Source of the DNA: Nodosilinea sp. FACHB-131
GTDB taxonomy: Bacteria > Cyanobacteriota > Cyanobacteriia > Phormidesmidales > Phormidesmidaceae
Reading direction: 5' to 3'
Assembly (NCBI RefSeq): GCF_014695395.1
Contig: NZ_JACJOF010000035.1
Span: 1-64,000 of the forward strand
Length of the DNA: 64,000 bases
Translations under genes and position numbers: made by a program
The notes under the pieces: generated by a model
Told to the model about the DNA's origin: nothing
Database searches by the model: none
Seen by the model: the letters and a program-made list of their open reading frames with translations, nothing else
In this document: in pieces, positions 1 through 64,000 of the stretch
Layout of the letters: the number at the start of each line of letters is the position of its first letter
How positions within the stretch are numbered: position 1 is the stretch's first letter

Positions 1-50
1 ATGGCGTCGATGACCTTTTGCCTCAAATCGAGGCTGTAGGGTTTGGGCAT
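1..50 (-). mobile_element. IS630-family transposase, N-terminal fragment cut by the window edge
   Basis: Reading leftward from an ATG at 50 to the window edge gives MPKPYSLDLRQKVIDA, which is the characteristic start of cyanobacterial IS630/Tc1-mariner-type transposases (MPKPYS-DLR-KV). In the family this segment opens an N-terminal helix-turn-helix that recognises the terminal repeats. Only 16 residues are visible, so intactness cannot be judged. Upstream of the start, 80-96 carries the sequence gcttacgtcctaactca, resembling ends of many cyanobacterial insertion sequences, so the element's terminus may lie near 95-120; this is inference. No product of the element beyond this fragment is in the window. 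Confidence 0.75.
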
Positions 51-324
51 AGCACTTGGAGGAAAATGTCTCTGCTTATAGCTTACGTCCTAACTCACAT
101 GGCTGTAGCTATACTTCGGTGCTGCTGGTCCTGGTCAATCCAGAGCCAGGACAAGATAACTGGGAGTCACCACCCAGGCTTCCTCACATGCCCCGCGAAG
201 AACTACTTTCTTGGTGGCAGCCAGTGCTGTGAGTTAGCGGTCTAGAACGCGAGGAAATCGCTGGAAAACTGTGAATTGTCCAAAAAGGACGAATCCGAGT
301 ACGCCTAGAGCCACAATGAGTGCG

Positions 325-3300
325 TCATCCAGCCGATGCCGCTTTATTTACGACGGGATGCTGCTCTAGCACCTTGGCCAGGTACTGGCCGGTGTAAGAA
401 CCAGCCATCTGAGCTACCACCTCGGGGGTGCCCACTGCAATCAGCTCGCCACCGCGATCGCCCCCCTCCGGCCCCAGGTCCACAATCCAGTCGGCGCAGC
501 GAATGACGTCCAGGTTGTGCTCAATCATCAGCACCGAGTTGCCCTTGTCCACCAGACGCTGCACCACGTCCAGCAGCTTGTGCACGTCGTAGAACGACAG
601 CCCCGTGGTCGGTTCGTCAATCAGGTACAGGGTTTTGCCGGTCGAGCGGCGGGCCAGCTCTGAGGCCAGCTTCATCCGCTGGGCCTCGCCACCGGAGAGG
701 GTGGGGGCTGTCTGCCCCAGGCGAATGTAGCCCAGACCCACATCCACCATGGTTTGCAGCCGGCTGGCGGCCTGAGGAATATTCTCGAAGAACCCAAGTG
801 CCTCTTCGGCGGTCATATTCAGCACGTCGGAGATATTCTTGCCCTTATAGGTGACTTGCAGAGTGTCGCGGTTGTAGCGCGCTCCCTTGCAGACCTCGCA
901 CTGCACATACACATCAGGGAGAAAATTCATCTCGATCACGTTCACCCCCTGGCCGCCACAGGCCTCGCAGCGCCCGCCCTTAACGTTAAAGGAGAACTGC
1001 CCCGCTTTATAACCTCGCGCCTTGGCCTCGATGGTTTCGGTGAACAGGTTGCGGATGACGTCGAACACGCCGGTATAGGTGGCAGGGTTGGAGCGGGGCG
1101 TGCGCCCGATCGGCGACTGGTCAATGACGATCACCTTATCTAGCGCCTTGAGCCCGTCCAGCTTGTCCATGTGCTTGGGGAAGGGCACCTTGCTGCCAAA
1201 GTGGTGCTGAAGGGCCGGGTAGAGCAACTCGTTTACCAGGGTCGATTTGCCCGAGCCCGAGACGCCAGTGATGCACACCAAGGCCCCCAGGGGCAGTTCG
1301 ACATCCAGATTTTTGAGGTTGTTGCGGCGAACATTTTTCAGGGTAAGCGATCGCCCATTCCCCGGCCGCCGCTCTGCCGGCGTAGGAATTGACATCCGCC
1401 CCGACAGGTAGGCTCCCGTGAGGGAATCCTTCGCCGTCATCAGGGTTTTGAGATCGCCCTCGGCGACGATCGCCCCGCCGTGCACCCCCGCCCCAGGGCC
1501 AATATCAACTAAATAATCGGCGGCTCTGATCGTGTCTTCGTCGTGCTCCACGACAATGAGCGTATTGCCCAGGTCGCGCAGGCGGTGCAGGGTGTTGAGC
1601 AGGCGATCGTTGTCGCGCTGGTGCAGACCAATGCTGGGCTCATCCAGCACGTAGAGCACTCCGGTGAGGCCTGAGCCGATCTGGGTGGCCAGACGAATGC
1701 GCTGGGCCTCGCCCCCAGACAAGGTCATGGCGGTGCGGTGCAGGGTTAGGTAGTCTAAGCCCACATCCATCATGAATTGCAAGCGGGCGCGAATCTCGCG
1801 CAGCACCAGTGCCCCGATCTGGAGCTGCCGGGCCGAGAGCTTGGGGGCCTCGCCCTCTTCGCCCACTAGGTTGCGAATGCGGCTGAGGCACTCGCGAATG
1901 GAGACGTTGGTGAGGTCGCTGATCGAGTGAGGGCCAATCCGCACCGCGTTCGATTCGGGCTTGAGCCGGGTGCCGTGGCAGACCTCGCAGGGCTGGTCAA
2001 TCAGGTATTTTTCGAGCTTTTGCTTGTGCAGCTCGGAGGTGGCGTCTTTATACTGCCGGTCGAGAATGGGCAGCACCCCCTCGTACTGCCGCTGGTAGCC
2101 CTTGCGCTCGCGGTAGCGGGAGTCTGACTCAATGTAGATTTTCTCGTCGCTGCCATAGAGCACGATGTGCTGCTGCTCGGGGGTGAGCTGATCCCACCGG
2201 CTCTGGATCTCAAAGCCAAAGGCCTGACCGACGCTGTAGAGCAGCGAGAAGTAGTAGGTGTTGTCTTTTTCCGACCAGGGGGCGATCGCCGCGTAGACCG
2301 GCAGGGCCGGATCCGGCACCACCAGCTCCGCTGAAAAGGTGCGCAGGCTGCCCAACCCGTGGCAGTGGGGGCAGGCCCCATAGGGCGAGTTAAACGAGAA
2401 TAACCGGGGCGACAGTTCCTCCATCACCGCGCCGTGCTCGGGGCAGGCGAAGTTTTCGGAGAACACCAGCTCCTTGGGCTGGCCGTAGCTGCCTTCGGCC
2501 TCGGCGGCCTGGGGCAGGCGGTCGGTTAGCGACACGACGTTGCTGCCCGGCTCTGTAGTAGCCGTCTCCTGGGGCTTCTCCGCCAGAATCTCGATCATCG
2601 CGATCCCCTCCGATCGCTTCAGGCAGGTGCGCAGCGAATCGGCCAGGCGATCTTGCAGGCCCTCTTTCTTCACCAGGCGATCGACCACCACCTCAATGTT
2701 GTGGCTGTAGTTTTTGTCGAGTTCAATGTTATCGGTCAGCTCGCGCAGTTCGCCGTTGACCCGCACCCGCACAAACCCCTCAGAGGCCAGGCTAGAGAGC
2801 AGCTTTTTGTGGGTGCCCTTTTTGCCCCGCACTACGGGGGCGAGAATTTGGAAGCGGGTGCGATCGGGCAGGGCCATGACCCGATCGATCATTTGGTCGA
2901 TGGATTGCGGGGAGATGCTGCGATCGCAGATCGGACAGTGGGGATCGCCCGCCCGCCCGTAGAGCAAGCGCAGGTAGTCGTAGATTTCAGTGACCGTACC
3001 CACGGTCGAGCGCGGGTTGTGGGAAGTCGATTTTTGGTCAATGGAAATGGCTGGGCTCAGCCCCTCGATCGCGTCCACATCGGGCTTATCTACCTGGCCA
3101 AGGAATTGGCGAGCGTAGGCGCTGAGGGACTCCACATAGCGGCGCTGCCCTTCGGCAAAAATAGTGTCAAAGGCCAGGGATGACTTGCCCGAACCAGAAA
3201 CCCCCGTAAACACAATCAGCTTGTTGCGAGGAATCTCCAGGTCCAGATTCTTCAGGTTGTGCTGCCGGGCTCCCCGAATGCGAATGACGTTGTCGTCAAT

Positions 3301-3405
3301 GGCGGCGTGGTGGTGGGCGAGGCCGGTGTGCTGGTTGCCATTGGTGGACGCTCGGCCTTTGCTAGAGGCAGCGGTTTTCTTGGCGGAAGCGTCCGATTTG
3401 GGCAT
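325..3405 (-). CDS. uvrA: UvrABC excinuclease subunit A
   Basis: UvrA is the damage-recognition ATPase of nucleotide excision repair; a dimer loads UvrB on damaged DNA in the cytoplasm. The 1,026-residue product has two ABC modules. The first has a Walker A GVSGSGKSS near residue 70 and signature LSGGEAQRIRLATQIGSG near 560; the second has GVSGSGKST near 710 and LSGGEAQRMKLASELARRS near 900, with LIDEPTTGL after it. Zinc-binding cysteine pairs are visible (CPICDR, CPHCHG, CEVCHG, CEACGG, CEVCKG). It is somewhat longer than the usual 940-980 residues because of a Lys/Ala/Ser-rich N-terminal extension of about 38 residues before the conserved VIRIRGARQHNLKNL. It stands alone, not next to other uvr genes. 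Confidence 0.98.
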   Translation of the reverse strand: MPKSDASAKKTAASSKGRASTNGNQHTGLAHHHAAIDDNVIRIRGARQHNLKNLDLEIPRNKLIVFTGVSGSGKSSLAFDTIFAEGQRRYVESLSAYARQFLGQVDKPDVDAIEGLSPAISIDQKSTSHNPRSTVGTVTEIYDYLRLLYGRAGDPHCPICDRSISPQSIDQMIDRVMALPDRTRFQILAPVVRGKKGTHKKLLSSLASEGFVRVRVNGELRELTDNIELDKNYSHNIEVVVDRLVKKEGLQDRLADSLRTCLKRSEGIAMIEILAEKPQETATTEPGSNVVSLTDRLPQAAEAEGSYGQPKELVFSENFACPEHGAVMEELSPRLFSFNSPYGACPHCHGLGSLRTFSAELVVPDPALPVYAAIAPWSEKDNTYYFSLLYSVGQAFGFEIQSRWDQLTPEQQHIVLYGSDEKIYIESDSRYRERKGYQRQYEGVLPILDRQYKDATSELHKQKLEKYLIDQPCEVCHGTRLKPESNAVRIGPHSISDLTNVSIRECLSRIRNLVGEEGEAPKLSARQLQIGALVLREIRARLQFMMDVGLDYLTLHRTAMTLSGGEAQRIRLATQIGSGLTGVLYVLDEPSIGLHQRDNDRLLNTLHRLRDLGNTLIVVEHDEDTIRAADYLVDIGPGAGVHGGAIVAEGDLKTLMTAKDSLTGAYLSGRMSIPTPAERRPGNGRSLTLKNVRRNNLKNLDVELPLGALVCITGVSGSGKSTLVNELLYPALQHHFGSKVPFPKHMDKLDGLKALDKVIVIDQSPIGRTPRSNPATYTGVFDVIRNLFTETIEAKARGYKAGQFSFNVKGGRCEACGGQGVNVIEMNFLPDVYVQCEVCKGARYNRDTLQVTYKGKNISDVLNMTAEEALGFFENIPQAASRLQTMVDVGLGYIRLGQTAPTLSGGEAQRMKLASELARRSTGKTLYLIDEPTTGLSFYDVHKLLDVVQRLVDKGNSVLMIEHNLDVIRCADWIVDLGPEGGDRGGELIAVGTPEVVAQMAGSYTGQYLAKVLEQHPVVNKAASAG

Positions 3406-4469
3406 ATCTGGGGGCTTAGTGAAAACGCTTTATCAATTTAACATTTATAAACACTTGTCAAGGTTGTCACCACGGGGGATGGGGCGCTAGCCGCCAACCC
3501 AGTAAAGGTCCTTAGATGCATTGATCCCCGCTACGGACTTAGCAGGCGCTCCGCACTATTAATATCGATCGCCTTCCGCAATCCTCGAACCGTGGGGGTG
3601 ACTAGGCGGCATCGGAGTAGGCAAGCGACTTTTCGATGAGGCTGGTGGACAGACAGGCGAAGTAGGGCATCGCATCGATGGGCGATCGCCAGTCGCTCAG
3701 CTAAGGACTCACCCACGGTAGGGGCAACCCATCCGGTTGAATGCACCAGAGCTTCAGAGAAGGTATTAAAAATGCGGTATACAGTAGAGCACTTTGCTAG
3801 TCGATGTTGACGTAAGCTAAGACCCTACAATGTAGGATCCATAAGAAAACCCAACGCCGTCAACCACTGAGGCCGCTGTTGTCACACTTATCAGCTCGGG
3901 TTAACCTTGGGCCTAACGTTCCCTTAACGTTCGCTGCTCAATGGTGAAGGAACCATATGGCTAAGGTTTGTAAACACTAATACGGGGGCGATCGCCGGTA
4001 AAAATTGATTTGGCGTGCCAACTTTACAGATCACTAATTAAGTTCTGTTTCTTTGGACCACTTTGAGTCCTGAAATTTCTTACGTTGACAGTGATGTCTG
4101 GAAGCCTCGCTTATTTTGCTGCCGGATGTTACTCAAGAGAGAAGTCAAGTAACTAGATCACCCCTCAACTAATGAAAGCAAAGGCAATCGTTGCGATTAA
4201 CCGACTTGAGTTGTAAACTTGGCACAGCTTTAGTGTAGCACTCATATTTCTTGCCAGAGGCACGGGTGAGTGCACACAAAGGACCCCTAAGGAAAGCTTA
4301 AACTGTCAAGATACAATCAAGGTTGCAGATTATTTCATCAAAACTTTAGAGTATATAGTCTGGCAATTGCAGAATTGACCGTAAAGACTTTTATGTCTAT
4401 TAATCATGCTCTAAAGAGCGAAGGCCATCCCTTTAAGTCCATTAAATTTTATTAGAAAGAGAGCCAGGT
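3406..4469. other. Long gene-free stretch before the GT61 gene
   Basis: About 1.06 kb without a convincing gene. The part nearest uvrA holds its probable promoter. The rest becomes AT-rich toward 4300-4469 and has no long reading frame with cyanobacterial codon use, no tRNA-like fold and no obvious transposase fragment. The last 100 bases should contain the promoter of the glycosyltransferase gene, but no consensus stands out. Confidence 0.6.
3435..3461 (-). promoter_or_regulatory. uvrA: Possible sigma-70-type promoter of uvrA
   Basis: On the minus strand a perfect TTGACA (3461-3456) lies about 50 bases before the uvrA start, followed by the AT-rich run AGTGTTTATAAATGT and then TAAATT (3440-3435). 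The 15-base spacing is short for a classical promoter, so the -10 assignment is uncertain; a TATAAA at 3449-3444 is an alternative. Confidence 0.3.
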
Positions 4470-5594
4470 ATGGGGTTGTCATTTGTTGAAGTTCTGCCTG
4501 AGATAAAAATTCCTGCTTCAATGATTTTTTCTCACCCCACGGCGCTAGGAGATACGTTGCGCCCTGCAATTGAAAGAATATTTCTTCCTGAGGAATGCTT
4601 ACATCCCTTACAGGTCAAAATCGACGTCAAAACCGGCCAGACTGGCCCTAGAAAACCAGGTTCTAAACGCTCTAAACTCTATAAAGCACTTTGCAAAGCT
4701 GTAAAGGGGACTCAGGTATTAGACTATCCAGAAAACTTTTTGTTTGATGGTCGACCAGAGCTAGATACCAACATAGGGCACATCATTGAAAACTTGGCGG
4801 CTCCGGCTTTGCTGGCAAAGCAAATGCTGAGTAAGCGTTTGGGCCAAGACGTAAATGTTCACGTCATTCTTAGAGAACGAGCACCGAATTTGGCTCGTGA
4901 AGTCTTTGAGACGTTGAGTATTCCAGTAATTTACACCGATGATAGCGTCTATGGCGAAGTGATCTCTATGTCAGTCGCTCGCTCTGATGCAGCAACTGGT
5001 ACAGAAGCACCCCAGTTCTTCCCGATCATCAATCAAAAACTAGTTGCTGAGATTGATTCAAAGCTTTACAACCTCCATGCAGCTCTGTTTAACGAGGTTG
5101 AGTTTTCGGGCTATGAGCCTTTGGAGGCCGAGAAAATTTTTATTCCTCGTAGAGGAAGTCGCTGTTTACTTAACAACGACGAAGTAGTCCAGTTTCTCGA
5201 AGAAAAGGGCTTCAAAACTTACTACTTCGAAGACTTAACCTGTGCCCAAAAATGGTCGATTACCCGCGATGTCAAGGTCGTGGTAGCTGTCCATGGTGCC
5301 GCCCTTAGCCATATGGCTTTTAATCGCTTGGGGCTGCAAAATCCTGAGCTGCTCGGTAGCGGAGTTAAAGTAGTCGAACTTTACTCTCCGGGGTGGTCAA
5401 GTCGCTGGGCTCATCGCCGCCATGTCAGTGGGTTGAATGGGCAGTGGTGCGGTGTTCGTGGTCAGGTTACCCCAGAGTTTTTGAAGACTATAGACTTTCC
5501 TAAGCTGCCCAATGGGGTTGTTCGACCGTCGCCAAACTCCTTCAAGATTGACTGTGCATCTCTTCAAATGGCGCTTGATTATTTAGACGCTTAA
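4470..5594 (+). CDS. Glycosyltransferase family 61 protein (DUF563)
   Basis: A 374-residue protein whose C-terminal half shows the DUF563/GT61 pattern: IPRRGSRCLLNNDEVVQFL near 230, a strand-helix GFKTYYFEDLTCAQK, then VVVAVHGAALSHMAF near 272-286, where family members have a GPHGAGLTN-type loop for the nucleotide sugar. Such enzymes transfer xylose or other sugars to glycans; bacterial ones usually sit in surface polysaccharide loci. The start is preceded by agaaagagagccaggt, a reasonable ribosome site. The gene stands alone between a 1-kb gene-free stretch and oppositely oriented ycf46, and its base composition is more AT-rich than neighbours, which suggests acquisition. Substrate unknown. 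Confidence 0.8.
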   Translation: MGLSFVEVLPEIKIPASMIFSHPTALGDTLRPAIERIFLPEECLHPLQVKIDVKTGQTGPRKPGSKRSKLYKALCKAVKGTQVLDYPENFLFDGRPELDTNIGHIIENLAAPALLAKQMLSKRLGQDVNVHVILRERAPNLAREVFETLSIPVIYTDDSVYGEVISMSVARSDAATGTEAPQFFPIINQKLVAEIDSKLYNLHAALFNEVEFSGYEPLEAEKIFIPRRGSRCLLNNDEVVQFLEEKGFKTYYFEDLTCAQKWSITRDVKVVVAVHGAALSHMAFNRLGLQNPELLGSGVKVVELYSPGWSSRWAHRRHVSGLNGQWCGVRGQVTPEFLKTIDFPKLPNGVVRPSPNSFKIDCASLQMALDYLDA

Positions 5595-5725
5595 ATCACC
5601 AAGCTTTGATGAATTTCCACGCGTCAGGTTGGTTCTGTTGACTTTTGAGATGTGGTTTGGCAGGACGTGAATGGCTCATTGGTAGTTCGCCAATAACCGT
5701 GAGTCTAAATAGGGCACAAGCGTTG

Positions 5726-7258
5726 CTATCGCGCTGCTACAAACCTTTCCCGAGCTGTGGTTCGCAGCCGCTGGATGTCTTCTCGACGGGTAACTGACAG
5801 GGGAACAGTGCGTTTAATCTCTTCGAGCAGCAGGGTAGTGTCGGCGGGGCGATTTTCGTAGAGCGCTTGGTAGTGGGCGGTGATGATTGCCTGTTCAATT
5901 TCGGCTCCGCTGAAGCCTTCGGTGGCAACGACCAATTCGCTGAGATCAAAGGTTTTAGTACCGTGCTGCCGTCGCCCTAGGTGAATGTGCAGGATGGCAT
6001 GGCGCTCGTCGGCCTCGGGCAGATCGACAAAGAAAATTTCGTCAAAGCGGCCTTTGCGCAGCAGTTCTGGTGGAATGGCTGAAATGTCATTGGCGGTGGC
6101 TACGACAAAAATTTCCTGAGATTTTTCTTGGAGCCAAGTGAGGAAGTAGCCGAATAGACGACGGCTAAGCCCGCCATCGGCTTCGCTGCTGCTTTGACCC
6201 ATGCTCTTTTCGATCTCGTCGATCCACAGGATGCAGGGGGCCATGCTTTCGGCCATGGTGACGGCGCGGCGGAAGTTTTTGTCGGACTCGCCGATGTACT
6301 TGTCGTAGAGGCGGCCGGCATCGAGCTTGAGCAGGGGCAGACTCCACTGTCGGGCGATGGTTTTGGCGGCCAACGACTTACCACAGCCTTGAATGCCCAC
6401 GATCAAAATGCCTTTGGGAGCAGGCAGGTTGTATTGACGAGCTTGGGGTGTAAAGCCCACTTTGGCGTAGGCTAACCAGCGCTTGAGCCCCTCAAACCCA
6501 CCTAGCTCGGCCAGGTTGGTTTCGGGCGGAAAGTAGTCGAGTAGACCCTCTTCGTGAATCACTCGGGCCTTGCGCTCCAGTACCCACTTCACATCACTGA
6601 CATCGAGTTTGCTGTCATGCCGAGCCGCATAGGATACGACTTTTCGAGCTTGGTGTAGGGTCATGCCCTGGAGAGCTGACACCAAGGCTCGAACATCATC
6701 CGGATTTAAATTAATTGCGACTTGACCTTGGAGGGTCTTCACTGTCTCGGAAATAGCTTTATAGAGTTCTTCGGGTTCGGGCAGCTTGATATCTACATAG
6801 ACAGCGTTCTGTGCAATGGTTAGCGGCAGAGCATAGCCGCTGCCGCTGAGCACCAGCGTTGAGCTGTTGAAAGAAAACTGTTGGGATACTTCTCGAAACT
6901 GACGGGCAACTACCGGATCTTTGAGGTGTTCAGCGAAGTCTTTGAGCCAAAAGATGGCCTTGAAGCTCATCTCTTGAATGTGGCGCAGCATGTCGAGGGG
7001 TTCGGTGGTTTTGGGCAGGGCTTGACCGCGCTTGGTGCCGGGGGGCGCATACTCGTTTTGCCAGCGGTGGTCGGGGCTGACGGGCGATCGCATCAGCCCC
7101 TGGGCAACGCTCCACTCGAATACAGCCATCTGCATGTCAGTGCAGGCGGCGCTAATCAACCCCTGTACCCGTTCTTCTTCTACCGTGTCGATGACTATGA
7201 CCGGGTGAAAGGAGGTCACCAGAGTTTGAAAATGCTGCACGCTGGCCTTAAAAGACAT
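5726..7258 (-). CDS. ycf46: Ycf46-type AAA ATPase
   Basis: A AAA-family ATPase matching the Ycf46 proteins of cyanobacteria and red-algal plastids. The N-terminal half (from [14 protein letters not shown]) has no catalytic motif; the C-terminal half holds Walker A GIQGCGKS, Walker [12 protein letters not shown], sensor 1 VVATAND and the arginine-finger region [11 protein letters not shown]. In Synechocystis the family has been linked to inorganic-carbon and CO2-related regulation; the precise role is open. The frame is open to 7360, but I place the start at 7258 because the family begins at MSFKA; the extra 34 residues are atypical and would overlap the upstream gene by 17 bases. It follows the DUF1361 gene on the same strand and may share its transcript. 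Confidence 0.9.
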
Positions 7259-7343
7259 GGTTGGCAGAAGTAACGTTAGGGCTAATGTGCCCGCTTCTAC
7301 CGGCAATGTCCGCACTGGGCCATCTGGTTGAGGTTGCTCAGGC

Positions 7344-8186
7344 TTAATCGAGCACGTCAATACCCTGACGAGCGTAGCGAATGCGCAGCTTTAGCCCCAG
7401 GGTGATCTGCTTGAGCACCCAGTAGAGGCTGGCCAAAATGATAAAGGTGACAAAAATAACCGCCGCCGGCCGTTTTGACGTGAGCGCATCTAGGGTGTCG
7501 GTAAGCACGCTGGTGGGAGCAGTGACAATATCCCAGCTGTTGAGTCGCAGAAATCGCCCTAGGTAAATGCCTACGGCACACAGGGCGTGGATGGTGAGCT
7601 CAATGGGTAAAATCAACGCTCTGGCACCGTGCTGCTTGAGGTAGCTTGCCAGGTTGAGAATGGAGATCACATAGGCCTCAAACCCCAGTAGAATGGCTGC
7701 TGCGTGTAGGGGAATAAAGACCAGGGCCACCACCCAGACCGGAATTTCCCCAGAACTGGTGCCGCGAATCAGGTGAATGATATCGGTCAGCACATAGGGA
7801 GCGTTGGGTAAAAAGGCGAAGAACACCACCAGCCCCACCCACCAGAGCCAGCCCTTGGGAGTTTGCTGCTTCTTGAAGATTCTGATGGTGAGGGCAGCGG
7901 TCAAGGCGATGACAACCAGCAGCCACAGCAGGGTGGCTGCGCCGCTGGCTTGAAGCAGGTTAAATAGGCCTCGCCCTACGCGGGGCATGCGAGGCAGCAC
8001 CCCTGCCACTCCACAGGCGCCCACCACGATCCCCGCCACCCACCACCATGGCTTTGGTATGGCCTGGCGGCGAAAGAGACCAAAGCTCAGCAGCAGCGGA
8101 ACAAACGCTAAAAATAGGTTCCACAAAATCCAGCCGCTGTAGACGTTGTTAAAGGCGCTGGCGATGTCGAGCAGGAGCCATCTCAT
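7344..8186 (-). CDS. DUF1361 integral membrane protein
   Basis: A 280-residue polytopic membrane protein of the DUF1361 family. At least six hydrophobic segments are visible, including WNLFLAFVPLLLSFGLF near 22-38, ATLLWLLVVIALTAALTIRIF, GWLWWVGLVVFFAFLPNAPYVLTDIIHL and a last one at AAVIFVTFIILASLYWVL. The conserved family core is the FLPNAPYVLTDIIHL motif followed by a DUF1361-type WV-AL-F-PL segment. Function is unknown for the family. It lies directly upstream of ycf46 on the same strand, so the pair may form a two-gene operon. Confidence 0.85.
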   Translation of the reverse strand: MRWLLLDIASAFNNVYSGWILWNLFLAFVPLLLSFGLFRRQAIPKPWWWVAGIVVGACGVAGVLPRMPRVGRGLFNLLQASGAATLLWLLVVIALTAALTIRIFKKQQTPKGWLWWVGLVVFFAFLPNAPYVLTDIIHLIRGTSSGEIPVWVVALVFIPLHAAAILLGFEAYVISILNLASYLKQHGARALILPIELTIHALCAVGIYLGRFLRLNSWDIVTAPTSVLTDTLDALTSKRPAAVIFVTFIILASLYWVLKQITLGLKLRIRYARQGIDVLD

Positions 8187-8330
8187 CGCGGGGTAACTCC
8201 TAAGGCAGATTGGCTTAACCCAATTTAATCGTTAGTGAGCCATGTGTCTGCTTCTGGGCGAGTGGGGATGCGCGATTCTGAAGGCGACCGACCGCGCTAT
8301 AACAGGTAGAGTCTTCAACCCCGCATCTTC

Positions 8331-9806
8331 ATGCCAGATCACACCCAACGTCAGGGCAACACCACCGAGCACATGCTGGGCAACCAGGCCTACACCGCCT
8401 CAGCCCAGTGGCAAACCCTCTACGAACATGACAAGCCCGTGGCCGAGCTGTTTCACGTGGCCTACACCATTGCCAACCAAAACCCAGCCCAGCGACCGAT
8501 TACCTTTGTGTTTAACGGGGGGCCAGGGGCGGCATCGGCCTACCTGCACGTGGGGGCTCTAGGTCCGCGACGGGTGGTGTTTAACTCCGACGGCAGCCTG
8601 CCGCGCCCGCCGGTAGAGGTGGCCGATAACGACGAAAGCTGGCTGAGCTTCACCGATTTAGTTTTTATTGACCCCGTGGGCACGGGCTTTAGCCGCGTTT
8701 TGCCCCAGGACGGCGACAAAGCTGAGAAGTCTGACGATAAGCCCGCCGACAAAGGGGCGGACAAACCCGACGAAAAGGCGAAAAAATTCTGGACGGTCGA
8801 TCGCGACCTCAACGCCCTGGGCGAGTTTATCCAGGGCTATCTCTCGGCTCACCACCGCTGGCTGTCGCCGGTCTTTATCGCCGGGGAGAGCTATGGCGGC
8901 TTTCGGGTGGCGAAGCTTTGTCGCAAGCTTCAGCAAGACTATGGGGTCGGCCTGTGCGGGGCCATTCTGATCTCGCCGGTGATGGAGTTTATGCTGCTGG
9001 AGGGCAACGACTACAGCCTCAGCGGCTGGGCGACGGTAATTCCTTCGATGGCGGCCACGGCGGTCCATCACGGGCAGGTTGATACCACCGACAGCCCCAT
9101 TGCCCACGGGGCCAAGGCCGCCGACTTTGCCCGCAAATCCCTGATTCCGCTGTTGGCTTTAGGCAGCACCGCCTCTGGCGAAGACCAGCAGCGAGTCTTT
9201 GGTCAGCTGGCCCATCTGATTGGCCTGCCGCTGGAGGTGGTGCAGCGCCACCGGGGCCGCATCGACATCGTGGTGTTTGCCCGCGAGCTGCTGCGCCACC
9301 AGCAGCGCATTTTGGGTCTTTACGATGGCTCGGTTACTGCGATCGATCCCTTCCCCGATCGCCTGATGCACGAAGGCACCGACCCCACCCTAGAGGGCAT
9401 CGATCGCTTGTTTACCGGCGCTATCAACAGCCACCTGCGCTCGACTTTGGGCGTAAACACTACCCTGACCTATAACCTGCTCAGTTTTGAGGTGTTTAAG
9501 GCCTGGGAGTTCTTGCCTGAAAGCGAGTATCGCCAGGGCTTTGTGGGTTCGGTAGACGACCTGCGAGTGGGCATGGCCCTCAACCCCTACCTCCAGGTTT
9601 ACATCACCCATGGCATCTACGATCTGGTGACGCCCTACTTTTCCTCAGAGCACCTGAGGGATTTGATGAACCTCAACCCGGATCTACAGCCAAACCTCAC
9701 CCTGCGGCATTTTCAGGGGGGACACATGTTCTACACCTGGGCTGAGTCGCGACAGCTCTGGTTTGAGGACATGCAGCGGTTTTACCAGCGGGCGTCGGGC
9801 AAGTAG
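8331..9806 (+). CDS. S10-family serine carboxypeptidase-like protein
   Basis: A 491-residue alpha/beta-hydrolase of peptidase family S10. Visible motifs are the oxyanion region FNGGPGAASAY near 58-68, FIDPVGTGFS near 110, the nucleophile elbow GESYGGFR near 185 (Ser is the nucleophile), an Asp in THGIYDLVTPY near 427, and a His in FQGGHMFYTW near 465, completing the triad. No signal peptide is evident, so it is predicted cytoplasmic, unusual for S10 enzymes, which are mostly vacuolar or secreted. A Lys/Asp-rich low-complexity insert (about residues 126-149) interrupts the cap region. The gene stands alone, divergent from the DUF1361 gene. Substrate cannot be inferred. Confidence 0.88.
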   Translation: MPDHTQRQGNTTEHMLGNQAYTASAQWQTLYEHDKPVAELFHVAYTIANQNPAQRPITFVFNGGPGAASAYLHVGALGPRRVVFNSDGSLPRPPVEVADNDESWLSFTDLVFIDPVGTGFSRVLPQDGDKAEKSDDKPADKGADKPDEKAKKFWTVDRDLNALGEFIQGYLSAHHRWLSPVFIAGESYGGFRVAKLCRKLQQDYGVGLCGAILISPVMEFMLLEGNDYSLSGWATVIPSMAATAVHHGQVDTTDSPIAHGAKAADFARKSLIPLLALGSTASGEDQQRVFGQLAHLIGLPLEVVQRHRGRIDIVVFARELLRHQQRILGLYDGSVTAIDPFPDRLMHEGTDPTLEGIDRLFTGAINSHLRSTLGVNTTLTYNLLSFEVFKAWEFLPESEYRQGFVGSVDDLRVGMALNPYLQVYITHGIYDLVTPYFSSEHLRDLMNLNPDLQPNLTLRHFQGGHMFYTWAESRQLWFEDMQRFYQRASGK

Positions 9807-10122
9807 GGGACGGCCAAAAAAAACCGACAGTCCCTTGCGGGCTTGCCGGTTGGTTGTGTGTTCCCTGTAGATGACTCGGCTAAAGTTGAGTCAATTTCAG
9901 TATCTCTGGAAGGTTCCTGAAAACCTAGCGGATTTATCACGGCTAACGGTGAGTTTGATCACAAAGTTACGTATTTTGGCGGATGCCACGGAGAGACATA
10001 GGGGATCAGCCGAAACACGACTCCAGGTAAAGACTCCTCACAACGGGATTGCGTCGCGTCGGCTTTAGGGCAAAAATAGGGGCATACAGGGCTTTGTGCC
10101 AAGGATACCAGGAAAAATCGCC
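9807..10122. other. Non-coding gap between the peptidase and TerB-like genes
   Basis: About 316 bases without a gene. It holds the hairpin at 9816-9851 and, further right, a mixed sequence with no open frame of use. The last 30 bases give the ribosome site ccaggaaaaatcgcc before the ATG at 10123. Confidence 0.5.
9816..9851 (-). terminator. Hairpin with T-tract on the minus strand
   Basis: Read on the minus strand, the arms AACCG and CGGTT (9851-9847 and 9826-9822) with an inner CCC/GGG stem close a small loop and are followed by eight T residues (9823-9816). This is a good intrinsic terminator for leftward transcription, yet no minus-strand gene ends here. On the plus strand the A-tract precedes the hairpin, so it would be a weak terminator for the S10 peptidase gene ending at 9806. 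Confidence 0.55.
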
Positions 10123-10533
10123 ATGACCGAGTCATCCATGGGCACCGCAGAGGCGCTGGCCAGCATTGCGCTAGTGGCGATCGCCGCCGACGGCTACCTG
10201 GCCGACCAGGAGGGTCAGGATATGACGATGCTGCTGTCACGCATGGCGTTGTTTAGCAGCTACTCCAAAGACGCCGTGCACCATCTGTTCGATCTATTGC
10301 TGACGCGCCTCAAAAATGAGGGGCCGGGGGTAATGGTCGACCGGGCCAAGGCCGTTTTGCCTCAGGATTTGCGGGAGACGGCCTTTGCGGTCGCCACCGA
10401 CCTGGTACTGTCTGACCGCACCGTTACCCCCCAGGAGCAGGCGTTTTTAGAAGACCTGTACCGAATTTTAGAGATTCCCAGCCCCCTGGCCCAGCAGATT
10501 GTCCAGGTGATGACGATCAAAAATCGGGGCTAG
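10123..10533 (+). CDS. TerB-like (tellurite-resistance TerB family) protein
   Basis: A 136-residue all-helical protein resembling the TerB/DjlA-N fold: helix ALASIALVAIAADGYLADQEGQDM with the acidic loop ADGYLADQE that in TerB-like proteins can bind metal, and a second similar turn DRTVTPQEQAFLEDLY near the C-terminus. In cyanobacteria these small TerB proteins are common and of unknown function; a direct tellurite role should not be assumed. The ATG at 10123 is preferred over an upstream ATG at 10096 because it has a better ribosome site (ccaggaaaaa) and starts the conserved part. It is followed 147 bases later by pyrR on the same strand. Confidence 0.8.
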   Translation: MTESSMGTAEALASIALVAIAADGYLADQEGQDMTMLLSRMALFSSYSKDAVHHLFDLLLTRLKNEGPGVMVDRAKAVLPQDLRETAFAVATDLVLSDRTVTPQEQAFLEDLYRILEIPSPLAQQIVQVMTIKNRG

Positions 10534-10680
10534 ACACGGCTGAACAGAATGGCGGTCTGCGATCGCTTCAGACAGATTTCTGGGGCGATTCTCAGGCGCT
10601 TTGCCTCGCTGGTGGGTCTGCTCTAGCTGCCCCTGTAGGTCAGGTATAGTGAGGCTTTACGGCTGCCGGGAGGTCGGGGC

Positions 10681-11226
10681 ATGAATACAAGCAGCAATGT
10701 AGTCAAGATTTTGTCGGCGGAGGAAATGCGCCGCACGCTGAATCGACTGGCGTCGGAGGTGGTGGAGCGGGGCGGCGACCTGAGCCGTCTGGTGCTGCTG
10801 GGCATTTACACCCGAGGCGTGCCCCTGGCTCATTTGCTGGCCCAGCAGATTCAGCGGTTAGAGGGGGTAGAGCTGCCGGTGGGGGCGCTCGACATCACCC
10901 TCTACCGCGATGACCTGGATAAAATTAGCACGCGCACTCCGGCCCGCACCGAGATTCCCTTCGACATCAGCGATCGCGTGGTGGTGTTGGTGGACGATGT
11001 CATCTTTAGCGGGCGCACCATTCGCGCTGCTCTCAATGCGGTGATTGATTACGGCCGGCCCAGCGCCATTCGCCTGGCGGTGCTGATTGACCGGGGCCAT
11101 CGGGAACTGCCCGTGCGCCCTGACTTTGTCGGTAAAACCCTGCCGACGGCGAAGGATGAGTCGGTGAAAGTGTTTTTGCAGGATACGGACGGGCGAGATG
11201 GGGTGGAGCTTTTGAAGCGGGTCTAG
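10681..11226 (+). CDS. pyrR: Bifunctional PyrR: pyrimidine regulator / uracil phosphoribosyltransferase
   Basis: A 181-residue phosphoribosyltransferase matching PyrR in full length (usual 175-185). It carries the PRPP-binding motif [19 protein letters not shown] near residues 99-117, the N-terminal [15 protein letters not shown] helix, and the PyrR-typical [22 protein letters not shown] near 135-155. In Bacillus PyrR binds UMP and attenuates the pyr operon; in cyanobacteria pyrR is usually not linked to pyr genes, and the enzymatic activity may dominate. No pyr gene is nearby here. Start is an ATG with only a weak ribosome site (gggaggtcggggc). Confidence 0.95.
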
Positions 11227-11314
11227 GAATGGGGGTGTTACGTCTGGTGTGCGATCGCGCCAAAAGCGTCCCGATTTTTCCTAGGATAGGGAGCGTTGAT
11301 TTTGCAAAACCCCT

Positions 11315-12358
11315 GTGACTCTACTGCCTGTCGCCCATGAGACCCAGGCCCGCAAGGCCGACCACCTGCGCATTTGCCTGGAGGGGCCGGTGCAGTGTGC
11401 CCAAGTCACCACCGGGCTAGAGCACTATCGGTTTACCCACTGCTGTCTGCCAGAAATCGACTATCAAGATATCGACTTGAGCACGGTGTTTTTGGGGCAT
11501 CGGCTGGAGGCACCGCTGCTGATTTCGTCAATGACTGGGGGCACCGAGGCGGCGCATCAGATCAACCGGCGGCTGGCGGTGGTGGCCCAGCGCTATGGGT
11601 TGGCGATGGGGGTCGGCTCCCAACGGGTTGGGGTCGAAAATCCTGACGTGATGGAAACATTTGCGGTCAGGTCAGAGGCTCCAGACATTCTGCTGCTGGC
11701 GAATTTGGGGGCGGTGCAGCTCAACTACGGCTACGGTCTGGATCAATGCCGCCGCGTGGTAGACAAGCTGGCAGCTGACGCGCTGATTCTGCACCTCAAC
11801 CCGTTGCAGGAGGCGGTGCAGACGGGGGGCGACACCAACTTTAAAGGCCTGCTGGCCAAGATTGAGCAGCTCTGCGCGGTGCTGCCGGTGCCGGTAATTG
11901 CCAAGGAGGTCGGCAACGGCATTTCGGCCCCCATGGTGCGGCGGCTGGTGGAAGCCGGGGTCGCGGCGGTGGATGTGGCCGGAGCTGGGGGCACATCCTG
12001 GGCCAGGGTAGAAAGCGAGCGGGCGATCGATGCCCACCAGCGACGACTGGGGCAGACCTTTGGGGAATGGGGTTTGCCCACGGCCGACTGTATTGTCCAG
12101 GCGCGGCGGGTGGCCCCGACCCTGCCGTTGATCGCCTCGGGCGGGCTGCGTCACGGGCTGGATGTGGCAAAAATCCTGGCCCTAGGAGCCGATTTGGCGG
12201 CGCTGGCGATGCCATTTCTGCAGGCGGCGAGTGAGTCAGAGGAGGCCGTGGCGGCTCTAGCAGAGGTGCTAATGGCCGAGATTAGGACAGTGCTATTCTG
12301 CACTGGGCAGGAAAGTTTGACGGGGCTCCGCCAGGTAGGGGTGTTGGAGCGAGACTAG
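11315..12358 (+). CDS. fni: Type 2 isopentenyl-diphosphate delta-isomerase (FMN-dependent)
   Basis: Interconverts isopentenyl and dimethylallyl diphosphate in isoprenoid synthesis, using FMN and NADPH in the cytoplasm. The 347-residue product has the TIM-barrel features of type 2 enzymes: [15 protein letters not shown] at the N-terminus, [14 protein letters not shown] near 72, [12 protein letters not shown] near 99, [12 protein letters not shown] near 130, the [19 protein letters not shown] segment near 157, [24 protein letters not shown] and [20 protein letters not shown] near 272. Type 2 is the usual isomerase of cyanobacteria. A GTG start at 11315 is used because no ATG precedes the conserved region closely. 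It follows pyrR at 88 bases. Confidence 0.95.
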
Positions 12359-12523
12359 GCCAGGTTCGTCGATTGTATTGCAAACGCCCCTTGGGTTAGG
12401 GCAAGTTCGACTTAGGAGCATTGCACTGCAATGCCCCTGGCAAAAGGTCTGACTCTATTTAACCTGAGTTCGGGATAAGCTCGGTATTGCAGCCGCTGTG
12501 TGCCTTCGCTTGGCTGGCGTTGT

Positions 12524-12617
12524 AGCCCTCTCCCTAAATCCCTCTCCCTGAAGGAGAGGGATTTTGAGCGCTTCCGGCTCCCCTCTCCTCGTGGCAGAGG
12601 GGCTGGGGGAGAGGGCT
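12524..12617. repeat. Nested palindromic dispersed repeat
   Basis: Outer arms AGCCCTCTCCC (12524-12534) and GGGAGAGGGCT (12607-12617) enclose an inner hairpin with arms AATCCCTCTCC and GGAGAGGGATT (12538-12563). This CCTCTCCC-type element is a common dispersed intergenic repeat in cyanobacterial genomes. It lies between the convergent ends of fni and the mannitol dehydrogenase gene, where it may also act as a bidirectional terminator. Confidence 0.7.
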
Positions 12618-12656
12618 GCCGGGGAACATCGCTACCATGCGTAACTCGAACTGAGG

Positions 12657-14168
12657 TTATTTAGCTGGAACAGTCTCAAGCAGTTTTGCCAGAGTGGCCT
12701 GGGTTCCCAACTCATGGAGTTGGTGTAGGTACTGGGTCACCGTTTCTACAAGCCGCGAGGACTGGGGCAGGTCGCCAAAGATCTCTGTCAGATCCAGCAG
12801 CGGCATGGGGTCAGTGCCGCCCGATCGCGCCCGTTCCGATAGCGTATCTGCCATGGGGTCATCGATCGGCATGGCATGGCCCTGATCGTCTTTGCCGCTG
12901 AGGTAGCGGAACCAGGCGGCAATAGTGAGACTCAGGTAATCGATCGCGCCATTCTGGTCCAGCTTGTCGCGCAGGGAGCCGAGGGCCCACTTGGGGATCT
13001 TGGCCGAGCTGTTGAGGCAGAGCCGGGGCAGCTGGTCGCGAATTTTTGGGTTCGAGAACCGTTCTACCAAGGTCTGTTTGTACTGGCTGACGTCGATACC
13101 GGGCACGGGGTGCAGGGTGGGGGTGACTTCATCCATCAAGCGCTCGACTGCCTGGCGAATCTGGGCGTCGGCCATCGCTTCGTGAACGTAGGCGTAGCCC
13201 TTGAGGGAGCCGAGATAGCCGATCAGCTGGTGGCTGGTGTTGAGCAGCCGGATCTTCATCATCTCGTAGGGATGAACATCGTCGGTCATCTGCACGCCGA
13301 CGCTCTCCCAGTCGGGGCGTCCGGCACTAAAGCGATCTTCGACTACCCACTGAAGGAAGGGCTCAGCTACTACGGGCCAGGCATCGTCAATGTCGAACTG
13401 GTCGGCGACCATTTGCAGATCGCCGGGGGTAGTGGCAGGGGTGATGCGATCGACCATGCAGTTAGGAAAGGCGACGTTCTCTCTAATCCAGCCGCCCAGA
13501 TCGGGGTTTTGCAGCTGGGCGAAGGCAGTCAGCATTCTGCCTACCATGTCGCCATTGCCCTGAATGTTGTCGCAGGAGAGCACCGTGAAGGGCGCGATGC
13601 CCCGCTGCCGTCGCCGCTCTAGTGCCGCCGTGAGAAAGCCGTAGACCCCCAAGGGCTGGTCAGGGTTTTGCAAGTCGTGCTGGATGGTGGGGTGGTTGGC
13701 GTCGAACTCGCCGGTACCTTCAACGACGTAGTAGCCGCCTTCGGTAATGGTCAGGGTGACGATGCGGCACTGGGGATCGGCCAGGGTGGCGATTACGGCC
13801 TCGCGGTCGGCGGGGGCGAACAGGTATTGGGTAATTGAGCCGATGACGCGGGCGTTGTCACCGGCAGGCGATCGCTCCACCAGAGTGTACAAACAGTCCT
13901 GGGACGCCAGGGCATCGCGCATTCTCTGGTCAAACTCCAGCAGGCCGATGCCGCAGATGGCCCAGTCGCTGCCGGGGTTTTGCTCCAGATAGTTATCCAT
14001 ATAGAGCGCCTGGTGGGCTCGGTGAAAGCCGCCGACGCCAATGTGGACAATGCCGGAGGTGACGGCGCTGCGCTCGTACCGAGGCACGCGCACCCGATCG
14101 CTCAACTGCGAGAGCGATCGCTCATTCAGCTTGACGAGGGACTTCGCGGGGTTGGATGGGCTGTTCAT
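12657..14168 (-). CDS. mtlD: Mannitol/polyol 2-dehydrogenase (MDR long-chain family)
   Basis: A 503-residue NAD-dependent polyol dehydrogenase of the long-chain mannitol dehydrogenase family, which oxidises mannitol to fructose and arabitol to xylulose. The N-terminal Rossmann start VHIGVGGFHRAHQALYMD is at about 42-59; the active-site motif K-x4-N-x2-H is seen in KIRLLNTSHQL near 306 (Lys, Asn, His catalytic in the Pseudomonas fluorescens enzyme). Length fits the family. It is the last gene of the leftward transporter operon and its ATG lies 47 bases inside the end of the ATPase gene, a long overlap implying coupled translation. The symbol follows the P. fluorescens operon; uronate oxidoreductases of the same family are the main alternative. 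Confidence 0.88.
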   Translation of the reverse strand: MNSPSNPAKSLVKLNERSLSQLSDRVRVPRYERSAVTSGIVHIGVGGFHRAHQALYMDNYLEQNPGSDWAICGIGLLEFDQRMRDALASQDCLYTLVERSPAGDNARVIGSITQYLFAPADREAVIATLADPQCRIVTLTITEGGYYVVEGTGEFDANHPTIQHDLQNPDQPLGVYGFLTAALERRRQRGIAPFTVLSCDNIQGNGDMVGRMLTAFAQLQNPDLGGWIRENVAFPNCMVDRITPATTPGDLQMVADQFDIDDAWPVVAEPFLQWVVEDRFSAGRPDWESVGVQMTDDVHPYEMMKIRLLNTSHQLIGYLGSLKGYAYVHEAMADAQIRQAVERLMDEVTPTLHPVPGIDVSQYKQTLVERFSNPKIRDQLPRLCLNSSAKIPKWALGSLRDKLDQNGAIDYLSLTIAAWFRYLSGKDDQGHAMPIDDPMADTLSERARSGGTDPMPLLDLTEIFGDLPQSSRLVETVTQYLHQLHELGTQATLAKLLETVPAK

Positions 14169-15324
14169 AGGTCTGCTCTAGCGTGGCTTCGGTGTGTAGC
14201 GGGACTTCGGGATGGCGGGTGAGGCTGAGGGGATGGCGCTCGGCTTTGGGAATCGCTTGGCCCTCGCCATCAAACAGGTGGCAGACGCTGCCGTCGATGG
14301 TGACAGGGACGCGATCGCGCACCTTGGCCCGACTGTTGCCGTCGGTCTGCACGATAAAGGTGTCGCCGCCAGCGACCTTGACGTAGAGGTAGGTTTCGCC
14401 GCCGAGGCGCTCCACCACCAAGACTTCGCCCATCAGGGTGGGGTTGGTGGCATCGATCCGCAGGTGCTCGGGGCGGATGCCCAGGGTGGCGCGATCGCCC
14501 GCCATCAGCGTTCTCGGCTGCACCGGAATGGTAATGGTGGCATCGCCCGGCAGGCGCACGGTGGTGCCAGAATCTTGCACCCCGGTGGTCTGCACCGAGA
14601 GAAAGTTCATCTTGGGCGAGCCGATGAACCCGGCCACAAACAGGTTGCGGGGATGGTGGTACAGCTCCAGCGGCGAACCAACCTGCTCGACCACACCGCC
14701 CTGAAGCACCACAATCTTGTCGGCCAGAGTCATGGCTTCGACCTGGTCGTGGGTGACGTAGATCATGGTGGATTGCAGGCTTTCGTGCAGCCCCGACAGC
14801 TCGATACGCATCTGCACCCGCAGAGAGGCATCCAGGTTCGACAGGGGCTCATCGAACAAAAACACCTTGGGGTTGCGCACCAGGGCTCGGCCGATGGCGA
14901 CCCGCTGGCGCTGCCCGCCGGAGAGCTTGCCTGGCTTGCGATCAAGCAGTGGCTCCAGCTGCAAAATCCGGGCCACATCCCGCGCCCGCTCCATGCGCCG
15001 TTCCTTAGAAACCCCGGCCAGGCGCAGGCTAAAGGCCATATTTTCGGCCACGGTCATGTGGGGGTAGAGGGCGTAGGTTTGAAACACCATCGCCAGTCCC
15101 CGCTGGTCGGGCGGCACATCGTTCATGCGCTCGCCATCCACCAGCAGGTCGCCCGAGGTGATGTCTTCTAGACCGGCGATCATGCGCAGTAGGGTCGATT
15201 TGCCACAGCCGGAGGGGCCGACAAAGACGACAAATTCTTTGTCGTGAATATCGAGATTGACGCCTTTAATAACTTCGTTATCGACGTAGGTTTTATGGAT
15301 GTCTCTTAACGTGACGGTTGACAT
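14122..15324 (-). CDS. mtlK: MalK/UgpC-type sugar ABC transporter ATPase
   Basis: ATP-hydrolysing subunit of a carbohydrate importer, peripheral on the inner face of the plasma membrane. The 400-residue protein has Walker A GPSGCGKST near 37, the Q-loop VFQTYALYPHMTVAENMAFSL, signature LSGGQRQRVAIGRALV near 135, Walker B VFLFDEPLSNLDA and H-loop YVTHD near 193, then a C-terminal OB/TOBE domain (about 240-370) as in MalK, and an extra acidic, Pro-rich tail. It sits between the inner permease and the polyol dehydrogenase, in the same order as mtlK in P. fluorescens. MalK-type ATPases may serve several importers, so dedication to this one is inferred. Confidence 0.93.
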   Translation of the reverse strand: MSTVTLRDIHKTYVDNEVIKGVNLDIHDKEFVVFVGPSGCGKSTLLRMIAGLEDITSGDLLVDGERMNDVPPDQRGLAMVFQTYALYPHMTVAENMAFSLRLAGVSKERRMERARDVARILQLEPLLDRKPGKLSGGQRQRVAIGRALVRNPKVFLFDEPLSNLDASLRVQMRIELSGLHESLQSTMIYVTHDQVEAMTLADKIVVLQGGVVEQVGSPLELYHHPRNLFVAGFIGSPKMNFLSVQTTGVQDSGTTVRLPGDATITIPVQPRTLMAGDRATLGIRPEHLRIDATNPTLMGEVLVVERLGGETYLYVKVAGGDTFIVQTDGNSRAKVRDRVPVTIDGSVCHLFDGEGQAIPKAERHPLSLTRHPEVPLHTEATLEQTYEQPIQPREVPRQAE

Positions 15325-15369
15325 GGGTGGCTCACCTTATTGATGGGAGAAAAGAAGTTTTAAGCTGCT

Positions 15370-15502
15370 GTAGGGTGGATGGAACGGAGTGTTGGCGCAG
15401 CCTTGCCGAAGGCAATAAACCAATGGCTGATCTAGGTTTGTTGGGTTACGCTGACACTTCACCCAACCTACGGTTTTGGCTGGTGGGCAGTGCCCACCCT
15501 AC
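15370..15502. repeat. Dispersed GTAGGGTGG / CCACCCTAC repeat
   Basis: The 194-base gap between the permease and ATPase genes holds a GTAGGGTGG start (15370), an internal ggttacgct...cccaacctacg segment, and a perfect palindrome GGTGGGCA-g-TGCCCACC (15482-15498) ending in CCCACCCTAC. This arrangement is typical of a widespread cyanobacterial intergenic repeat. A partial relative occurs at 46847-46919. Being inside an operon, it could form a processing or attenuation structure in the mRNA. Confidence 0.65.
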
Positions 15503-15518
15503 GACTACGACAGGTCAT

Positions 15519-16340
15519 CTACTTGACGGCCCCAAAGGTGAGACCTCGTACCAGCTGTCGTTGACTGACCCAGCCAAAGATCAGAATGGGGGCGATCGCC
15601 ATGCTAGAAGCCGCCGACAGCTTGGCCCAAAACAAACCCTGGGGGCTAGAAAATGACGCAATAAACGCCGTCAGTGGAGCGGCATCAAAGGTGGTCAAAT
15701 TGAGGCTCCAGAAGGCTTCATTCCACGACAAAATAATCGAGAGCAGGGCGGTGGAAAAAATTCCCGGCAGGGCCAGGGGCAGCAGCACATGCACCAGTTC
15801 CTGATAGGTGGAAGCGCCATCCATGCGATCGGCTTCGAGAATTTCCTTCGGCACTTCCTTGAAGAAGCTGTAGATCATCCACACCACAATCGGCAGGTTA
15901 ATCAGGGTGTAAATGATGACCAGGCCAATGCGGGTGTCCAGCAGCCCTGTCTCCCGCGCCAGGATATAAATTGGCACCAGCACGCCCACGGCGGGCAGCA
16001 TTTTAGTCGAGAGCATCCACAGCAGCGTGCTCTTGGTGCGCTTGGTGGGGAAAAACGACATGGCGTAGGCCGCCGGAATTGCCAGCAGCAGCGACAGAAT
16101 CGTTGCCCCGAGGGAAATCACCACGCTGTTCCAGGCGAAGTTGAAGTAAGAGGCCCGGGTCTGCACCGCCACATAGTTTTCTAGGGTGGGCCGAAAGAAC
16201 AGCTGGGGCGGTGTTGCCACTGCCGCTACCTCGGTTTTAAAGCTGGTGATAAACATCCAGAAAATCGGGAAGAACAGCAGGCAGGCCACTAGCCAGCCCA
16301 GCAGGGGAATCCACCAGCGGTGGGATTGCTTAGTTGCCAT
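15519..16340 (-). CDS. mtlG: Polyol/sugar ABC transporter permease (inner, MalG type)
   Basis: Membrane subunit of a CUT1-type carbohydrate importer. From the ATG at 16340 (MATKQSHRWW) it has 273 residues, six predicted membrane segments, and the permease EAA loop near 180 (EILEADRMDGASTYQELVHVLLPLALPGI), where EAA---G docks on the ATPase. I take this start rather than the upstream one at 16367 because it lies one base after the stop of the preceding permease gene (TGA at 16344-16342), as expected for coupled genes. It pairs with the upstream permease to form the heterodimeric channel. Confidence 0.92.
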   Translation of the reverse strand: MATKQSHRWWIPLLGWLVACLLFFPIFWMFITSFKTEVAAVATPPQLFFRPTLENYVAVQTRASYFNFAWNSVVISLGATILSLLLAIPAAYAMSFFPTKRTKSTLLWMLSTKMLPAVGVLVPIYILARETGLLDTRIGLVIIYTLINLPIVVWMIYSFFKEVPKEILEADRMDGASTYQELVHVLLPLALPGIFSTALLSIILSWNEAFWSLNLTTFDAAPLTAFIASFSSPQGLFWAKLSAASSMAIAPILIFGWVSQRQLVRGLTFGAVK

Positions 16341-16341
16341 A

Positions 16342-17259
16342 TCAAGTGTCCAAATTACGAGCAACACTGCGCATCAGGAAAATCGCCACGATGTTGGCCA
16401 GCACGACGGCAATCAAACCGCCCGCCGAGGCCCCACCGACGTCGAATTCCAGCAGCGCTTTGAGGTAGATGTAGTAGGCCAGGTTGGTGGTGGCGAGGCC
16501 AGGGCCGCCCCCGGTGGTAACGAAGATTTCGGCAAAGATGGTGAGAAAGAAAATCGTCTCGATCATGGCGACCACGGCGATCGCCCGGTTGAGGTGGGGC
16601 AGCACCACAAAGCGGAACAGCTGCATCGCGCTAGCGCCATCCATGCGGGCCGCCTCCATCTGATCGGTATCCAGGGACTGAATTGCCGTCAGCAAAATCA
16701 GCAGGGAAAAGGGCAGCCACTGCCAGGCCACAATGATGATGATCGCCAGCAGCGGGAAGTCGGCAAACCAGTCGATCGCCCCCAGGCCCAGCCCCCGCGT
16801 AATCTGGGCAAACAGCCCGTTGACCGGGTGCATCAGCATGTTTTTCCAGATCAGGGCGCTGACCGTGGGCATGACGAAAAAGGGCGAAATTGCCAGCACC
16901 CGCGCTATGCCCCGACCGGGAAACTCCTGGTTAAACAGCACCGCCAGCACGGTGCCGAGGCCGATGGTAATCGCCAGCACCGACACCACCAGCACCAGGG
17001 TGATGCCGATGGAAATCCACAGGGTCGGGTCGGTGAGAATGTAGGCAAAGTTGGCAAAGCCGACGAACTCACGATTGTCGGGAATCAGCAGGTTGTAGCG
17101 CTGGAAGGCAAACCAGATGGCCATCGCCAGCGGCACAACCATCCAGAGCACCAGCAAAATCACCGATGGCGCGACCAGCAGCCGGGCGGGAATCGAGCGG
17201 TGCGATCGCGCCCGCGCAGGCGGCGGTTGTTGAGGTCTTGTTGCTACAGAGGAAGTCAT
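16342..17259 (-). CDS. mtlF: Polyol/sugar ABC transporter permease (MalF type)
   Basis: First membrane subunit of the importer: 305 residues from MTSSVATRPQQ, with six membrane segments beginning at LLVAPSVILLVLWMVVPLAMAIWFAF and the EAA loop QMEAARMDGASAMQLFRFVVLPHL near 200. The frame is open upstream to 17373, but that region is the low-complexity GGTGGATG/CCATCTACC repeat and would encode an implausible Thr/His/Pro/Ser stretch, so the start at 17259 is chosen. Upstream is the gene for the binding protein, downstream the second permease at one base. Confidence 0.92.
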   Translation of the reverse strand: MTSSVATRPQQPPPARARSHRSIPARLLVAPSVILLVLWMVVPLAMAIWFAFQRYNLLIPDNREFVGFANFAYILTDPTLWISIGITLVLVVSVLAITIGLGTVLAVLFNQEFPGRGIARVLAISPFFVMPTVSALIWKNMLMHPVNGLFAQITRGLGLGAIDWFADFPLLAIIIIVAWQWLPFSLLILLTAIQSLDTDQMEAARMDGASAMQLFRFVVLPHLNRAIAVVAMIETIFFLTIFAEIFVTTGGGPGLATTNLAYYIYLKALLEFDVGGASAGGLIAVVLANIVAIFLMRSVARNLDT

Positions 17260-17269
17260 TGTAGGGAGA

Positions 17270-17400
17270 GGGGTGGAGGGTGGATGGGTGGATGAGTGGG
17301 AGGGTGGATGAGTGGGGGAGTGTTGGGTATTAGGTGTCAGGTGTTGGGAAAACCCATCTACCCATCTACCCATCTACCCATCCACCCCCCTACCCGCCTA
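17270..17400. repeat. Short tandem repeat: purine/pyrimidine asymmetric, acccatct units
   Basis: Between the binding-protein and permease genes the plus strand has a G-rich half (ggtggagggtggatgggtggatgagtggg, from 17274) followed by a C-rich half with three tandem acccatct octamers and variants (about 17349-17393). The two halves are roughly complementary and could pair in the operon mRNA. This is a short tandemly repeated sequence of the kind common in filamentous cyanobacteria. A related stretch recurs at about 46927-46983. Confidence 0.75.
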
Positions 17401-18759
17401 CTCGATATAACCCGTGTGTCGCATAAACCGTTCGGCGACGGTCTGTGACTGCGCGATCGCCTGATCGACTGAGACCTGATTGGTCAGGGCGGAGGCCATG
17501 CGCTGGCCGACCTGGGTGCCGATCGCCTGAAATTCAGGAATATCCACGTACTGCACGCCCTTGTAGGGGGTCGGCAGTGGGGAGGGGTTGGTGATATCGG
17601 CGGACTGGATGGAGGTCAGCACGGTGGCGGCGAAGGGAGCGGCGGCCTGGTAGTCAGGGTTTTCGTAGGTGGAGGTGCGGGTGCCCGGTGGGACTGAGAC
17701 CCAGCCGTACTCATCCGCGACTAGCCGGACGTACTCCTTGGAGGTGGCCCAGGCGACGAAGCGCTCGGCGGCTTCAGGCGACTGCGACGTGGCTGGAATC
17801 GCCAGCGCCCAGGACCACAGCCAGTTAGAGCCATTGGGGTAAGACTCGACCGGGGCGCGGGCAAAGCCGAGGCGATCGGCCACCTGCGACTGCTCGGGGT
17901 TAGAGAGCAGCCCGGCGGCGACGGTGGCGTCGATCCACATGCCGCACTTGCCGGTGGAGAATAGAGCCAGGTTTTCGTTAAAGCCGTTGGAACTGGCTCC
18001 GGGCGGCCCGTACTGGTTCAGCACGTCTACGTAAAAATTGACGGCGTTTTGCCACTCGGGGCTGTCGATGGTGGGCTGCCAGTCCATATCGAACCAGCGG
18101 CCGCCGAAGGTGTTGACCAGGGTGGTGAGAAAGGCCATATTTTCGCCCCAGCCCGGCTTACCCCGTAGGCAAATGCCGTAGACGCCGTTGGTCGGGTCGT
18201 GCACCTGGCTGGCCCATTCGCCTACCTGGGCATAGGTGGGGTTGGTGGGCACCGTAATGCCCGCTTTGTCAAACAGGTCGGTGCGGTAGTAGAGCATTGA
18301 GCTTTCGCCGTAGAAGGGCACCGCGTAGAGGGTGTCTTCATAGGAAAGCCCAGTGCGAATTGGGTCGATCAGGTCGTCGACATCGTACTCAGCGGGGAGC
18401 CCGTCGAGCGATCGCAGCCAGCCCCGCCTGGCCCAAATCGGCGTTTCGTAAGACCCAATCGTCAAAACATCGAATTGACCGCCTTGGCTGGCCACATCGG
18501 TAGTGGTGCGCTGGCGCAGAATGTTTTCCTCTAGCACTACCCAGCGCAGTTCGATGTCGGGGTTGTCGGCTTCAAACTGGCTCGACAGGTCTTGCATCAC
18601 CACCATGTCGCCGTTGTTGACGGTGGCAATGGTGAGGCGAGTGCGGTCCCCGGCTTGGGGGCCGGCTGAGCAGGCATTGACAAGCTGCACTAGCAGTAGG
18701 CCAATCAGGAATGCCACCAGCCCTCTGGCACGCATTCGGGCGCGGCAAAATAGGCGCAT
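17398..18759 (-). CDS. mtlE: Polyol/sugar ABC transporter substrate-binding lipoprotein
   Basis: Extracytoplasmic binding protein of the importer, family 1 solute-binding fold. The 453-residue precursor has a lipoprotein signal: basic MRLFCRARMRARG, hydrophobic LVAFLIGLLLVQLVNA and the lipobox LVNAC with Cys at 30, so the mature protein is membrane-anchored. The mature part begins with TIATVNNGDMVVMQDLSSQFE, typical of polyol/sorbitol-mannitol binders (SmoE/MtlE), and contains YYRTDLFDKAGI and AERFVAWATSKEYVRLV. It is the first gene of the leftward operon; the 167-base divergent region to the SDR gene must hold its promoter. Confidence 0.92.
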   Translation of the reverse strand: MRLFCRARMRARGLVAFLIGLLLVQLVNACSAGPQAGDRTRLTIATVNNGDMVVMQDLSSQFEADNPDIELRWVVLEENILRQRTTTDVASQGGQFDVLTIGSYETPIWARRGWLRSLDGLPAEYDVDDLIDPIRTGLSYEDTLYAVPFYGESSMLYYRTDLFDKAGITVPTNPTYAQVGEWASQVHDPTNGVYGICLRGKPGWGENMAFLTTLVNTFGGRWFDMDWQPTIDSPEWQNAVNFYVDVLNQYGPPGASSNGFNENLALFSTGKCGMWIDATVAAGLLSNPEQSQVADRLGFARAPVESYPNGSNWLWSWALAIPATSQSPEAAERFVAWATSKEYVRLVADEYGWVSVPPGTRTSTYENPDYQAAAPFAATVLTSIQSADITNPSPLPTPYKGVQYVDIPEFQAIGTQVGQRMASALTNQVSVDQAIAQSQTVAERFMRHTGYIE

Positions 18760-18926
18760 CGCACGGCTCCTCGGATTGCTAAAAAAATAAACTAAATTGA
18801 ATTTATGCTCTGGTCATGGGCAAAAGCCCAATAATGGAATGATACTGATGTCGCTTCCCAAAGATGAGGCGCTCAGTTGTATTCGCAACAATTCTTGATT
18901 GCAACCCCAACTGTGAGGCCAGCTTT

Positions 18927-19727
18927 ATGAGCGCGATCGCCACCTATGATTTCCAAGGCAAAACCATTCTGATCACCGGCGGAGCGGGGGAAATCGGCAA
19001 AGCTACCGCCCACCGATTTGCCGCTAACGGAGCCACAATTGTGTTGCTGGATATTAACGAGATGAGGCTGGCCGAGGTTGCCCAGGGGTTAAAGGACTAC
19101 GGCAACCCCGTGTACACCGTGCGCTGCAATGTCACCGATGCTCAGGAGGTGGCCGAGATGTTTGCGATCGCCGTTGAGCAGGTGGGCCAGCTCGACTATG
19201 TGTTCAACAATGCTGGCTACCAGGGCGTGTTTGCCAAAACCAATGAGTACCCTGAGGAAGACTTCCAGAAGGTGATCGACATCAATGTGGTCGGTGTATT
19301 TCACATTCTCAAGGCTGCTGCTCAGCACCTGCGGAAGGCTGGTGGGGCGATCGTCAACATGGCTAGTCACGCCGGGGTGGATGGGCCGCCCAATATGCTG
19401 GCTTACGCCGCCTCTAAGTTTGCAGTGGTTGGCATGACCCAGACGGCGGCCAAAGACCTGGCCCCCTACGGCATTCGCGTCAACGCTCTGTCGCCGTCGC
19501 TGATTGGCCCCGGCTTCATGTGGACTCGGCAGACAGAACTACAGGCGGGGGTAGGATCGCAGTATTTTGACGCCGACCCCAAGGTAGTCGAGCAGCAGAT
19601 GATAAACTCAGTGCCGCTGCGCCGCCTGGGCCGGTTAGAAGAAGTTGCCAGCGGGGTCGCTTTCCTAATGAGCGACGAGGCCAGCTACATCACCGGGTTC
19701 AACTTGGATATTACGGGAGGACAATAG
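18927..19727 (+). CDS. SDR-family dehydrogenase, probably polyol (sorbitol/arabitol-type)
   Basis: Classical short-chain dehydrogenase/reductase of 266 residues from MSAIATYDFQG. It shows the cofactor motif TGGAGEIGKA near 14-23, an Asp after strand 2 (LLDINEMR) that favours NAD, the NNAG motif (FNNAGYQG) near 89, and the catalytic Ser (NMASHAGVDG) and YAASK near 157. Start at 18927 is chosen over 18864 because it begins at the conserved region and gives the usual family length. Its place between the transporter and the SorC regulator suggests it oxidises sorbitol, xylitol or arabitol, like SmoS; substrate is inferred from context only. Confidence 0.88.
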   Translation: MSAIATYDFQGKTILITGGAGEIGKATAHRFAANGATIVLLDINEMRLAEVAQGLKDYGNPVYTVRCNVTDAQEVAEMFAIAVEQVGQLDYVFNNAGYQGVFAKTNEYPEEDFQKVIDINVVGVFHILKAAAQHLRKAGGAIVNMASHAGVDGPPNMLAYAASKFAVVGMTQTAAKDLAPYGIRVNALSPSLIGPGFMWTRQTELQAGVGSQYFDADPKVVEQQMINSVPLRRLGRLEEVASGVAFLMSDEASYITGFNLDITGGQ

Positions 19728-19792
19728 GAATGAGCAAATATTCTCTAGAAGATAAAATGCTCATTCTCTCTTTCGGTAGATCTTTAACCGAA
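19728..19792. promoter_or_regulatory. Two operator-like inverted repeats before the SorC-type regulator
   Basis: Directly after the SDR stop there is a perfect 9-base inverted repeat GAATGAGCA (19728-19736) / TGCTCATTC (19758-19766), and 5 bases on a perfect 6-base inverted repeat TTCGGT (19772-19777) / ACCGAA (19787-19792). They lie 40-105 bases before the regulator's start. SorC-family proteins bind operators near their own genes, so these are candidate sites for autoregulation; inference. Confidence 0.45.
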
Positions 19793-19795
19793 TAA
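19730..19795 (+). CDS. Possible 21-residue leader peptide
   Basis: An ATG two bases after the SDR stop codon, with GGAGG 11 bases ahead (gggaggacaataggaatg), opens a 21-codon frame MSKYSLEDKMLILSFGRSLTE ending in TAA. The spacing to the SDR gene is that of a coupled gene. Its start codon lies within the left arm of the inverted repeat at 19728-19766. It could be a leader peptide controlling the SorC-type gene, a decayed gene, or chance; no homologue is recognised. Confidence 0.35.
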   Translation: MSKYSLEDKMLILSFGRSLTE

Positions 19796-19833
19796 GATCA
19801 CCCTTGGGGTAGTGGTGGATTTGGAGGTGACCA

Positions 19834-20823
19834 GTGGGAGATACGTATGCAGAGAAGCGCGATGGTCGGAGGCCGGCCCAGCAGGGCCATCGCAAACTCG
19901 ACCTGGCGGCCCACGCCGCCTGGCTTTACTACATCGCCGGTAACACCCAGGAAGAAATTGCCGCCAAGCTCAACGTGTCGCGGCAGGCAGCCCAGCGCCT
20001 AGTGGCCCTAGCTGTCAGCGAAAAGCTGATCAAGTTTCGCCTCGACCATCCCCTCAGCCACTGCATCGCCCTGGCTGAGGCCCTGCGGGATCGGTTCGCT
20101 CTATCGATGTGTGAAGTCGTGCCCGACCCCGCCGTCGGTGGTGACCTCTACAACGGCCTGGGCGTCTGCGCGGCGACTTACCTGGAAACCTATCTAGTTG
20201 CCAGAACCCCTTCCATTCTGGCCTTTAGCTCGGGGCGCACCCTGCGGGCCATGGTGGATCAAATTCCCTCAATGGATCAGCCTCAGCACAAGATCGTTTC
20301 GATTGTGGGCAACATGTCGCACTGCGGGCTGGCCGGTCGCCACGAGGTGGTCATGCATCTGTCTGATCGGGTAGGGTCACAAACCTACCCGGTGCCCACT
20401 CCAGCGGTGGCCAACAGCGTGGAAGAGCGCGACCTGTTGCAGACCCAGCGATCGTTTTTGGCGGTTAAAGCCCTGGCGGAGCAGGCCAAGGTCACCTTTG
20501 TTGGCGTCAGCCACATCGCTTGGAACGCGCCCCTGCACGAGGATGGCTTTATCAACGATGCCGAACTGACCGAGCTGATTGAGCTGGGGGCTGTAGGCGA
20601 AATTGCGGGTTGGGCGTTCAACTCCGAGGGAAAGTTGCTGCAAGCAGGTACCAACAGCCGAGTTGCGGGTGTGCCCCTAGAGCAACCAGCCCGGCGTCTG
20701 ATCATCGGCGTCGCTGGGGGCATGCGTAAAGCCGAAGCTATTCTCGCCGCCCTGCACGGTCAGCTGATCAGCGGGCTGATTACCGATGAAGCGGCAGCCA
20801 CGGCAATTTTGAAGAAGGGCTGA
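19834..20823 (+). CDS. SorC/DeoR-type sugar-binding transcriptional regulator
   Basis: A 329-residue regulator of the SorC family: an N-terminal helix-turn-helix near 24-66 (AAWLYYIAGNTQEEIAAKLNVSRQAAQRLVALA) and a C-terminal sugar-phosphate-binding domain (about 75-325) with the family's LAFSSGRTLRAM near 115 and GVAGGMRKAEAILAAL near 297. Members are controlled by phosphorylated sugars and regulate polyol and sugar operons (SorC, DalR, SmoC). The start is a GTG preceded by ttggaggtgacca, a strong ribosome site. Position between the SDR dehydrogenase and the fructokinase makes it the likely local regulator of the polyol locus. Confidence 0.9.
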   Translation: MGDTYAEKRDGRRPAQQGHRKLDLAAHAAWLYYIAGNTQEEIAAKLNVSRQAAQRLVALAVSEKLIKFRLDHPLSHCIALAEALRDRFALSMCEVVPDPAVGGDLYNGLGVCAATYLETYLVARTPSILAFSSGRTLRAMVDQIPSMDQPQHKIVSIVGNMSHCGLAGRHEVVMHLSDRVGSQTYPVPTPAVANSVEERDLLQTQRSFLAVKALAEQAKVTFVGVSHIAWNAPLHEDGFINDAELTELIELGAVGEIAGWAFNSEGKLLQAGTNSRVAGVPLEQPARRLIIGVAGGMRKAEAILAALHGQLISGLITDEAAATAILKKG

Positions 20824-20882
20824 CTGTGACCTGCCCGAGATTGGCTGGCTCGGCTGGATTTGGAGCAATTTAGGAGAAAACT

Positions 20883-21857
20883 ATGACCGAGCCCGTGATT
20901 TGTTTAGGAGAATGCTTAGTCGATCGCCTGTTTGAGGTCGGTGAAACGCCGGAGGCAGCCTCTAACCAAGGCACCGATTATCCTGGTGGAGCGCCCGCCA
21001 ATGTAGCCGCTGCGATCGCCAAACTCGGCACCCCCACCCGGTTAATTAGCGCTCTAGGCGAGGATGACCTGGGCGATTGGCTAGTTGAGGTATTGCAGGA
21101 GCAGGGAGTAGCGTGCCAGATTCAGCGGGTGGCCGATATGCCTACACGCACGGTGCTGGTGCAGCGGGATGAAACGGGCGATCGCCAGTTCATTGGCTTT
21201 AGCGCCCCCGACCCCGCCGCCTTTGCTGACGCCCATCTCACCCCCAACTGGATAGATGCCGTCGATTTTGCCGGGGCGAGTTATCTGGTGATGGGGACGC
21301 TGGGACTGGCCTACCCCACCACCGCCCGCGCCATGGCGCGGGCGCGGGATAAGGCCCAGCAGGCCGGGGCCAAAATTGTGATCGATTTGAACTGGCGACC
21401 CGTGTTTTGGCCAGACGAGGCGATCGCTCCTAAAACCATTCGAGATTTTCTGAAGACCGCCGATCTGCTTAAGCTCTCTAAAGAGGAGGCCCAGTGGTTG
21501 CTAGATACCGACTCTGCCCTGGACGTCTGCCAGCAGTTCCCCCAGTGTGAAGCTGTGCTGCTCACCGACGGGGGCAACGGCAGCACCTGCGCCACAAAAC
21601 AGCACAGCGTTTCACTCCCGGCCTTTGATGTCAGCAGCAAGGACACAACGGGGGCAGGGGACGCCTTTCTAGCCGGAATTCTGCACCAGCTTTGTCAGCG
21701 GGGATGGGATGTTTGGCAAGACCCGGCTGAAATTAAGGCGATTTTGCGCTACGCCAGCGCGGTGGGGGCGCTAACGACGCTCAAGCCGGGGGCGATCGCC
21801 GCCCAGCCTACTCCCCAGGAGGTCGATGCTTTTCTGCACCACCAGGCCGCTGCCTAA
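20883..21857 (+). CDS. mtlZ: Fructokinase (PfkB-family carbohydrate kinase)
   Basis: A 324-residue PfkB-family kinase. Family signature 1 is PGGAPANVAAAIAKLG near 37-52; signature 2 is DTTGAGDAFLAGIL near 253-266 with the catalytic Asp in GAGD. The N-terminus VICLGECLVDRLFE is typical of fructokinases. It would phosphorylate fructose formed by oxidation of mannitol or sorbitol. A good ribosome site (ttaggagaaaact) precedes the ATG, and the gene lies 59 bases after the SorC-type regulator on the same strand, corresponding to mtlZ of P. fluorescens. Sugar specificity is inferred from sequence style and context. Confidence 0.88.
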   Translation: MTEPVICLGECLVDRLFEVGETPEAASNQGTDYPGGAPANVAAAIAKLGTPTRLISALGEDDLGDWLVEVLQEQGVACQIQRVADMPTRTVLVQRDETGDRQFIGFSAPDPAAFADAHLTPNWIDAVDFAGASYLVMGTLGLAYPTTARAMARARDKAQQAGAKIVIDLNWRPVFWPDEAIAPKTIRDFLKTADLLKLSKEEAQWLLDTDSALDVCQQFPQCEAVLLTDGGNGSTCATKQHSVSLPAFDVSSKDTTGAGDAFLAGILHQLCQRGWDVWQDPAEIKAILRYASAVGALTTLKPGAIAAQPTPQEVDAFLHHQAAA

Positions 21858-21864
21858 ACCCCGA

Positions 21865-21933
21865 GGGCGAATGCCATTCGCCCCTACATACCCATCAATC
21901 AGGCAACCCTGTAGGGGCAAACGGCGTTTGCCC
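21865..21933. repeat. Two perfect hairpins between convergent genes
   Basis: GGGCGAATG-c-CATTCGCCC (21865-21883) and GGGCAAACG-g-CGTTTGCCC (21915-21933) are two perfect 9-base-arm palindromes of the same design, flanked by cccctac and gtagggg. This is another cyanobacterial dispersed repeat type. It lies between the converging fructokinase and dioxygenase genes and can serve as a two-way transcription stop, although there is no long T-tract. Confidence 0.65.
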
Positions 21934-21977
21934 TAACCAAACTGGGCTAAATATAGGGGGTTTGGCGCGATCGCTCA

Positions 21978-22754
21978 TCAGGCCAACTCCAGCCCAATCT
22001 CAAAGCGCCCAGTGTAGCCCTCTCCAGCCTGGGTAATGGGCAGAATTAACTGATCGCCGCCGCTGCGAAAGATGCCGTCATTTTGGTTGCGGGTGGTGCG
22101 ATCGCCCCTAGCGCTGTAAGGGGTCTGGGTATAGATGCGATCGCTCAAAGCATCGTCAAAATAGAGCTGTGAGGTAAATTCGTAGCCCTGATTTGAGGTG
22201 GTATTGCCGCGAATTTTGAAGTGAATATGCACAGCCCGGCCTGGATACCAACCGGGATAAATGGTGGTGAACTCGACCATGCCGTCAGCATTAGTGACTT
22301 GAGCCCCGCGCAGAAACTTTTGGCCGAGGGTATTGGCTCTGCGATCGGCCACATCTGAATAGGCTCCCGTGGCATCGCAGTGCCAGACGTCTACCATTGC
22401 GCCTGCCAGCGGCACACAGGCATTAGCACCCACTTGGGAAACGCGAAATTGCAGCGTTAGGGGAACGCCTAGTTTTACCGAGCCAGTCGTCGGGTCAGAG
22501 CGAATATCAGAGCGCTTTAGCGCTTCATCAACAAAATAGGGGCCTTCGGTCTGCTGAGGGCGTACGGTGCAGGCAGGCTGCGCCGCCGCTGCCTCGGTCG
22601 GGGTTTGGGCTACGGTACTGCTCAGTTCAGCCGAGGCCGAGGGCTTGCGGAAGCAGCCGAACAGCGAAACCATCAAGGTGCCGCCGATGAAGCCTAGGGC
22701 ATCGCGACGCTTGAGGTTAGGGCCATCTGTTCTTGATACGTATTGTCTGGGCAT
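21978..22754 (-). CDS. Intradiol ring-cleavage dioxygenase-like exported lipoprotein
   Basis: A 258-residue member of the intradiol (protocatechuate 3,4-dioxygenase/catechol 1,2-dioxygenase) family. The N-terminus KRRDALGFIGGTLMVSLFGC resembles a twin-arginine signal with a lipobox-like LFGC, so export is likely. The domain starts at TEGPYFVDEALKRSDIR near 70. The iron-ligand pattern is complete: Tyr in TGAYSDV, Tyr in YPGWYPGRA, and two His in VHIHFKI. Such exported two-domain-less intradiol proteins are common in cyanobacteria; their substrate is unknown. Same strand as xylB, 92 bases downstream of it. Confidence 0.85.
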   Translation of the reverse strand: MPRQYVSRTDGPNLKRRDALGFIGGTLMVSLFGCFRKPSASAELSSTVAQTPTEAAAAQPACTVRPQQTEGPYFVDEALKRSDIRSDPTTGSVKLGVPLTLQFRVSQVGANACVPLAGAMVDVWHCDATGAYSDVADRRANTLGQKFLRGAQVTNADGMVEFTTIYPGWYPGRAVHIHFKIRGNTTSNQGYEFTSQLYFDDALSDRIYTQTPYSARGDRTTRNQNDGIFRSGGDQLILPITQAGEGYTGRFEIGLELA

Positions 22755-22846
22755 GGGGTAGGGGCATTGCTATATTGACAGCTTCTATTGGGCCAAACCA
22801 AGATTACGGTTTACTCCAAGCTTGAATTACAGCATTGTCATCATCC

Positions 22847-24313
22847 CTACCTCACCACCTTTAGCGACTCGTAGAGTGGGGTGTATCGTTCAAATGCCGC
22901 CTCATAGGCCGCGTGCTTTTGGGGTTGCACCGCCTCGATCGCCTCAGGCAGCATGTCAAACGCCTCCGCCAGCGACGGGTAGGCCCCTACCCCCACCATC
23001 GCCAAAATCGCCGCTCCGTAGGCCGCTCCTTCTTCGGCTTTGGGCGCGACCAGTTCGGTGTGCAGTACATCCGCTAGTAGGTGGAACCAGAGGGGCGATC
23101 GCACCCCACCCCCCGTTGCCAATAGCTGATTCACTGGAGAAATTTCCTGAATCACCTCCAGGGCTGCCCGCAGGCTAAAGGCCACCCCTTCCAGCACCGC
23201 CCGAATCAGGTCACCTTGGGTGTGAGCCAGCGACAAATTCACCCAGGCCCCCCGCGTGTCCGGGTCGAGGTAGGGGCTGCGCTCGCCGGCCAAGTGAGGC
23301 AAAAATAGCACGCCCCGCGCCCCCGGTTCAGATTTTTCGGCCAGAGTCATCAGGTCGGCAAAGGCGATGTTGGGGGCAAAGGTATCGCGGTACCAGCGCA
23401 GAGCACCCCCCGCCGCCAGGGTTACCCCCAGCAGGTGGTAGCCGCCATCGGCATGGCAAAACAGGTGCACGCGCCCTTGGGGGTCGGGGGTCGGGACATC
23501 GCAGGGGGCAAAAATCACCCCCGACGTGCCGATGCTGAGGCTGCCTCGCTTTAGGTTGCGATCGGAAATGCCGAGGCCAATCGCCGCTGCGGCATTGTCA
23601 CCCCCGCCCGCCACCACGGGCAGTCCTGCCGGGAGTCCCGTCCGCTCAGCCAATTCCGGCTTTAGCCGTCCAGCGATCGCGGTTGATTCGACCACGGTGG
23701 GAAATAGGTCGGGGCTGATATCGAGAGCGGCAAGAATGTCTTGGTCCCACTGCCGACTGGCCAGGTTTAGACAGCCAATACCCGAAGCATCCGAGGGTTC
23801 GGTCACCGCTGCCCCGGTGAGCACGTAGCCGAGGTAATCCTTGGGCAGCAAAATTTGCCGCACCTGTTCGTAGGCCTGGGGTTCCTCGCTCCGCAGCCAC
23901 ACCAGCTTGGGCAGCTGAAACCCGGTAATCGCTGGATTGCCGGTGCGCTGAATTAATTCTGAGCGGGGCACCGCCGCTTCAATTTCCGCCACGGCGGCCC
24001 CCGTGCGCTGGTCATTCCAGAGAATTGCGGGGCGAATTACCTGACCGTCTTCGTCCAGCGGCACCATGCCGTGCATTTGGCCTGATAGACCGAGGGCGAT
24101 CGCCCGGTGCCCTTCAATCTGTCCAGCTACCTCACCCAGAGCCGTCAAACTAGCTTCGACCCAGTCGGCAGGCTGCTGCTCCGTCCAGCCGGGGTGCGGC
24201 GTCAGCAGAGGATAACCTTGGGTCGTTTGGGCAACTACCTGGCCTTGCAGATTGACGGCGATCGCCCGCACTCCGCCGGTTCCCAAGTCTAAACCAATGA
24301 CTACGTCCGCCAA
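22847..24313 (-). CDS. xylB: Xylulokinase
   Basis: A FGGY-family kinase of 488 residues that phosphorylates D-xylulose to xylulose 5-phosphate, feeding the pentose phosphate and Calvin-cycle pool. Motifs: phosphate-binding [14 protein letters not shown] at 7-20, substrate contacts LSGQMHGMV near 75 and WNDQRT near 99, the catalytic Asp region [12 protein letters not shown] near 234, GTSGVIFA near 260 and the adenosine motif [12 protein letters not shown] near 395. All are XylB-like rather than GlpK-like. In the P. fluorescens locus the equivalent is mtlY. It begins 15 bases downstream of the NDH-2-like gene on the same strand. Confidence 0.93.
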
Positions 24314-24328
24314 TTCAGTTTCTCCCGT

Positions 24329-25753
24329 CTACGATTCTGCAATGACTGGCGCTTTTAGCTCTCCTAAGGTGCGTTCTGGAGCATCATGCCGCTCCACCCG
24401 CTGGGGCTCCTGATCCACAACCATCGGCTCATCCAGACGGCTCTCTTCCCAGGTGATCAGCCGTGAACCGCCCTTGTGGGTGAAATAGCTCCACAACCAC
24501 TGGATCATCACCACCAGCTTGTTGTCAAACTCAATCAGGTAATAGATGTGCACAAAAATCCAGATCAGCCAGGCGGGGAAGCCCCACAGCTTGAACCGCC
24601 CCATGTTGACCACCGCCGCGTGGTGGCCAATCACTGCCAGATTGCCCACATCGTCGTAGTGGAAGGGAGGCAGATCGTCGCCCCGAAGACGCCGTTGAAT
24701 GAGCTTGGCGATGTAGGCCCCTTGCTGCATGGCCACAGGGGCAACCCCAGGCAGGGGCTGTTTCCCCTCCGGGGAGGCTGCGCCAAGGTCCTGGTGGGCA
24801 AAGTGCGCCAAATCTCCCACCACAAAGATATTTGGCTGCTCCGGCAGGCTGAGATCGGGATTCACCATGACTCGCCCCGAGCGATCGAGCTGGGCCCCGG
24901 CTCGGGCAGCCAGCACCTTGCCCAGCGCCGAAGCCCGCACCCCAGCGGCCCAGAGAATGGTTTTGGCCCGCACCTGCTCGGTCTGCTCGCCCTGGCGCAC
25001 CGTCACCACATCGTCGTCGATGTCGGTCACCAGCGACTGGGTACGCACCGTTACGCCTAGCTCCTTCAGCGAGTCGGCGGCTTTGGCCGACAGGTCAGCG
25101 GGGTAGGGGGGCAACACGCGATCGAGCCCTTCCAGCAGCAGAATGCGGGTTTCAGTGGTGTCAATGTGGTGAAATTCGTCCTTAAGCGTGTGGAAAGCCA
25201 GTTCTGCCAAGGCCCCAGCCAGTTCTACGCCCGTTGGCCCACCGCCCACCACCACAAACGTCAGCCAGGCCCGCCGTCGCTCTGGATCTGACTCTTTTTC
25301 AGCGGCTTCAAAAGCCCCAAAAATTCGTTTCCGCATTTCTAGGGCATCTTCAAGGGTCTTAAGCCCCGGTGCGGCCTCGGCCCACTGGTCGTGACCGAAA
25401 TAGTGGTGGCTAACACCTGTGGCTACCACCAGCGTGTCGTAGGGCAGGGTTGTGTGGGTTAGCGTCACTTGCTGCTGCTGAGGGTCAATATCAATGACTG
25501 CATCCATCAGCACCCTGACGTGGCGGTGAGCACTCAAAATAGCTCGCAGAGGCGACGAAATATCTCCAGGTGATAATTTCCCTGTGGCCACTTGATAGAG
25601 CAGCGGTTGAAACAGATGAAAATTTCGTTTGTCAATTAGCGTGACTTCAACCTGCTTAGTTTTCCCCAATGCCTTAGCGGCATAGAGACCACCAAACCCT
25701 CCTCCAACAATCACAACCTGATGAGGCTTAGTCTCAATAGCGGTATTTTTCAT
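24329..25753 (-). CDS. ndh: Type II NADH dehydrogenase-like flavoprotein (NDH-2)
   Basis: A 474-residue pyridine nucleotide-disulfide oxidoreductase. The FAD-binding motif VIVGGGFGGLYAAKALG is at 14-30 with RNFHLFQPLLYQVATGKLSPGDIS downstream, typical of NDH-2; the NAD(P) motif FVVVGGGPTGVELAGALAEL is near 165; the second FAD contact FVVGDLAHF is near 310. The C-terminal part (AWLIWIFVHIYYLIEFDNKLVVMIQWLWSY) is hydrophobic and amphipathic, giving membrane association. NDH-2 passes electrons from NAD(P)H to quinone without pumping. Just upstream of xylB, it could reoxidise NADH made by polyol dehydrogenases, or simply be a housekeeping respiratory enzyme. Confidence 0.92.
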   Translation of the reverse strand: MKNTAIETKPHQVVIVGGGFGGLYAAKALGKTKQVEVTLIDKRNFHLFQPLLYQVATGKLSPGDISSPLRAILSAHRHVRVLMDAVIDIDPQQQQVTLTHTTLPYDTLVVATGVSHHYFGHDQWAEAAPGLKTLEDALEMRKRIFGAFEAAEKESDPERRRAWLTFVVVGGGPTGVELAGALAELAFHTLKDEFHHIDTTETRILLLEGLDRVLPPYPADLSAKAADSLKELGVTVRTQSLVTDIDDDVVTVRQGEQTEQVRAKTILWAAGVRASALGKVLAARAGAQLDRSGRVMVNPDLSLPEQPNIFVVGDLAHFAHQDLGAASPEGKQPLPGVAPVAMQQGAYIAKLIQRRLRGDDLPPFHYDDVGNLAVIGHHAAVVNMGRFKLWGFPAWLIWIFVHIYYLIEFDNKLVVMIQWLWSYFTHKGGSRLITWEESRLDEPMVVDQEPQRVERHDAPERTLGELKAPVIAES

Positions 25754-26465
25754 GGAATTAGCTCCATCTCAAATAGGCTCTGCTGAAGATCGCTAGGAAA
25801 AATTTCATTGTCAAGGCTACTTAAGGCCAGGGTGCGATCGCTCTATTTGACAAACTATTTCAGCCGATTTACAACGAATGTGGCTGGCTTTATCTATCGA
25901 AAGACATAGCTAATGCTGCTTTGCCGAAAAAGCTATGGCCTGAATGAACACTGGGCTAGCTTCAGTGTAAGTATTCAAAAGGGTCTTGTAGATTTCTCAA
26001 TCTTTCATCACGATTTTCAAGACCAAAAAACGTGAGCAAGAACCCATTTTTGCGTTTGCAACCACAGTAATCGATCCACTCATGCGCCCCCCGCTCCAGA
26101 CTGTAGGGCAGTTTTGGCGGCAGCGATCGCCGTCCTACCGCTCCAGGCTTGGCCAAACTGCTGCTGTTAATCGGCTAACTCCACCTGCGGCTAGACGCTA
26201 CCCGCAGTTCAGTTACCTAAGCTGAAAATAGCTCTCGGCAACAAATCTGCCAGCTTCAGCGTGTGGCCTCAATGGTTAGCAGGTGATGTAACTCCCATGC
26301 GTCCGCAACGGCTAGCGCAGCCCATTGACTTAAAGCAAGCGGTGAATATTGGCTGTGCCTAGTTGTCTAAGGATGTGCTGCATTAATTTCAAGGGCAGGT
26401 TTTAGCCGAGAGCCATGCCAATCTAAAACCGACAGTTTAAACCTTAAAACCTCAGGAGAATTAGC
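25754..26465. other. Gene-free region between ndh and the PfpI gene
   Basis: About 710 bases between divergent genes. The left 100 bases hold the ndh promoter region, the right end the ribosome site cctcaggagaattagc of the PfpI gene. Short open frames exist on both strands, but none has a ribosome site and recognisable similarity. No repeats or RNA folds stand out. Confidence 0.5.
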
Positions 26466-27035
26466 ATGGCTCAAGAACTTACAAACCGCAAAGTGGCGAT
26501 CTTAGCCACCGATGGATTTGAGCAGGTTGAGTTGACCGAGCCCAAACAAGCTCTAGAGAAAGCCGGTGCCCAAGTGCATGTGGTTGCCCCCAAGGAGGGT
26601 TCTATTCAAGGCTGGAATCACCACGACAAAGGCGATACAGTGCCGGTCGATCGCACCCTTGATCAGGCTGACGCCAGCGACTATGACGCGCTGGTGCTGC
26701 CCGGTGGAGTGTTGAATCCTGACCAGCTCAGAACTAACGATCAAGCCATTCAGTTTATCAAGGCATTCTTTGCCGACAGCAAACCCGTAGCCGCAATTTG
26801 TCACGGGCCTTGGACCCTGATTGAGGCCGATGTGGTCAAGGGTCGCACCGTCACCTCCTGGCCTTCTCTCAAAACTGACCTGAGCAACGCCGGCGCCAAC
26901 TGGGTTGATCAAGAGGTGGTCGTCGATCAGGGGCTGGTCACTAGCCGCAACCCCCACGATTTGCCTGCCTTCAACAGCAAAATTGTGGAGGAATTTGCTG
27001 AGGGCAAACATCTGGCTCAAGCTCAGTCGGTCTAG
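26466..27035 (+). CDS. PfpI/DJ-1 family protein (class I glutamine amidotransferase-like)
   Basis: A 189-residue DJ-1/PfpI-superfamily protein. It starts VAILATDGFEQVELTEPKQALE, has the Glu in DGFEQVE, the nucleophile elbow AAICHGPWTLIEA near 117 with Cys followed by His, and the C-terminal VTSRNPHDLPAFNSKIVEEF. This pattern matches the YhbO/general stress protein 18 branch, implicated in protection against oxidative and carbonyl stress (deglycase activity is debated). A very good ribosome site (ctcaggagaattagc) precedes the ATG. It stands alone. Confidence 0.92.
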   Translation: MAQELTNRKVAILATDGFEQVELTEPKQALEKAGAQVHVVAPKEGSIQGWNHHDKGDTVPVDRTLDQADASDYDALVLPGGVLNPDQLRTNDQAIQFIKAFFADSKPVAAICHGPWTLIEADVVKGRTVTSWPSLKTDLSNAGANWVDQEVVVDQGLVTSRNPHDLPAFNSKIVEEFAEGKHLAQAQSV

Positions 27036-27126
27036 GCCAGCGCAGTCCCTAAGCCTCTGCCAACTCTTCACCTTCCTGTTGGACGCAGAACGCCGCTTGT
27101 CCTCGGCTGGTGCTCGTAACAACTTT

Positions 27127-27160
27127 GCTATTTCACTGCGGCCCGCTGTGGTGAAATAGC
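27127..27160 (+). terminator. Hairpin downstream of the PfpI gene
   Basis: Perfect 10-base arms GCTATTTCAC (27127-27136) and GTGAAATAGC (27151-27160) around a 14-base GC-rich loop, 92 bases after the PfpI stop. A likely transcription end, though only gagttt follows rather than a clear T-tract. Confidence 0.5.
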
Positions 27161-27374
27161 GAGTTTAGGGTGCTCCGACATCCAGGGCGATCGCATTGTG
27201 TACCGCTGGGCTACAGACCAAGACTCGCATTACAAAAGAGGCAATGGCATCCCAGCAGTTGCGAGAAGCCCCCAGGGCTATGGCGCTGCCCTCGACGGAG
27301 ACCTATTCCCTAGCTCCGCGGCAAGTCGACACCTAACGCTGCGGGCGGCGGATAAAGCTATGCCGAACGCCTTA

Positions 27375-27423
27375 TTAACGCCATGCTAGAGCTGCTCTGT
27401 GGGCCGCTCCAGCATGGCGTTAA
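27375..27423. repeat. Strong orphan hairpin
   Basis: Perfect 13-base arms TTAACGCCATGCT (27375-27387) and AGCATGGCGTTAA (27411-27423), extended after one mismatch by GAGC/GCTC, with a 13-base loop. There is no T-tract and no adjacent gene. It could be the core of a small mobile repeat, a structured RNA, or a protein-binding site. Confidence 0.6.
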
Positions 27424-27449
27424 ACAGATTGGGGTGAAATGCGATCGCA

Positions 27450-27501
27450 CAATCTTGCCTCCGTTCAATCAACTCGTTGAGATTAAACAGGGGCAAGATT
27501 G
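27450..27501. repeat. Second orphan hairpin, 26 bases from the first
   Basis: Arms CAATCTTGCC (27450-27459) and GGCAAGATTG (27492-27501), 10 bases perfect, enclosing a 32-base loop with an inner CAAC/GTTG pairing (27471-27474 and 27477-27480). With the hairpin at 27375-27423 it forms a two-stem module in otherwise gene-free DNA. Confidence 0.5.
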
Positions 27502-28368
27502 AACCAATCTGACCTAGCCAGCACAGCCCTGCCAGATGAATTAATACAAGACTAATTAAACACGGGTTGTCGTTGAAAGAATTTGGCAGTAAGCTTAAAC
27601 CAAACCCTCCGCCTTACGTTTGTTGAGAGCTTAACAACAACGTAAAGCCTGTATGAAGTTGATGTATGTTTATGCCAATTTTTAACAAGTCATACTTCTA
27701 CACCGATATCTATCAGCCTTTGCTGAAAGGGTTGCGCTTGGCCCGCTTGAACCGAGTTTGCTTACCGGTCATGGCGGTGAGAATTCCAGGCGGCTTGACT
27801 CCCCCTTAAACAAGAATTTATTAGAAGAAATGCGATCGCTCTCATTGGCTGAGAGCAGCATTTTTAGCACCCAGAATGTTCCAATTCAGCTCCTGTCTAG
27901 GACTAACGTTAGCTAAGTCAGGCGATATCAGGCTTTGCCTTGTTGATATTTGCTTTGCCACTAGCCAAACCTAGTGCTGTAGTTGCCTTTATCCTTAACA
28001 GTCAAATCGACTTGCGGTAGCAAATTGTCTGCTTCCTAGGAATGCGGCACTACAAGGATAAACATTCTAGTGCTGTACGGCGAAAATCTGGCTACCGATA
28101 ATCAAGGGGCTTAAACTTCTTGCCTAAGCTGAACTCGAATTGGCAAAGTTTATGCCGTCGAGGATTGGTAAAGGGGAAATTCCTTTGACTATCATTGCGC
28201 TTGCGGCAAGCCAATAGCTTGCGCAACGGCGGACAAATTTATGCCGTGAAGTGCCAGTATTTAGCAGTTATATGCCTAGGTTCTTGGGGAGCAAAAGAAT
28301 TATGAATAAACCTGTCTTGAAAGGCAAACCGCAAATTAAGTAAATCAAAAAATAGAGAACATAGAATC

Positions 28369-29049
28369 ATGAGTTATTTGAGACGGGGCCTTGAATCAAT
28401 TGTGACCGGAAGCTTAAGCGCCATCCCAACAAAGGCTGGAAAAGCGATAAGAGTTATAGGATTTCGGCCTTTATTTAAGCAGTTAGACAGTTCTGCAACA
28501 ATCGGCTCAAGGGTTAGATTCAGCGGCACAAATCGTATTTCTATTGAAAAAGGTGTTTGGATCAATCAATATGCTGAGATTCATAGCGGGGGCAATCTCA
28601 TTCGGATTCGGGCCAATGCAGCTATCGACCTCGGCGTGAGCATTAGAGATTGTGGCCATCAGGGTCAGTCAAGTGGCATTGTCATTGGAGAAAACTCGGG
28701 GTTAGGGCCTTACTGCTGTTTGGCAGGTCCTGGAGCAATCAATATTGGCAGCAACTGCATGATTGCATCGCACTGCTGCATATATGCCAACAACCACGGG
28801 TTTGATGATCTAACAAAACCTATGCATTCTCAGCCATTAACAACGGTGGGAATAACGATTGAAGATGACTGTTGGCTGGGCACAGGAGTCAAAGTGCTTG
28901 ATGGAGTAACTATCGGCATAGGGAGCGTGATTGGGGCTGGGGCCGTTGTTAGCCGAGACATTCCACCATATTCGGTAGCCGTAGGGGTACCCGCTAGAGT
29001 AATTAAAAGTCGCAAAGAACAACTCTTTACTAGCTCAGATAGAAGATGA
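28369..29049 (+). CDS. Hexapeptide-repeat acyltransferase (WbbJ-like)
   Basis: A 226-residue left-handed beta-helix acyltransferase. After a basic N-terminus the hexapeptide repeats run from about residue 50 to 205, with the catalytic His in YANNHGFDD near 143-151 and the typical end ITIEDDCWLGTGVKVLDGVTIGIGSVIGAGAVVSRDIPPYSVAVGVPARVIK. Related enzymes acetylate sugars of O-antigen or exopolysaccharide using acetyl-CoA. It is paralogous to the next gene 64 bases downstream, from which it probably arose by duplication. Composition is more AT-rich than the window average. Acceptor sugar unknown. Confidence 0.88.
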   Translation: MSYLRRGLESIVTGSLSAIPTKAGKAIRVIGFRPLFKQLDSSATIGSRVRFSGTNRISIEKGVWINQYAEIHSGGNLIRIRANAAIDLGVSIRDCGHQGQSSGIVIGENSGLGPYCCLAGPGAINIGSNCMIASHCCIYANNHGFDDLTKPMHSQPLTTVGITIEDDCWLGTGVKVLDGVTIGIGSVIGAGAVVSRDIPPYSVAVGVPARVIKSRKEQLFTSSDRR

Positions 29050-29113
29050 GCAATCATCTAAGAAACGGTGCACACAAAACCACTAAATTTCTAAAGAGGA
29101 TGGAGTTGCCACA

Positions 29114-29818
29114 ATGAAAGTTGAAGTTTGCGAAGACCTTAAAGCAAATAATATTAAGCTTCAGGAACCAGAAGTTGTTAGACCTAGCAACTCAAAAAAT
29201 CACATATTTAGGAAATTGATATTTCCCCTGATTGAGCCAGTTCCTCGCCCTTTGGGAACAATAGCGAGAAAATTTCTCTATCCTCTTCTATCTAAAAACT
29301 GGGGAAAGACCCCTTATATTCAAGCATGGGTTGAAATTCTCGGTGTTAACAATATTACTACTGGCGACAATATCAGCATCCTTAGATATTCTATTTTGAA
29401 CTGTAATTTCAAGAATAGCCAGCTGAGGTTAGGGAGAAATGTTTCCCTAGACCGAAACGTTAGTATTCGTTTAGGAGACAATTGCATCATTGATATTGGT
29501 GAGGGAACTTATATTGGTCCCTTCACCTGTGTATCCGGACCTGGAAATATTACCATTGGCCGTAAATGTATGATTGCTTCTATGGCCGGTATTTATGCCA
29601 AACAACATCACCACGTGGGCTCCAGGACAGAGGGCATCACGATTGAAGATAACTGTTGGATTGGTACTGGAGCCAAAATCTTAGATGGCGTGACCATTGG
29701 TTATGGTAGTGCGATCGGCGCCGGAGCAGTAGTGACTAAAGATATTCCGCCCTACTCGGTAGCCGTAGGAGTACCGGCAAGGGTTTTAGAAAACCGGAGA
29801 ACTAGTCCTGACGATTAG
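29114..29818 (+). CDS. Hexapeptide-repeat acyltransferase (paralogue of the preceding gene)
   Basis: A 234-residue enzyme of the same left-handed beta-helix family. It shares with the preceding protein the segment around the catalytic His (IYAKQHHHVGS near 176) and a nearly identical C-terminal ITIEDNCWIGTGAKILDGVTIGYGSAIGAGAVVTKDIPPYSVAVGVPARV. The first 70 residues differ. Ribosome site taaagaggatggagttgccaca precedes the ATG. The two genes are probably co-transcribed and act on the same glycan at different positions or sugars; this is inference. Confidence 0.88.
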   Translation: MKVEVCEDLKANNIKLQEPEVVRPSNSKNHIFRKLIFPLIEPVPRPLGTIARKFLYPLLSKNWGKTPYIQAWVEILGVNNITTGDNISILRYSILNCNFKNSQLRLGRNVSLDRNVSIRLGDNCIIDIGEGTYIGPFTCVSGPGNITIGRKCMIASMAGIYAKQHHHVGSRTEGITIEDNCWIGTGAKILDGVTIGYGSAIGAGAVVTKDIPPYSVAVGVPARVLENRRTSPDD

Positions 29819-30270
29819 TTTCTTGTTGAGTTAAAACACCATAATTTTTTGTGTGCGAACCAGCCTGCTGTTTCCTATCCATTTACCTCCTACCTTTCTG
29901 TTTTTACTGCCCAGTCATGGTGCTTCGTATGGAGTTTAGATATGGTATTCAAATAAACTTTTCCTTGTTTTAACTATGTTTTAATACATGTGATCGCAGC
30001 CACATATTAAAGCCGAAAGCTGAACTCTACCTAAAAGCATAGGACCCAGACCTGAATTTTATATATTATTGAATTCGGCTCTTAATAGCTCTAGGTGAAC
30101 CAAATTTGAATTTTTATCTGGCTACAATAAGAGCTAAGCCATAGCGTCAGAAGCTGCATCTACCAATCGATAAGTCGCTACGTTAAACCTAAATGTTGTA
30201 TGGCTAACATGCAACATTATGTGTAACTAGTAGCATAAAAGTCAGCCCCAAACGCACCCCTATTACTACT
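29819..30270. other. AT-rich gap before the GT4 gene
   Basis: About 450 bases, strongly AT-rich, with stop codons in all frames. No hairpin terminator directly after the acyltransferase and no consensus promoter stands out; the length suggests the glycosyltransferase has its own promoter. Confidence 0.5.
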
Positions 30271-31551
30271 ATGAGTCTCGATAAACAGCTGAGAATAGTC
30301 TACTCTTCGGCCCCTGTAGATGCTACGAGTGTTTATATGCATTGGGTTCTAGGTCAAGATGATCCTTCCCACTTTGCAATTACCTACGCTCAACATTTCT
30401 ATGAGCTAGCTAGAAAATTTAATGCAAAATCTTGGCTTATCTCGGCAAGAGACAAAAAAGGCCTCATTCAAGATAACGACTTTAGGGTTGAATTTAGATC
30501 CTTGAAACATCAGTCTAGAAGTAGCGTCGCCTTCTTTGCTGGTCAACTTTGGTCAGGCCTAAGACTGATTTCTTCAGTGATTCTCTTCAAGGCTGATATC
30601 TTAGTCATTAGCGAAGATAGAACTTTTTGGTTTCTACTAGGTATTCTTCCTCTATTCGGCATCAAAGTTATTCCTACAATCCACTGCACTTTGTGGCCCA
30701 AGTATAAGCAGCCTAGTACCGTACAGCGGATTATTCAAAAGCTGAATAGTTGGTTCTTTCGGTACGGCTGTGTGGAAATTTGCGTCGTCTCTGAAGACAT
30801 TAAAAACCAGATCGTCAAGATTACCGATGGTCGTAGCCGTCCTATCCGAACGTTTATTCCTGCCTATAGAAAAGAGTTTCTTGACGATATCAAGATTCGA
30901 GATTATGATGCCGGAGCTGAACCATTCCAGGTTCTATTTGCTGGTCGAGTGGAAGTCAGCAAAGGAATTTACCTGCTTTTAGAAGTCGCGAAGAGATTTA
31001 TATCTGTTAACCCCAACTGTATTTTTAACATTTGCGGCACTGGCAGTCAGGTAGAAAAGCTTAAAGCGGCTGTGTTGGAGGCGGGCATTGAAAAACAGTT
31101 TGTCGTGCACGGCCATTGCCAGCGAGACAAGCTTCGCGAAATGTATGAAACGTCCCATATAGTTGTTGTTCCAACAACCAAAGATTTTGTCGAGGGTTTT
31201 AACAAGGTCGTTGCTGAGGGTGTCATTATGGGGAAACCAATCGTCACATCACCTGTTTGTCCAGCGCTGTCTATAGTGAGAGATGCAGCTGTGGAAGTCA
31301 CTCCTGACGACGTGGATGATTATTTCAACGCTATTTTGAAGCTAGCAACGGACAAAGATTTCTATCGTCAAAAGCAAAAAAGCGCTGTGGCTCTGAGGAA
31401 ACAATTTTTTACATACTCAAAAAGCTGGGAAGCTCAAGTAGAAGACGTCATTCAAAAAATCTGTAAAAATAGTCCAGATCTCAGTAAACACGGGCAGGAA
31501 GCAAATTATCATGCCAAGTTTCAACTTGAGGCAAACCGCGAGACCTTGTAG
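30271..31551 (+). CDS. Glycosyltransferase family 4 protein
   Basis: A 426-residue GT-B glycosyltransferase. The C-terminal catalytic half starts at VLFAGRVEVSKGIYLLLEVAKRF near 221, continues with FNICGTGSQVEKLK, VVHGHCQRDKLREMYETSHIVVVPT near 272-300 and the donor-binding EX7E-like region DFVEGFNKVVAEGVIMGKPIVTS near 305-327. The N-terminal acceptor half is less conserved. Retaining GT4 enzymes build surface polysaccharides from nucleotide sugars at the inner membrane. AT-rich like the two acyltransferase genes to its left; the three plausibly serve one glycan. Confidence 0.9.
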   Translation: MSLDKQLRIVYSSAPVDATSVYMHWVLGQDDPSHFAITYAQHFYELARKFNAKSWLISARDKKGLIQDNDFRVEFRSLKHQSRSSVAFFAGQLWSGLRLISSVILFKADILVISEDRTFWFLLGILPLFGIKVIPTIHCTLWPKYKQPSTVQRIIQKLNSWFFRYGCVEICVVSEDIKNQIVKITDGRSRPIRTFIPAYRKEFLDDIKIRDYDAGAEPFQVLFAGRVEVSKGIYLLLEVAKRFISVNPNCIFNICGTGSQVEKLKAAVLEAGIEKQFVVHGHCQRDKLREMYETSHIVVVPTTKDFVEGFNKVVAEGVIMGKPIVTSPVCPALSIVRDAAVEVTPDDVDDYFNAILKLATDKDFYRQKQKSAVALRKQFFTYSKSWEAQVEDVIQKICKNSPDLSKHGQEANYHAKFQLEANRETL

Positions 31552-32416
31552 CTTAGCCGCTTGCGCTTGGCCTGCTCGCGAAAAGTGTCTAGATAAAAAA
31601 TGATTGTAAGTAAAGCTCCTCAGAACGTGTTGGGGGGCTTTATTTTGTGCTGAGGTACTCGGTGACCCTTACAGGTGACCTCGGTGTATGTCACCGCTAC
31701 CACCGAAGAGGTCTTAGAATAGCTAAGTAGTAATAGTCCAGCACAGTGCTGGACAAATTCTGGAACGTTTTACGAAAAAACTGCTGAGAAAGATTGCGAT
31801 GCTGCTCTGTAGCGCCCGGCAACTGCTTTGTTAGAAAGGCCGCAAAGTGCTGTTGCAAAGTACGACACACTTCTACCATAAATTTGGGTCTTCAAAGGCC
31901 TACGGTGACAACCATCGCGGTTTGAAGGGCACGCTGGTCGATGGGCCACAGAAGTTGTCAGAACAGCAGTTGCCGTGTTGCAACATTCGCCACGCCCTTT
32001 GGAACCTAGAGCATGCGAGCTATTGGGCAAAGCAAAATTCTTTGGCTAGTTTCACGGTCCTTTTGGTAGTACCACCGCAACAAGCCTTCTCCTCATTCCG
32101 TCATGGATTGCCGTTGTGCTGCTAGCTTTTCGTATAGCTGGCAAGCTGTTTAGACTTTACACCTGCTTCCACCAGATCGGGGTTTTGGTGGTCAGCCACG
32201 ATGGGTCGTTGGTACGGCGGCTGTGCGATCGCATCATCAATTTAGCCCCTGCCCGAGCCACTGCGCGTTAGTTTCTGACGCTGTTGAATAGTGGTTATAG
32301 GCGGGCTGGATGCGATCGCACAGCCCAATGGTTCACACATGGGTTAACCTTTGAGGCATTCTTAGGCGGTAGAAGACCAGTCAGGGCAAACTTGAATAGC
32401 TCAGTTGGTTTGCCCT
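31552..32416. other. Gene-free region with a perfect palindrome
   Basis: About 860 bases. It contains the GT4 terminator (31611-31647) and a perfect palindrome GTCCAGCAC-a-GTGCTGGAC at 31736-31754. Short overlapping frames at 31697-32125 on both strands look like decayed coding sequence, but no family is recognised. HIP1-like GCGATCGC sites at 32225 and 32311 indicate resident cyanobacterial DNA again toward the right. Confidence 0.5.
31611..31647 (+). terminator. Intrinsic terminator of the GT4 gene
   Basis: Stem TAAAGC(T)CC (from 31611) pairs with GG(G)GGCTTTA (to 31641), and the T-rich run TTTTG follows. It lies 60 bases after the glycosyltransferase stop. Confidence 0.7.
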
Positions 32417-32920
32417 ATGGATCTCCGATTTAGAGACTACACAACCGCCTTATCTGAGTTTGAGCAAGCCGTTTGGGTTCAGTGTCCTCGGTGCAATGGT
32501 CCTGTTCTCTCTCGCTGTTTGGATGAGCGTCTGACATGGCGGATTGCCTGCCCGGACTGTAGCTATATCAAAACTGCATCTCGAAGCGCTAAGCAAAAGC
32601 CAATGCCCTGGTGGACTGACGGCTGGTGGGCCGAGTATCGAAAGCATGGGGACGCGGTAGATCCGGTTTTTGGCTTGCCGCTTTGGCTACAGGTGCCCTG
32701 TTGCGGACATGTCCTGTGGGCCTATAACGAGCTTCATCTGGAGTTTCTAGAGGCTTACGTGCAGGCCAGCATTCGAGAGCGGCAGGGGCGTAAAGGCAAT
32801 CATCATGGCATCGCCGTTCGGCTACCCCGGTGGATGAAGTTGGCCCGCAACCGTTCTTCTATCCTGAAGGAGATTGGGTATTTACGGGCTCGGTTAACGG
32901 ATCCTTGCCAAGAAAGGTAA
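32417..32920 (+). CDS. Hypothetical zinc-ribbon protein
   Basis: A 167-residue protein from the ATG at 32417; a TTG at 32405 is a possible earlier start. It has two cysteine knuckles (CPRC near 24 and CPDC near 50), as in TFIIB-type zinc ribbons, and a third cysteine-histidine cluster VPCCGHVLWAYNE near 98. The C-terminal third is basic with a predicted helix (LPRWMKLARNRSSILKEIGYLRARL). This suggests a nucleic-acid or protein-binding role, but I do not recognise a named family. Cytoplasmic, no signal peptide. It stands alone between two gene-poor stretches. Confidence 0.75.
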   Translation: MDLRFRDYTTALSEFEQAVWVQCPRCNGPVLSRCLDERLTWRIACPDCSYIKTASRSAKQKPMPWWTDGWWAEYRKHGDAVDPVFGLPLWLQVPCCGHVLWAYNELHLEFLEAYVQASIRERQGRKGNHHGIAVRLPRWMKLARNRSSILKEIGYLRARLTDPCQER

Positions 32921-33354
32921 GCTTTGCTGAGTTATAGCGGATCACACTTGCCCAACTTTTGGGGCGCCATTTCATTTACGGGCCTGCCGGCACGCTGCAA
33001 GAAGACTAACTACGAACTCAGCCTTCAAGCTAGAACTGCTGTGGCATAAATCACTCTCGACATTCCTAATGATCTTTCTCAAAAGTCCAGCCGGTTCAAG
33101 CCCAGCTGCCGCAGGTGCTAGAGCTGAATTTACAAGAATTGCAATCTCCAGCGGCAATGCTCAGTGGTGCCAGGTGCTGCTCAACCGACAGGCGTTCAGT
33201 CGAGGACTAACGGGCTTTCACTGGTGGATAGATGCTGTGAGCTAATTATGCCTGTCCAGACAGATTTGATATGAGTCAGATTTTCCATGGACGTAATCGT
33301 AGGGTTGCTTCCTTGTTGTAGAGAAGTGGCGCTGCTTGTGGCAAGGCACGATTG
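32921..33354. other. Gap between the zinc-ribbon gene and the hybrid kinase
   Basis: About 430 bases between converging genes. A stop-free plus-strand frame of roughly 55 codons ending at 33244 has no start codon or recognised similarity and could be a remnant. No terminator with a T-tract was found for either gene. Confidence 0.45.
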
Positions 33355-36300
33355 CTAGACTCGGCTTGGTTTGAGCAGGGTTACAATCTCGCGAACAAAT
33401 CGTTCTGGCTCCAACGGTTTCGTCAAGTGGGTTTGAAAGCCCGCTTGGAGCGCTTTCTCTTGGTCGATTTCGGCGGCATAGGCAGTGAGCGCGATCGCTG
33501 GCACCGCACCGCCCTGTGCCGGTGGACGCGAGCGAATCTGCTGCATCAGCCTGTAGCCATCCATCTCTTCCATGCCGATATCACTGACTATGACATTGGG
33601 AATAAACTGCTCCAAGGCTTGCAGCGCTTCTATACCTGAGGCAACGGCTGTTACGGTTGCCCCGTGCTGCTCGAGCAGAAAAGACTGAAATTCACGAGTA
33701 TCGGCATCGTCCTCGACGAGCAGAATTTGCACGTTGTCTAAGCGTGCTTCTGCACCGGATTGAGGCTGGTTTTGCTCAGAGAGAATCGACGTGGCCCGTT
33801 GCAGAGCCGGTAGCTGCACAATAAAGGTCGCGCCTTGATACTCGCCTCCACTTTCTGCTTTGACCGTGCCGCCGTGGAGGTCCACAATTTGCCGCACGAT
33901 CGCGAGTCCCAATCCCAGACCGCCAAATTTGCGCGTCGTTGAGCCGTCTTCTTGCCGAAAATACTCAAACACATAGGGCAGAAATTTCGGATCGATGCCC
34001 TTGCCGGTATCGACGACTCGAATTTGGGCCACCCCATGGCCCAAGCTGCCTTCAGCAACAACTTGCCTCAGTTGGACCATTACCTGTCCGCCGTCGTCGG
34101 TGAACTTGACCGCATTGGTGAGCAGGTTCCAAACCATTTGCTGCAGCCGGGCCGCATCGCCAGAGACCGCAGCCACATCTGGGTCGAGGTCAAGCGTAAT
34201 TTGAATAGTTTTCGCGTCTGCCGCTAAACTTACGGTTTCAACAGCAGCGTGAATGATAGAGGCCAAATTGACCGAAGTCACTGTTAAGCTCAGCTTGCCC
34301 TGCATGATGCGGGAGATGTCGAGCAAGTCCTCAATCAGTTGCGATTGCAGCTTGGCGTTACGCTCAATTGTGGCCAAGGCATCCATTTGACGGGCAGGAT
34401 TGAGTTTGCCGCTCAGCAGCAGTTGTGTCCAGCCCAAAATCGGGTTCAGGGGCGATCGCAACTCATGGGACAGCACGGCGAGAAATTCATCTTTGATGCG
34501 ATTGGCGTTCTCGGCGGCTTCTCGGGCGATTTGTTCTTGCTGTAAGAGCTGTTCTCGTTGAGCCTGGGCGCGTCTGAGCGCTTCAATGTCTGTGCTCGTG
34601 CCAAACCACTGCACGATTTGTCCCTGTTCGTCTCGGATGGCGATCGCGCGGGAGAGAAACCAGCGATAGGTCTGAGCTGACAAGTGTTTCAAGCGAAATT
34701 CGGCTTGATAGAGTGTCCCTGTCGTCAGCGCCGTCCGCCAGAGTTCACTCGTCATCTCAAAATCATCAGGATGAATGACTTGAGTGGCGTAGTGAATGTC
34801 TTGAGTTTGCTCTAGGGTCAGCCCGGTATAAGTTGCCCACTGCTGGTTCACATATTGCGTGTTGCCTCCAGCATCGGTTATCCAAACCTGTTGCGGCATG
34901 GCATCCGCGAGCTGGCGAAACTGCGCTTCCCGTTGGGCAATGGCGGCTTCTGCCTGCTTGCGATCGTGGATATCGACGGATGCACCAAACCAGTGAATAA
35001 TCTTACCCGTTTGCGGATCTCGGTAAGGCTCGGCCCGCCCCAAAAACCAGCGATAGTCTCCTGCCGCTGAGCGAAGCCGGTGTTCGACCGAGAAACTGCC
35101 GCCGCTGCGTCGCGCTGCGTCAAACGACTCCATGGTGCGCTTACCGTCGTCTGGGTGAACAAAGCTAGCCACAGCTTCAGCCGCCGTCGTCGGTTCGTAA
35201 GGAACGCCTGTATAGTTGCTCCATTGTTTGTTGAAGAACTCCATCTGCCCTTGTGCATCCGTAATCCAAACGATCTGTGGGGCAGCATCGGCCATCAGTC
35301 GAAACCGCTGCTCGCTTTCACGCAGCGTTGCTTCTATCCGTTTGCGATCGCTGATGTCAGTAAACACGATCGCCACCTGGCGCGTTGCTACATCGCCAAT
35401 CCGCGACGCCACAACGTCAAACCAGCGATCGAGCGCGTCCGAGCGCACTTCAGTGCGAATAGACTTGCCGGTGTGAACGACTTGGGCGTAAAGGTCATTC
35501 CAAAACTGTTCCAGTCCCGGTGCCAGTTCGCTTGCCCTTTTGCCTTCCGGATTGACAATACCGGACTGTCGCTCAAAGGCTGGATTTGCTTGCAGAATGA
35601 AGTGATCCACCGGCTTGCCATCGGCATCGAAGAGCACTTCAATCGTGCAGAAACCTTCGTCGATCGACTCAAACACCAGGCGATACTGTTCTTCAGATTG
35701 ACGCAGAGCGACTTCTGCCTGTTTACGAGCAGTGATGTCTACCGCTGTCGCATAAAGTACTTGTTCGTCTGGGTGAGACTGTGCTCTCCAGAGCAACCAG
35801 CGGTAGGAGCCGTCTTTGTGCCGATAGCGGTTTTCAAAGGCAAACGTTTCGGCGCCGGCCAACACGCTGACGCTCTCCGCAATCGATGCGGCAATATCGT
35901 CTGGATGGAGAAAATCAGTCCAGGGGTGAGAGGTCATTTCGGCGGGTGTCCAGCCGAGAATACGCTCAAAAGCCGGGCTCACCCAGTGGAAGTACCCGTG
36001 GCTGCTCATAATTACTTGCAAATCTGACCCTGCGGCAAGAAAGCGCTCTCGTTCCTGCTCCACTTTTTGCCGCTCAGCCTCAATGCGCTTGGTCTCGCTA
36101 ATGTTGGTAAACAAAGCGGCAAACTGATGACGTTGGGGCTCCCCAATGCAAAAGGCGTTGACATTAAGCCAACGGTTTAGCTCACTCTCTTGCGCCTCAA
36201 AGCGAACAGATTTTCGGGCGCGCACAACGCTGCCAAACAGCTCAAACCAGGGGGCATCTTGATTGGGAACCAGTTCCCGTGCCGTTTTGCCGACCACTTG

Positions 36301-36714
36301 CTCCAGCCCGGTGAGCCGTTCAAAGGCCGCATTGACTTCGAGGAACCGATAATCGGTCGGTTCCCCGTTCTCATCAAATAGCAGTTCGCAGACGCAGAAG
36401 CCTTCATCCAGTGACTCAAACAACGTGTGGTGTTTTGTCTCTAGTTCGCGCAGCTGAGCTGCCGCCTCGGCAGGTTCGACGGCGATCGAACTGAGATTGC
36501 CAGGCTGCTGTGGCTCAGTTTCTACCTGCATTTTTTCCGACTGCTGGGCCTGAGCGAGTTCCGTCAACAGAATCTGCGCCGCCGTTTTCAGGCTGTCTGG
36601 CCAAGTTTCGAGCGCACCCAGTGGCGTTTGGGACCAGTCGTGCGATCGCGCTAGCCGCACCAACTCCCCGTCTCCAGCGAACAATTGTTCAGGGGTTGGT
36701 TGTGGTTGTGTCAT
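33355..36714 (-). CDS. Multi-PAS hybrid sensor histidine kinase with C-terminal receiver
   Basis: A 1,119-residue soluble hybrid kinase. Order: an N-terminal segment SHDWSQTPLGALETWPDSL common in this kinase group; about five PAS/PAC units between 95 and 720 (two with the SLDEGFC/SIDEGFC start, others with FHWVSPAFERILGW, EFFNKQWSNYTG, QYVNQQWATYTG); a HisKA phosphoacceptor His in VLSHELRSPLNPILGW near 760; HATPase N-box NLLTNAVKFT and G-boxes DTGKGID and GGLGLGL; and a receiver with phospho-Asp in VIVSDIGMEEMDGY near 1055. No membrane segment, so cytosolic sensing is expected. Its ATG overlaps the stop of the upstream XRE gene (ATGA), implying coupled translation. Signal unknown. Confidence 0.95.
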   Translation of the reverse strand: MTQPQPTPEQLFAGDGELVRLARSHDWSQTPLGALETWPDSLKTAAQILLTELAQAQQSEKMQVETEPQQPGNLSSIAVEPAEAAAQLRELETKHHTLFESLDEGFCVCELLFDENGEPTDYRFLEVNAAFERLTGLEQVVGKTARELVPNQDAPWFELFGSVVRARKSVRFEAQESELNRWLNVNAFCIGEPQRHQFAALFTNISETKRIEAERQKVEQERERFLAAGSDLQVIMSSHGYFHWVSPAFERILGWTPAEMTSHPWTDFLHPDDIAASIAESVSVLAGAETFAFENRYRHKDGSYRWLLWRAQSHPDEQVLYATAVDITARKQAEVALRQSEEQYRLVFESIDEGFCTIEVLFDADGKPVDHFILQANPAFERQSGIVNPEGKRASELAPGLEQFWNDLYAQVVHTGKSIRTEVRSDALDRWFDVVASRIGDVATRQVAIVFTDISDRKRIEATLRESEQRFRLMADAAPQIVWITDAQGQMEFFNKQWSNYTGVPYEPTTAAEAVASFVHPDDGKRTMESFDAARRSGGSFSVEHRLRSAAGDYRWFLGRAEPYRDPQTGKIIHWFGASVDIHDRKQAEAAIAQREAQFRQLADAMPQQVWITDAGGNTQYVNQQWATYTGLTLEQTQDIHYATQVIHPDDFEMTSELWRTALTTGTLYQAEFRLKHLSAQTYRWFLSRAIAIRDEQGQIVQWFGTSTDIEALRRAQAQREQLLQQEQIAREAAENANRIKDEFLAVLSHELRSPLNPILGWTQLLLSGKLNPARQMDALATIERNAKLQSQLIEDLLDISRIMQGKLSLTVTSVNLASIIHAAVETVSLAADAKTIQITLDLDPDVAAVSGDAARLQQMVWNLLTNAVKFTDDGGQVMVQLRQVVAEGSLGHGVAQIRVVDTGKGIDPKFLPYVFEYFRQEDGSTTRKFGGLGLGLAIVRQIVDLHGGTVKAESGGEYQGATFIVQLPALQRATSILSEQNQPQSGAEARLDNVQILLVEDDADTREFQSFLLEQHGATVTAVASGIEALQALEQFIPNVIVSDIGMEEMDGYRLMQQIRSRPPAQGGAVPAIALTAYAAEIDQEKALQAGFQTHLTKPLEPERFVREIVTLLKPSRV

Positions 36715-37055
36715 GCCTGCTCTCTGTGATGCCGTCCTTCAAAGCAGCCGTTACTAGGCTCACTGACGGTCATGTACTTGGCCAAAAGCGCCTGGCAATC
36801 TGCTTGTAAGCGTGGGTCTGAAACCTGTGCCAGTTCGACCAAGACGCTGTTGACTTGCTTCAGCGCTAGGGGCGAGGGCTGCATACGTCCGTTTTCCCAG
36901 CGATTGAGGGTGCTGAAGCTAACCTCCAAAACTCCCGCAGACTGTTTTTGGGTGTGGGCCATGAGTTGACGCAAATTCCGAATCAAGTGACCCACCTCCG
37001 GCTGACGTTGGGTTAAGCCAGGAAGGGAAAAAGCAGAGACCAGCTTTAATGCCAT
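36711..37055 (-). CDS. XRE-family helix-turn-helix regulator
   Basis: A small DNA-binding protein (114 residues from the ATG at 37055; other starts at 37064, 37070 and a GTG at 37085 cannot be excluded). The HTH spans about residues 20-66: HLIRNLRQLMAHTQKQSA, then VSFSTLNRWENGRMQPSPLALKQV, the classical Xre/Cro recognition helix. The C-terminal part continues with a helical LVELAQVSDPRLQADCQALLAKY. It ends in an ATGA overlap with the hybrid kinase gene, so the two are made together. It has no receiver domain; if it acts in the kinase pathway it must do so by another contact. Divergent from the second kinase across about 180 bases. Confidence 0.85.
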   Translation of the reverse strand: MALKLVSAFSLPGLTQRQPEVGHLIRNLRQLMAHTQKQSAGVLEVSFSTLNRWENGRMQPSPLALKQVNSVLVELAQVSDPRLQADCQALLAKYMTVSEPSNGCFEGRHHREQA

Positions 37056-37236
37056 AACGCGCATACCCATAACGCTCGCCCACACTCTATAGCGCCTGCT
37101 ATGACAACAGAATTGCCCAAAAGGTAGAAAACCCTGCTCTAGATCAATCCAGTGACCCTCCTTAATTACTTCTAGAGAGGCATTAGGCTGACATCTTTTT
37201 GACAGTCCCTAGCGGTATCATGGCTCTATTTTCAAG

Positions 37237-38418
37237 ATGCTCGCAACAGACAGATCGATGCGACTAGCAGACTTCATTCTCGGGAACGTCGAGCTGATCC
37301 TCTCGGAATGGGAAACGTTTGCGCGCAGCCTCTCGCCTGGGGGGAAGATGACCAAGCTTGCCTTGCGCGATGACGCTGAGGCAATGCTGCGGGCCACTGC
37401 GCACGACATGCAGAGCGGTCAGAGCCTCGCGCAGCAGGCAAGTAAGTCTAAAGGCCACGGCGGCGCTGTTGGTGAAGAGAGCGATCGGCTCGATAACGCC
37501 TCGGTACGGCACGGGCTGGGCCGCGTAGGCTGGGGATTTGACATCCTAGAGGTTGTCTCCGAATACCGTGCCCTGCGCGCCAGCGTGCTCCGCCTGTGGA
37601 CCGAGAGCCACCCGCAGTTCGACATCAACGATGTCAATGACATTACCCGCTTCAACGAGTCAATCGACCAATCGCTCGTCGCCGCCGTCGGCAGCTACAC
37701 CAATCGCGTCGATCAGTCACGGCGCATGTTTCTAGCCATCCTTGGCCACGACCTGCGCAGCCCGCTGAGCTCCATCAGCATGGCCGCACAACTGATCTCG
37801 CGCACCGCAGATAAGCACCCAGACTCTCCTAGAGCGCTGTCGGTGATCGAGACCAACACAGAGGCCGTCACGCGATTGATCCGTGACCTGATCGACTTCG
37901 CCTCGACGGGGCTGGGCAGCGCGATGCCGCTGACGCGCGGTTCGGTCGATTTAGAACTACTCTGTCGCAACGTCTTTGAGGAATTCTGTGTTGCCCATCC
38001 GCAACGCACGCTGCGCTTTTTCTCAAATGGCGATCTCACGGGCGACTATGATGTGGCCCGCCTCCGCCAGGTCGTCTCTAATTTGATGGGCAACGCCATT
38101 CAGCACGGGTCCGAGGAGAAGCCAATCGTGCTATCGGTCACTTCGGACGGATCAACCGTAATTTTGAGCGTGCATAACGAGGGCCCGCCGATCCCGCCAG
38201 AGAACCTAGCGACGATCTTCGATCCGCTCATGCGCCACACTGAGCCAGACTCGACAGCGCAACGGGTTCCGGGCAGCATTGGCTTGGGGTTGTACATCGT
38301 GCGCGAGATTGTTGTCGCCCACGGAGGCACGGTAGAGGTCGTCTCGACGGCGGCGGCGGGCACAACGTTCACCGTCCGCCTGCCACAGTCATGCCCGGCT
38401 GAAGGCGATCGTCAGTAA
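37237..38418 (+). CDS. Sensor histidine kinase with RsbRD-type N-terminal domain
   Basis: A 393-residue soluble kinase. Residues about 8-150 match the RsbRD helical sensor pattern (RLADFILGNVELILSEWETFARSL, then VVSEYRALRASVLRLW). The HisKA box is FLAILGHDLRSPLSSISMAAQLI near 165-187, followed by the ATPase N-box NLMGNAIQHGS near 280 and G-box GSIGLGLYIVREIVVAHGG near 345. No transmembrane segment. Its codon use is more GC-rich at third positions than neighbours and its style resembles proteobacterial kinases, suggesting acquisition. It is divergent from the XRE-kinase pair, and its own receiver partner is not adjacent; the receiver of the hybrid kinase next door is a possibility. Confidence 0.92.
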   Translation: MLATDRSMRLADFILGNVELILSEWETFARSLSPGGKMTKLALRDDAEAMLRATAHDMQSGQSLAQQASKSKGHGGAVGEESDRLDNASVRHGLGRVGWGFDILEVVSEYRALRASVLRLWTESHPQFDINDVNDITRFNESIDQSLVAAVGSYTNRVDQSRRMFLAILGHDLRSPLSSISMAAQLISRTADKHPDSPRALSVIETNTEAVTRLIRDLIDFASTGLGSAMPLTRGSVDLELLCRNVFEEFCVAHPQRTLRFFSNGDLTGDYDVARLRQVVSNLMGNAIQHGSEEKPIVLSVTSDGSTVILSVHNEGPPIPPENLATIFDPLMRHTEPDSTAQRVPGSIGLGLYIVREIVVAHGGTVEVVSTAAAGTTFTVRLPQSCPAEGDRQ

Positions 38419-38548
38419 ACCCAGGGTGCTGCTGCATCAAATGGGCCTGCTTGTGCAGCTAGCCTATCTGCGGTTGCCGCAACCAGTCAACGCGAGAATG
38501 CAGTTTCCTTCGGCCGGATTAGGGTCATGTCCTCAAGCTCGATCGCTG

Positions 38549-39985
38549 CTATCTTGATTCCACTTCCCTGATTAAATCAAGCACCTGTTGCGCTTCTTGA
38601 GGGCGATTATGCTGACTTAGCAGCTCAGCATAACGGTGGTAAGGCTCTTTGAGCGACTCAAAATTAGAAGGTATGTATATATTCTGAGCTATCTGTTCAG
38701 CACGAATTGCCGCAAACACGTCAACAGATTGCCCGAAATAGTCACTTGCCAAGTCAGTTTGATTTTGAGCAATCAGCACCTTCGCGATCGATATCAGCGA
38801 CCACATTTCCCCCTCGCGCATAAGCAACCGTATTTCCCACTGGCGCGTAAGCGGCCGTATTTCCTGCTCGCGCTGGTAAAGTAGTAAGGCTTGCTGGTAG
38901 GACTCAATGGCTTGCTGAGGCTGATTGATGGAAGCATAGACATTGCCAAGACTAGACAATGCAGCCGTTTCTAGACTAGGAGCACCGATTGCTTGTCCAA
39001 TTGACAGTGCTTGTTGGTAAGACTCAATGGCTTGCTGAGGCTGACCCATAGAATCGTAAACAAGGCCAAGATTAAGCAGTGTCTCCGTTTCTCCGCTGCG
39101 ATCTTCATTCTGACGAAAGCGTTCTAGAGCAGCTTGAAACGATTGCAAGGCTGCCTGATATTGATTGGCATTGAGCTGATCAAAACCCTGACCTAGGAGG
39201 CGATCAGCTTCTTCATCGCGGACAAATTCGATCTCCTTGATCAAATCAAGCACCTGTTGCGCTTCTTGAGGGCGATTTTGCTGATTTAGCAGCTCGACGT
39301 AACGGTGGTAAGGCTCTTTAAGCAACTCAAAATCAGAGGGTATGTATACAGCCTGATCTATCTGTTCAGCGCGAATTGCCGCAAACACTTCAACAGACTG
39401 CCCGAAATAGTCAATTGCCAAGTCAGTTTGATTCTGAGCAATCAGCGCCTCGGCAATCAATGCAAGCGACATCATTTCTCTATAGCGATCGCCCGTTTCT
39501 CGGTAGAGTGGTAGGGCTTGCTGATAGGACTCAACGGCTTGCTGAGGCTGATTAATGGAAGCATAAACAACGCCAAGATTGTACAGTGCAGCCGCTTCTA
39601 GCTCAGGAACACCAAATGCTTGCCCGATTGACAGTGCCTGCTCGTAAGACTCAATGGCTTGCTGAGACTGACCCATAGAATCGTAAACAATGCCAAGCAT
39701 GTTCAGGACAGACGCCTCGTAGTAGCGATCGCCATTCTGACGAAAACGTTCTAAAGCTGCTTGAAACGATTGCAAGGCTGCCTGATATTGATCAGCATCG
39801 AACTGATCCATGCCTTGATCTAGGAGGCGATTAGCTTCTTGATTGCGCTGGATGTTGGTCGGGTCAATTTCGCTCGGGGTTTCTTGCGCTTGTGTAAGCG
39901 GCACAGCAACAGGCGTTAGAAGCGCTAGCGGAAGGGCGATCGACAACAGCAACGGTTTTGTGAAGCGCAGGGAGGGTAGAAGCAT
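38549..39985 (-). CDS. Exported TPR protein made of two duplicated halves
   Basis: A 478-residue tetratricopeptide protein with a signal peptide (basic start, hydrophobic PLLLSIALPLALLTPVAVPL, then TQAQ-E). The mature part is two copies of one block of roughly 205-220 residues (about 50-255 and 256-478), each with the order ADRLLDQG-DQ, TPRs beginning YQAALQSFQAALERFRQN and QQAIESYQQALSIGQA, then YFGQSVEVFAAIRAEQI and RPQEAQQVLDLIKEIE. The DNA of the two halves is also close. The second copy carries a short extra repeat (REQEIRPLTRQWEIRLLMREGEMW). In related cyanobacterial proteins such TPR blocks precede a CHAT protease domain, absent here. Probably periplasmic scaffold; function unknown. 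Confidence 0.88.
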   Translation of the reverse strand: MLLPSLRFTKPLLLSIALPLALLTPVAVPLTQAQETPSEIDPTNIQRNQEANRLLDQGMDQFDADQYQAALQSFQAALERFRQNGDRYYEASVLNMLGIVYDSMGQSQQAIESYEQALSIGQAFGVPELEAAALYNLGVVYASINQPQQAVESYQQALPLYRETGDRYREMMSLALIAEALIAQNQTDLAIDYFGQSVEVFAAIRAEQIDQAVYIPSDFELLKEPYHRYVELLNQQNRPQEAQQVLDLIKEIEFVRDEEADRLLGQGFDQLNANQYQAALQSFQAALERFRQNEDRSGETETLLNLGLVYDSMGQPQQAIESYQQALSIGQAIGAPSLETAALSSLGNVYASINQPQQAIESYQQALLLYQREQEIRPLTRQWEIRLLMREGEMWSLISIAKVLIAQNQTDLASDYFGQSVDVFAAIRAEQIAQNIYIPSNFESLKEPYHRYAELLSQHNRPQEAQQVLDLIREVESR

Positions 39986-40965
39986 TTGCCTTCCAAGGGT
40001 GGGAGGGAGAAGATTATCGCTGACGCTTCAACCGTACTGTGGAGTTACTAAGGCAAACAAGGCTAGCAAAGGTACTTTAAGTAAACAAAATAATTGATCG
40101 GGCACTGGTTCGTTAAAAGGAGATATATCAAATCTCTTTCAGGCGCTAAGGCTGAGGTGAAATTTCTTTACGTCAAACAGCTCATCCCCGCGATCGCACT
40201 CTACCGCCCGAGCACCATGGCCTATAGTGGAGCTCGTTTGCACAAGCTTGAGACTCCCACTGGCACCGCTGGCCCGTGGGGGGTTCTGTTTTAACTGTAG
40301 TGACGGCGATCGCTCTTTTCTGCTTAAGGCGCTCACCCCCTGAAAGTGCAGCTATGGAGGGGACGGGTGAATCTTGGCAGGCACTACCCCACCGTTATCC
40401 CTTAGTTTTTTCTACATTCACGCGCTCGTATTGGAATGACATGACTAAGCCATCTAGTTCTCTCATTAACGCTTCAGCAGTACCCGTGTCCCCGTCATTT
40501 GAGGCTTGGTTGTAGGCCTCTAGCAAAATGCGAATTTCGTTGGTTATCATTTGCCACCCTTCTTAGTGCTGTGTCAGGTTGATGTCGCCGTCTACGAGAT
40601 AACACTCGTCGTTGTTGAGGAGCTACGACCGAACGATAGGTTTTCCAGGCAGTCCTACTCTTGGTGCTGACTGCGCTGACGATCGCCTGTATCAAAGAAG
40701 AGGCTGGTGATGGGTTTATTTTGGTTTTTAGAATATCGGGGGGCAGCGATCGCGCTACACCAAACTCAATTGCTGCACCGCTTTGCTAGCTTGATCCGGT
40801 TTAGCCCCTGGTTGGCCTACTCTACGGCTCGGTCAATGCGGTTCATAGAAAACTGAACTAACCTTGATCTAATTTTTTGCGCAGTTATGGAATTTTGGGC
40901 ATAAAAATTTGCCCCGACTGCTGGGGAGTCGCAGCTAGGGTGAGGCTGAAAGCCTTGAAACTCAA
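39986..40965. other. Gap between the TPR gene and tRNA-Ser
   Basis: About 980 bases holding at most small genes. The best is a 51-codon minus-strand frame (40395-40550). A 48-codon plus-strand frame at 40710-40856 with AAGAGG before its ATG is weaker. No strong hairpin or repeat is seen; one HIP1 octamer lies at 40306. Confidence 0.45.
40395..40550 (-). CDS. Small hypothetical protein, 51 residues
   Basis: An ATG at 40550 opens a 51-codon frame: MITNEIRILLEAYNQASNDG, then DTGTAEALMRELDGLVMSFQ, then YERVNVEKTKG and TAA. The purine-rich AAGAAGGG lies about 6 bases before the start. The composition is balanced, acidic and helix-forming, unlike a chance frame. No family is recognised. No partner gene is adjacent. 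Confidence 0.45.
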   Translation of the reverse strand: MITNEIRILLEAYNQASNDGDTGTAEALMRELDGLVMSFQYERVNVEKTKG

Positions 40966-41050
40966 CGGAGAGGGAGGGATTCGAACCCTCGTTGGGTTTC
41001 CCCAAAGCAGTTTTCGAGACTGCCGCATTCAACCACTCTGCCACCTCTCC
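40966..41050 (-). tRNA. tRNA-Ser (anticodon CGA)
   Basis: Read on the minus strand the 85-base gene starts GGAGAGGTGGCAGAGTGG and folds as a class II tRNA: acceptor arms GGAGAGG/CCTCTCC with discriminator G, anticodon stem GCAGT/ACTGC around loop CTCGAAA (anticodon CGA, reading UCG), a long variable arm (TTGGGGAAACCCAA), and a T arm GAGGG-TTCGAAT-CCCTC. CCA is not encoded. The length and long variable arm identify serine. Confidence 0.97.
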
Positions 41051-41232
41051 AAAGGGGCGTTGCTATTCTACCGCTGAATTGGGTCCGTAGGTGATCCCAA
41101 AGCTGAAAACCCGCCAAAAACAGTTGGCGAAGCGGGCTTTTGGGATGAGCTATCTAGATCTGTGCCCTTTGCAGGGGTACCGCAATCCGGGAAGATGAAG
41201 TAGCTCTGTTACGCCCCTGCCCGCTAACTGCC

Positions 41233-42537
41233 ATGGTGTCCGGTCTTACCGACGATTCGCTAGCTGAAAAACTCATAGACCTGGCCCTCGAACGGGGAGC
41301 CGAAGCGGCGGAAGTGCTGCAATCGCGATCGCGATCGCGCCCTGTCTTTTTTGAAGCCAACCGGCTCAAACAGCTTGAAACCTCCGCTGCCTTGGGCACA
41401 GCCCTGCGCCTCTGGATTAACGGTCGACCTGGGCTGGCGGTGGCCTACGGCAATGTTGACCCCGAGGCCATCATCGACAAGGCCCTGGCAATCAGCGCCC
41501 TCAATGACCCCGAAACCATTGACCTGGTCGCAGGTAACAGCCGCCACTACCCCGACATGGGCCAGGAGGTGCCGGTGGAGCAGCTGATCGAATGGGGACA
41601 GGCCATGATCGATCGCATTCGCAGCGCCTACCCTGAGGTGATCTGCGGCGTAGATGTGGAGTGCGATGTGGAAACCACTCGGATTCTCAACACCAAAGGG
41701 CTCGACTGCCACTACAGCGACGCCACCCTGAGCAGCTACCTGTCGGCCGACTGGGTGAGGGGCGATGATTTTTTGAGCGTCAGCGATGGCCAAACCCAGC
41801 GCGATCGCCTGGAGGTCGATGCTTTGATCAATCAGGTATTGCAGCGGCTAGCCTGGGCTGAGGAATCTGCCGAGGTCAACACCGGACGCATGCCGGTGAT
41901 TTTTACTGCCAAAGCCGCCGATATGATTTGGGGCACGCTCCAGTCGGCCCTCAGCGGCAAGCGGGTGGTGGAGCGATCGTCCCCTTGGAGCAGCGCCCTG
42001 GGCGAACAGATGACCTCGCCCCGCGTAACGCTGCTGCAAGACCCGGAGGCGGGGCCGTTTAGCTGTCCCTTTGATGATGAGGGCACCCCTACCCAGCGCC
42101 TAGTGTTTATCGATCAGGGCGTAGTGACGTTGTTTTACTGCGATCGCGCCGTCGGCCGTACCCTAGGGGCTGGGTCGACGGGCAACGGTTTCCGGCCTGG
42201 CCTAGGCAGCTACCCTACCCCCAGTCTCTACAACACCCTGGTTGAACCGGGTACGCGCTCCCTAGAGGCGCTAATTGCTAGCATCGACAACGGGGTGCTA
42301 GTGGATCAAATTTTGGGCGGCGACCCGGGCATCGCAGGCGATTTCTCGGTAAATATCGACTTGGGTTACCGCATTCACCGGGGCAAGCTGGTGGGTCGCG
42401 TCAAAGACACCATGGTGGCAGGCAATATCTACACCGCCCTCAAAGATAACGTGGAGCTGGGCAGCGACGGCGACTGGAACGGCTCCTGCTACACGCCTTC
42501 GGTGCTGCTGGATGGGCTGTCCGTCACCAGCGGTTAA
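41233..42537 (+). CDS. pmbA: TldD/PmbA-family metallopeptidase subunit
   Basis: A 434-residue PmbA/TldE-type protein. In Enterobacteria TldD and TldE form a heterodimeric zinc protease that trims leaderless or modified peptides and acts on CcdA; only TldD carries the zinc HExxxH, and this protein lacks it, fitting the PmbA/TldE role. Recognisable are the N-terminal LALERGAEAAEVLQSRS region, ETTRILNTKGLDCHYSDA near 150 and the C-terminal SIDNGVLVDQILGGDPG-FSVNIDLGYRIHRGKLVGRVKDTMVAGN. Residues 33-38 are SRSRSR, encoded by two overlapping HIP1 octamers (41325-41338). The tldD partner is not in the window. It converges with the Uma2 gene at 8 bases. Confidence 0.93.
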   Translation: MVSGLTDDSLAEKLIDLALERGAEAAEVLQSRSRSRPVFFEANRLKQLETSAALGTALRLWINGRPGLAVAYGNVDPEAIIDKALAISALNDPETIDLVAGNSRHYPDMGQEVPVEQLIEWGQAMIDRIRSAYPEVICGVDVECDVETTRILNTKGLDCHYSDATLSSYLSADWVRGDDFLSVSDGQTQRDRLEVDALINQVLQRLAWAEESAEVNTGRMPVIFTAKAADMIWGTLQSALSGKRVVERSSPWSSALGEQMTSPRVTLLQDPEAGPFSCPFDDEGTPTQRLVFIDQGVVTLFYCDRAVGRTLGAGSTGNGFRPGLGSYPTPSLYNTLVEPGTRSLEALIASIDNGVLVDQILGGDPGIAGDFSVNIDLGYRIHRGKLVGRVKDTMVAGNIYTALKDNVELGSDGDWNGSCYTPSVLLDGLSVTSG

Positions 42538-42545
42538 CAACTCAA

Positions 42546-43226
42546 CTAAGGTTCATCAGGGTCAATGCCCAGATTGCGTAGCTTGTCAGCCAGCCGATTG
42601 GCCCGCTGTTGCTCAGCCTGGGCTGTTTCTTCAGGGCTGAGAATTAATGTGCTATCAGCGGCGAAAAACCGGAGGCGGTTTTCGTGAATGCCGAGGAAAA
42701 GGCTTAGCTCTTCACTCCACAGCCGACCATGAGCATCTGGGGCGATCGCAGCATAATGGCCGCGCAGCAGGGCAAAGCCCTGAAATTCAAGGCTTTCTGG
42801 GTCAAACCAAAAATATTCTGGGGTGCGAAAAACATCCTGATAAAGCTGCTTTTTCAACCCTCGGTCAACGGCGGCGGTAGATTCTGACAGCAGTTCGACA
42901 ATGACATTGGGGTATTTGCCATCTTCATCCCACACGACCCAGCTGCGGCGGGGTTTTGGGTCGCTATTTAGAACCACAAAAAAGTCAGGCCCTTTGAAAT
43001 CGCGTGATTTACGTTGATTGGGGCTGTAGTAAATGGTGACGTTGCCAGAGACGTAGACATCTTGACGATTCTGCCAGTGCCACCGCAGCAGACGAATTAG
43101 CAGGTCAATTTGGTCGCGGTGCAAGTCAGTTTCCAAGGGGGGCTCGTCGCTGTAGAGATTGCCCGAGGGAAACGTAACCGATTCTTCTGCATAAAGCGCT
43201 GCGGCTGGGTCTTGGGCAGGAGACAT
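42546..43226 (-). CDS. Uma2-family protein (PD-(D/E)XK endonuclease-like)
   Basis: A 226-residue Uma2/DUF820 protein, a family greatly expanded in cyanobacteria. The nuclease-like core is visible: DVYVSGNVTIYY near 58, GPDFFVVLN near 79 (the catalytic-type Asp), WVVWDEDGKYPNVIVELLSES near 95-116 with Glu, then a Lys in GLKKQLYQDVFRTPEYFWFDPESLEFQGF. The tail is coiled-coil-like (ETAQAEQQRANRLADKLRNLGIDPDEP), also typical. Real substrate and role are unknown; these genes multiply in multicellular cyanobacteria. It lies 25 bases downstream of the Nei gene on the same strand. Confidence 0.92.
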   Translation of the reverse strand: MSPAQDPAAALYAEESVTFPSGNLYSDEPPLETDLHRDQIDLLIRLLRWHWQNRQDVYVSGNVTIYYSPNQRKSRDFKGPDFFVVLNSDPKPRRSWVVWDEDGKYPNVIVELLSESTAAVDRGLKKQLYQDVFRTPEYFWFDPESLEFQGFALLRGHYAAIAPDAHGRLWSEELSLFLGIHENRLRFFAADSTLILSPEETAQAEQQRANRLADKLRNLGIDPDEP

Positions 43227-43251
43227 GGCTAAACGCGCTGGAAAGATAATC

Positions 43252-44076
43252 CTAGTTTAACTGTTGGCACTGAGGGCAGACATAGCAACGCCTGCCACCG
43301 ATCATGAGCTTGGCGATGGTGGCACCGCAACGGTGGCAGGGTTTGCCCTGTCGGCCAAAGGCCCAGTGGCGGTAGTCGCGGCGGCGGTAGCCGGTCTGCT
43401 TGAGGTGAGTGGCCAGGGCCAGGTCATTGGTAATGCCGTTGTGCAGGTATGACTGCTGGGGCAGGGCCAGGGCGGCCTCGGCAAAGGCGGCAATTTGAGC
43501 GGGTGTGCAGTCTACGGGCCGCTGGCCGGGATGAATGCCCGCCACGTAGAGAATTTCGGTGCGCAAATAGTTGCCGATGCCGCCGAGGAACCCCTGATCG
43601 AGCAGCAGGGTGGCAAACTGGCGGCGACGAAAGGGGGCACTCAGAGTGCGTTCTGCTACCGCCGCTGAAGTCAGGGTGCTGTCGAGGGTGTCGGGGCCAA
43701 GTTTGGCAATGTAGGGATGGGTTGGCACCGCCTCTGCATGGAGCACCTCAATGTCTGAGGCACTGTAGAGCAGCGCCCACCGACGGGGGGTATGTACCGC
43801 AAAACGCAGCTGACGACGGGAGGCGGGGACGGCATCGGGTTTGCAGATCACCCAGATGCCGTAGAGCTGGTTGTGGCTATAGACCCCCAGCCCGTTGTCA
43901 AAGGTGGTGACCATGGCTTTGCCATAGGGCTTCACCGCCGTCACCGTGCGGCCGCTCAGCTTCTCCTCATAGGGTTTGAGGTGGTCGAAGGCAAAGAACA
44001 CATCGGTGGCGATGTGGCCTGCGATCGCCCGATGGAGCTTATCGGCCGCCCGGCGAATTTCGGGACCTTCGGGCAT
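43252..44076 (-). CDS. nei: Fpg/Nei-family DNA glycosylase (endonuclease VIII type)
   Basis: A 274-residue base-excision repair glycosylase/AP lyase. The N-terminal catalytic PEGPEIRRAADKL (Pro2 nucleophile, Glu3) begins immediately after Met1; a catalytic Lys lies in VKPYGKAMVTTF near 50; the H2TH part contains LLDQGFLGGIGNYLRTEILYVAGIHP near 155-180; and a C-terminal zinc finger CHRCGATIAKLMIGGRRCYVC ends the protein. PEIR rather than PELPEVE-type start and the finger favour Nei over MutM. Removes oxidised pyrimidines. Its start is 3 bases after the stop of the TPR gene, giving a TPR-nei-Uma2 transcription unit. Confidence 0.93.
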   Translation of the reverse strand: MPEGPEIRRAADKLHRAIAGHIATDVFFAFDHLKPYEEKLSGRTVTAVKPYGKAMVTTFDNGLGVYSHNQLYGIWVICKPDAVPASRRQLRFAVHTPRRWALLYSASDIEVLHAEAVPTHPYIAKLGPDTLDSTLTSAAVAERTLSAPFRRRQFATLLLDQGFLGGIGNYLRTEILYVAGIHPGQRPVDCTPAQIAAFAEAALALPQQSYLHNGITNDLALATHLKQTGYRRRDYRHWAFGRQGKPCHRCGATIAKLMIGGRRCYVCPQCQQLN

Positions 44077-44079
44077 GGG

Positions 44080-45255
44080 CTACTGCTCATAGCCCCAGAA
44101 GGCCATCAGCTCCCGGGCGCGGGCTGCCCCTTCGGTATCGCCCGCGCGGCTATATAGAATTGCCGCCAGTTCCAGGTTCGAGAGCGCCTGGGCCTCTAGC
44201 CCCTGCCCATGGAGCGCTAGGCCCAGGTTATAAAAGGCGGCGGGGTCACTGGGTAGAGCATCGACCACCTTGCGGTAGGAGAGCACCGCCTGGAGGTATT
44301 GCTCTCGTTCGAGCAGCAGCTCACCCAGCAGGGCATGGGCGGCAACTAGCTCGGGGTCGAGGCGCACCGCCCGCACCAGGTAGTCAAAGGCGGCCTCGCG
44401 ATCGCCCTGTTGGTAGAGTACATAGCCCATCTGGTGCTGGGCATTGGCGTTTTGAGGCTCTACTCGCAGGGCTTCGCGCAGGTTTTTGGTTGCCTCGGGG
44501 TAGTTTTCTTGCAGGATGTAGATGTTGGCCACACTGACGTGGAGGTCCCCATCGTTGGGATTGGCGCGCAGCCCCTCGTTGAGATAGGTGAGGGCCTGGT
44601 CATAGTCTTCCTGCTGAATGTAGAGCGATCCTAGCGCCTCAAACACTTGGGCGTTGCCGGGGGCAATGCGGGCCAGACTCTGGTAAGTGGTTAGGGCACC
44701 GTCGAAGTCGCGGCGCTCGATTTGAATGCCGCCAATCCCCAGGTGGGCGTTGACCTCCCGAGGGTTAGTGCTGAGAATGCCCTCGTAGGTAGCTAGCGCA
44801 TCGTCAAGCTGGCCGTTTTTGTATTGGCTGTGGGCTAGACCGTAGCGAAAAGCCAGGTTGCTGCCGTCTAGGGCGATCGCGCTTTGGTAGGCATCGATCG
44901 CCTCGCCGTAGTTCTCCTGCTGCACGTAGAGGTAGCCAATGCCTGAAAACAGCCGAGGGTTGCGGCTGTCAATGGCGGCCGCCTGCTGATAGGCAGCGAT
45001 CGCCCCGGCATAGTCGCGGGCCGTGACCTTGGCCTGGCCCTGGCGTAACAGCTCATCGACCTGCTCCTGCTGGGCAGCGCTGAGGCCGTTGCTGCTTTGC
45101 GCCAACCACAGGGGCGGTACCGGATCGGGAGCCTGCCCAAACTCGTTCAAAACTTGAGAAGGCGGCGCTGGCGCAGCAGCTTGAGCATTGGGAATAACTG
45201 CCCAACCGCCCATGAGCCCGCACAAAATAGCGATCGCTGCGTGACTGCGTTTCAC
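44080..45255 (-). CDS. Exported TPR protein
   Basis: A 391-residue tetratricopeptide repeat protein. The signal peptide is MKRSHAAIAILCGLMGGWAV-IPNAQA with a cleavage after AQA. From about residue 63 nearly ten consecutive 34-residue TPRs follow, each of the AIAAYQQAAAIDSRNPRLFSGIGYLY type, filling the rest of the chain. No other domain. Probably a periplasmic or thylakoid-lumen scaffold; in cyanobacteria similar proteins assist pilus, photosystem or envelope assembly, but no assignment can be made here. First gene of the TPR-nei-Uma2 unit. Confidence 0.9.
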   Translation of the reverse strand: MKRSHAAIAILCGLMGGWAVIPNAQAAAPAPPSQVLNEFGQAPDPVPPLWLAQSSNGLSAAQQEQVDELLRQGQAKVTARDYAGAIAAYQQAAAIDSRNPRLFSGIGYLYVQQENYGEAIDAYQSAIALDGSNLAFRYGLAHSQYKNGQLDDALATYEGILSTNPREVNAHLGIGGIQIERRDFDGALTTYQSLARIAPGNAQVFEALGSLYIQQEDYDQALTYLNEGLRANPNDGDLHVSVANIYILQENYPEATKNLREALRVEPQNANAQHQMGYVLYQQGDREAAFDYLVRAVRLDPELVAAHALLGELLLEREQYLQAVLSYRKVVDALPSDPAAFYNLGLALHGQGLEAQALSNLELAAILYSRAGDTEGAARARELMAFWGYEQ

Positions 45256-45472
45256 AGGAAACTCTCCTTACTGGTAAGCCAAATCGTTAAGGGTGCACTC
45301 CATATATTACAACTTGCCAACCGCTGTAAAGAATGGTCACTGTCGCACCGCCAGCCTCGGGTGATCCCGTAGCATTTAAGTATCAGGGTACACCAAACAA
45401 CAAAGCCCTGACCCGCTACAAGCATCGCTACAATCGCCTACATCAATATCCTTAAGCCGCGAGGTGCCAGTC

Positions 45473-45640
45473 ATGAAAGGTCTGAATCTCTCAGTATTTG
45501 GCTACTTTTTTGATGGGTTAATGCAATATTTTGCCGAGCCTGTCAGCAGAATCTTTGGCCCCGACGATGACAACTATCCCAAAACCGGGGTACAGCCCTT
45601 TGATGGCGACACCTACGCTCAAACGGTCGAAACCCTCTAG
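45473..45640 (+). CDS. Small protein, 55 residues
   Basis: An ATG at 45473, preceded by cgcgaggtgcc, opens a 55-codon frame: MKGLNLSVFGYFFDGLMQYF, then AEPVSRIFGPDDDNYPKTGV, then QPFDGDTYAQTVETL and TAG. It has an amphipathic aromatic N-terminal helix and an acidic, Asp/Pro-rich tail. It is divergent from the TPR gene with its own upstream region and is followed 35 bases later by a good terminator, so it looks like a complete monocistronic gene. I believe similar short proteins occur in other cyanobacteria, but I cannot name a family. Membrane-peripheral location is a guess. Confidence 0.75.
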   Translation: MKGLNLSVFGYFFDGLMQYFAEPVSRIFGPDDDNYPKTGVQPFDGDTYAQTVETL

Positions 45641-45675
45641 AAAAAGCATGGTTTTTGACAACTCATTCTCTACCC

Positions 45676-45708
45676 AAAGCCCGTTTGCTAAGACAGTAAG
45701 CGGGCTTT
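45676..45708 (+). terminator. Terminator of the 55-residue gene
   Basis: Arms AAAGCCCG (45676-45683) and CGGGCTTT (45701-45708), continued inward by six pairs with wobbles (TTTGCT/AGTAAG) around loop AAGAC, then agcattt. The right end overlaps the stop of the convergent DUF2442 gene, so it may stop both transcripts. Confidence 0.7.
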
Positions 45709-46024
45709 AGCATTTATGGGTGGGCGGCTGTTTGGAATGCTCTGGAGTAAAGCCGATAGGATTTAGATCTGCATCGGCTTTAGGCGCTGTGCCGTGTCTC
45801 CAAAGCTCGTACTCACTGATGTCAATATCTTCATTCCAGACAACGCCGTACCCACCGGGCTCAACGGTAAAGCTCCTAAAGAAGGCAGGCTGCCGAAGGG
45901 GTGCAAACATTGGTTTTTCTAACAGCGGGCTGATGTCATAGTCTTTAATGTCTTGGTTGGTAAAGGTGACTCTGAGGATGCGATCGCTAATCGCCTCAAC
46001 TCGACCGATTTTGGGATATTTCAT
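45707..46024 (-). CDS. DUF2442-family protein
   Basis: A 105-residue DUF2442 protein: VEAISDRILRVTFTNQDIKDYDISPLLEKPMFAPL near 9-43, then FFRSFTVEPGGYGVVWNEDIDISEYELW near 48-76, the family's most conserved stretch. DUF2442 genes commonly follow a DUF4160 gene, as here, and the pair is often listed with toxin-antitoxin-like or mobile modules; activity is unproven. The ATG at 46024 lies in one copy of a 40-bp tandem duplication (46007-46086), and the other copy supplies a second ATG. C-terminal tail (DADLNPIGFTPEHSKQPP) is strain-specific-looking. Confidence 0.88.
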   Translation of the reverse strand: MKYPKIGRVEAISDRILRVTFTNQDIKDYDISPLLEKPMFAPLRQPAFFRSFTVEPGGYGVVWNEDIDISEYELWRHGTAPKADADLNPIGFTPEHSKQPPTHKC

Positions 46025-46086
46025 GCCTGTATTCGACCTTACTTCAGATTTTGGGATATTTCATGCCTGTATTCGACCTTACTTCA
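46007..46086. repeat. 40-bp perfect tandem duplication at a gene junction
   Basis: The unit running from gattttgggatatttcatgc to ttacttca occurs at 46007-46046 and again, identically, at 46047-46086. It covers the end of the DUF4160 gene (its TAA at 46079-46081) and the ribosome site and first six codons of the DUF2442 gene. On the minus strand the upstream copy yields a mini-frame MKYPKI followed by TGA. Confidence 0.97.
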
Positions 46087-46327
46087 AAGGAGGAAGCTTC
46101 CGAAACTCCTGGTCATTCCACATCTTTAACAGATCTTGCTGATACATTGCGGCCCAGTCGGTCACCATCTTCTGAGCACGGCCCGGTAGATCGCCCTCTA
46201 TAATTTTTAGCGACTCAATGCTCACCAAGGCATTGTATTCGCCGTAGATTGCATGGAAGTGAGGTGGTGGATGATCGCCAAAGAAAACCTTGATAATAAT
46301 TCCATAGAACCTTGTAATCTCTGGCAT
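46079..46327 (-). CDS. DUF4160-family protein
   Basis: An 82-residue DUF4160 protein with the family signature MPEITRFYGIIIKVFFGDHPPPHFHAIYGEY (residues 1-31), where the His-Pro-His cluster is conserved, followed by helical AQKMVTDWAAMYQQDLLKMWNDQEF. It is usually found just upstream of a DUF2442 gene, and this pair fits; a toxin-antitoxin-like role has been suggested in the literature but not established. Because of the 40-bp duplication the distance to the DUF2442 start is longer (about 54 bases) than the ancestral spacing would have been. Confidence 0.9.
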   Translation of the reverse strand: MPEITRFYGIIIKVFFGDHPPPHFHAIYGEYNALVSIESLKIIEGDLPGRAQKMVTDWAAMYQQDLLKMWNDQEFRKLPPLK

Positions 46328-46578
46328 TGCTGATTGGCCTCTCTATCTAGGTCTATATCCATGCCTTTAAGGAGGCCTCTGAGCGCTTGTACTGGTCGAA
46401 TGGGGATTACTATGCGGTCTTAATACAGCACGATCTAAAAGCGCTGCCCCTCAGACAGTCCCGATGATTTGCCTACTGCACTCGGAATCGTGAACTGTAG
46501 GTCAGCCAACACAGTGACAGCAACGCCAGCAAAAGGATCTTGGCTCATAGCCCCTATTCTAAATCTTCAATCTACTCA

Positions 46579-46806
46579 TCAACTCCCCTCCACCAGCGCT
46601 TGAAACCGCTTGTCGGTGCGAATGGGGTCGCTGTCGGTGTTGTTTCTGAACATTTCGCGATGTTGGGGGTCTAGGGCAATGGCCGCTTGCAAAGCTTGAA
46701 GGGCGTTGTCGGCATTGCCCTGGAGACCGTAGCAGCAGGCTTTGTTATAGAGCGAATTGGGATCGTTTAGTTGGAGGGCTAATGCGGTACTGAAGCAGGC
46801 GATCGC
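46579..46806 (-). pseudogene. Remnant of a TPR protein gene (C-terminal part)
   Basis: The minus strand encodes AIACFSTALALQLNDPNSLY, then NKACCYGLQGNADNALQALQ, then AAIALDPQHREMFRNNTDSD and PIRTDKRFQALVEGS before a TGA. This is the typical end of cyanobacterial TPR proteins (last TPR followed by D-D-IR-D-RFQAL). There is no start codon, and an in-frame stop lies at 46821-46819, so only about 1.5 repeats remain. It is a decayed or truncated gene. Confidence 0.75.
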
Positions 46807-46926
46807 CCTACCGCCGCTTCAGAGACCAAGTTTTTCGCGCTACATAGGCAGTGGGTTACGGCGGAGCAGAGGTAACGGGGTGTAGGCAGAGCCCAGGCTA
46901 CCTAACCCACCCTACGAATAATCAAG

Positions 46927-46983
46927 GCCACCCCCTACCCATCTACCCTCTACCCATCTACCCCTCACCCATCCACCCCCTCC
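46927..46983. repeat. Short tandem acccatct-type repeat
   Basis: C-rich units ctacccatct, ctacccatct, cctcacccatcc and caccccctcc follow each other. They match the C-rich half of the repeat at 17270-17400, so the same repeat family occurs at least twice in the window. Confidence 0.65.
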
Positions 46984-47148
46984 GCCCTTAACCAACTCTT
47001 ACTGAATTAACTTCACAGCCTTGCCAGAGTATTGAATGATGGAGGTAGTGGATTTTTGCTATCCAAATTTGAGCGGTGGACTTGCTCTTTATAAAAAAAC
47101 TCGCTTTGCTCCACGCCTCTCTCTCACCAGCCTATAGGACGAAACACT

Positions 47149-49050
47149 ATGACAAGCTTTCCCATTGACCTGGGCGCATACCAGCGAATTACCCTCGATG
47201 CGTCTAACCCCACCCTCACCGACGAGCAGCGCAGTGCCCTCAAGGCCAACATTCAGCTGTGTCGGGATGCGATCGTGTTCTTCACTGCAACTGGCGCAGC
47301 GCGGGGCGTGGGCGGTCACACCGGCGGCCCCTACGACACCGTGCCCGAGGTGATGATTCTCGACGCGCTGTTTCGCGGTGCGGGCGACAAGTACGTGCCA
47401 ATTTTCTTTGACGAAGCAGGCCACCGGGTGGCCACCCAGTATCTACTGTCGGTGCTCAACGGCGACATGCCCGCCGAAGACCTGATGCACTACCGCGAAG
47501 CCCACTCCAAACTGCCCGGCCACCCCGAACTGGGGCTCACCCCCGGGGTTAAATTTAGCTCTGGGCGGCTGGGTCACATGTGGCCCTACGTCAACGGTGT
47601 GGCCCTGGCCAACCCCGGCAAAGTTGCCTTCTGCCTCGGTTCCGACGGCTCTCAGCAGGAGGGCAACGACGCCGAGGCAGCCCGCTTTGCGGTGGCCAAC
47701 CACGTCAACGTCAAGCTGCTGATCGACGACAACGACGTTACCATTGCCGGTCACCCCTCCAGCTACATGGGCGGCTTCAGCGTCAAGAAAACTCTGGAGG
47801 GCCACGGCCTGACCGTGCTCGAAGGCGACGGCGAAGACATCGACAGCCTCTACGCCAACATCTGTAAGGCAATCAACACCCCCGGCCCCGTGGCAGTGGT
47901 TAACAAGCGGGCCATGGCGGTCGGCATCGAGGGCATTGAGGGCAGCACCCACGGCCACGATGTGATCTCGGTGAAGGCGGCGATCGCCTACCTCACCGCC
48001 AAAGGCCACACCGCCGCCGTGGAGATCCTCGAAGGCATTACCGCCCCCAAAAATACCTACGAGTTTCAGGGTTGCAGCAAAGTTGTGGGGGCCAATCGCA
48101 ACGTGTTTGGCGATGCCATGGTCGAAGTGCTGGGCGAGCTGGATGAAATGGCCCGCAAAGAAAGCGTGCTGGTAGTCGACAGCGACCTGGAGGGCTCCTG
48201 TGGCCTGGCCCAGATCCGCAAGGCCTACCCTGAAATCTTCATCAGCGGCGGCATTCAAGAGCGGGGTAACCTGTCGGCGGCGGCGGGCTTTGGCATGGCC
48301 GAGGGCAAGCAGGGCGTCTTCGCTACCTTTGCAGCCTTCCTGGAGATGTGCATCTCTGAAATTACTATGGCGCGGTTGAACCGGTCTAACCTGCTGTGCC
48401 ACTTCTCCCACTCGGGCATCGACGATATGGCCGACAACACCTGCCACTTCGGCGTTAACAACTTCTTTGCCGACAATGGCCTGGAGGATGGCTATGAAAC
48501 CCGCCTTTACTTTCCCGCCGACCCCAACCAGATGAAGGCCTGCGTCAAAAAGGTTTTCCACGACCCCGGCTTGCGCTTTATCTTCTCCACCCGCTCGAAG
48601 GTGCCGATGATCCTCGACACTGAGGGCAACGAGATGTTTGGCGGCGACTACACCTTCACCCCCTGCAAGGATGAGGTGATCCGCGAGGGCACGGCGGGCT
48701 ACATCGTCACCTTTGGCGACTCGCTCTATCGCGCCCTCGATGCCGTCGAGCGGCTGAAGCAGGAGGGCATCGACGTGGGCCTGATCAACAAGTCTACCCT
48801 TAACGTGATCGATGAAGAGACCATGGCCAAGGTGGGCAAGGCCCCCTTTGTGCTGGTGACCGAGGCCTTTAACCGCAAGACTGGCCTAGGCAGCCGCTTT
48901 GGCTCTTGGCTGATGGAACGGGGCTACACGCCCAAGTTTGCCTTTATGGGTACCAACCACGAGGGCAGCGGCGGCCTGTGGGAGCAGTTTATTCACCAGA
49001 GCATTGACCCCGATGGCATTATGGCCAAAGTGAAGGAACTGGTGGGTTAG
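47149..49050 (+). CDS. Transketolase-like thiamine-diphosphate enzyme
   Basis: A 633-residue protein with the three transketolase domains. The ThDP/Mg site is visible as FCLGSDGSQQEGNDAEAARFA near 160-180 (GDG-type motif GSDG ... N) with IDDNDVTIAG near 198; the pyrimidine domain has VLVVDSDLEGS near 342 and ERGNLSAAAGFGMAEGKQGVFATFAAF near 374-400; the C-terminal domain carries IVTFGDSLYRALDAVERL near 523. It is shorter than and divergent from the Calvin-cycle transketolase (about 670 residues), so it is a paralogue of unknown substrate. Start ATG is preceded by ataggacgaaacact. A terminator follows, so it is probably monocistronic. Confidence 0.88.
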   Translation: MTSFPIDLGAYQRITLDASNPTLTDEQRSALKANIQLCRDAIVFFTATGAARGVGGHTGGPYDTVPEVMILDALFRGAGDKYVPIFFDEAGHRVATQYLLSVLNGDMPAEDLMHYREAHSKLPGHPELGLTPGVKFSSGRLGHMWPYVNGVALANPGKVAFCLGSDGSQQEGNDAEAARFAVANHVNVKLLIDDNDVTIAGHPSSYMGGFSVKKTLEGHGLTVLEGDGEDIDSLYANICKAINTPGPVAVVNKRAMAVGIEGIEGSTHGHDVISVKAAIAYLTAKGHTAAVEILEGITAPKNTYEFQGCSKVVGANRNVFGDAMVEVLGELDEMARKESVLVVDSDLEGSCGLAQIRKAYPEIFISGGIQERGNLSAAAGFGMAEGKQGVFATFAAFLEMCISEITMARLNRSNLLCHFSHSGIDDMADNTCHFGVNNFFADNGLEDGYETRLYFPADPNQMKACVKKVFHDPGLRFIFSTRSKVPMILDTEGNEMFGGDYTFTPCKDEVIREGTAGYIVTFGDSLYRALDAVERLKQEGIDVGLINKSTLNVIDEETMAKVGKAPFVLVTEAFNRKTGLGSRFGSWLMERGYTPKFAFMGTNHEGSGGLWEQFIHQSIDPDGIMAKVKELVG

Positions 49051-49083
49051 ATTCCCCCTGTCCCCTTTTCAAGGGGATGCCAG

Positions 49084-49114
49084 AGCCCCGGTTTCTTAGG
49101 GAGCCGGGGTTTTG
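49084..49114 (+). terminator. Intrinsic terminator of the transketolase-like gene
   Basis: Arms AGCCCCGG and CCGGGGTT around a loop containing tttcttagggag, followed by TTTTG; 34 bases after the stop codon. Confidence 0.8.
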
Positions 49115-49157
49115 TGCGATCGCAGCCCAAGAAACCTGATGGGGAATGCTATCGGCG

Positions 49158-50204
49158 ATGAAAGTTGATGTATTTAAGATCGCCCAGAGTGGCCCCGACG
49201 ACCTGAGCGGTCCAGCCGCACTGGTGCAGCAAGGAACGCTAGACCCCAAAACTATCGTGGCGATTTTGGGTAAAACCGAGGGCAACGGCTGCGTGAATGA
49301 TTTCACCCGTGGGTTTGCGGTGGCCACCTTGAAGGGATACCTGCGGGGGCTGATGGGCGACGAGCTGACCAACCAGGTGGTGTTTGTCATGTCGGGGGGC
49401 ACTGAGGGGGTGCTAAGCCCTCACATGACTGTGTTTACCCGCCAGAGCGAGGGGCTGACGGGGCCGACTCAAATCGGGCTGGCCCTGGGGGTTTGTCACA
49501 CCCGCGACTTCTCGACCGATGAAATTGGCACATTGACGATGGTGGAGGAGGTGGCGGCGGGGGTAGAGCGGGCGATCGCCGCCGCTGGCCTCACTGCCGA
49601 GGCGGTTCACTTTGTGCAAATTAAATGCCCGCTGATCACGGCGGCTCGCTACACCCAGGCTGCCATTACCCAGGACAGCTATAAATCGATGGCCTACTCG
49701 CGGGGGGCCTCGGCCCTTGGGGTCGCTCTGGCCCTGGGCGAAGTGCAGCGGGGCGATCTCACCGCTACCGACATTTGCCACAACTACCGCCTCTATTCCT
49801 CAGTGGCTTCGACCTCGGCGGGGGTCGAGCTGCAAAACTGCGAAATTTTGGTGCTGGGCAATTCTCCCCAATCCCATAGCCGCTACCGCATTGGCCACAG
49901 CGTCATGACCCACGCCTTGGATATCGCCGCCGTCAACCGAGCCATCCACAGCGCTGGAGGAGTGGGTGAAGGCGGCCAGATCGTGAATGTGTTTGCCAAG
50001 GCCGAAGCCGACCCCTCGGGGCAGCTGCTCGGGCACCGCCACACCATGCTCGACGATTCCGATATCAATCACACCCGGATGGCTAGGGCAGTGGTGGGGG
50101 CTGCGATCGCAGCCGTTGTGCAAGACCCGATGATCTATGTGTCGGGCGGCAGCGAGCACCAGGGGCCATCGGGGGGCGGACCGATTGCCGTCATTGTTGG
50201 ATGA
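49158..50204 (+). CDS. Ring-opening amidohydrolase (cyanuric acid hydrolase / barbiturase family)
   Basis: A 348-residue member of the AtzD/TrzD/barbiturase family, which hydrolyses cyclic amides such as cyanuric acid or barbiturate. Three repeated domains each supply a Lys-Ser pair: [15 protein letters not shown] near 38 with [14 protein letters not shown] near 80; [12 protein letters not shown] near 157 with [15 protein letters not shown] near 215; [12 protein letters not shown] near 278 with [19 protein letters not shown] near 328-346. All family motifs are intact, so an active enzyme is expected. ATG at 49158 ([10 protein letters not shown]) is preferred to 49146. Which ring it opens cannot be told; position after a terminator means own promoter. 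Confidence 0.92.
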
Positions 50205-50292
50205 CGTAGGGATCACCTTGATCCTTAGATAGGCCAAGATTCCAAGGTTCTCACAGTACCCTAGAGTCTTGGTCTAGAGAGGGGGAGTCTCG

Positions 50293-50850
50293 ATGGTGAA
50301 AACCGAGCGGGAGAAGATGCTGGCCAATGAGCTGTATCTGGGAGCGGATCCCGAGCTGGTGGCGATGCGGCGGCAGACTCAGGAGCAGCTGTATCGGTTT
50401 AACCATGCTCGCCCAGCAGAGCTGGAGGTGCGACAGGAGGTGGTGCGATCGCTCTTTCATGCGATCGGCCCCAACTTTGAAATTACGCCCCCCTTTTTCT
50501 GCGACTACGGCGATCACATCCGAGTTGGCAAAAACCTCTACCTCAATACCAACTGTACTATTCTTGACTGCAACTGGGTGACGATAGGCGACAACGTGCT
50601 GATGGCACCTAATGTGCAGATTTACACGGCCTACCACCCCACTGACCCAACGGTACGGCTGAGTGGCTTAGAGCTGGCGGCTCCCGTCACTATTGGCAGT
50701 AATGTATGGCTGGGCGGCGGCGTCATTGTCTGCCCAGGGCTGACAATTGGCGACAATACAACGATTGGCGCCGGCAGTGTGGTGACCAAATCCATACCTG
50801 CAAATGTAGTTGCGGTGGGCAATCCTTGCCGGGTTTTACGCGAGATTTAG
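50293..50850 (+). CDS. maa: Maltose/galactoside O-acetyltransferase-type enzyme
   Basis: A 185-residue hexapeptide acetyltransferase of the Maa/LacA group. The N-terminal Mac domain is REKMLANELYLGADPELVAMRRQTQEQLYRFN; the beta-helix follows with FEITPPFFCDYGDHIRVGKNLYLNTNCTILD, the catalytic His in IYTAYHPTDP near 112-121, and LGGGVIVCPGLTIGDNTTIGAGSVVTKSIPANVVAVGNPCRV. It acetylates the 6-hydroxyl of sugars with acetyl-CoA. Length and all motifs are standard. A terminator follows 36 bases after the stop. Confidence 0.92.
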   Translation: MVKTEREKMLANELYLGADPELVAMRRQTQEQLYRFNHARPAELEVRQEVVRSLFHAIGPNFEITPPFFCDYGDHIRVGKNLYLNTNCTILDCNWVTIGDNVLMAPNVQIYTAYHPTDPTVRLSGLELAAPVTIGSNVWLGGGVIVCPGLTIGDNTTIGAGSVVTKSIPANVVAVGNPCRVLREI

Positions 50851-50886
50851 AAATTGTGTAATTTTGATTAAATTGTTGCAGGTTAT

Positions 50887-50910
50887 GGCAATAAAATTGC
50901 CCGCTTTTTT
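50887..50910 (+). terminator. Intrinsic terminator of maa
   Basis: GGCAAT-aaa-ATTGCC hairpin (50887-50901) followed by cgc and six T residues. Confidence 0.8.
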
Positions 50911-51014
50911 GCGATCTTAGCTCTATTGAGATTTCAGCCATCTCGCTTAATCTATGGCACTCTTGACAACAGGATGGGAATACTGAAGACCATCGATTAA
51001 TTCGGGTTTGGGTT

Positions 51015-53234
51015 ATGGGATTTTCTGCCTCTAAGACTTGCGCTTGTCAGAATATCGGTCGATGTCAGGCCGGAGAGGCAGGCCGGCTTTTTCTGTGGTT
51101 TCCGGTTCCCCACACGTTGACAAAAATCATTCCTTTCCTAAAGCAAGAGTTGCTCGAGTTTGAGTTGATGCAAGAGCGACCGGGTTTGAGTATAGCCTGC
51201 AAGTTTTCTCAAGCCCAAGGTGTTGCCCAAAGCCTGGCTCGACTGGTTGCACCGAGAGAACTGAGAGAAACCCAAGTTCTATTTGTTCGGGGTGCGGTAC
51301 AGCCTCAGCTGCAAGACTTTAGCGACATTTCCTCCCTACAGCGCTTTATCAAAGTGAGTCAATCCGATTGGCTGGTGGATATGTTGGCTAGCGATCGCGT
51401 CACCAGTCATTTTCAACCGATTGTTTCGATTGACGATACGGCTCAAATTTATGGATACGAATCCCTTTTGCGAGGGCTAGATGAGCACGGCAACTTAGTT
51501 ATGCCCGGCCCCATTTTTGAGCTAGCAGCCGAAGCCGGTTTGTTGCCGCAGCTAGACCGGGTAGCTCGGCTTAGCGCCATTAACCAAGCTAGCCAGCACA
51601 ACTTGGCGGGGCGTATTTTTATCAACTTTTCCCCCACAGCGCTGTATGACCCAGTGTCTTGCCTGCGGAGCACGGTAGACGCCATCGATAGAGCCGGTAT
51701 TCTTCACGAACAGGTTGTGTTTGAGGTTGTTGAGTCAGACAACCCTCAAGACTTAGACCACCTTAAAACAGTTTTGAAATATTATCGAGATGCTGGTTTC
51801 GCCGTTGCCCTAGACGATTTAGGGTCTGGATATTCCGGCTTAAATCTGCTGCACCAGCTGCGTCCCGATTTTGTCAAGCTGGATATGGAGCTAATTCGAA
51901 ATGTTCACGTTGACCTCTACAAAGCTTCTATTACTGAAAAGCTCTTAGAAATCGCGCAAAATCTGAATATTAAAACCGTTGCTGAAGGAATTGAATGCGT
52001 TGAAGAGTTGAACTGGTTGCAGGAGCGAGGGGCTACCTTTGCCCAGGGCTATTTGATTGCTAAACCTGGGGCTACACCGGCTAAAACGACGCCGTGCTTT
52101 AACTCGAAAGCGGTGTCGCTCACTTCAGCGTCTTTGCAGCCAGCGGTGCAACAGGTACAACATCAAACTGCGCCTGAGCGCATTGTTGCAGCTGTAACTC
52201 AACACATTCGACAGTCGCTGAAGCTAGATGAAATTCTGCAAACTACAGCGGATGAAGTTCGCCAACTGTTTGAGGTCGATCGAGTCGTTATCTATCGGTT
52301 TGAACCCGACTGGAGCGGGTTAGTGGCGGTAGAGTCTTTGGCAGAGGGGTGCCCGTCTATTTTGGGTTTCCATGTCATGGATACCTGCTTCAAGACGACC
52401 CATGCGGCTTACTACCAGCAGGGCAACACCCGAGCGATCGAAGACATTGAAACGGCGGGGCTCATGTCGTGCCATGTTGAACTACTTCAGAGCTTAAATA
52501 TTCGAGCGAATCTGATTGTGCCGATTCTGCAAAAAGAGCGACTGTGGGGGCTGTTGATTGCCCACCAGTGCAGCGAGACGCGCCAGTGGCAGCAGTCGGA
52601 GATCAATTTGTTTTATCAGCTCGCTGGGCAGGCGGCGATCGCCATTCAGCAAGCGGAGCTCTATCACCAGCTGCAAACTGCCAACCAAGAGCTCCAGCGC
52701 CTAGCTTCGGTGGATGGGTTGACCCAGCTGGCCAACCGTCGCTGTTTTGACGATCGGCTGAGCGCAGAATGGCAACGGCTGGCCCGAGAGCAGGCTCCCC
52801 TATCTTTGATTTTGTGTGATGTAGACTGCTTCAAGCTCTACAACGATACCCATGGCCACCTGGCCGGAGACGATGCGCTGCGGCAGGTGGCCGACGCCAT
52901 TGTAAAAGCCTCTAGGCGCCCATCTGATTTGGCGGCTCGCTATGGTGGTGAAGAGTTTGCGATTATTTTGCCCAATACCACCGCTGAGGGGGCGATCGCC
53001 GTGGTCGAGGCAATTCAGGCTAATTTAGCGGCCTTACAACTGCCCCATCCCCAATCTCAGGTCAGTGACTTGATGACGCTCAGCTTTGGCGTAGCAACGG
53101 TTGTGCCCCAGAGTCAACTGTCTTCTGCGACCTTGATCGCTACCGCTGACCAAGGTCTCTATCGAGCAAAAGCCCGCGGAAAAAACTGTGCGGTGCAGAC
53201 GAGCTTTGGAGAAATAGCAGCGTCATCCCAATGA
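51015..53234 (+). CDS. EAL - cyanobacteriochrome-type GAF - GGDEF protein
   Basis: A 739-residue soluble protein that should both break and make c-di-GMP. EAL domain (about 118-355) keeps the metal and catalytic set: E149 (ESL), N204 (INFSP), E240 (FEVVE), D267-D268 (LDDLGSG), K288 (KLD), E324 (VAEGIE), Q344. GAF domain (about 386-548) has DTCF at 456-459 and SCH at 485-487, the two-cysteine DXCF pattern of phycoviolobilin-binding cyanobacteriochromes. GGDEF domain (about 558-725) has intact GGEEF at 644-648 and the inhibitory RxxD site R635-D638. The N-terminal ~115 residues are not recognised. Light control of c-di-GMP is inferred. Monocistronic after the maa terminator. Confidence 0.92.
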   Translation: MGFSASKTCACQNIGRCQAGEAGRLFLWFPVPHTLTKIIPFLKQELLEFELMQERPGLSIACKFSQAQGVAQSLARLVAPRELRETQVLFVRGAVQPQLQDFSDISSLQRFIKVSQSDWLVDMLASDRVTSHFQPIVSIDDTAQIYGYESLLRGLDEHGNLVMPGPIFELAAEAGLLPQLDRVARLSAINQASQHNLAGRIFINFSPTALYDPVSCLRSTVDAIDRAGILHEQVVFEVVESDNPQDLDHLKTVLKYYRDAGFAVALDDLGSGYSGLNLLHQLRPDFVKLDMELIRNVHVDLYKASITEKLLEIAQNLNIKTVAEGIECVEELNWLQERGATFAQGYLIAKPGATPAKTTPCFNSKAVSLTSASLQPAVQQVQHQTAPERIVAAVTQHIRQSLKLDEILQTTADEVRQLFEVDRVVIYRFEPDWSGLVAVESLAEGCPSILGFHVMDTCFKTTHAAYYQQGNTRAIEDIETAGLMSCHVELLQSLNIRANLIVPILQKERLWGLLIAHQCSETRQWQQSEINLFYQLAGQAAIAIQQAELYHQLQTANQELQRLASVDGLTQLANRRCFDDRLSAEWQRLAREQAPLSLILCDVDCFKLYNDTHGHLAGDDALRQVADAIVKASRRPSDLAARYGGEEFAIILPNTTAEGAIAVVEAIQANLAALQLPHPQSQVSDLMTLSFGVATVVPQSQLSSATLIATADQGLYRAKARGKNCAVQTSFGEIAASSQ

Positions 53235-53453
53235 TTTGCTGTTGTCATGGGCTGCAGTTCGAAGTAGCTAGACATAGAACCTACCCGACCCAACCGGGCT
53301 TAATGAGGCGTTGACTGACAGTGTTGACCGAACGGCGATCGCTCTTTCGCGCTACCAATCCCGACCTAGAGACTAGACGCCGCTGAGCCTGCGCTTTGGG
53401 AACTTGGAAGGCGATCGCTGGTCAAAGAAACTGCGCAGCACGGTGAACTGTCG

Positions 53454-54059
53454 ATGCGATCAGGTTTACTTTTTTCTGACCGGGAGGTCAGAGGTATTGC
53501 CAGGGGACTCTTTGCAGTCGCCACTGCTGGCTTAGCGGCAGGGGTTTGGTGGCTTTGGTATGCGGATAACTGGGGCCTGACGCCGGAGCGCGCTGCCCAG
53601 CGAGACGGTTTTTGTGAGAACGCCCCAGTGACTAAAGCCCAGCGGCGAACAGCCACCACGGCAATTGTGGTCTGTCAGGGGTTGTCAGGTCCCTTGGACG
53701 GTGGGCATGTGGTAGTTGGGCGGTTGCCCTGGGGACTGTGGTGGGCCTCTCCCCAGGGAGCAAACTTTGGCTACCGCTCGCCCGACGCCGTCTCAACTGA
53801 GTGGGTAGACTACGTTCACTATGGCCCCACTCAAAGTGCTGACACCTCGCTAATTTTGTTGGGCCGGAGCCGTTCTTCGGAGGTGGCTGCTGTAGAAGCC
53901 CAATTGAGCGACGGTAGAACGCTAAAAAATGAGGTAGCTAACGGATTGTTTGTCTTTGATGCGCCAATCCAGGCGGTAGGAGTCAAGGTCGATGAGCTGA
54001 GGCTCATAGGCCACGACAATCAAGTCATGCAGCGGATTGAAGTAAAGCCGGGTTACTGA
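53454..54059 (+). CDS. Hypothetical single-pass membrane protein
   Basis: A 201-residue protein of unknown family. One membrane segment is near the N-terminus (residues 14-38, IARGLFAVATAGLAAGVWWLWY), with basic residues before it, so the C-terminal 160 residues are likely outside the cytoplasm. Two cysteines (FCENAP, VVCQG) could form a disulfide there. The remainder is mixed beta-rich sequence, with VVVGRLPWGLWWASPQGANFGYRSPD in the middle and DELRLIGHDNQVMQRIEVKPGY at the end. Codon use is normal for the window. Stands alone, convergent with the TIGR02588 gene. Confidence 0.6.
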   Translation: MRSGLLFSDREVRGIARGLFAVATAGLAAGVWWLWYADNWGLTPERAAQRDGFCENAPVTKAQRRTATTAIVVCQGLSGPLDGGHVVVGRLPWGLWWASPQGANFGYRSPDAVSTEWVDYVHYGPTQSADTSLILLGRSRSSEVAAVEAQLSDGRTLKNEVANGLFVFDAPIQAVGVKVDELRLIGHDNQVMQRIEVKPGY

Positions 54060-54096
54060 GCAGCGATCGTCAGGGAAAACGCCCAGTTTAAAGAAC

Positions 54097-54474
54097 TCAG
54101 GGCTTTTGGTAACTGATCACGCGCACGGATGCGGTTGAAGGTTCTTCGCTGAAGATCAAAAACCCTTCGGCTTCGGAGCGGGCGGGAATAAAGTCGAAGG
54201 TGGTGGAGGCCACTTCTTCGGGGCTGGTGGTCTCCAGGGTACCTTCGACGGTAACTTCGGCGGCGGTGGCGTCGCCTTCGTTGGTGATAGTAATAGGTAG
54301 GTAATAGTGGTTTTGGGCGGGCCGTACTTCACCCGGCTCCACCGTAAATTCGGCGGGTTTCGTCGATGGTTGAAGCCACAGCGAAGCCACGGTAGCAACT
54401 ACCGCCGACAGCAGCGTGAGGGAAATTCCGAGGGAGAACCATTCGGCTCGATTGCGGATGGGCTTTTCAGACAT
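54097..54474 (-). CDS. TIGR02588-family membrane-anchored protein
   Basis: A 125-residue protein from MSEKPIRNRAEWF. One N-terminal membrane segment (LGISLTLLSAVVATVASLWL, about 15-34) is followed by an exported immunoglobulin-like domain: PAQNHYYLPITITNEGDATAAEVTVEGTL near 51-79, then FLIFSEEPSTASVRVISYQ. This is the pattern of TIGR02588 proteins, small partners of TIGR02587 membrane proteins; neither has a known function. The ATG at 54474 is used since the upstream 29 codons overlap the preceding gene and are not conserved-looking. It follows the TIGR02587 gene by 14 bases, hence an operon. Confidence 0.8.
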   Translation of the reverse strand: MSEKPIRNRAEWFSLGISLTLLSAVVATVASLWLQPSTKPAEFTVEPGEVRPAQNHYYLPITITNEGDATAAEVTVEGTLETTSPEEVASTTFDFIPARSEAEGFLIFSEEPSTASVRVISYQKP

Positions 54475-54488
54475 GGAGAGTTTAGAGG

Positions 54489-55343
54489 TTAAACAGCCAG
54501 GCGACCGGCCGCACCGCCGATGGTGCAGGGCAGGCTCAATACGATGATATAGCTCACCCACTGATTAATTGGGTCGCCCACGCGAATGACTTGAAACAGC
54601 CAGAGCATGAGCGCTGAAGCGGCCAGCGCAATTAGGTAAGCGGCCACGGTCTCGCTAATGGGTCTTTGGAACAATCCGGATTGTGCTCGCCGCTGCCGCT
54701 GAGCGCCAAAATTAGCCTCAAACACAATGATGTAGGACAGCAGCAGCGAACTGGCCATAATCAGCAGCAGGCGCGTGGGCTCCAGCGAGCTGGAGATCAT
54801 GGGGATTTCATCGGTAGGCGCGATCGAGGAGCCCACGACGATCGCGCCTAGAAGGGCAGCACCGGCATCCGACAGCGTGCTCCGTAGGGGGTGGCCGCGT
54901 TTTTTGTCCGGGTCAGCATCTTCGTCGTCGATTCTCAGCAAAAGGTTATTGGCAATGCCGACCCCGATCGAAAAGGGCAGCGACAGGGTGATCAGCCGAC
55001 CCATGATGGCGTCTATGCCGGTCTCAACATGAAGAATGTCGAGCAGCGTTAGGCTCAGGGTGGCGGTGAAGAGGGCGATCGCCAGCCCCTCGACGCTTTC
55101 GACCAAAATCTGGGTGCGGCTGCGGGGCTGCTCAGCGCGAAATCCACCTTTGATATTCAGCAGCACCAGGGCCAGGTAGGCCATACCCAAAATCAGCATC
55201 ATGCGCGGCGGCGAGGTGAAGTTGCCCTTCCACCACACCTCCATGGTGTAGAGAAAGGGGGCCCCAAACAAAAACGCCCCGGCAATGCCGCGCATCAAAT
55301 CGCTAAATTCTGTCTGCCAGTCCTGGATTTTGATTCGTACCAT
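54489..55343 (-). CDS. TIGR02587-family integral membrane protein
   Basis: A 284-residue polytopic membrane protein. About seven hydrophobic stretches are visible: GAFLFGAPFLYTMEVWW near 22-38, PRMMLILGMAYLALVLLNI near 46, LAIALFTATLSLTLLDIL near 87, LITLSLPFSIGVGIANNLLL near 116, DAGAALLGAIVVGSSIAP near 155, LLLIMASSLLLSYIIVFEANF near 190 and two near the C-terminus. The charged loop DDEDADPDKKRGHP at about 138-151 is conserved in the family. Function unknown; the accompanying TIGR02588 gene suggests a two-component membrane complex. First gene of the pair. Confidence 0.85.
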   Translation of the reverse strand: MVRIKIQDWQTEFSDLMRGIAGAFLFGAPFLYTMEVWWKGNFTSPPRMMLILGMAYLALVLLNIKGGFRAEQPRSRTQILVESVEGLAIALFTATLSLTLLDILHVETGIDAIMGRLITLSLPFSIGVGIANNLLLRIDDEDADPDKKRGHPLRSTLSDAGAALLGAIVVGSSIAPTDEIPMISSSLEPTRLLLIMASSLLLSYIIVFEANFGAQRQRRAQSGLFQRPISETVAAYLIALAASALMLWLFQVIRVGDPINQWVSYIIVLSLPCTIGGAAGRLAV

Positions 55344-55410
55344 GGCATCAGTTACTGAGGTTGACCTTAATTTTGGCAGATTCTGGCACCGCTAAATACC
55401 GCAGCCGATG

Positions 55411-56358
55411 TTAGAGGTGCTTGAGGCCGAGGCGCAGGGCGTCTACCCCCGATCGCTCAGGCAGGGATGGCTGTGCCCCTGGCACCATCACGGCGGCGGC
55501 GGCAACGGCGTTAGCAAACTGCACCGCTTCCTCTAGCTCCATTGCTTCCGCCAGGCCAACGGCCAGGCCGCCATTAAAGGCATCCCCAGCGGCAACGGTG
55601 TCAACGGCCTTGACCGGCAGAGCCGGCTGGTGAAAGGTGCGGTGGTTTTCGGCGACCACAACGCCCATTTCACCCAGCTTGACAATGGCAATCGCGACGC
55701 CGCGCTGCACCAGCTGCTGAGCCGCCTCGATGGCGGTGGCGACATCGGTCACTGCCAATCCGGTGAGCTGACTGGCTTCGACCTGGTTAGGGGTGAGAAT
55801 GTCCACCGTTCTGATGAACTCGGGCGGCAGGTCAGTGCGGGCGGGGGCCGGGTCAACGATTACCGTCGCCCCCTGGGCCTTGGCCGCCTGAGCGGCAACA
55901 ATGACCAGCGGCAGCGGCACCTCAAACTGAAGCAACACCAGGTCGCCGGGTCGCAGCCGAGCCGTGAGGCGATCGACATCCCCATCGCTGATTTGGCCGT
56001 TGGCACCGGGGACGACCACGATGGTGTTTTGGCCAGCACTATCGACCGCGATCGCCGCCACCCCCGTCGACGCCTCCCCATCGACCGCCACCCCGCTGGC
56101 ATCGACCCCAGCCTTCTGCAAACCCTGGATGAGCTGGTGGCCAAAGTCGTCTTCGCCGACTCGACCGACCATCGTCGTGGGTGCTCCCAGCCGCGCCGCC
56201 GCTACCGCTTGGTTAGCCCCCTTGCCGCCGGGGAGTGTTTCAAACTGGGTGCCCAAAATGGTCTCTCCCGGCTGGGGCAAGTGGGGGGTTCGGCAGACCA
56301 GGTCCATGTTTAGGCTGCCAAACACGTGAATGGTCTTGGGCAAGGGGTTAGATGTCAT
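55411..56358 (-). CDS. rbsK: Ribokinase
   Basis: A 315-residue PfkB-family sugar kinase. Ribokinase features: HVFGSLNMDLVCRTPHLPQPGETILG at 11-36, PGGKGANQAVAAARLGAPTTMVGRVGEDDFG near 43-73 and the second signature VDTVAAGDAFNGGLAVGLAE near 249-268. It phosphorylates ribose at O5 for entry to the pentose phosphate pool. Together with the nucleoside transporter further right it could recover ribose from imported nucleosides; inference. Transcribed leftward, upstream gap of about 90 bases. Confidence 0.92.
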   Translation of the reverse strand: MTSNPLPKTIHVFGSLNMDLVCRTPHLPQPGETILGTQFETLPGGKGANQAVAAARLGAPTTMVGRVGEDDFGHQLIQGLQKAGVDASGVAVDGEASTGVAAIAVDSAGQNTIVVVPGANGQISDGDVDRLTARLRPGDLVLLQFEVPLPLVIVAAQAAKAQGATVIVDPAPARTDLPPEFIRTVDILTPNQVEASQLTGLAVTDVATAIEAAQQLVQRGVAIAIVKLGEMGVVVAENHRTFHQPALPVKAVDTVAAGDAFNGGLAVGLAEAMELEEAVQFANAVAAAAVMVPGAQPSLPERSGVDALRLGLKHL

Positions 56359-56447
56359 TGGTAACAGGCGCTTAAACAGTTGAACGTTCGAACGGTGGAG
56401 CGTTTCAACTTGGGCAAACTAACAAATTTGTCTGCTGCCAAAATCTC

Positions 56448-56720
56448 CTAAAACAACTCTCTATCGTCGTCATCGTCGAGGGTGTTATAGGGGGATGGGG
56501 GGCGATCGCTGCTCCAGGCCCACCAGGGGGTGGCGCACTCGCCGCAGTGGTAAAACTCCTGCCACTTGCGGCGATGATCGGCCCCATAGACGGGCGATCG
56601 GCGGTTGATCCAGACAGCTTTAGCCTGGCGGCTCTCGGCCCCACACCGGGGGCAGCAAAACTCGCTGGCGTGGGTGGCAGACTCAGCCCAGTCGGGCGCA
56701 AAAGGAGAAAAGGCTTCCAT
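56448..56720 (-). CDS. Small zinc-ribbon hypothetical protein
   Basis: A 90-residue protein with two cysteine pairs 37 residues apart: CCPRCGAE near 23-29 and HCGECATP near 60-64, a treble/zinc-ribbon arrangement. Tryptophan- and aspartate-rich elsewhere (WWAWSSDRPPSPYNTLDDDDDRELF at the C-terminus). Similar short zinc-ribbon proteins occur in other cyanobacteria, but I do not recognise a named family or function. Same strand as ribokinase, 89 bases upstream of it. Confidence 0.65.
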   Translation of the reverse strand: MEAFSPFAPDWAESATHASEFCCPRCGAESRQAKAVWINRRSPVYGADHRRKWQEFYHCGECATPWWAWSSDRPPSPYNTLDDDDDRELF

Positions 56721-56963
56721 AGGGTGGAGCGGTGGGTCACATCCATTATGGGCCAGTCTGGAGGGATGGGTTGAGGTTTCCGGTCTAAGGTCTAGGGTTC
56801 AAGGTTTAGGGTTTGAGGCAAACCCGCGACCGTAGGTCTGCCACCTTACAGCCTGCATCTATCCCGGGTTAAGTTCTAGAACAAGCCGCTTCGTTAAGAA
56901 CGTTATTCGGCATAATCGGTGGCAGGCTCGTCAATTTTGGGCCAAAAGGAGAATGGGCACCGC

Positions 56964-58379
56964 ATGGCACTGCGTCTAATTTCGCTGCTGGGTATTTTTG
57001 GCCTTTGCTTTATTGCCTGGTTGGGTTCAGAAGATCGGCGGCGAGTACCGTGGAAGGTAATTGGCTGGGGCATTGCCATTCAGCTGTTGGTGGGGTTGCT
57101 GGTGTTCTTGCTGCCCTTTACTCGCTCGGTGGTGGTATGGCTCAGCTCGGTTCTCAATGCCCTGATCGATGCGTCTGATGCCGGGGCGCGATTTTTGTTT
57201 GGCCCCATCTTCGTGCCGGACTTTAATCAAACCGTTGGCCCTGCTGGCGCCGGACGCTGGATTGCTCGCGCTCTGACACCGCCCTTTACCGCTGTGCCGG
57301 GCGATCGCCTGGGAACCGATAACCTCAACCTGGGCTATATTTTTGCGTTTCGCTCGCTGCCTCAGGTGGTGTTTTTTGCCTCCATTTTTGCGCTGCTCTA
57401 CAACCTGGGGGTGGTGCAGCCAATTGTGCGGGTGTTTGCCCGCTTCTTTCGCTGGGCGATGAATATCAGCGGAGCCGAGGCCCTGGCGGGGGCGGCTAAT
57501 ATTTTTGTCGGCATTGAGTCGGCGATCGCGATCAAACCCTTTCTGGAGCGCATGACCCGCAGTGAGCTATGTGCGGTGTTGGCCGGCTGCTTTGGCTCCA
57601 TTGCCTCTACGGTGCTGGGTCTCTACGCCGGATATCTGCGGCCCATTTTTCCGTCGATTGCGGGTCACCTGATGTCGGCCTCGGTGCTGACAATTCCGGC
57701 CTGTTTTGTGATGGCTAAAATTTTGGTGCCCGAGCGCGAGGTGCCCGACACCCTGGGCAAGGTGCCCGCTGTTGATCTGGCCGACGACGAGCAGCAAAGC
57801 CCGATGGATAGCCTGATTTTGGGCGCCCTCGACGGCATCAAAATGGCGGTGGGCATCGTTGCCGCCCTGATCGCCATCCTGGGGCTGATCGCCCTGCTCA
57901 ACTTGCTTTTTGCCCAGCTGGCCAGCCTAGCCACCAGCGAGTTTGCTCTCTGGCGCGTCATTGGCCAGGTGTTTAGCGTGATTACGCTGCAAAACATTAT
58001 GGGGGTGCTGTTTTTGCCCCTCACCTTTCTCACCGGGGTTTCCCTCGACTGGCAAGAGCTGTGGCTGTCGTCGCAGCTGATTGGGCGACGGTTTTTAGAA
58101 ACAGCGATTCCACCTTATATCGGCTTGGCCAATGCCGCAGCCGAGGGCACGCTGAGCGATCGCGCCCTGGTGATTGTTAGCTATGCCCTCTGCGGCTTTG
58201 CCCACCTGCCCTCGGTGGGCATCTTTGTCGGTGGGCTCTCGACCCTGGTGCCCTCCCGCCGCAAAGACATTAGCGAAGTTGCTTGGAAAGCGCTGTGGGC
58301 TGGCACCTTGGCCACGCTGATGACCGGCTGCGTGGCGGGCATCTTTTTCTACGAAGGCGCGGCGGTGCTGGGCCGGTAA
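56964..58379 (+). CDS. nupC: Concentrative nucleoside transporter (NupC/CNT family)
   Basis: A 471-residue polytopic transporter from MALRLISLLG. N-terminal domain: LLGIFGLCFIAWLGSEDRRRVPWKVIGWGIAIQLLVGLLVF; gate-like centre: ALAGAANIFVGIESAIAIKPFLERMTRSELCAVLAGCFGSIASTVLGLY near 175-220 with the family's EA..A.N.F.G-E and MT.SE....M motifs; C-terminal domain with IMGVLFLPLTFLTGVSLDWQE and ALCGFAHLPSVGIFVGGLSTLVPSRR. These are the three CNT segments. It imports nucleosides with Na+ or H+. The start at 56964 is preferred to 56919 because of the ribosome site aaaaggagaatgggcaccgc and the standard N-terminus. Confidence 0.93.
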   Translation: MALRLISLLGIFGLCFIAWLGSEDRRRVPWKVIGWGIAIQLLVGLLVFLLPFTRSVVVWLSSVLNALIDASDAGARFLFGPIFVPDFNQTVGPAGAGRWIARALTPPFTAVPGDRLGTDNLNLGYIFAFRSLPQVVFFASIFALLYNLGVVQPIVRVFARFFRWAMNISGAEALAGAANIFVGIESAIAIKPFLERMTRSELCAVLAGCFGSIASTVLGLYAGYLRPIFPSIAGHLMSASVLTIPACFVMAKILVPEREVPDTLGKVPAVDLADDEQQSPMDSLILGALDGIKMAVGIVAALIAILGLIALLNLLFAQLASLATSEFALWRVIGQVFSVITLQNIMGVLFLPLTFLTGVSLDWQELWLSSQLIGRRFLETAIPPYIGLANAAAEGTLSDRALVIVSYALCGFAHLPSVGIFVGGLSTLVPSRRKDISEVAWKALWAGTLATLMTGCVAGIFFYEGAAVLGR

Positions 58380-58515
58380 GAGGCTTCAGTTTTCAGCCGA
58401 TGACCATGCCTTGGTCATCCACCAGAACAAAAATGTCTGCGGTTAGACTGTAGACATCTGCATTGTGGCCCTCTAGGCAGAAACGGTAGGGCAGGTTTTA
58501 ACCAAGGGTAAATCG

Positions 58516-58719
58516 ATGACCTTAAAGGAATTGCTCATTCAAGAACTCGACAATGCCTCCGAGCCGGTGTTGGTTGAGCTGCTCGACTTTCTGCAATTTC
58601 TTAAGGCCAAACAAGTAGAAGATACTGCTGATGTATTAGAGGCGCGACAGGCTTTAGCTTCTGTTGCCATTGAAGGCAGTATCGCTTGGGAAGATCTCAA
58701 GGCCGATGTGGGGCTATGA
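58516..58719 (+). CDS. Antitoxin of a RelE-type pair (DUF2281-like)
   Basis: A 67-residue acidic protein: MTLKELLIQELDNASEPVLVELLDFLQFLKAKQ, the N-terminal helix pattern of DUF2281/VapB-like cyanobacterial antitoxins, then a short linker and AIEGSIAWEDLKADVGL, the end that usually wraps the toxin. Its stop codon overlaps the start of the toxin gene (ATGA), the usual coupling for such pairs. Expected to neutralise the toxin and repress its own promoter. Confidence 0.85.
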   Translation: MTLKELLIQELDNASEPVLVELLDFLQFLKAKQVEDTADVLEARQALASVAIEGSIAWEDLKADVGL

Positions 58720-58973
58720 CCTATCGCATTGAGTTTGCAAAGCCTGCAGTTAAGCAATTCAAAGCCTTATCACCCCAAGATCAGCAGCGACTAAAGCCCA
58801 AAATTGACGCTTTAGCCCAGGAACCGCGCCCAGCGGGGATGGTGAAGCTCTCAGGGGAAGACGACCTTTATCGAATTCGGGTCGGAGACTACCGCATTAT
58901 TTACACCATTCAAGATACCCAGCTCCTGGTTTTAGTCCTTAAAGTCAGACATCGGCGAGAGGTCTATCGCTGA
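58716..58973 (+). CDS. RelE/ParE-type toxin
   Basis: An 85-residue RelE-superfamily toxin from MTYRIEFAKPAVKQFKAL. Typical elements are DQQRLKPKIDALAQEPRPAGMVKLSGEDDLYRIRVGDYRIIYTI near 23-67 and the C-terminal LVLKVRHRREVYR, containing the arginines used by ribosome-dependent RelE mRNA cleavage and the final Tyr-Arg. The ATG overlaps the antitoxin stop by ATGA; an upstream start at 58686 would lie inside the antitoxin and is rejected. Activity against mRNA is expected from the family but not shown. Confidence 0.93.
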   Translation: MTYRIEFAKPAVKQFKALSPQDQQRLKPKIDALAQEPRPAGMVKLSGEDDLYRIRVGDYRIIYTIQDTQLLVLVLKVRHRREVYR

Positions 58974-59009
58974 GTTCTAACCCCGTACTGAGTTAGTCTT
59001 GGCCAAGCC

Positions 59010-60602
59010 CTACAGGCAGGCGATCGCGCCCTCACTGCGGCGATCGCAGCCACCCAACAGCCCGTCTGGATATACCTGAATGGCGTGGGCGTGGCCCATT
59101 TGCTCAGCCCAGGCGGGGGCCTCGGTGACCTGGTGCCCTCGGCGTTCCAGGGCTTGGCGAATGTCGGCGGGAATTCGGTTTTCCATCGCCAATCGGGTAG
59201 AGGCCTCGCCCCAGGTGCGGCCCCACAGCCAGCGGGGCAGATCGATCGCCGCTTGGGGAGAATAGCCAAAATCCAGCATTCTAGTCAGTAGCGCTAGCTG
59301 GGTTTGGGGCTGGCCCTCGCCGCCCATGGTGCCCAGCACTAGATAGGGCCTGCCGTCATTGAGCACGAGACCGGGCATGAGGGTGTGAAAGGGCCGCTTA
59401 CCGGGTTCTAGGGCATTGGCATGGCTGGGGTCGAGGGAAAACAGCGCGCCTCGATTTTGCAGCGGAAAGCCCAGCTCAGGCGGCACCACCGCTGCCCCAA
59501 AGTCGAAGTACAGGCTTTGAATCGTCGATACGGCATTGCCCTCGCCATCTACTACGGCGATGTAGACGGTGTCGCCGCCGATTTCCGGAGTTGGGTAGCC
59601 TTGGGCCACGGCCATGCTCAGCCGGGCGCGACGGCGATCGCCGTAGGGTTTTGAGATCAGCTCCCCTAGCGGCATGTCGGTAAAGTCGGGGTCGCTCAGC
59701 CAGCGATCGCGATCGGCAAAGGCCAGCTTGGTGGCCTCTATCAGGAGGTGATAGTAGTCGGCGGTGCCGTGGCCCACGGTGTGCAGGTTAAACCCTTCCA
59801 GCACGTTCAGCATTTGCAATACTGTAAACCCTTGGGTATTGGGGGGCAGCTGGCACACCTGGTGGCCTCGGTAGGTGGTGCTGATTGGGTCTACCCATGT
59901 GGCGGTGTGGTGGGCGAAGTCGTCGCGGCTCAGCCAGCCGCCCAGAGCCCTAAGGTAGTCCACCATCTGCTCGGCAATCTCTCCCTGATAGAAGTCCTGG
60001 GAACCTGCGCTAGCCAGGCGGCGGAAAGTCTTTCCTAGCGGTAGGTTGGTCACTCGCGACCCAGCGGTAGGCACCTCACCCCCCGGTAAAAAGGGATTTT
60101 TCTCGCCGCCGTAGGCCCGCAGGAATTCGGCATTGGCCCGCGTCCAGTGAGCCTGGGATTGGGAGCAAGGGTAGCCCTGTTCGGCCAGGGCGATCGCAGG
60201 CTGAAGCAGGTCGGCCCAGGGCAGGCGACCAAAGCGTTGGTGCACCTCCCCCCAGGCCGAGACGCCTCCCGGCACTGTGATCACCGCCTGGGGACCGCGC
60301 TGGGGAATGGCCGCTAGCCCCAGGGAGGTGAAGCGATCGCGATCGCAGCTCGCCCCAGCCCGGCCCGAGCCGTTGAGGCCATAGAGCTGACCCGATTGGG
60401 CCTGGTAGCCCAGCCAAAAGCCATCGCCGCCTAGTCCGGTCATGGCGGGATAGACCACCGATAGAGCCGCTTGGGTAGCGATCGCCGCATCAACTGCATT
60501 GCCCCCCTGACTGAGCATGTTGAGGCCAGCGGTGGAGGCCAGGTAGTGGGGGCAGACCACCATTGCAGAGGGGGTGGCGAATGGGGCAGAGATTGAAGCC
60601 AT
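59010..60602 (-). CDS. ggt: Gamma-glutamyltransferase-family protein
   Basis: A 530-residue Ntn-hydrolase of the gamma-glutamyltransferase family. The N-terminal part has QGGNAVDAAIATQAALSVVYPAMTGLGGDGFWL near 33-65; self-cleavage is expected before the nucleophile Thr in GGDTVYIAVVDGEGNAVSTIQSLYFDFGA near 335-363; LEPGKRPFHTLMPG and GTMGGEGQPQTQ follow. No signal peptide is evident, unlike the exported E. coli GGT, so it may be a cytoplasmic YwrD-like member acting on gamma-glutamyl compounds or acylase substrates. Transcribed leftward, convergent with the toxin gene. Confidence 0.9.
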   Translation of the reverse strand: MASISAPFATPSAMVVCPHYLASTAGLNMLSQGGNAVDAAIATQAALSVVYPAMTGLGGDGFWLGYQAQSGQLYGLNGSGRAGASCDRDRFTSLGLAAIPQRGPQAVITVPGGVSAWGEVHQRFGRLPWADLLQPAIALAEQGYPCSQSQAHWTRANAEFLRAYGGEKNPFLPGGEVPTAGSRVTNLPLGKTFRRLASAGSQDFYQGEIAEQMVDYLRALGGWLSRDDFAHHTATWVDPISTTYRGHQVCQLPPNTQGFTVLQMLNVLEGFNLHTVGHGTADYYHLLIEATKLAFADRDRWLSDPDFTDMPLGELISKPYGDRRRARLSMAVAQGYPTPEIGGDTVYIAVVDGEGNAVSTIQSLYFDFGAAVVPPELGFPLQNRGALFSLDPSHANALEPGKRPFHTLMPGLVLNDGRPYLVLGTMGGEGQPQTQLALLTRMLDFGYSPQAAIDLPRWLWGRTWGEASTRLAMENRIPADIRQALERRGHQVTEAPAWAEQMGHAHAIQVYPDGLLGGCDRRSEGAIACL

Positions 60603-60883
60603 GGCTAACTCAGGATTACATCAGCGTTGGGCCTAGAACATTAGCACTTTTGCAAACGCGTGGCTGGGATCCATCTCTGTTGAGAAATGCCTTAGGTGGG
60701 AGCGATTCCGGGACGGATACTCGTTCCGAGTCGGTTCCCGTTTCTAGGATGCCGCAGGCTTTACGCTTCGCGAATCGCAGGCAGGCTCTTTTGCCCGCCA
60801 AGCTCCTGTGAGAGAATACAGCTTAATTCCAGCAAATTTTGCCTACAGCTGTCCCCTAGCCCTATTGTCACCGAGATTCGACG

Positions 60884-61261
60884 ATGCTGCTTTATCTGCT
60901 CAGTATTTTGACTACGGCGCTGTCGCTGCTGCTGGTAGACGCGATTTTCCCTGGAGTAGTGTTGGCCAATTTTTCGGCGGCGATGGTAGCGGCGGTAGCC
61001 ATTGGCATTGTCAACGGCATCATTAAGCCGGTGCTGTTTATTCTGTCGTTGCCCATTACTATCCTGACTCTGGGCTTGTTTTCGCTGGTAGTCAACGGCC
61101 TCTGCTTCTGGCTGGCATCGCTGGTGACACCAGGCTTTGCGGTGCACGGGTTTTGGGCGTTCATCGTCGGCCCCATCGTGCTGTCAGTGGTATCGACCGC
61201 GTTAAACAAATTTTTTGTCGGTCAGACCCTTAAACCTCGGGCAAAAGAGATCGAAGGATAG
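60884..61261 (+). CDS. Phage holin superfamily IV-like membrane protein
   Basis: A 125-residue membrane protein with four hydrophobic helices: LLYLLSILTTALSLLLVDAIF, FSAAMVAAVAIGIVNGIIKPVLFIL, SLPITILTLGLFSLVVNGLCFWLASL and GFWAFIVGPIVLSVVSTALNKFF. The N-I-KP motif in GIVNGIIKPVL is the hallmark of this DUF (PF04020). Although named after a mycobacteriophage holin, chromosomal members are ordinary membrane proteins of unknown role; no phage genes are near. Its last 32 bases overlap the end of the convergent REC-GGDEF gene. Confidence 0.85.
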   Translation: MLLYLLSILTTALSLLLVDAIFPGVVLANFSAAMVAAVAIGIVNGIIKPVLFILSLPITILTLGLFSLVVNGLCFWLASLVTPGFAVHGFWAFIVGPIVLSVVSTALNKFFVGQTLKPRAKEIEG

Positions 61262-62229
61262 AGGTAGCGCTGACCGCGCCTGGGTTAGCCGACTGCTCAG
61301 GGCTAGGGGGCATGACGTAGATGGCTTGGTACTGGTTACGGCCCTGGGCCTTGGCCTGGTAGAGGGCCTGATCGGCGGTAAACACCAGGTCAGAGGGTAG
61401 ATAATCGGCCATGGGTAGCACGTTGGCGACGCCGCAGCTAATCGTGACGATCGCGCTGGGAGCGGTGTGGTGGGGCAGCCCCCGCTGCTGAATCGCAGTC
61501 ACTAGGCGCTGGCTGATGACGGTCGCCCCCTCTAGAGTGGTGTTGGGCAAAATGATGGCAAACTCTTCACCGCCGTAGCGGGTGACGATGTCGGCCGGGC
61601 GGCTGATGCACTGGCTGAGGGTTTTGGCGACTTCCTGAAGGCAGCGATCGCCAGCCTGGTGCCCATAGTGGTCGTTGTAGTTTTTGAAATGGTCAATGTC
61701 GCAGATCACCAGCGACAGCGGCAGGTGTTCGCGTACGCCTCGGCCCCACTCCTGCAAGAGATATTCGTCGAAGCGGCGGCGGTTGGCCACCTGGGTGAGG
61801 CTATCAATCAGCGTCAGCTGCTGGAGCTGGTAGTTGGCCTCCCGCAGCTGAATCTCCAAGCGGTGCTGCAAAATTAGCCGCCGCACCCGCTGGCGCAGCA
61901 CCGCCCAGTTAATCGGTTTGGTGACGTAGTCAACCACACCAATTTCAAACGCTTGGTCTACCGATTTTTCATCCTCTAGGCCGGTAATCATCAGCACCGG
62001 TGCCAGGTTGCCCTGGGTTAAATCCTGTAGTCGGCGGCAGACCTCGAAGCCGTCTAACACCGGCATCAGCGCGTCCAGCAGTACCAAATCGGGCACGTGA
62101 TAAAAGTACAGGTTTAGGGCCGCTTCTCCGTGAGAAGCTTCGATCACGTGGTAACCCTCGCGCTCCAGGTAGCGGGTCAGCATGTGGCGGATAAACGGGT
62201 CATCGTCGGCCACCAAAATTACCGCTGAA

Positions 62230-62246
<17 letters not shown>
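61230..62246 (-). CDS. Response regulator with GGDEF output (diguanylate cyclase)
   Basis: A 338-residue REC-GGDEF protein. The receiver (about 8-125) has acidic pocket ADDDPF and phospho-Asp in DLVLLDALMPVLDGF near 57, with Lys in VTKPINW near 108. A coiled linker (LILQHRLEIQLREANYQLQQL) leads to the GGDEF domain with LTQVANRRRFDEYL near 155, the active motif GGEEF in TRYGGEEFAI near 238 and the inhibitory site RPAD five residues before it. It makes c-di-GMP when phosphorylated (family knowledge). Its ATG lies inside the end of the upstream hybrid kinase gene (17-base overlap), so the kinase is the probable input. Confidence 0.95.

Positions 62247-64000
<1,754 letters not shown>

Follow-up and report, generated by a model that had tools for sequence, protein, structure and literature searches.

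A predicted light-regulated c-di-GMP protein of Nodosilinea with a cyanobacteriochrome-type GAF between EAL and GGDEF domains

A protein encoded in the window, that is, the whole analysed stretch of 64,000 nucleotides from Nodosilinea sp. FACHB-131, appears to unite in a single chain a sensor for blue/green light with two opposing enzymes, one that destroys and one that makes c-di-GMP, probably assembled in order that the colour of light sets the c-di-GMP level. The best explanation of the whole, with a probability of roughly 0.68, is a two-unit light-regulated c-di-GMP enzyme, in which blue light would raise c-di-GMP and the phosphodiesterase would be set mainly by the N-terminal domain (NTD). 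The order EAL-cyanobacteriochrome (CBCR)-GGDEF is already known from Cph2, according to the available text of PMC5812497, and to judge from the sequences the window protein has the layout of the Cph2 C-terminal half, arrived at with an EAL of another kind. A literature search for "EAL-GAF-GGDEF" returned no record, and an earlier description is possible.

Domain layout and the predicted photosensor

The order EAL-GAF-GGDEF, which a preliminary description had read from the DNA, coincides with the Pfam domain boundaries (EAL 120-351, E 1.5e-54; GAF 404-544, E 7.2e-23; GGDEF 564-724, E 3.1e-50), and residues 1-118 have no match to a curated Pfam domain. The coordinates of all features are listed in table 1. 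Conservation was followed in 25 full-length fusions, no two of which are identical, namely the window protein, 10 proteins from a sample of 386 cyanobacterial genomes and 14 from named genomes.

Table 1. Features of the EAL-GAF-GGDEF gene, with positions in the window
Feature	Residues	Position	Strand	Basis or remark
Whole gene, NTD-EAL-GAF(CBCR)-GGDEF		51015-53234	+	739 aa; orthologs share the same start
NTD	1-117	51015-51365	+	predicted beta-alpha-beta-beta-alpha-beta, ferredoxin-like; without Pfam family
Cys motif C9-x-C11-x5-C17		51039-51065	+	fusion alignment; model of low confidence at residues 1-17
EAL	120-351	51372-52067	+	Pfam; catalytic residues retained
EAL-GAF linker	353-385	52071-52169	+	variable; 45% mean pairwise identity; pLDDT <50 at 366-385
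GAF, DXCF cyanobacteriochrome type	386-548	52170-52658	+	PDB search, conservation
D456-T-C458-F459 (second Cys)		52380-52391	+	sequence, TePixJ alignment, orthologs
C486-H487 (canonical chromophore Cys and its His)		52470-52475	+	sequence, TePixJ alignment, orthologs
Predicted helix, GAF into GGDEF	527-564	52593-52706	+	continuous in the model
GGDEF	564-724	52704-53186	+	Pfam
GGEEF	644-648	52944-52958	+	within GGDEF
RxxD	635-638	52917-52928	+	within GGDEF

Both c-di-GMP domains had been said to keep their catalytic residues, and this holds throughout the fusions. In detail, E149, R153, N204, E237, D267, D268, K288, E324 and Q344 of the EAL, as well as D602, K607, N610, D619 and the GGEEF of the GGDEF, are present in 25/25. 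With these residues in place the EAL is a predicted active phosphodiesterase and the GGDEF, which has the GG[DE]EF and the metal and substrate residues, a predicted active diguanylate cyclase. The RxxD site that had also been noted is present here (R635 and D638), but the family does not retain it throughout: this feedback site of the cyclase is not conserved, with R635 in 14/25 and D638 in 22/25 fusions.

The assignment of the GAF to the DXCF class of cyanobacteriochromes is borne out, as far as sequence comparison goes, by PDB matches, by a gapless alignment to TePixJ and by the conservation among orthologs. In the phmmer search of residues 387-548 against PDB sequences, CBCR GAFs rank first and phytochromes lower among the best 60 of 107 distinct sequences at E ≤0.001. 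The top match overall is 6oap, which has no DXCF Cys in the alignment, and the TePixJ chain 3vv4 is found at E 5.1e-34. The alignment to TePixJ that had been suggested as a check, run on residues 387-548, places both the DXCF and the C-H stretches at equal positions without a gap; TePixJ differs in being annotated in the PDB as a methyl-accepting chemotaxis protein and not as a c-di-GMP enzyme. The third GAF of a Cph2-like protein of Synechocystis salina (L066) is likewise 44% identical to the window GAF over 163 residues, gapless and with both Cys present. The WXDXXL motif with its Trp marks red/green types (PMC11284453, available text); here V454 stands two residues before D456 and the Trp is absent.

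D456-T-C458-F459 and C486-H487 are present as first described, C486 lying 27 residues past F459. Among the fusions, D456, F459 and C486 are invariant (25/25 each), C458 is found in 24 and H487 in 23, two orthologs having Tyr instead of the latter. For comparison, the tree has 36 GAF-GGDEF rows that are not fusions, and 18 of these carry the motif, E-X-C-F included. The one ortholog with Gly in place of C458 (L057) indicates that some orthologs can do without dual-Cys chemistry. It belongs to Nostoc sp. 'Peltigera membranacea cyanobiont' 210A and is a natural single-Cys DXCF variant.

Gene content supports a phycocyanobilin-making host, since both PcyA and heme oxygenase appear to be encoded. 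The genome has a single match to the bilin reductase family; with the PcyA equivalog model, for which the cut-off is 206, it scores 343.7 bits. Heme oxygenase is likewise matched once, in a stretch that has no NCBIfam match. Both are general cyanobacterial genes.

The N-terminal domain and the spread of the family

The N-terminal 115 residues had been called an extra unknown domain. The lack of a Pfam family agrees with this, but the domain is not an isolated one, since it regularly accompanies a single EAL lineage. As a query on its own, it gave 26 matches in 25 of the 386 cyanobacterial genomes, all 26 with this EAL: 11 fusions, 14 stand-alone proteins and one fusion-type EAL-only protein of genome G019. 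The stand-alone NTD-EAL proteins are about 380 aa long and occur in 14/386 genomes, one of which (G008) has the fusion too, and also in records labelled Rubrobacter, Gemmatimonadota, Deltaproteobacteria/Myxococcales and Ectothiorhodospiraceae; the NTD-EAL lineage is thereby found in records of five phyla. For instance, the stand-alone protein L067 of Lyngbya sp. CCAP 1446/10 shares NTD and EAL with the window protein (53% over residues 8-370), whereas the chains of this family, in the other phyla as well (Rubrobacter, Gemmatimonadota, Myxococcota, Ectothiorhodospiraceae), have neither GAF nor GGDEF. In one uncultured cyanobacterium the NTD-EAL extends over two overlapping frames (L108:5917-7052), through a frameshift or a sequencing error.

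The structure model gives the NTD the order beta-alpha-beta-beta-alpha-beta, and residues 21-110 reach pLDDT 83-94; residues 1-17, which hold C9, C11 and C17, have pLDDT <50. C9 and C11 are conserved in 25/25 and C17 in 24/25 fusions. A CxxC near the start is present in 8 of 15 stand-alone NTD-EAL members from other proteins and missing in seven, so the Cys motif of the NTD is not universal.

Three assignments of the domain were tried and rejected. As a degraded GGDEF it reached a probability of 0.1% in profile comparison, against a GGDEF profile of only 6 sequences; some structures of tandem GGDEF-EAL proteins can be aligned to the full-length model, starting near residue 20. As a BLUF it reached 0.4% with hhalign, against a small profile of 6 BLUF sequences, and the Pfam scan of 31 family members gave no BLUF match. 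BlrP1 (BLUF-EAL) resembles the window protein in having a small alpha/beta N-terminal domain before the EAL and differs in that the window NTD has no BLUF similarity, either in Pfam or in profile comparison. A PII/PstA-like domain obtained a best Foldseek E of 8.4e-3, with none ≤0.001. VIA-align Z scores were ≤8.3, with PII, PstA and SbtB at 7-8, a range that the tool calls common, and no family is therefore claimed for the NTD. The profile search of the PDB with the NTD gave FtsY as its best match, at E 0.077. A tentative and rather doubtful proposal is that the NTD would be an undescribed sensory domain, whose Cys motif would bind metal or sense redox, and that the whole protein would be an integrator of two inputs.

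The full architecture was found in 11/386 sampled cyanobacterial genomes (E ≤1e-110), the window's genome included. The same sample holds a broken copy (L031), without the N-terminal part and the GGDEF end, and an EAL-only copy (L032). The scan of named genomes gave at least 14 further full-length proteins among the best 80 of at least 581 pattern matches, and the carriers among the matches listed are Nodosilinea, Leptolyngbya, Nostoc, Mojavia, Tolypothrix, Chlorogloeopsis, Dendronalium and others; one carrier that can be grown in culture is Chlorogloeopsis fritschii PCC 6912 (L071). Within the window's genus (26 genomes), the full protein occurs in 11 genomes and an EAL-only form in three, while 12 have no match at E ≤1e-150. 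The three EAL-only proteins are 80, 77 and 76% identical to the window protein over the first 360-369 residues and terminate inside the EAL-GAF linker. The contig of the EAL-only form G388 agrees with L065 in length and coordinates, and the two are probably one record.

Eight other genes neighboring the fusion in the window were also searched for. None lies around the EAL-only genes of the genus (stretches of 9.0, 13.0 and 6.6 kb), and eight and six of them, respectively, surround the genus fusion genes L184 and L185. Two genes upstream of the fusion in the window is an AtzD/TrzD-family ring-opening amidohydrolase (49146-50204; Pfam PF09663, E 5e-142), which adjoins a transketolase-like gene (47149-49050). 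A second c-di-GMP gene of the window, as read from its sequence, is a receiver-like plus GGDEF response regulator (61230-62246, minus strand), directly adjoining a histidine-kinase-like gene (62230-63885). In another record of the same genus (L175:1480-3276), a second EAL frame comes after a BLUF-EAL frame whose EAL residues are altered.

Coupling of the sensor to the two enzymes

The sensor had been described as wired to both enzymes. This description is supported for the GGDEF, which is joined to the GAF by a segment of fixed length modelled as one helix, but not for the EAL, which has a variable linker modelled as disordered and sensor-free EAL-only relatives. In detail, the GAF-GGDEF segment 545-567 has 23 residues in 25/25 fusions and 86% mean identity, whereas the EAL-GAF span 345-389 ranges from 40 to 48 residues among the same proteins and its residues 353-385 have a mean pairwise identity of 45%. 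The full-length AlphaFold2 model (mean pLDDT 82) has one helix running from the GAF into the GGDEF with pLDDT 65-85 (65-77 in the blocks spanning 541-570), and models residues 366-385 of the EAL-GAF linker as disordered (pLDDT <50). Its pTM of 0.49 leaves the placement of the domains unsure. From the linker conservation and this model we infer that the GGDEF would be directly light-controlled and the EAL loosely tethered.

Under the favoured two-unit explanation, residues 1-352 would represent a mostly stand-alone phosphodiesterase family, with a ferredoxin-like NTD carrying the Cys motif and a predicted-active EAL, and residues 386-739 a DXCF cyanobacteriochrome on a predicted-active GGDEF. 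The GAF would attach phycocyanobilin through C486, possibly converting it to phycoviolobilin, and would toggle between two states, one absorbing blue, with C458 as a further ligand of the bilin, and one absorbing green or teal. Blue light would switch the cyclase on through the rigid GAF-GGDEF helix, by analogy with Cph2 and SesA, and the phosphodiesterase on its flexible linker would be governed mainly by its own NTD. The net outcome would be a rise of c-di-GMP in blue light, c-di-GMP being drained otherwise.

In the Ses proteins of Thermosynechococcus (SesA, SesB and SesC) the sensor precedes the enzymes, unlike the window protein, in which the EAL precedes the sensor. Both are similar in that DXCF cyanobacteriochromes govern c-di-GMP synthesis or breakdown in SesA/SesB/SesC (PMC5871770, PMC8846402). 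According to the available texts, blue light activates the cyclase of the Cph2 CBCR-GGDEF (PMC5812497) and that of SesA (PMC5871770, PMC8846402), and in SesC one such GAF controls cyclase and phosphodiesterase oppositely (PMC5871770, PMC8846402). The window protein could act in the latter manner, a single photosensor driving synthesis in blue and breakdown in green light through one rearrangement of the dimer. The retention of both active sites in 25/25 fusions, the example of SesC, itself a bifunctional photoreceptor (PMC5871770, PMC8846402), and the equal domain order of Cph2 (PMC5812497) are in line with such a switch; the EAL-GAF linker, being long, variable and of low confidence, and the sensor-free NTD-EAL proteins of 14/386 genomes plus G019 and of 3/26 genomes of the genus argue against it, and it is considered unlikely, though worth keeping in view.

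A photosensor that is blind or sees a single colour, its second Cys serving no photochemistry or light being a weak modulator of what would mainly be a phosphodiesterase, is improbable. The Gly at C458 in one ortholog and the Tyr at H487 in two would suit it, as would the finding that the second Cys is dispensable for isomerisation in one DXCF protein (PMC11284453, available text), but the near-complete retention of C458 (24/25) and the invariance of D456, F459 and C486 (25/25) speak against it.

Origin of the parts

All trees are of the "quick" type, with SH-aLRT support only and long branches. In the EAL tree, the fusions and the EAL-only L032 and L065 stand opposite 30 stand-alone proteins across a branch with support of 100, and four Cph2-like EALs are far off, across another such branch of length 2.7. 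Similarly, the EAL profile scores are 341-371 bits for the cyanobacterial stand-alone proteins vs 83-112 bits for the Cph2-like EALs. By its placement in the tree, the EAL half was not derived from Cph2. In the GAF-GGDEF tree, all 25 fusions are on one side of a branch with support of 100, and the AU test does not reject (p 0.43) a grouping of these fusions with the five rows of Cph2 type. L032 and L065 fall among the fusions in the EAL trees, and a clade of the fusions alone is not rejected (AU p 0.08); the fusion may have been gained once and lost in places, or may have had another history.

In the 1291-aa frame of the Cph2-like L066, a single collinear match spans EAL, GAF and GGDEF of the window protein (37% over 645 columns). 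The window protein differs from Cph2 in having only one GAF and one GGDEF, that is, neither the GAF-GAF phytochrome module nor the first GGDEF, and an EAL from another lineage with a different N-terminal domain. That it is a Cph2 which simply lost its GAF-GAF-GGDEF front is very improbable, given that the EAL groups with the stand-alone family across the long branch from the Cph2-like EALs and that the NTD is the one of that family, despite the equal domain order, the collinear match and the common origin of the GAF-GGDEF halves that is not rejected.

Among 19 cyanobacterial EAL-only loci, which include near-copies and some stretches that end close to the gene, two (L167 and L069) adjoin a downstream same-strand gene for a CBCR-like GAF-GGDEF protein, the GAFs of which lack DXCF. 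In these loci (L167:5440-9174 and L069:5971-9815), NTD-EAL is followed about 60 and 290 bp on, respectively, by a GAF-PAS-PAS-GAF-GGDEF gene. After the Rosetta-stone idea, the pairs hint at a version of the window protein whose parts are not fused. Equally suggestive, 4 of 12 loci of other phyla (L101, L106, L111 and L118) adjoin a same-strand GGDEF-bearing frame. In the Aquisalimonas record (L118:5536-7590), a PAS-GGDEF gene is directly upstream of NTD-EAL on the same strand.

Proteins that combine a light sensor with both c-di-GMP enzymes pose the question of which enzyme is controlled by light. This family offers natural dissections of the problem, that is, full fusions, EAL-only forms of the same genus and adjoining unfused genes, and it also flags an undescribed regulatory domain linked to one EAL lineage across phyla. 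If the two-input reading were true, blue/green light would set the synthesis of c-di-GMP and a chemical signal its breakdown within one chain, and the relatives within the genus that have the EAL only would be the light-independent form.
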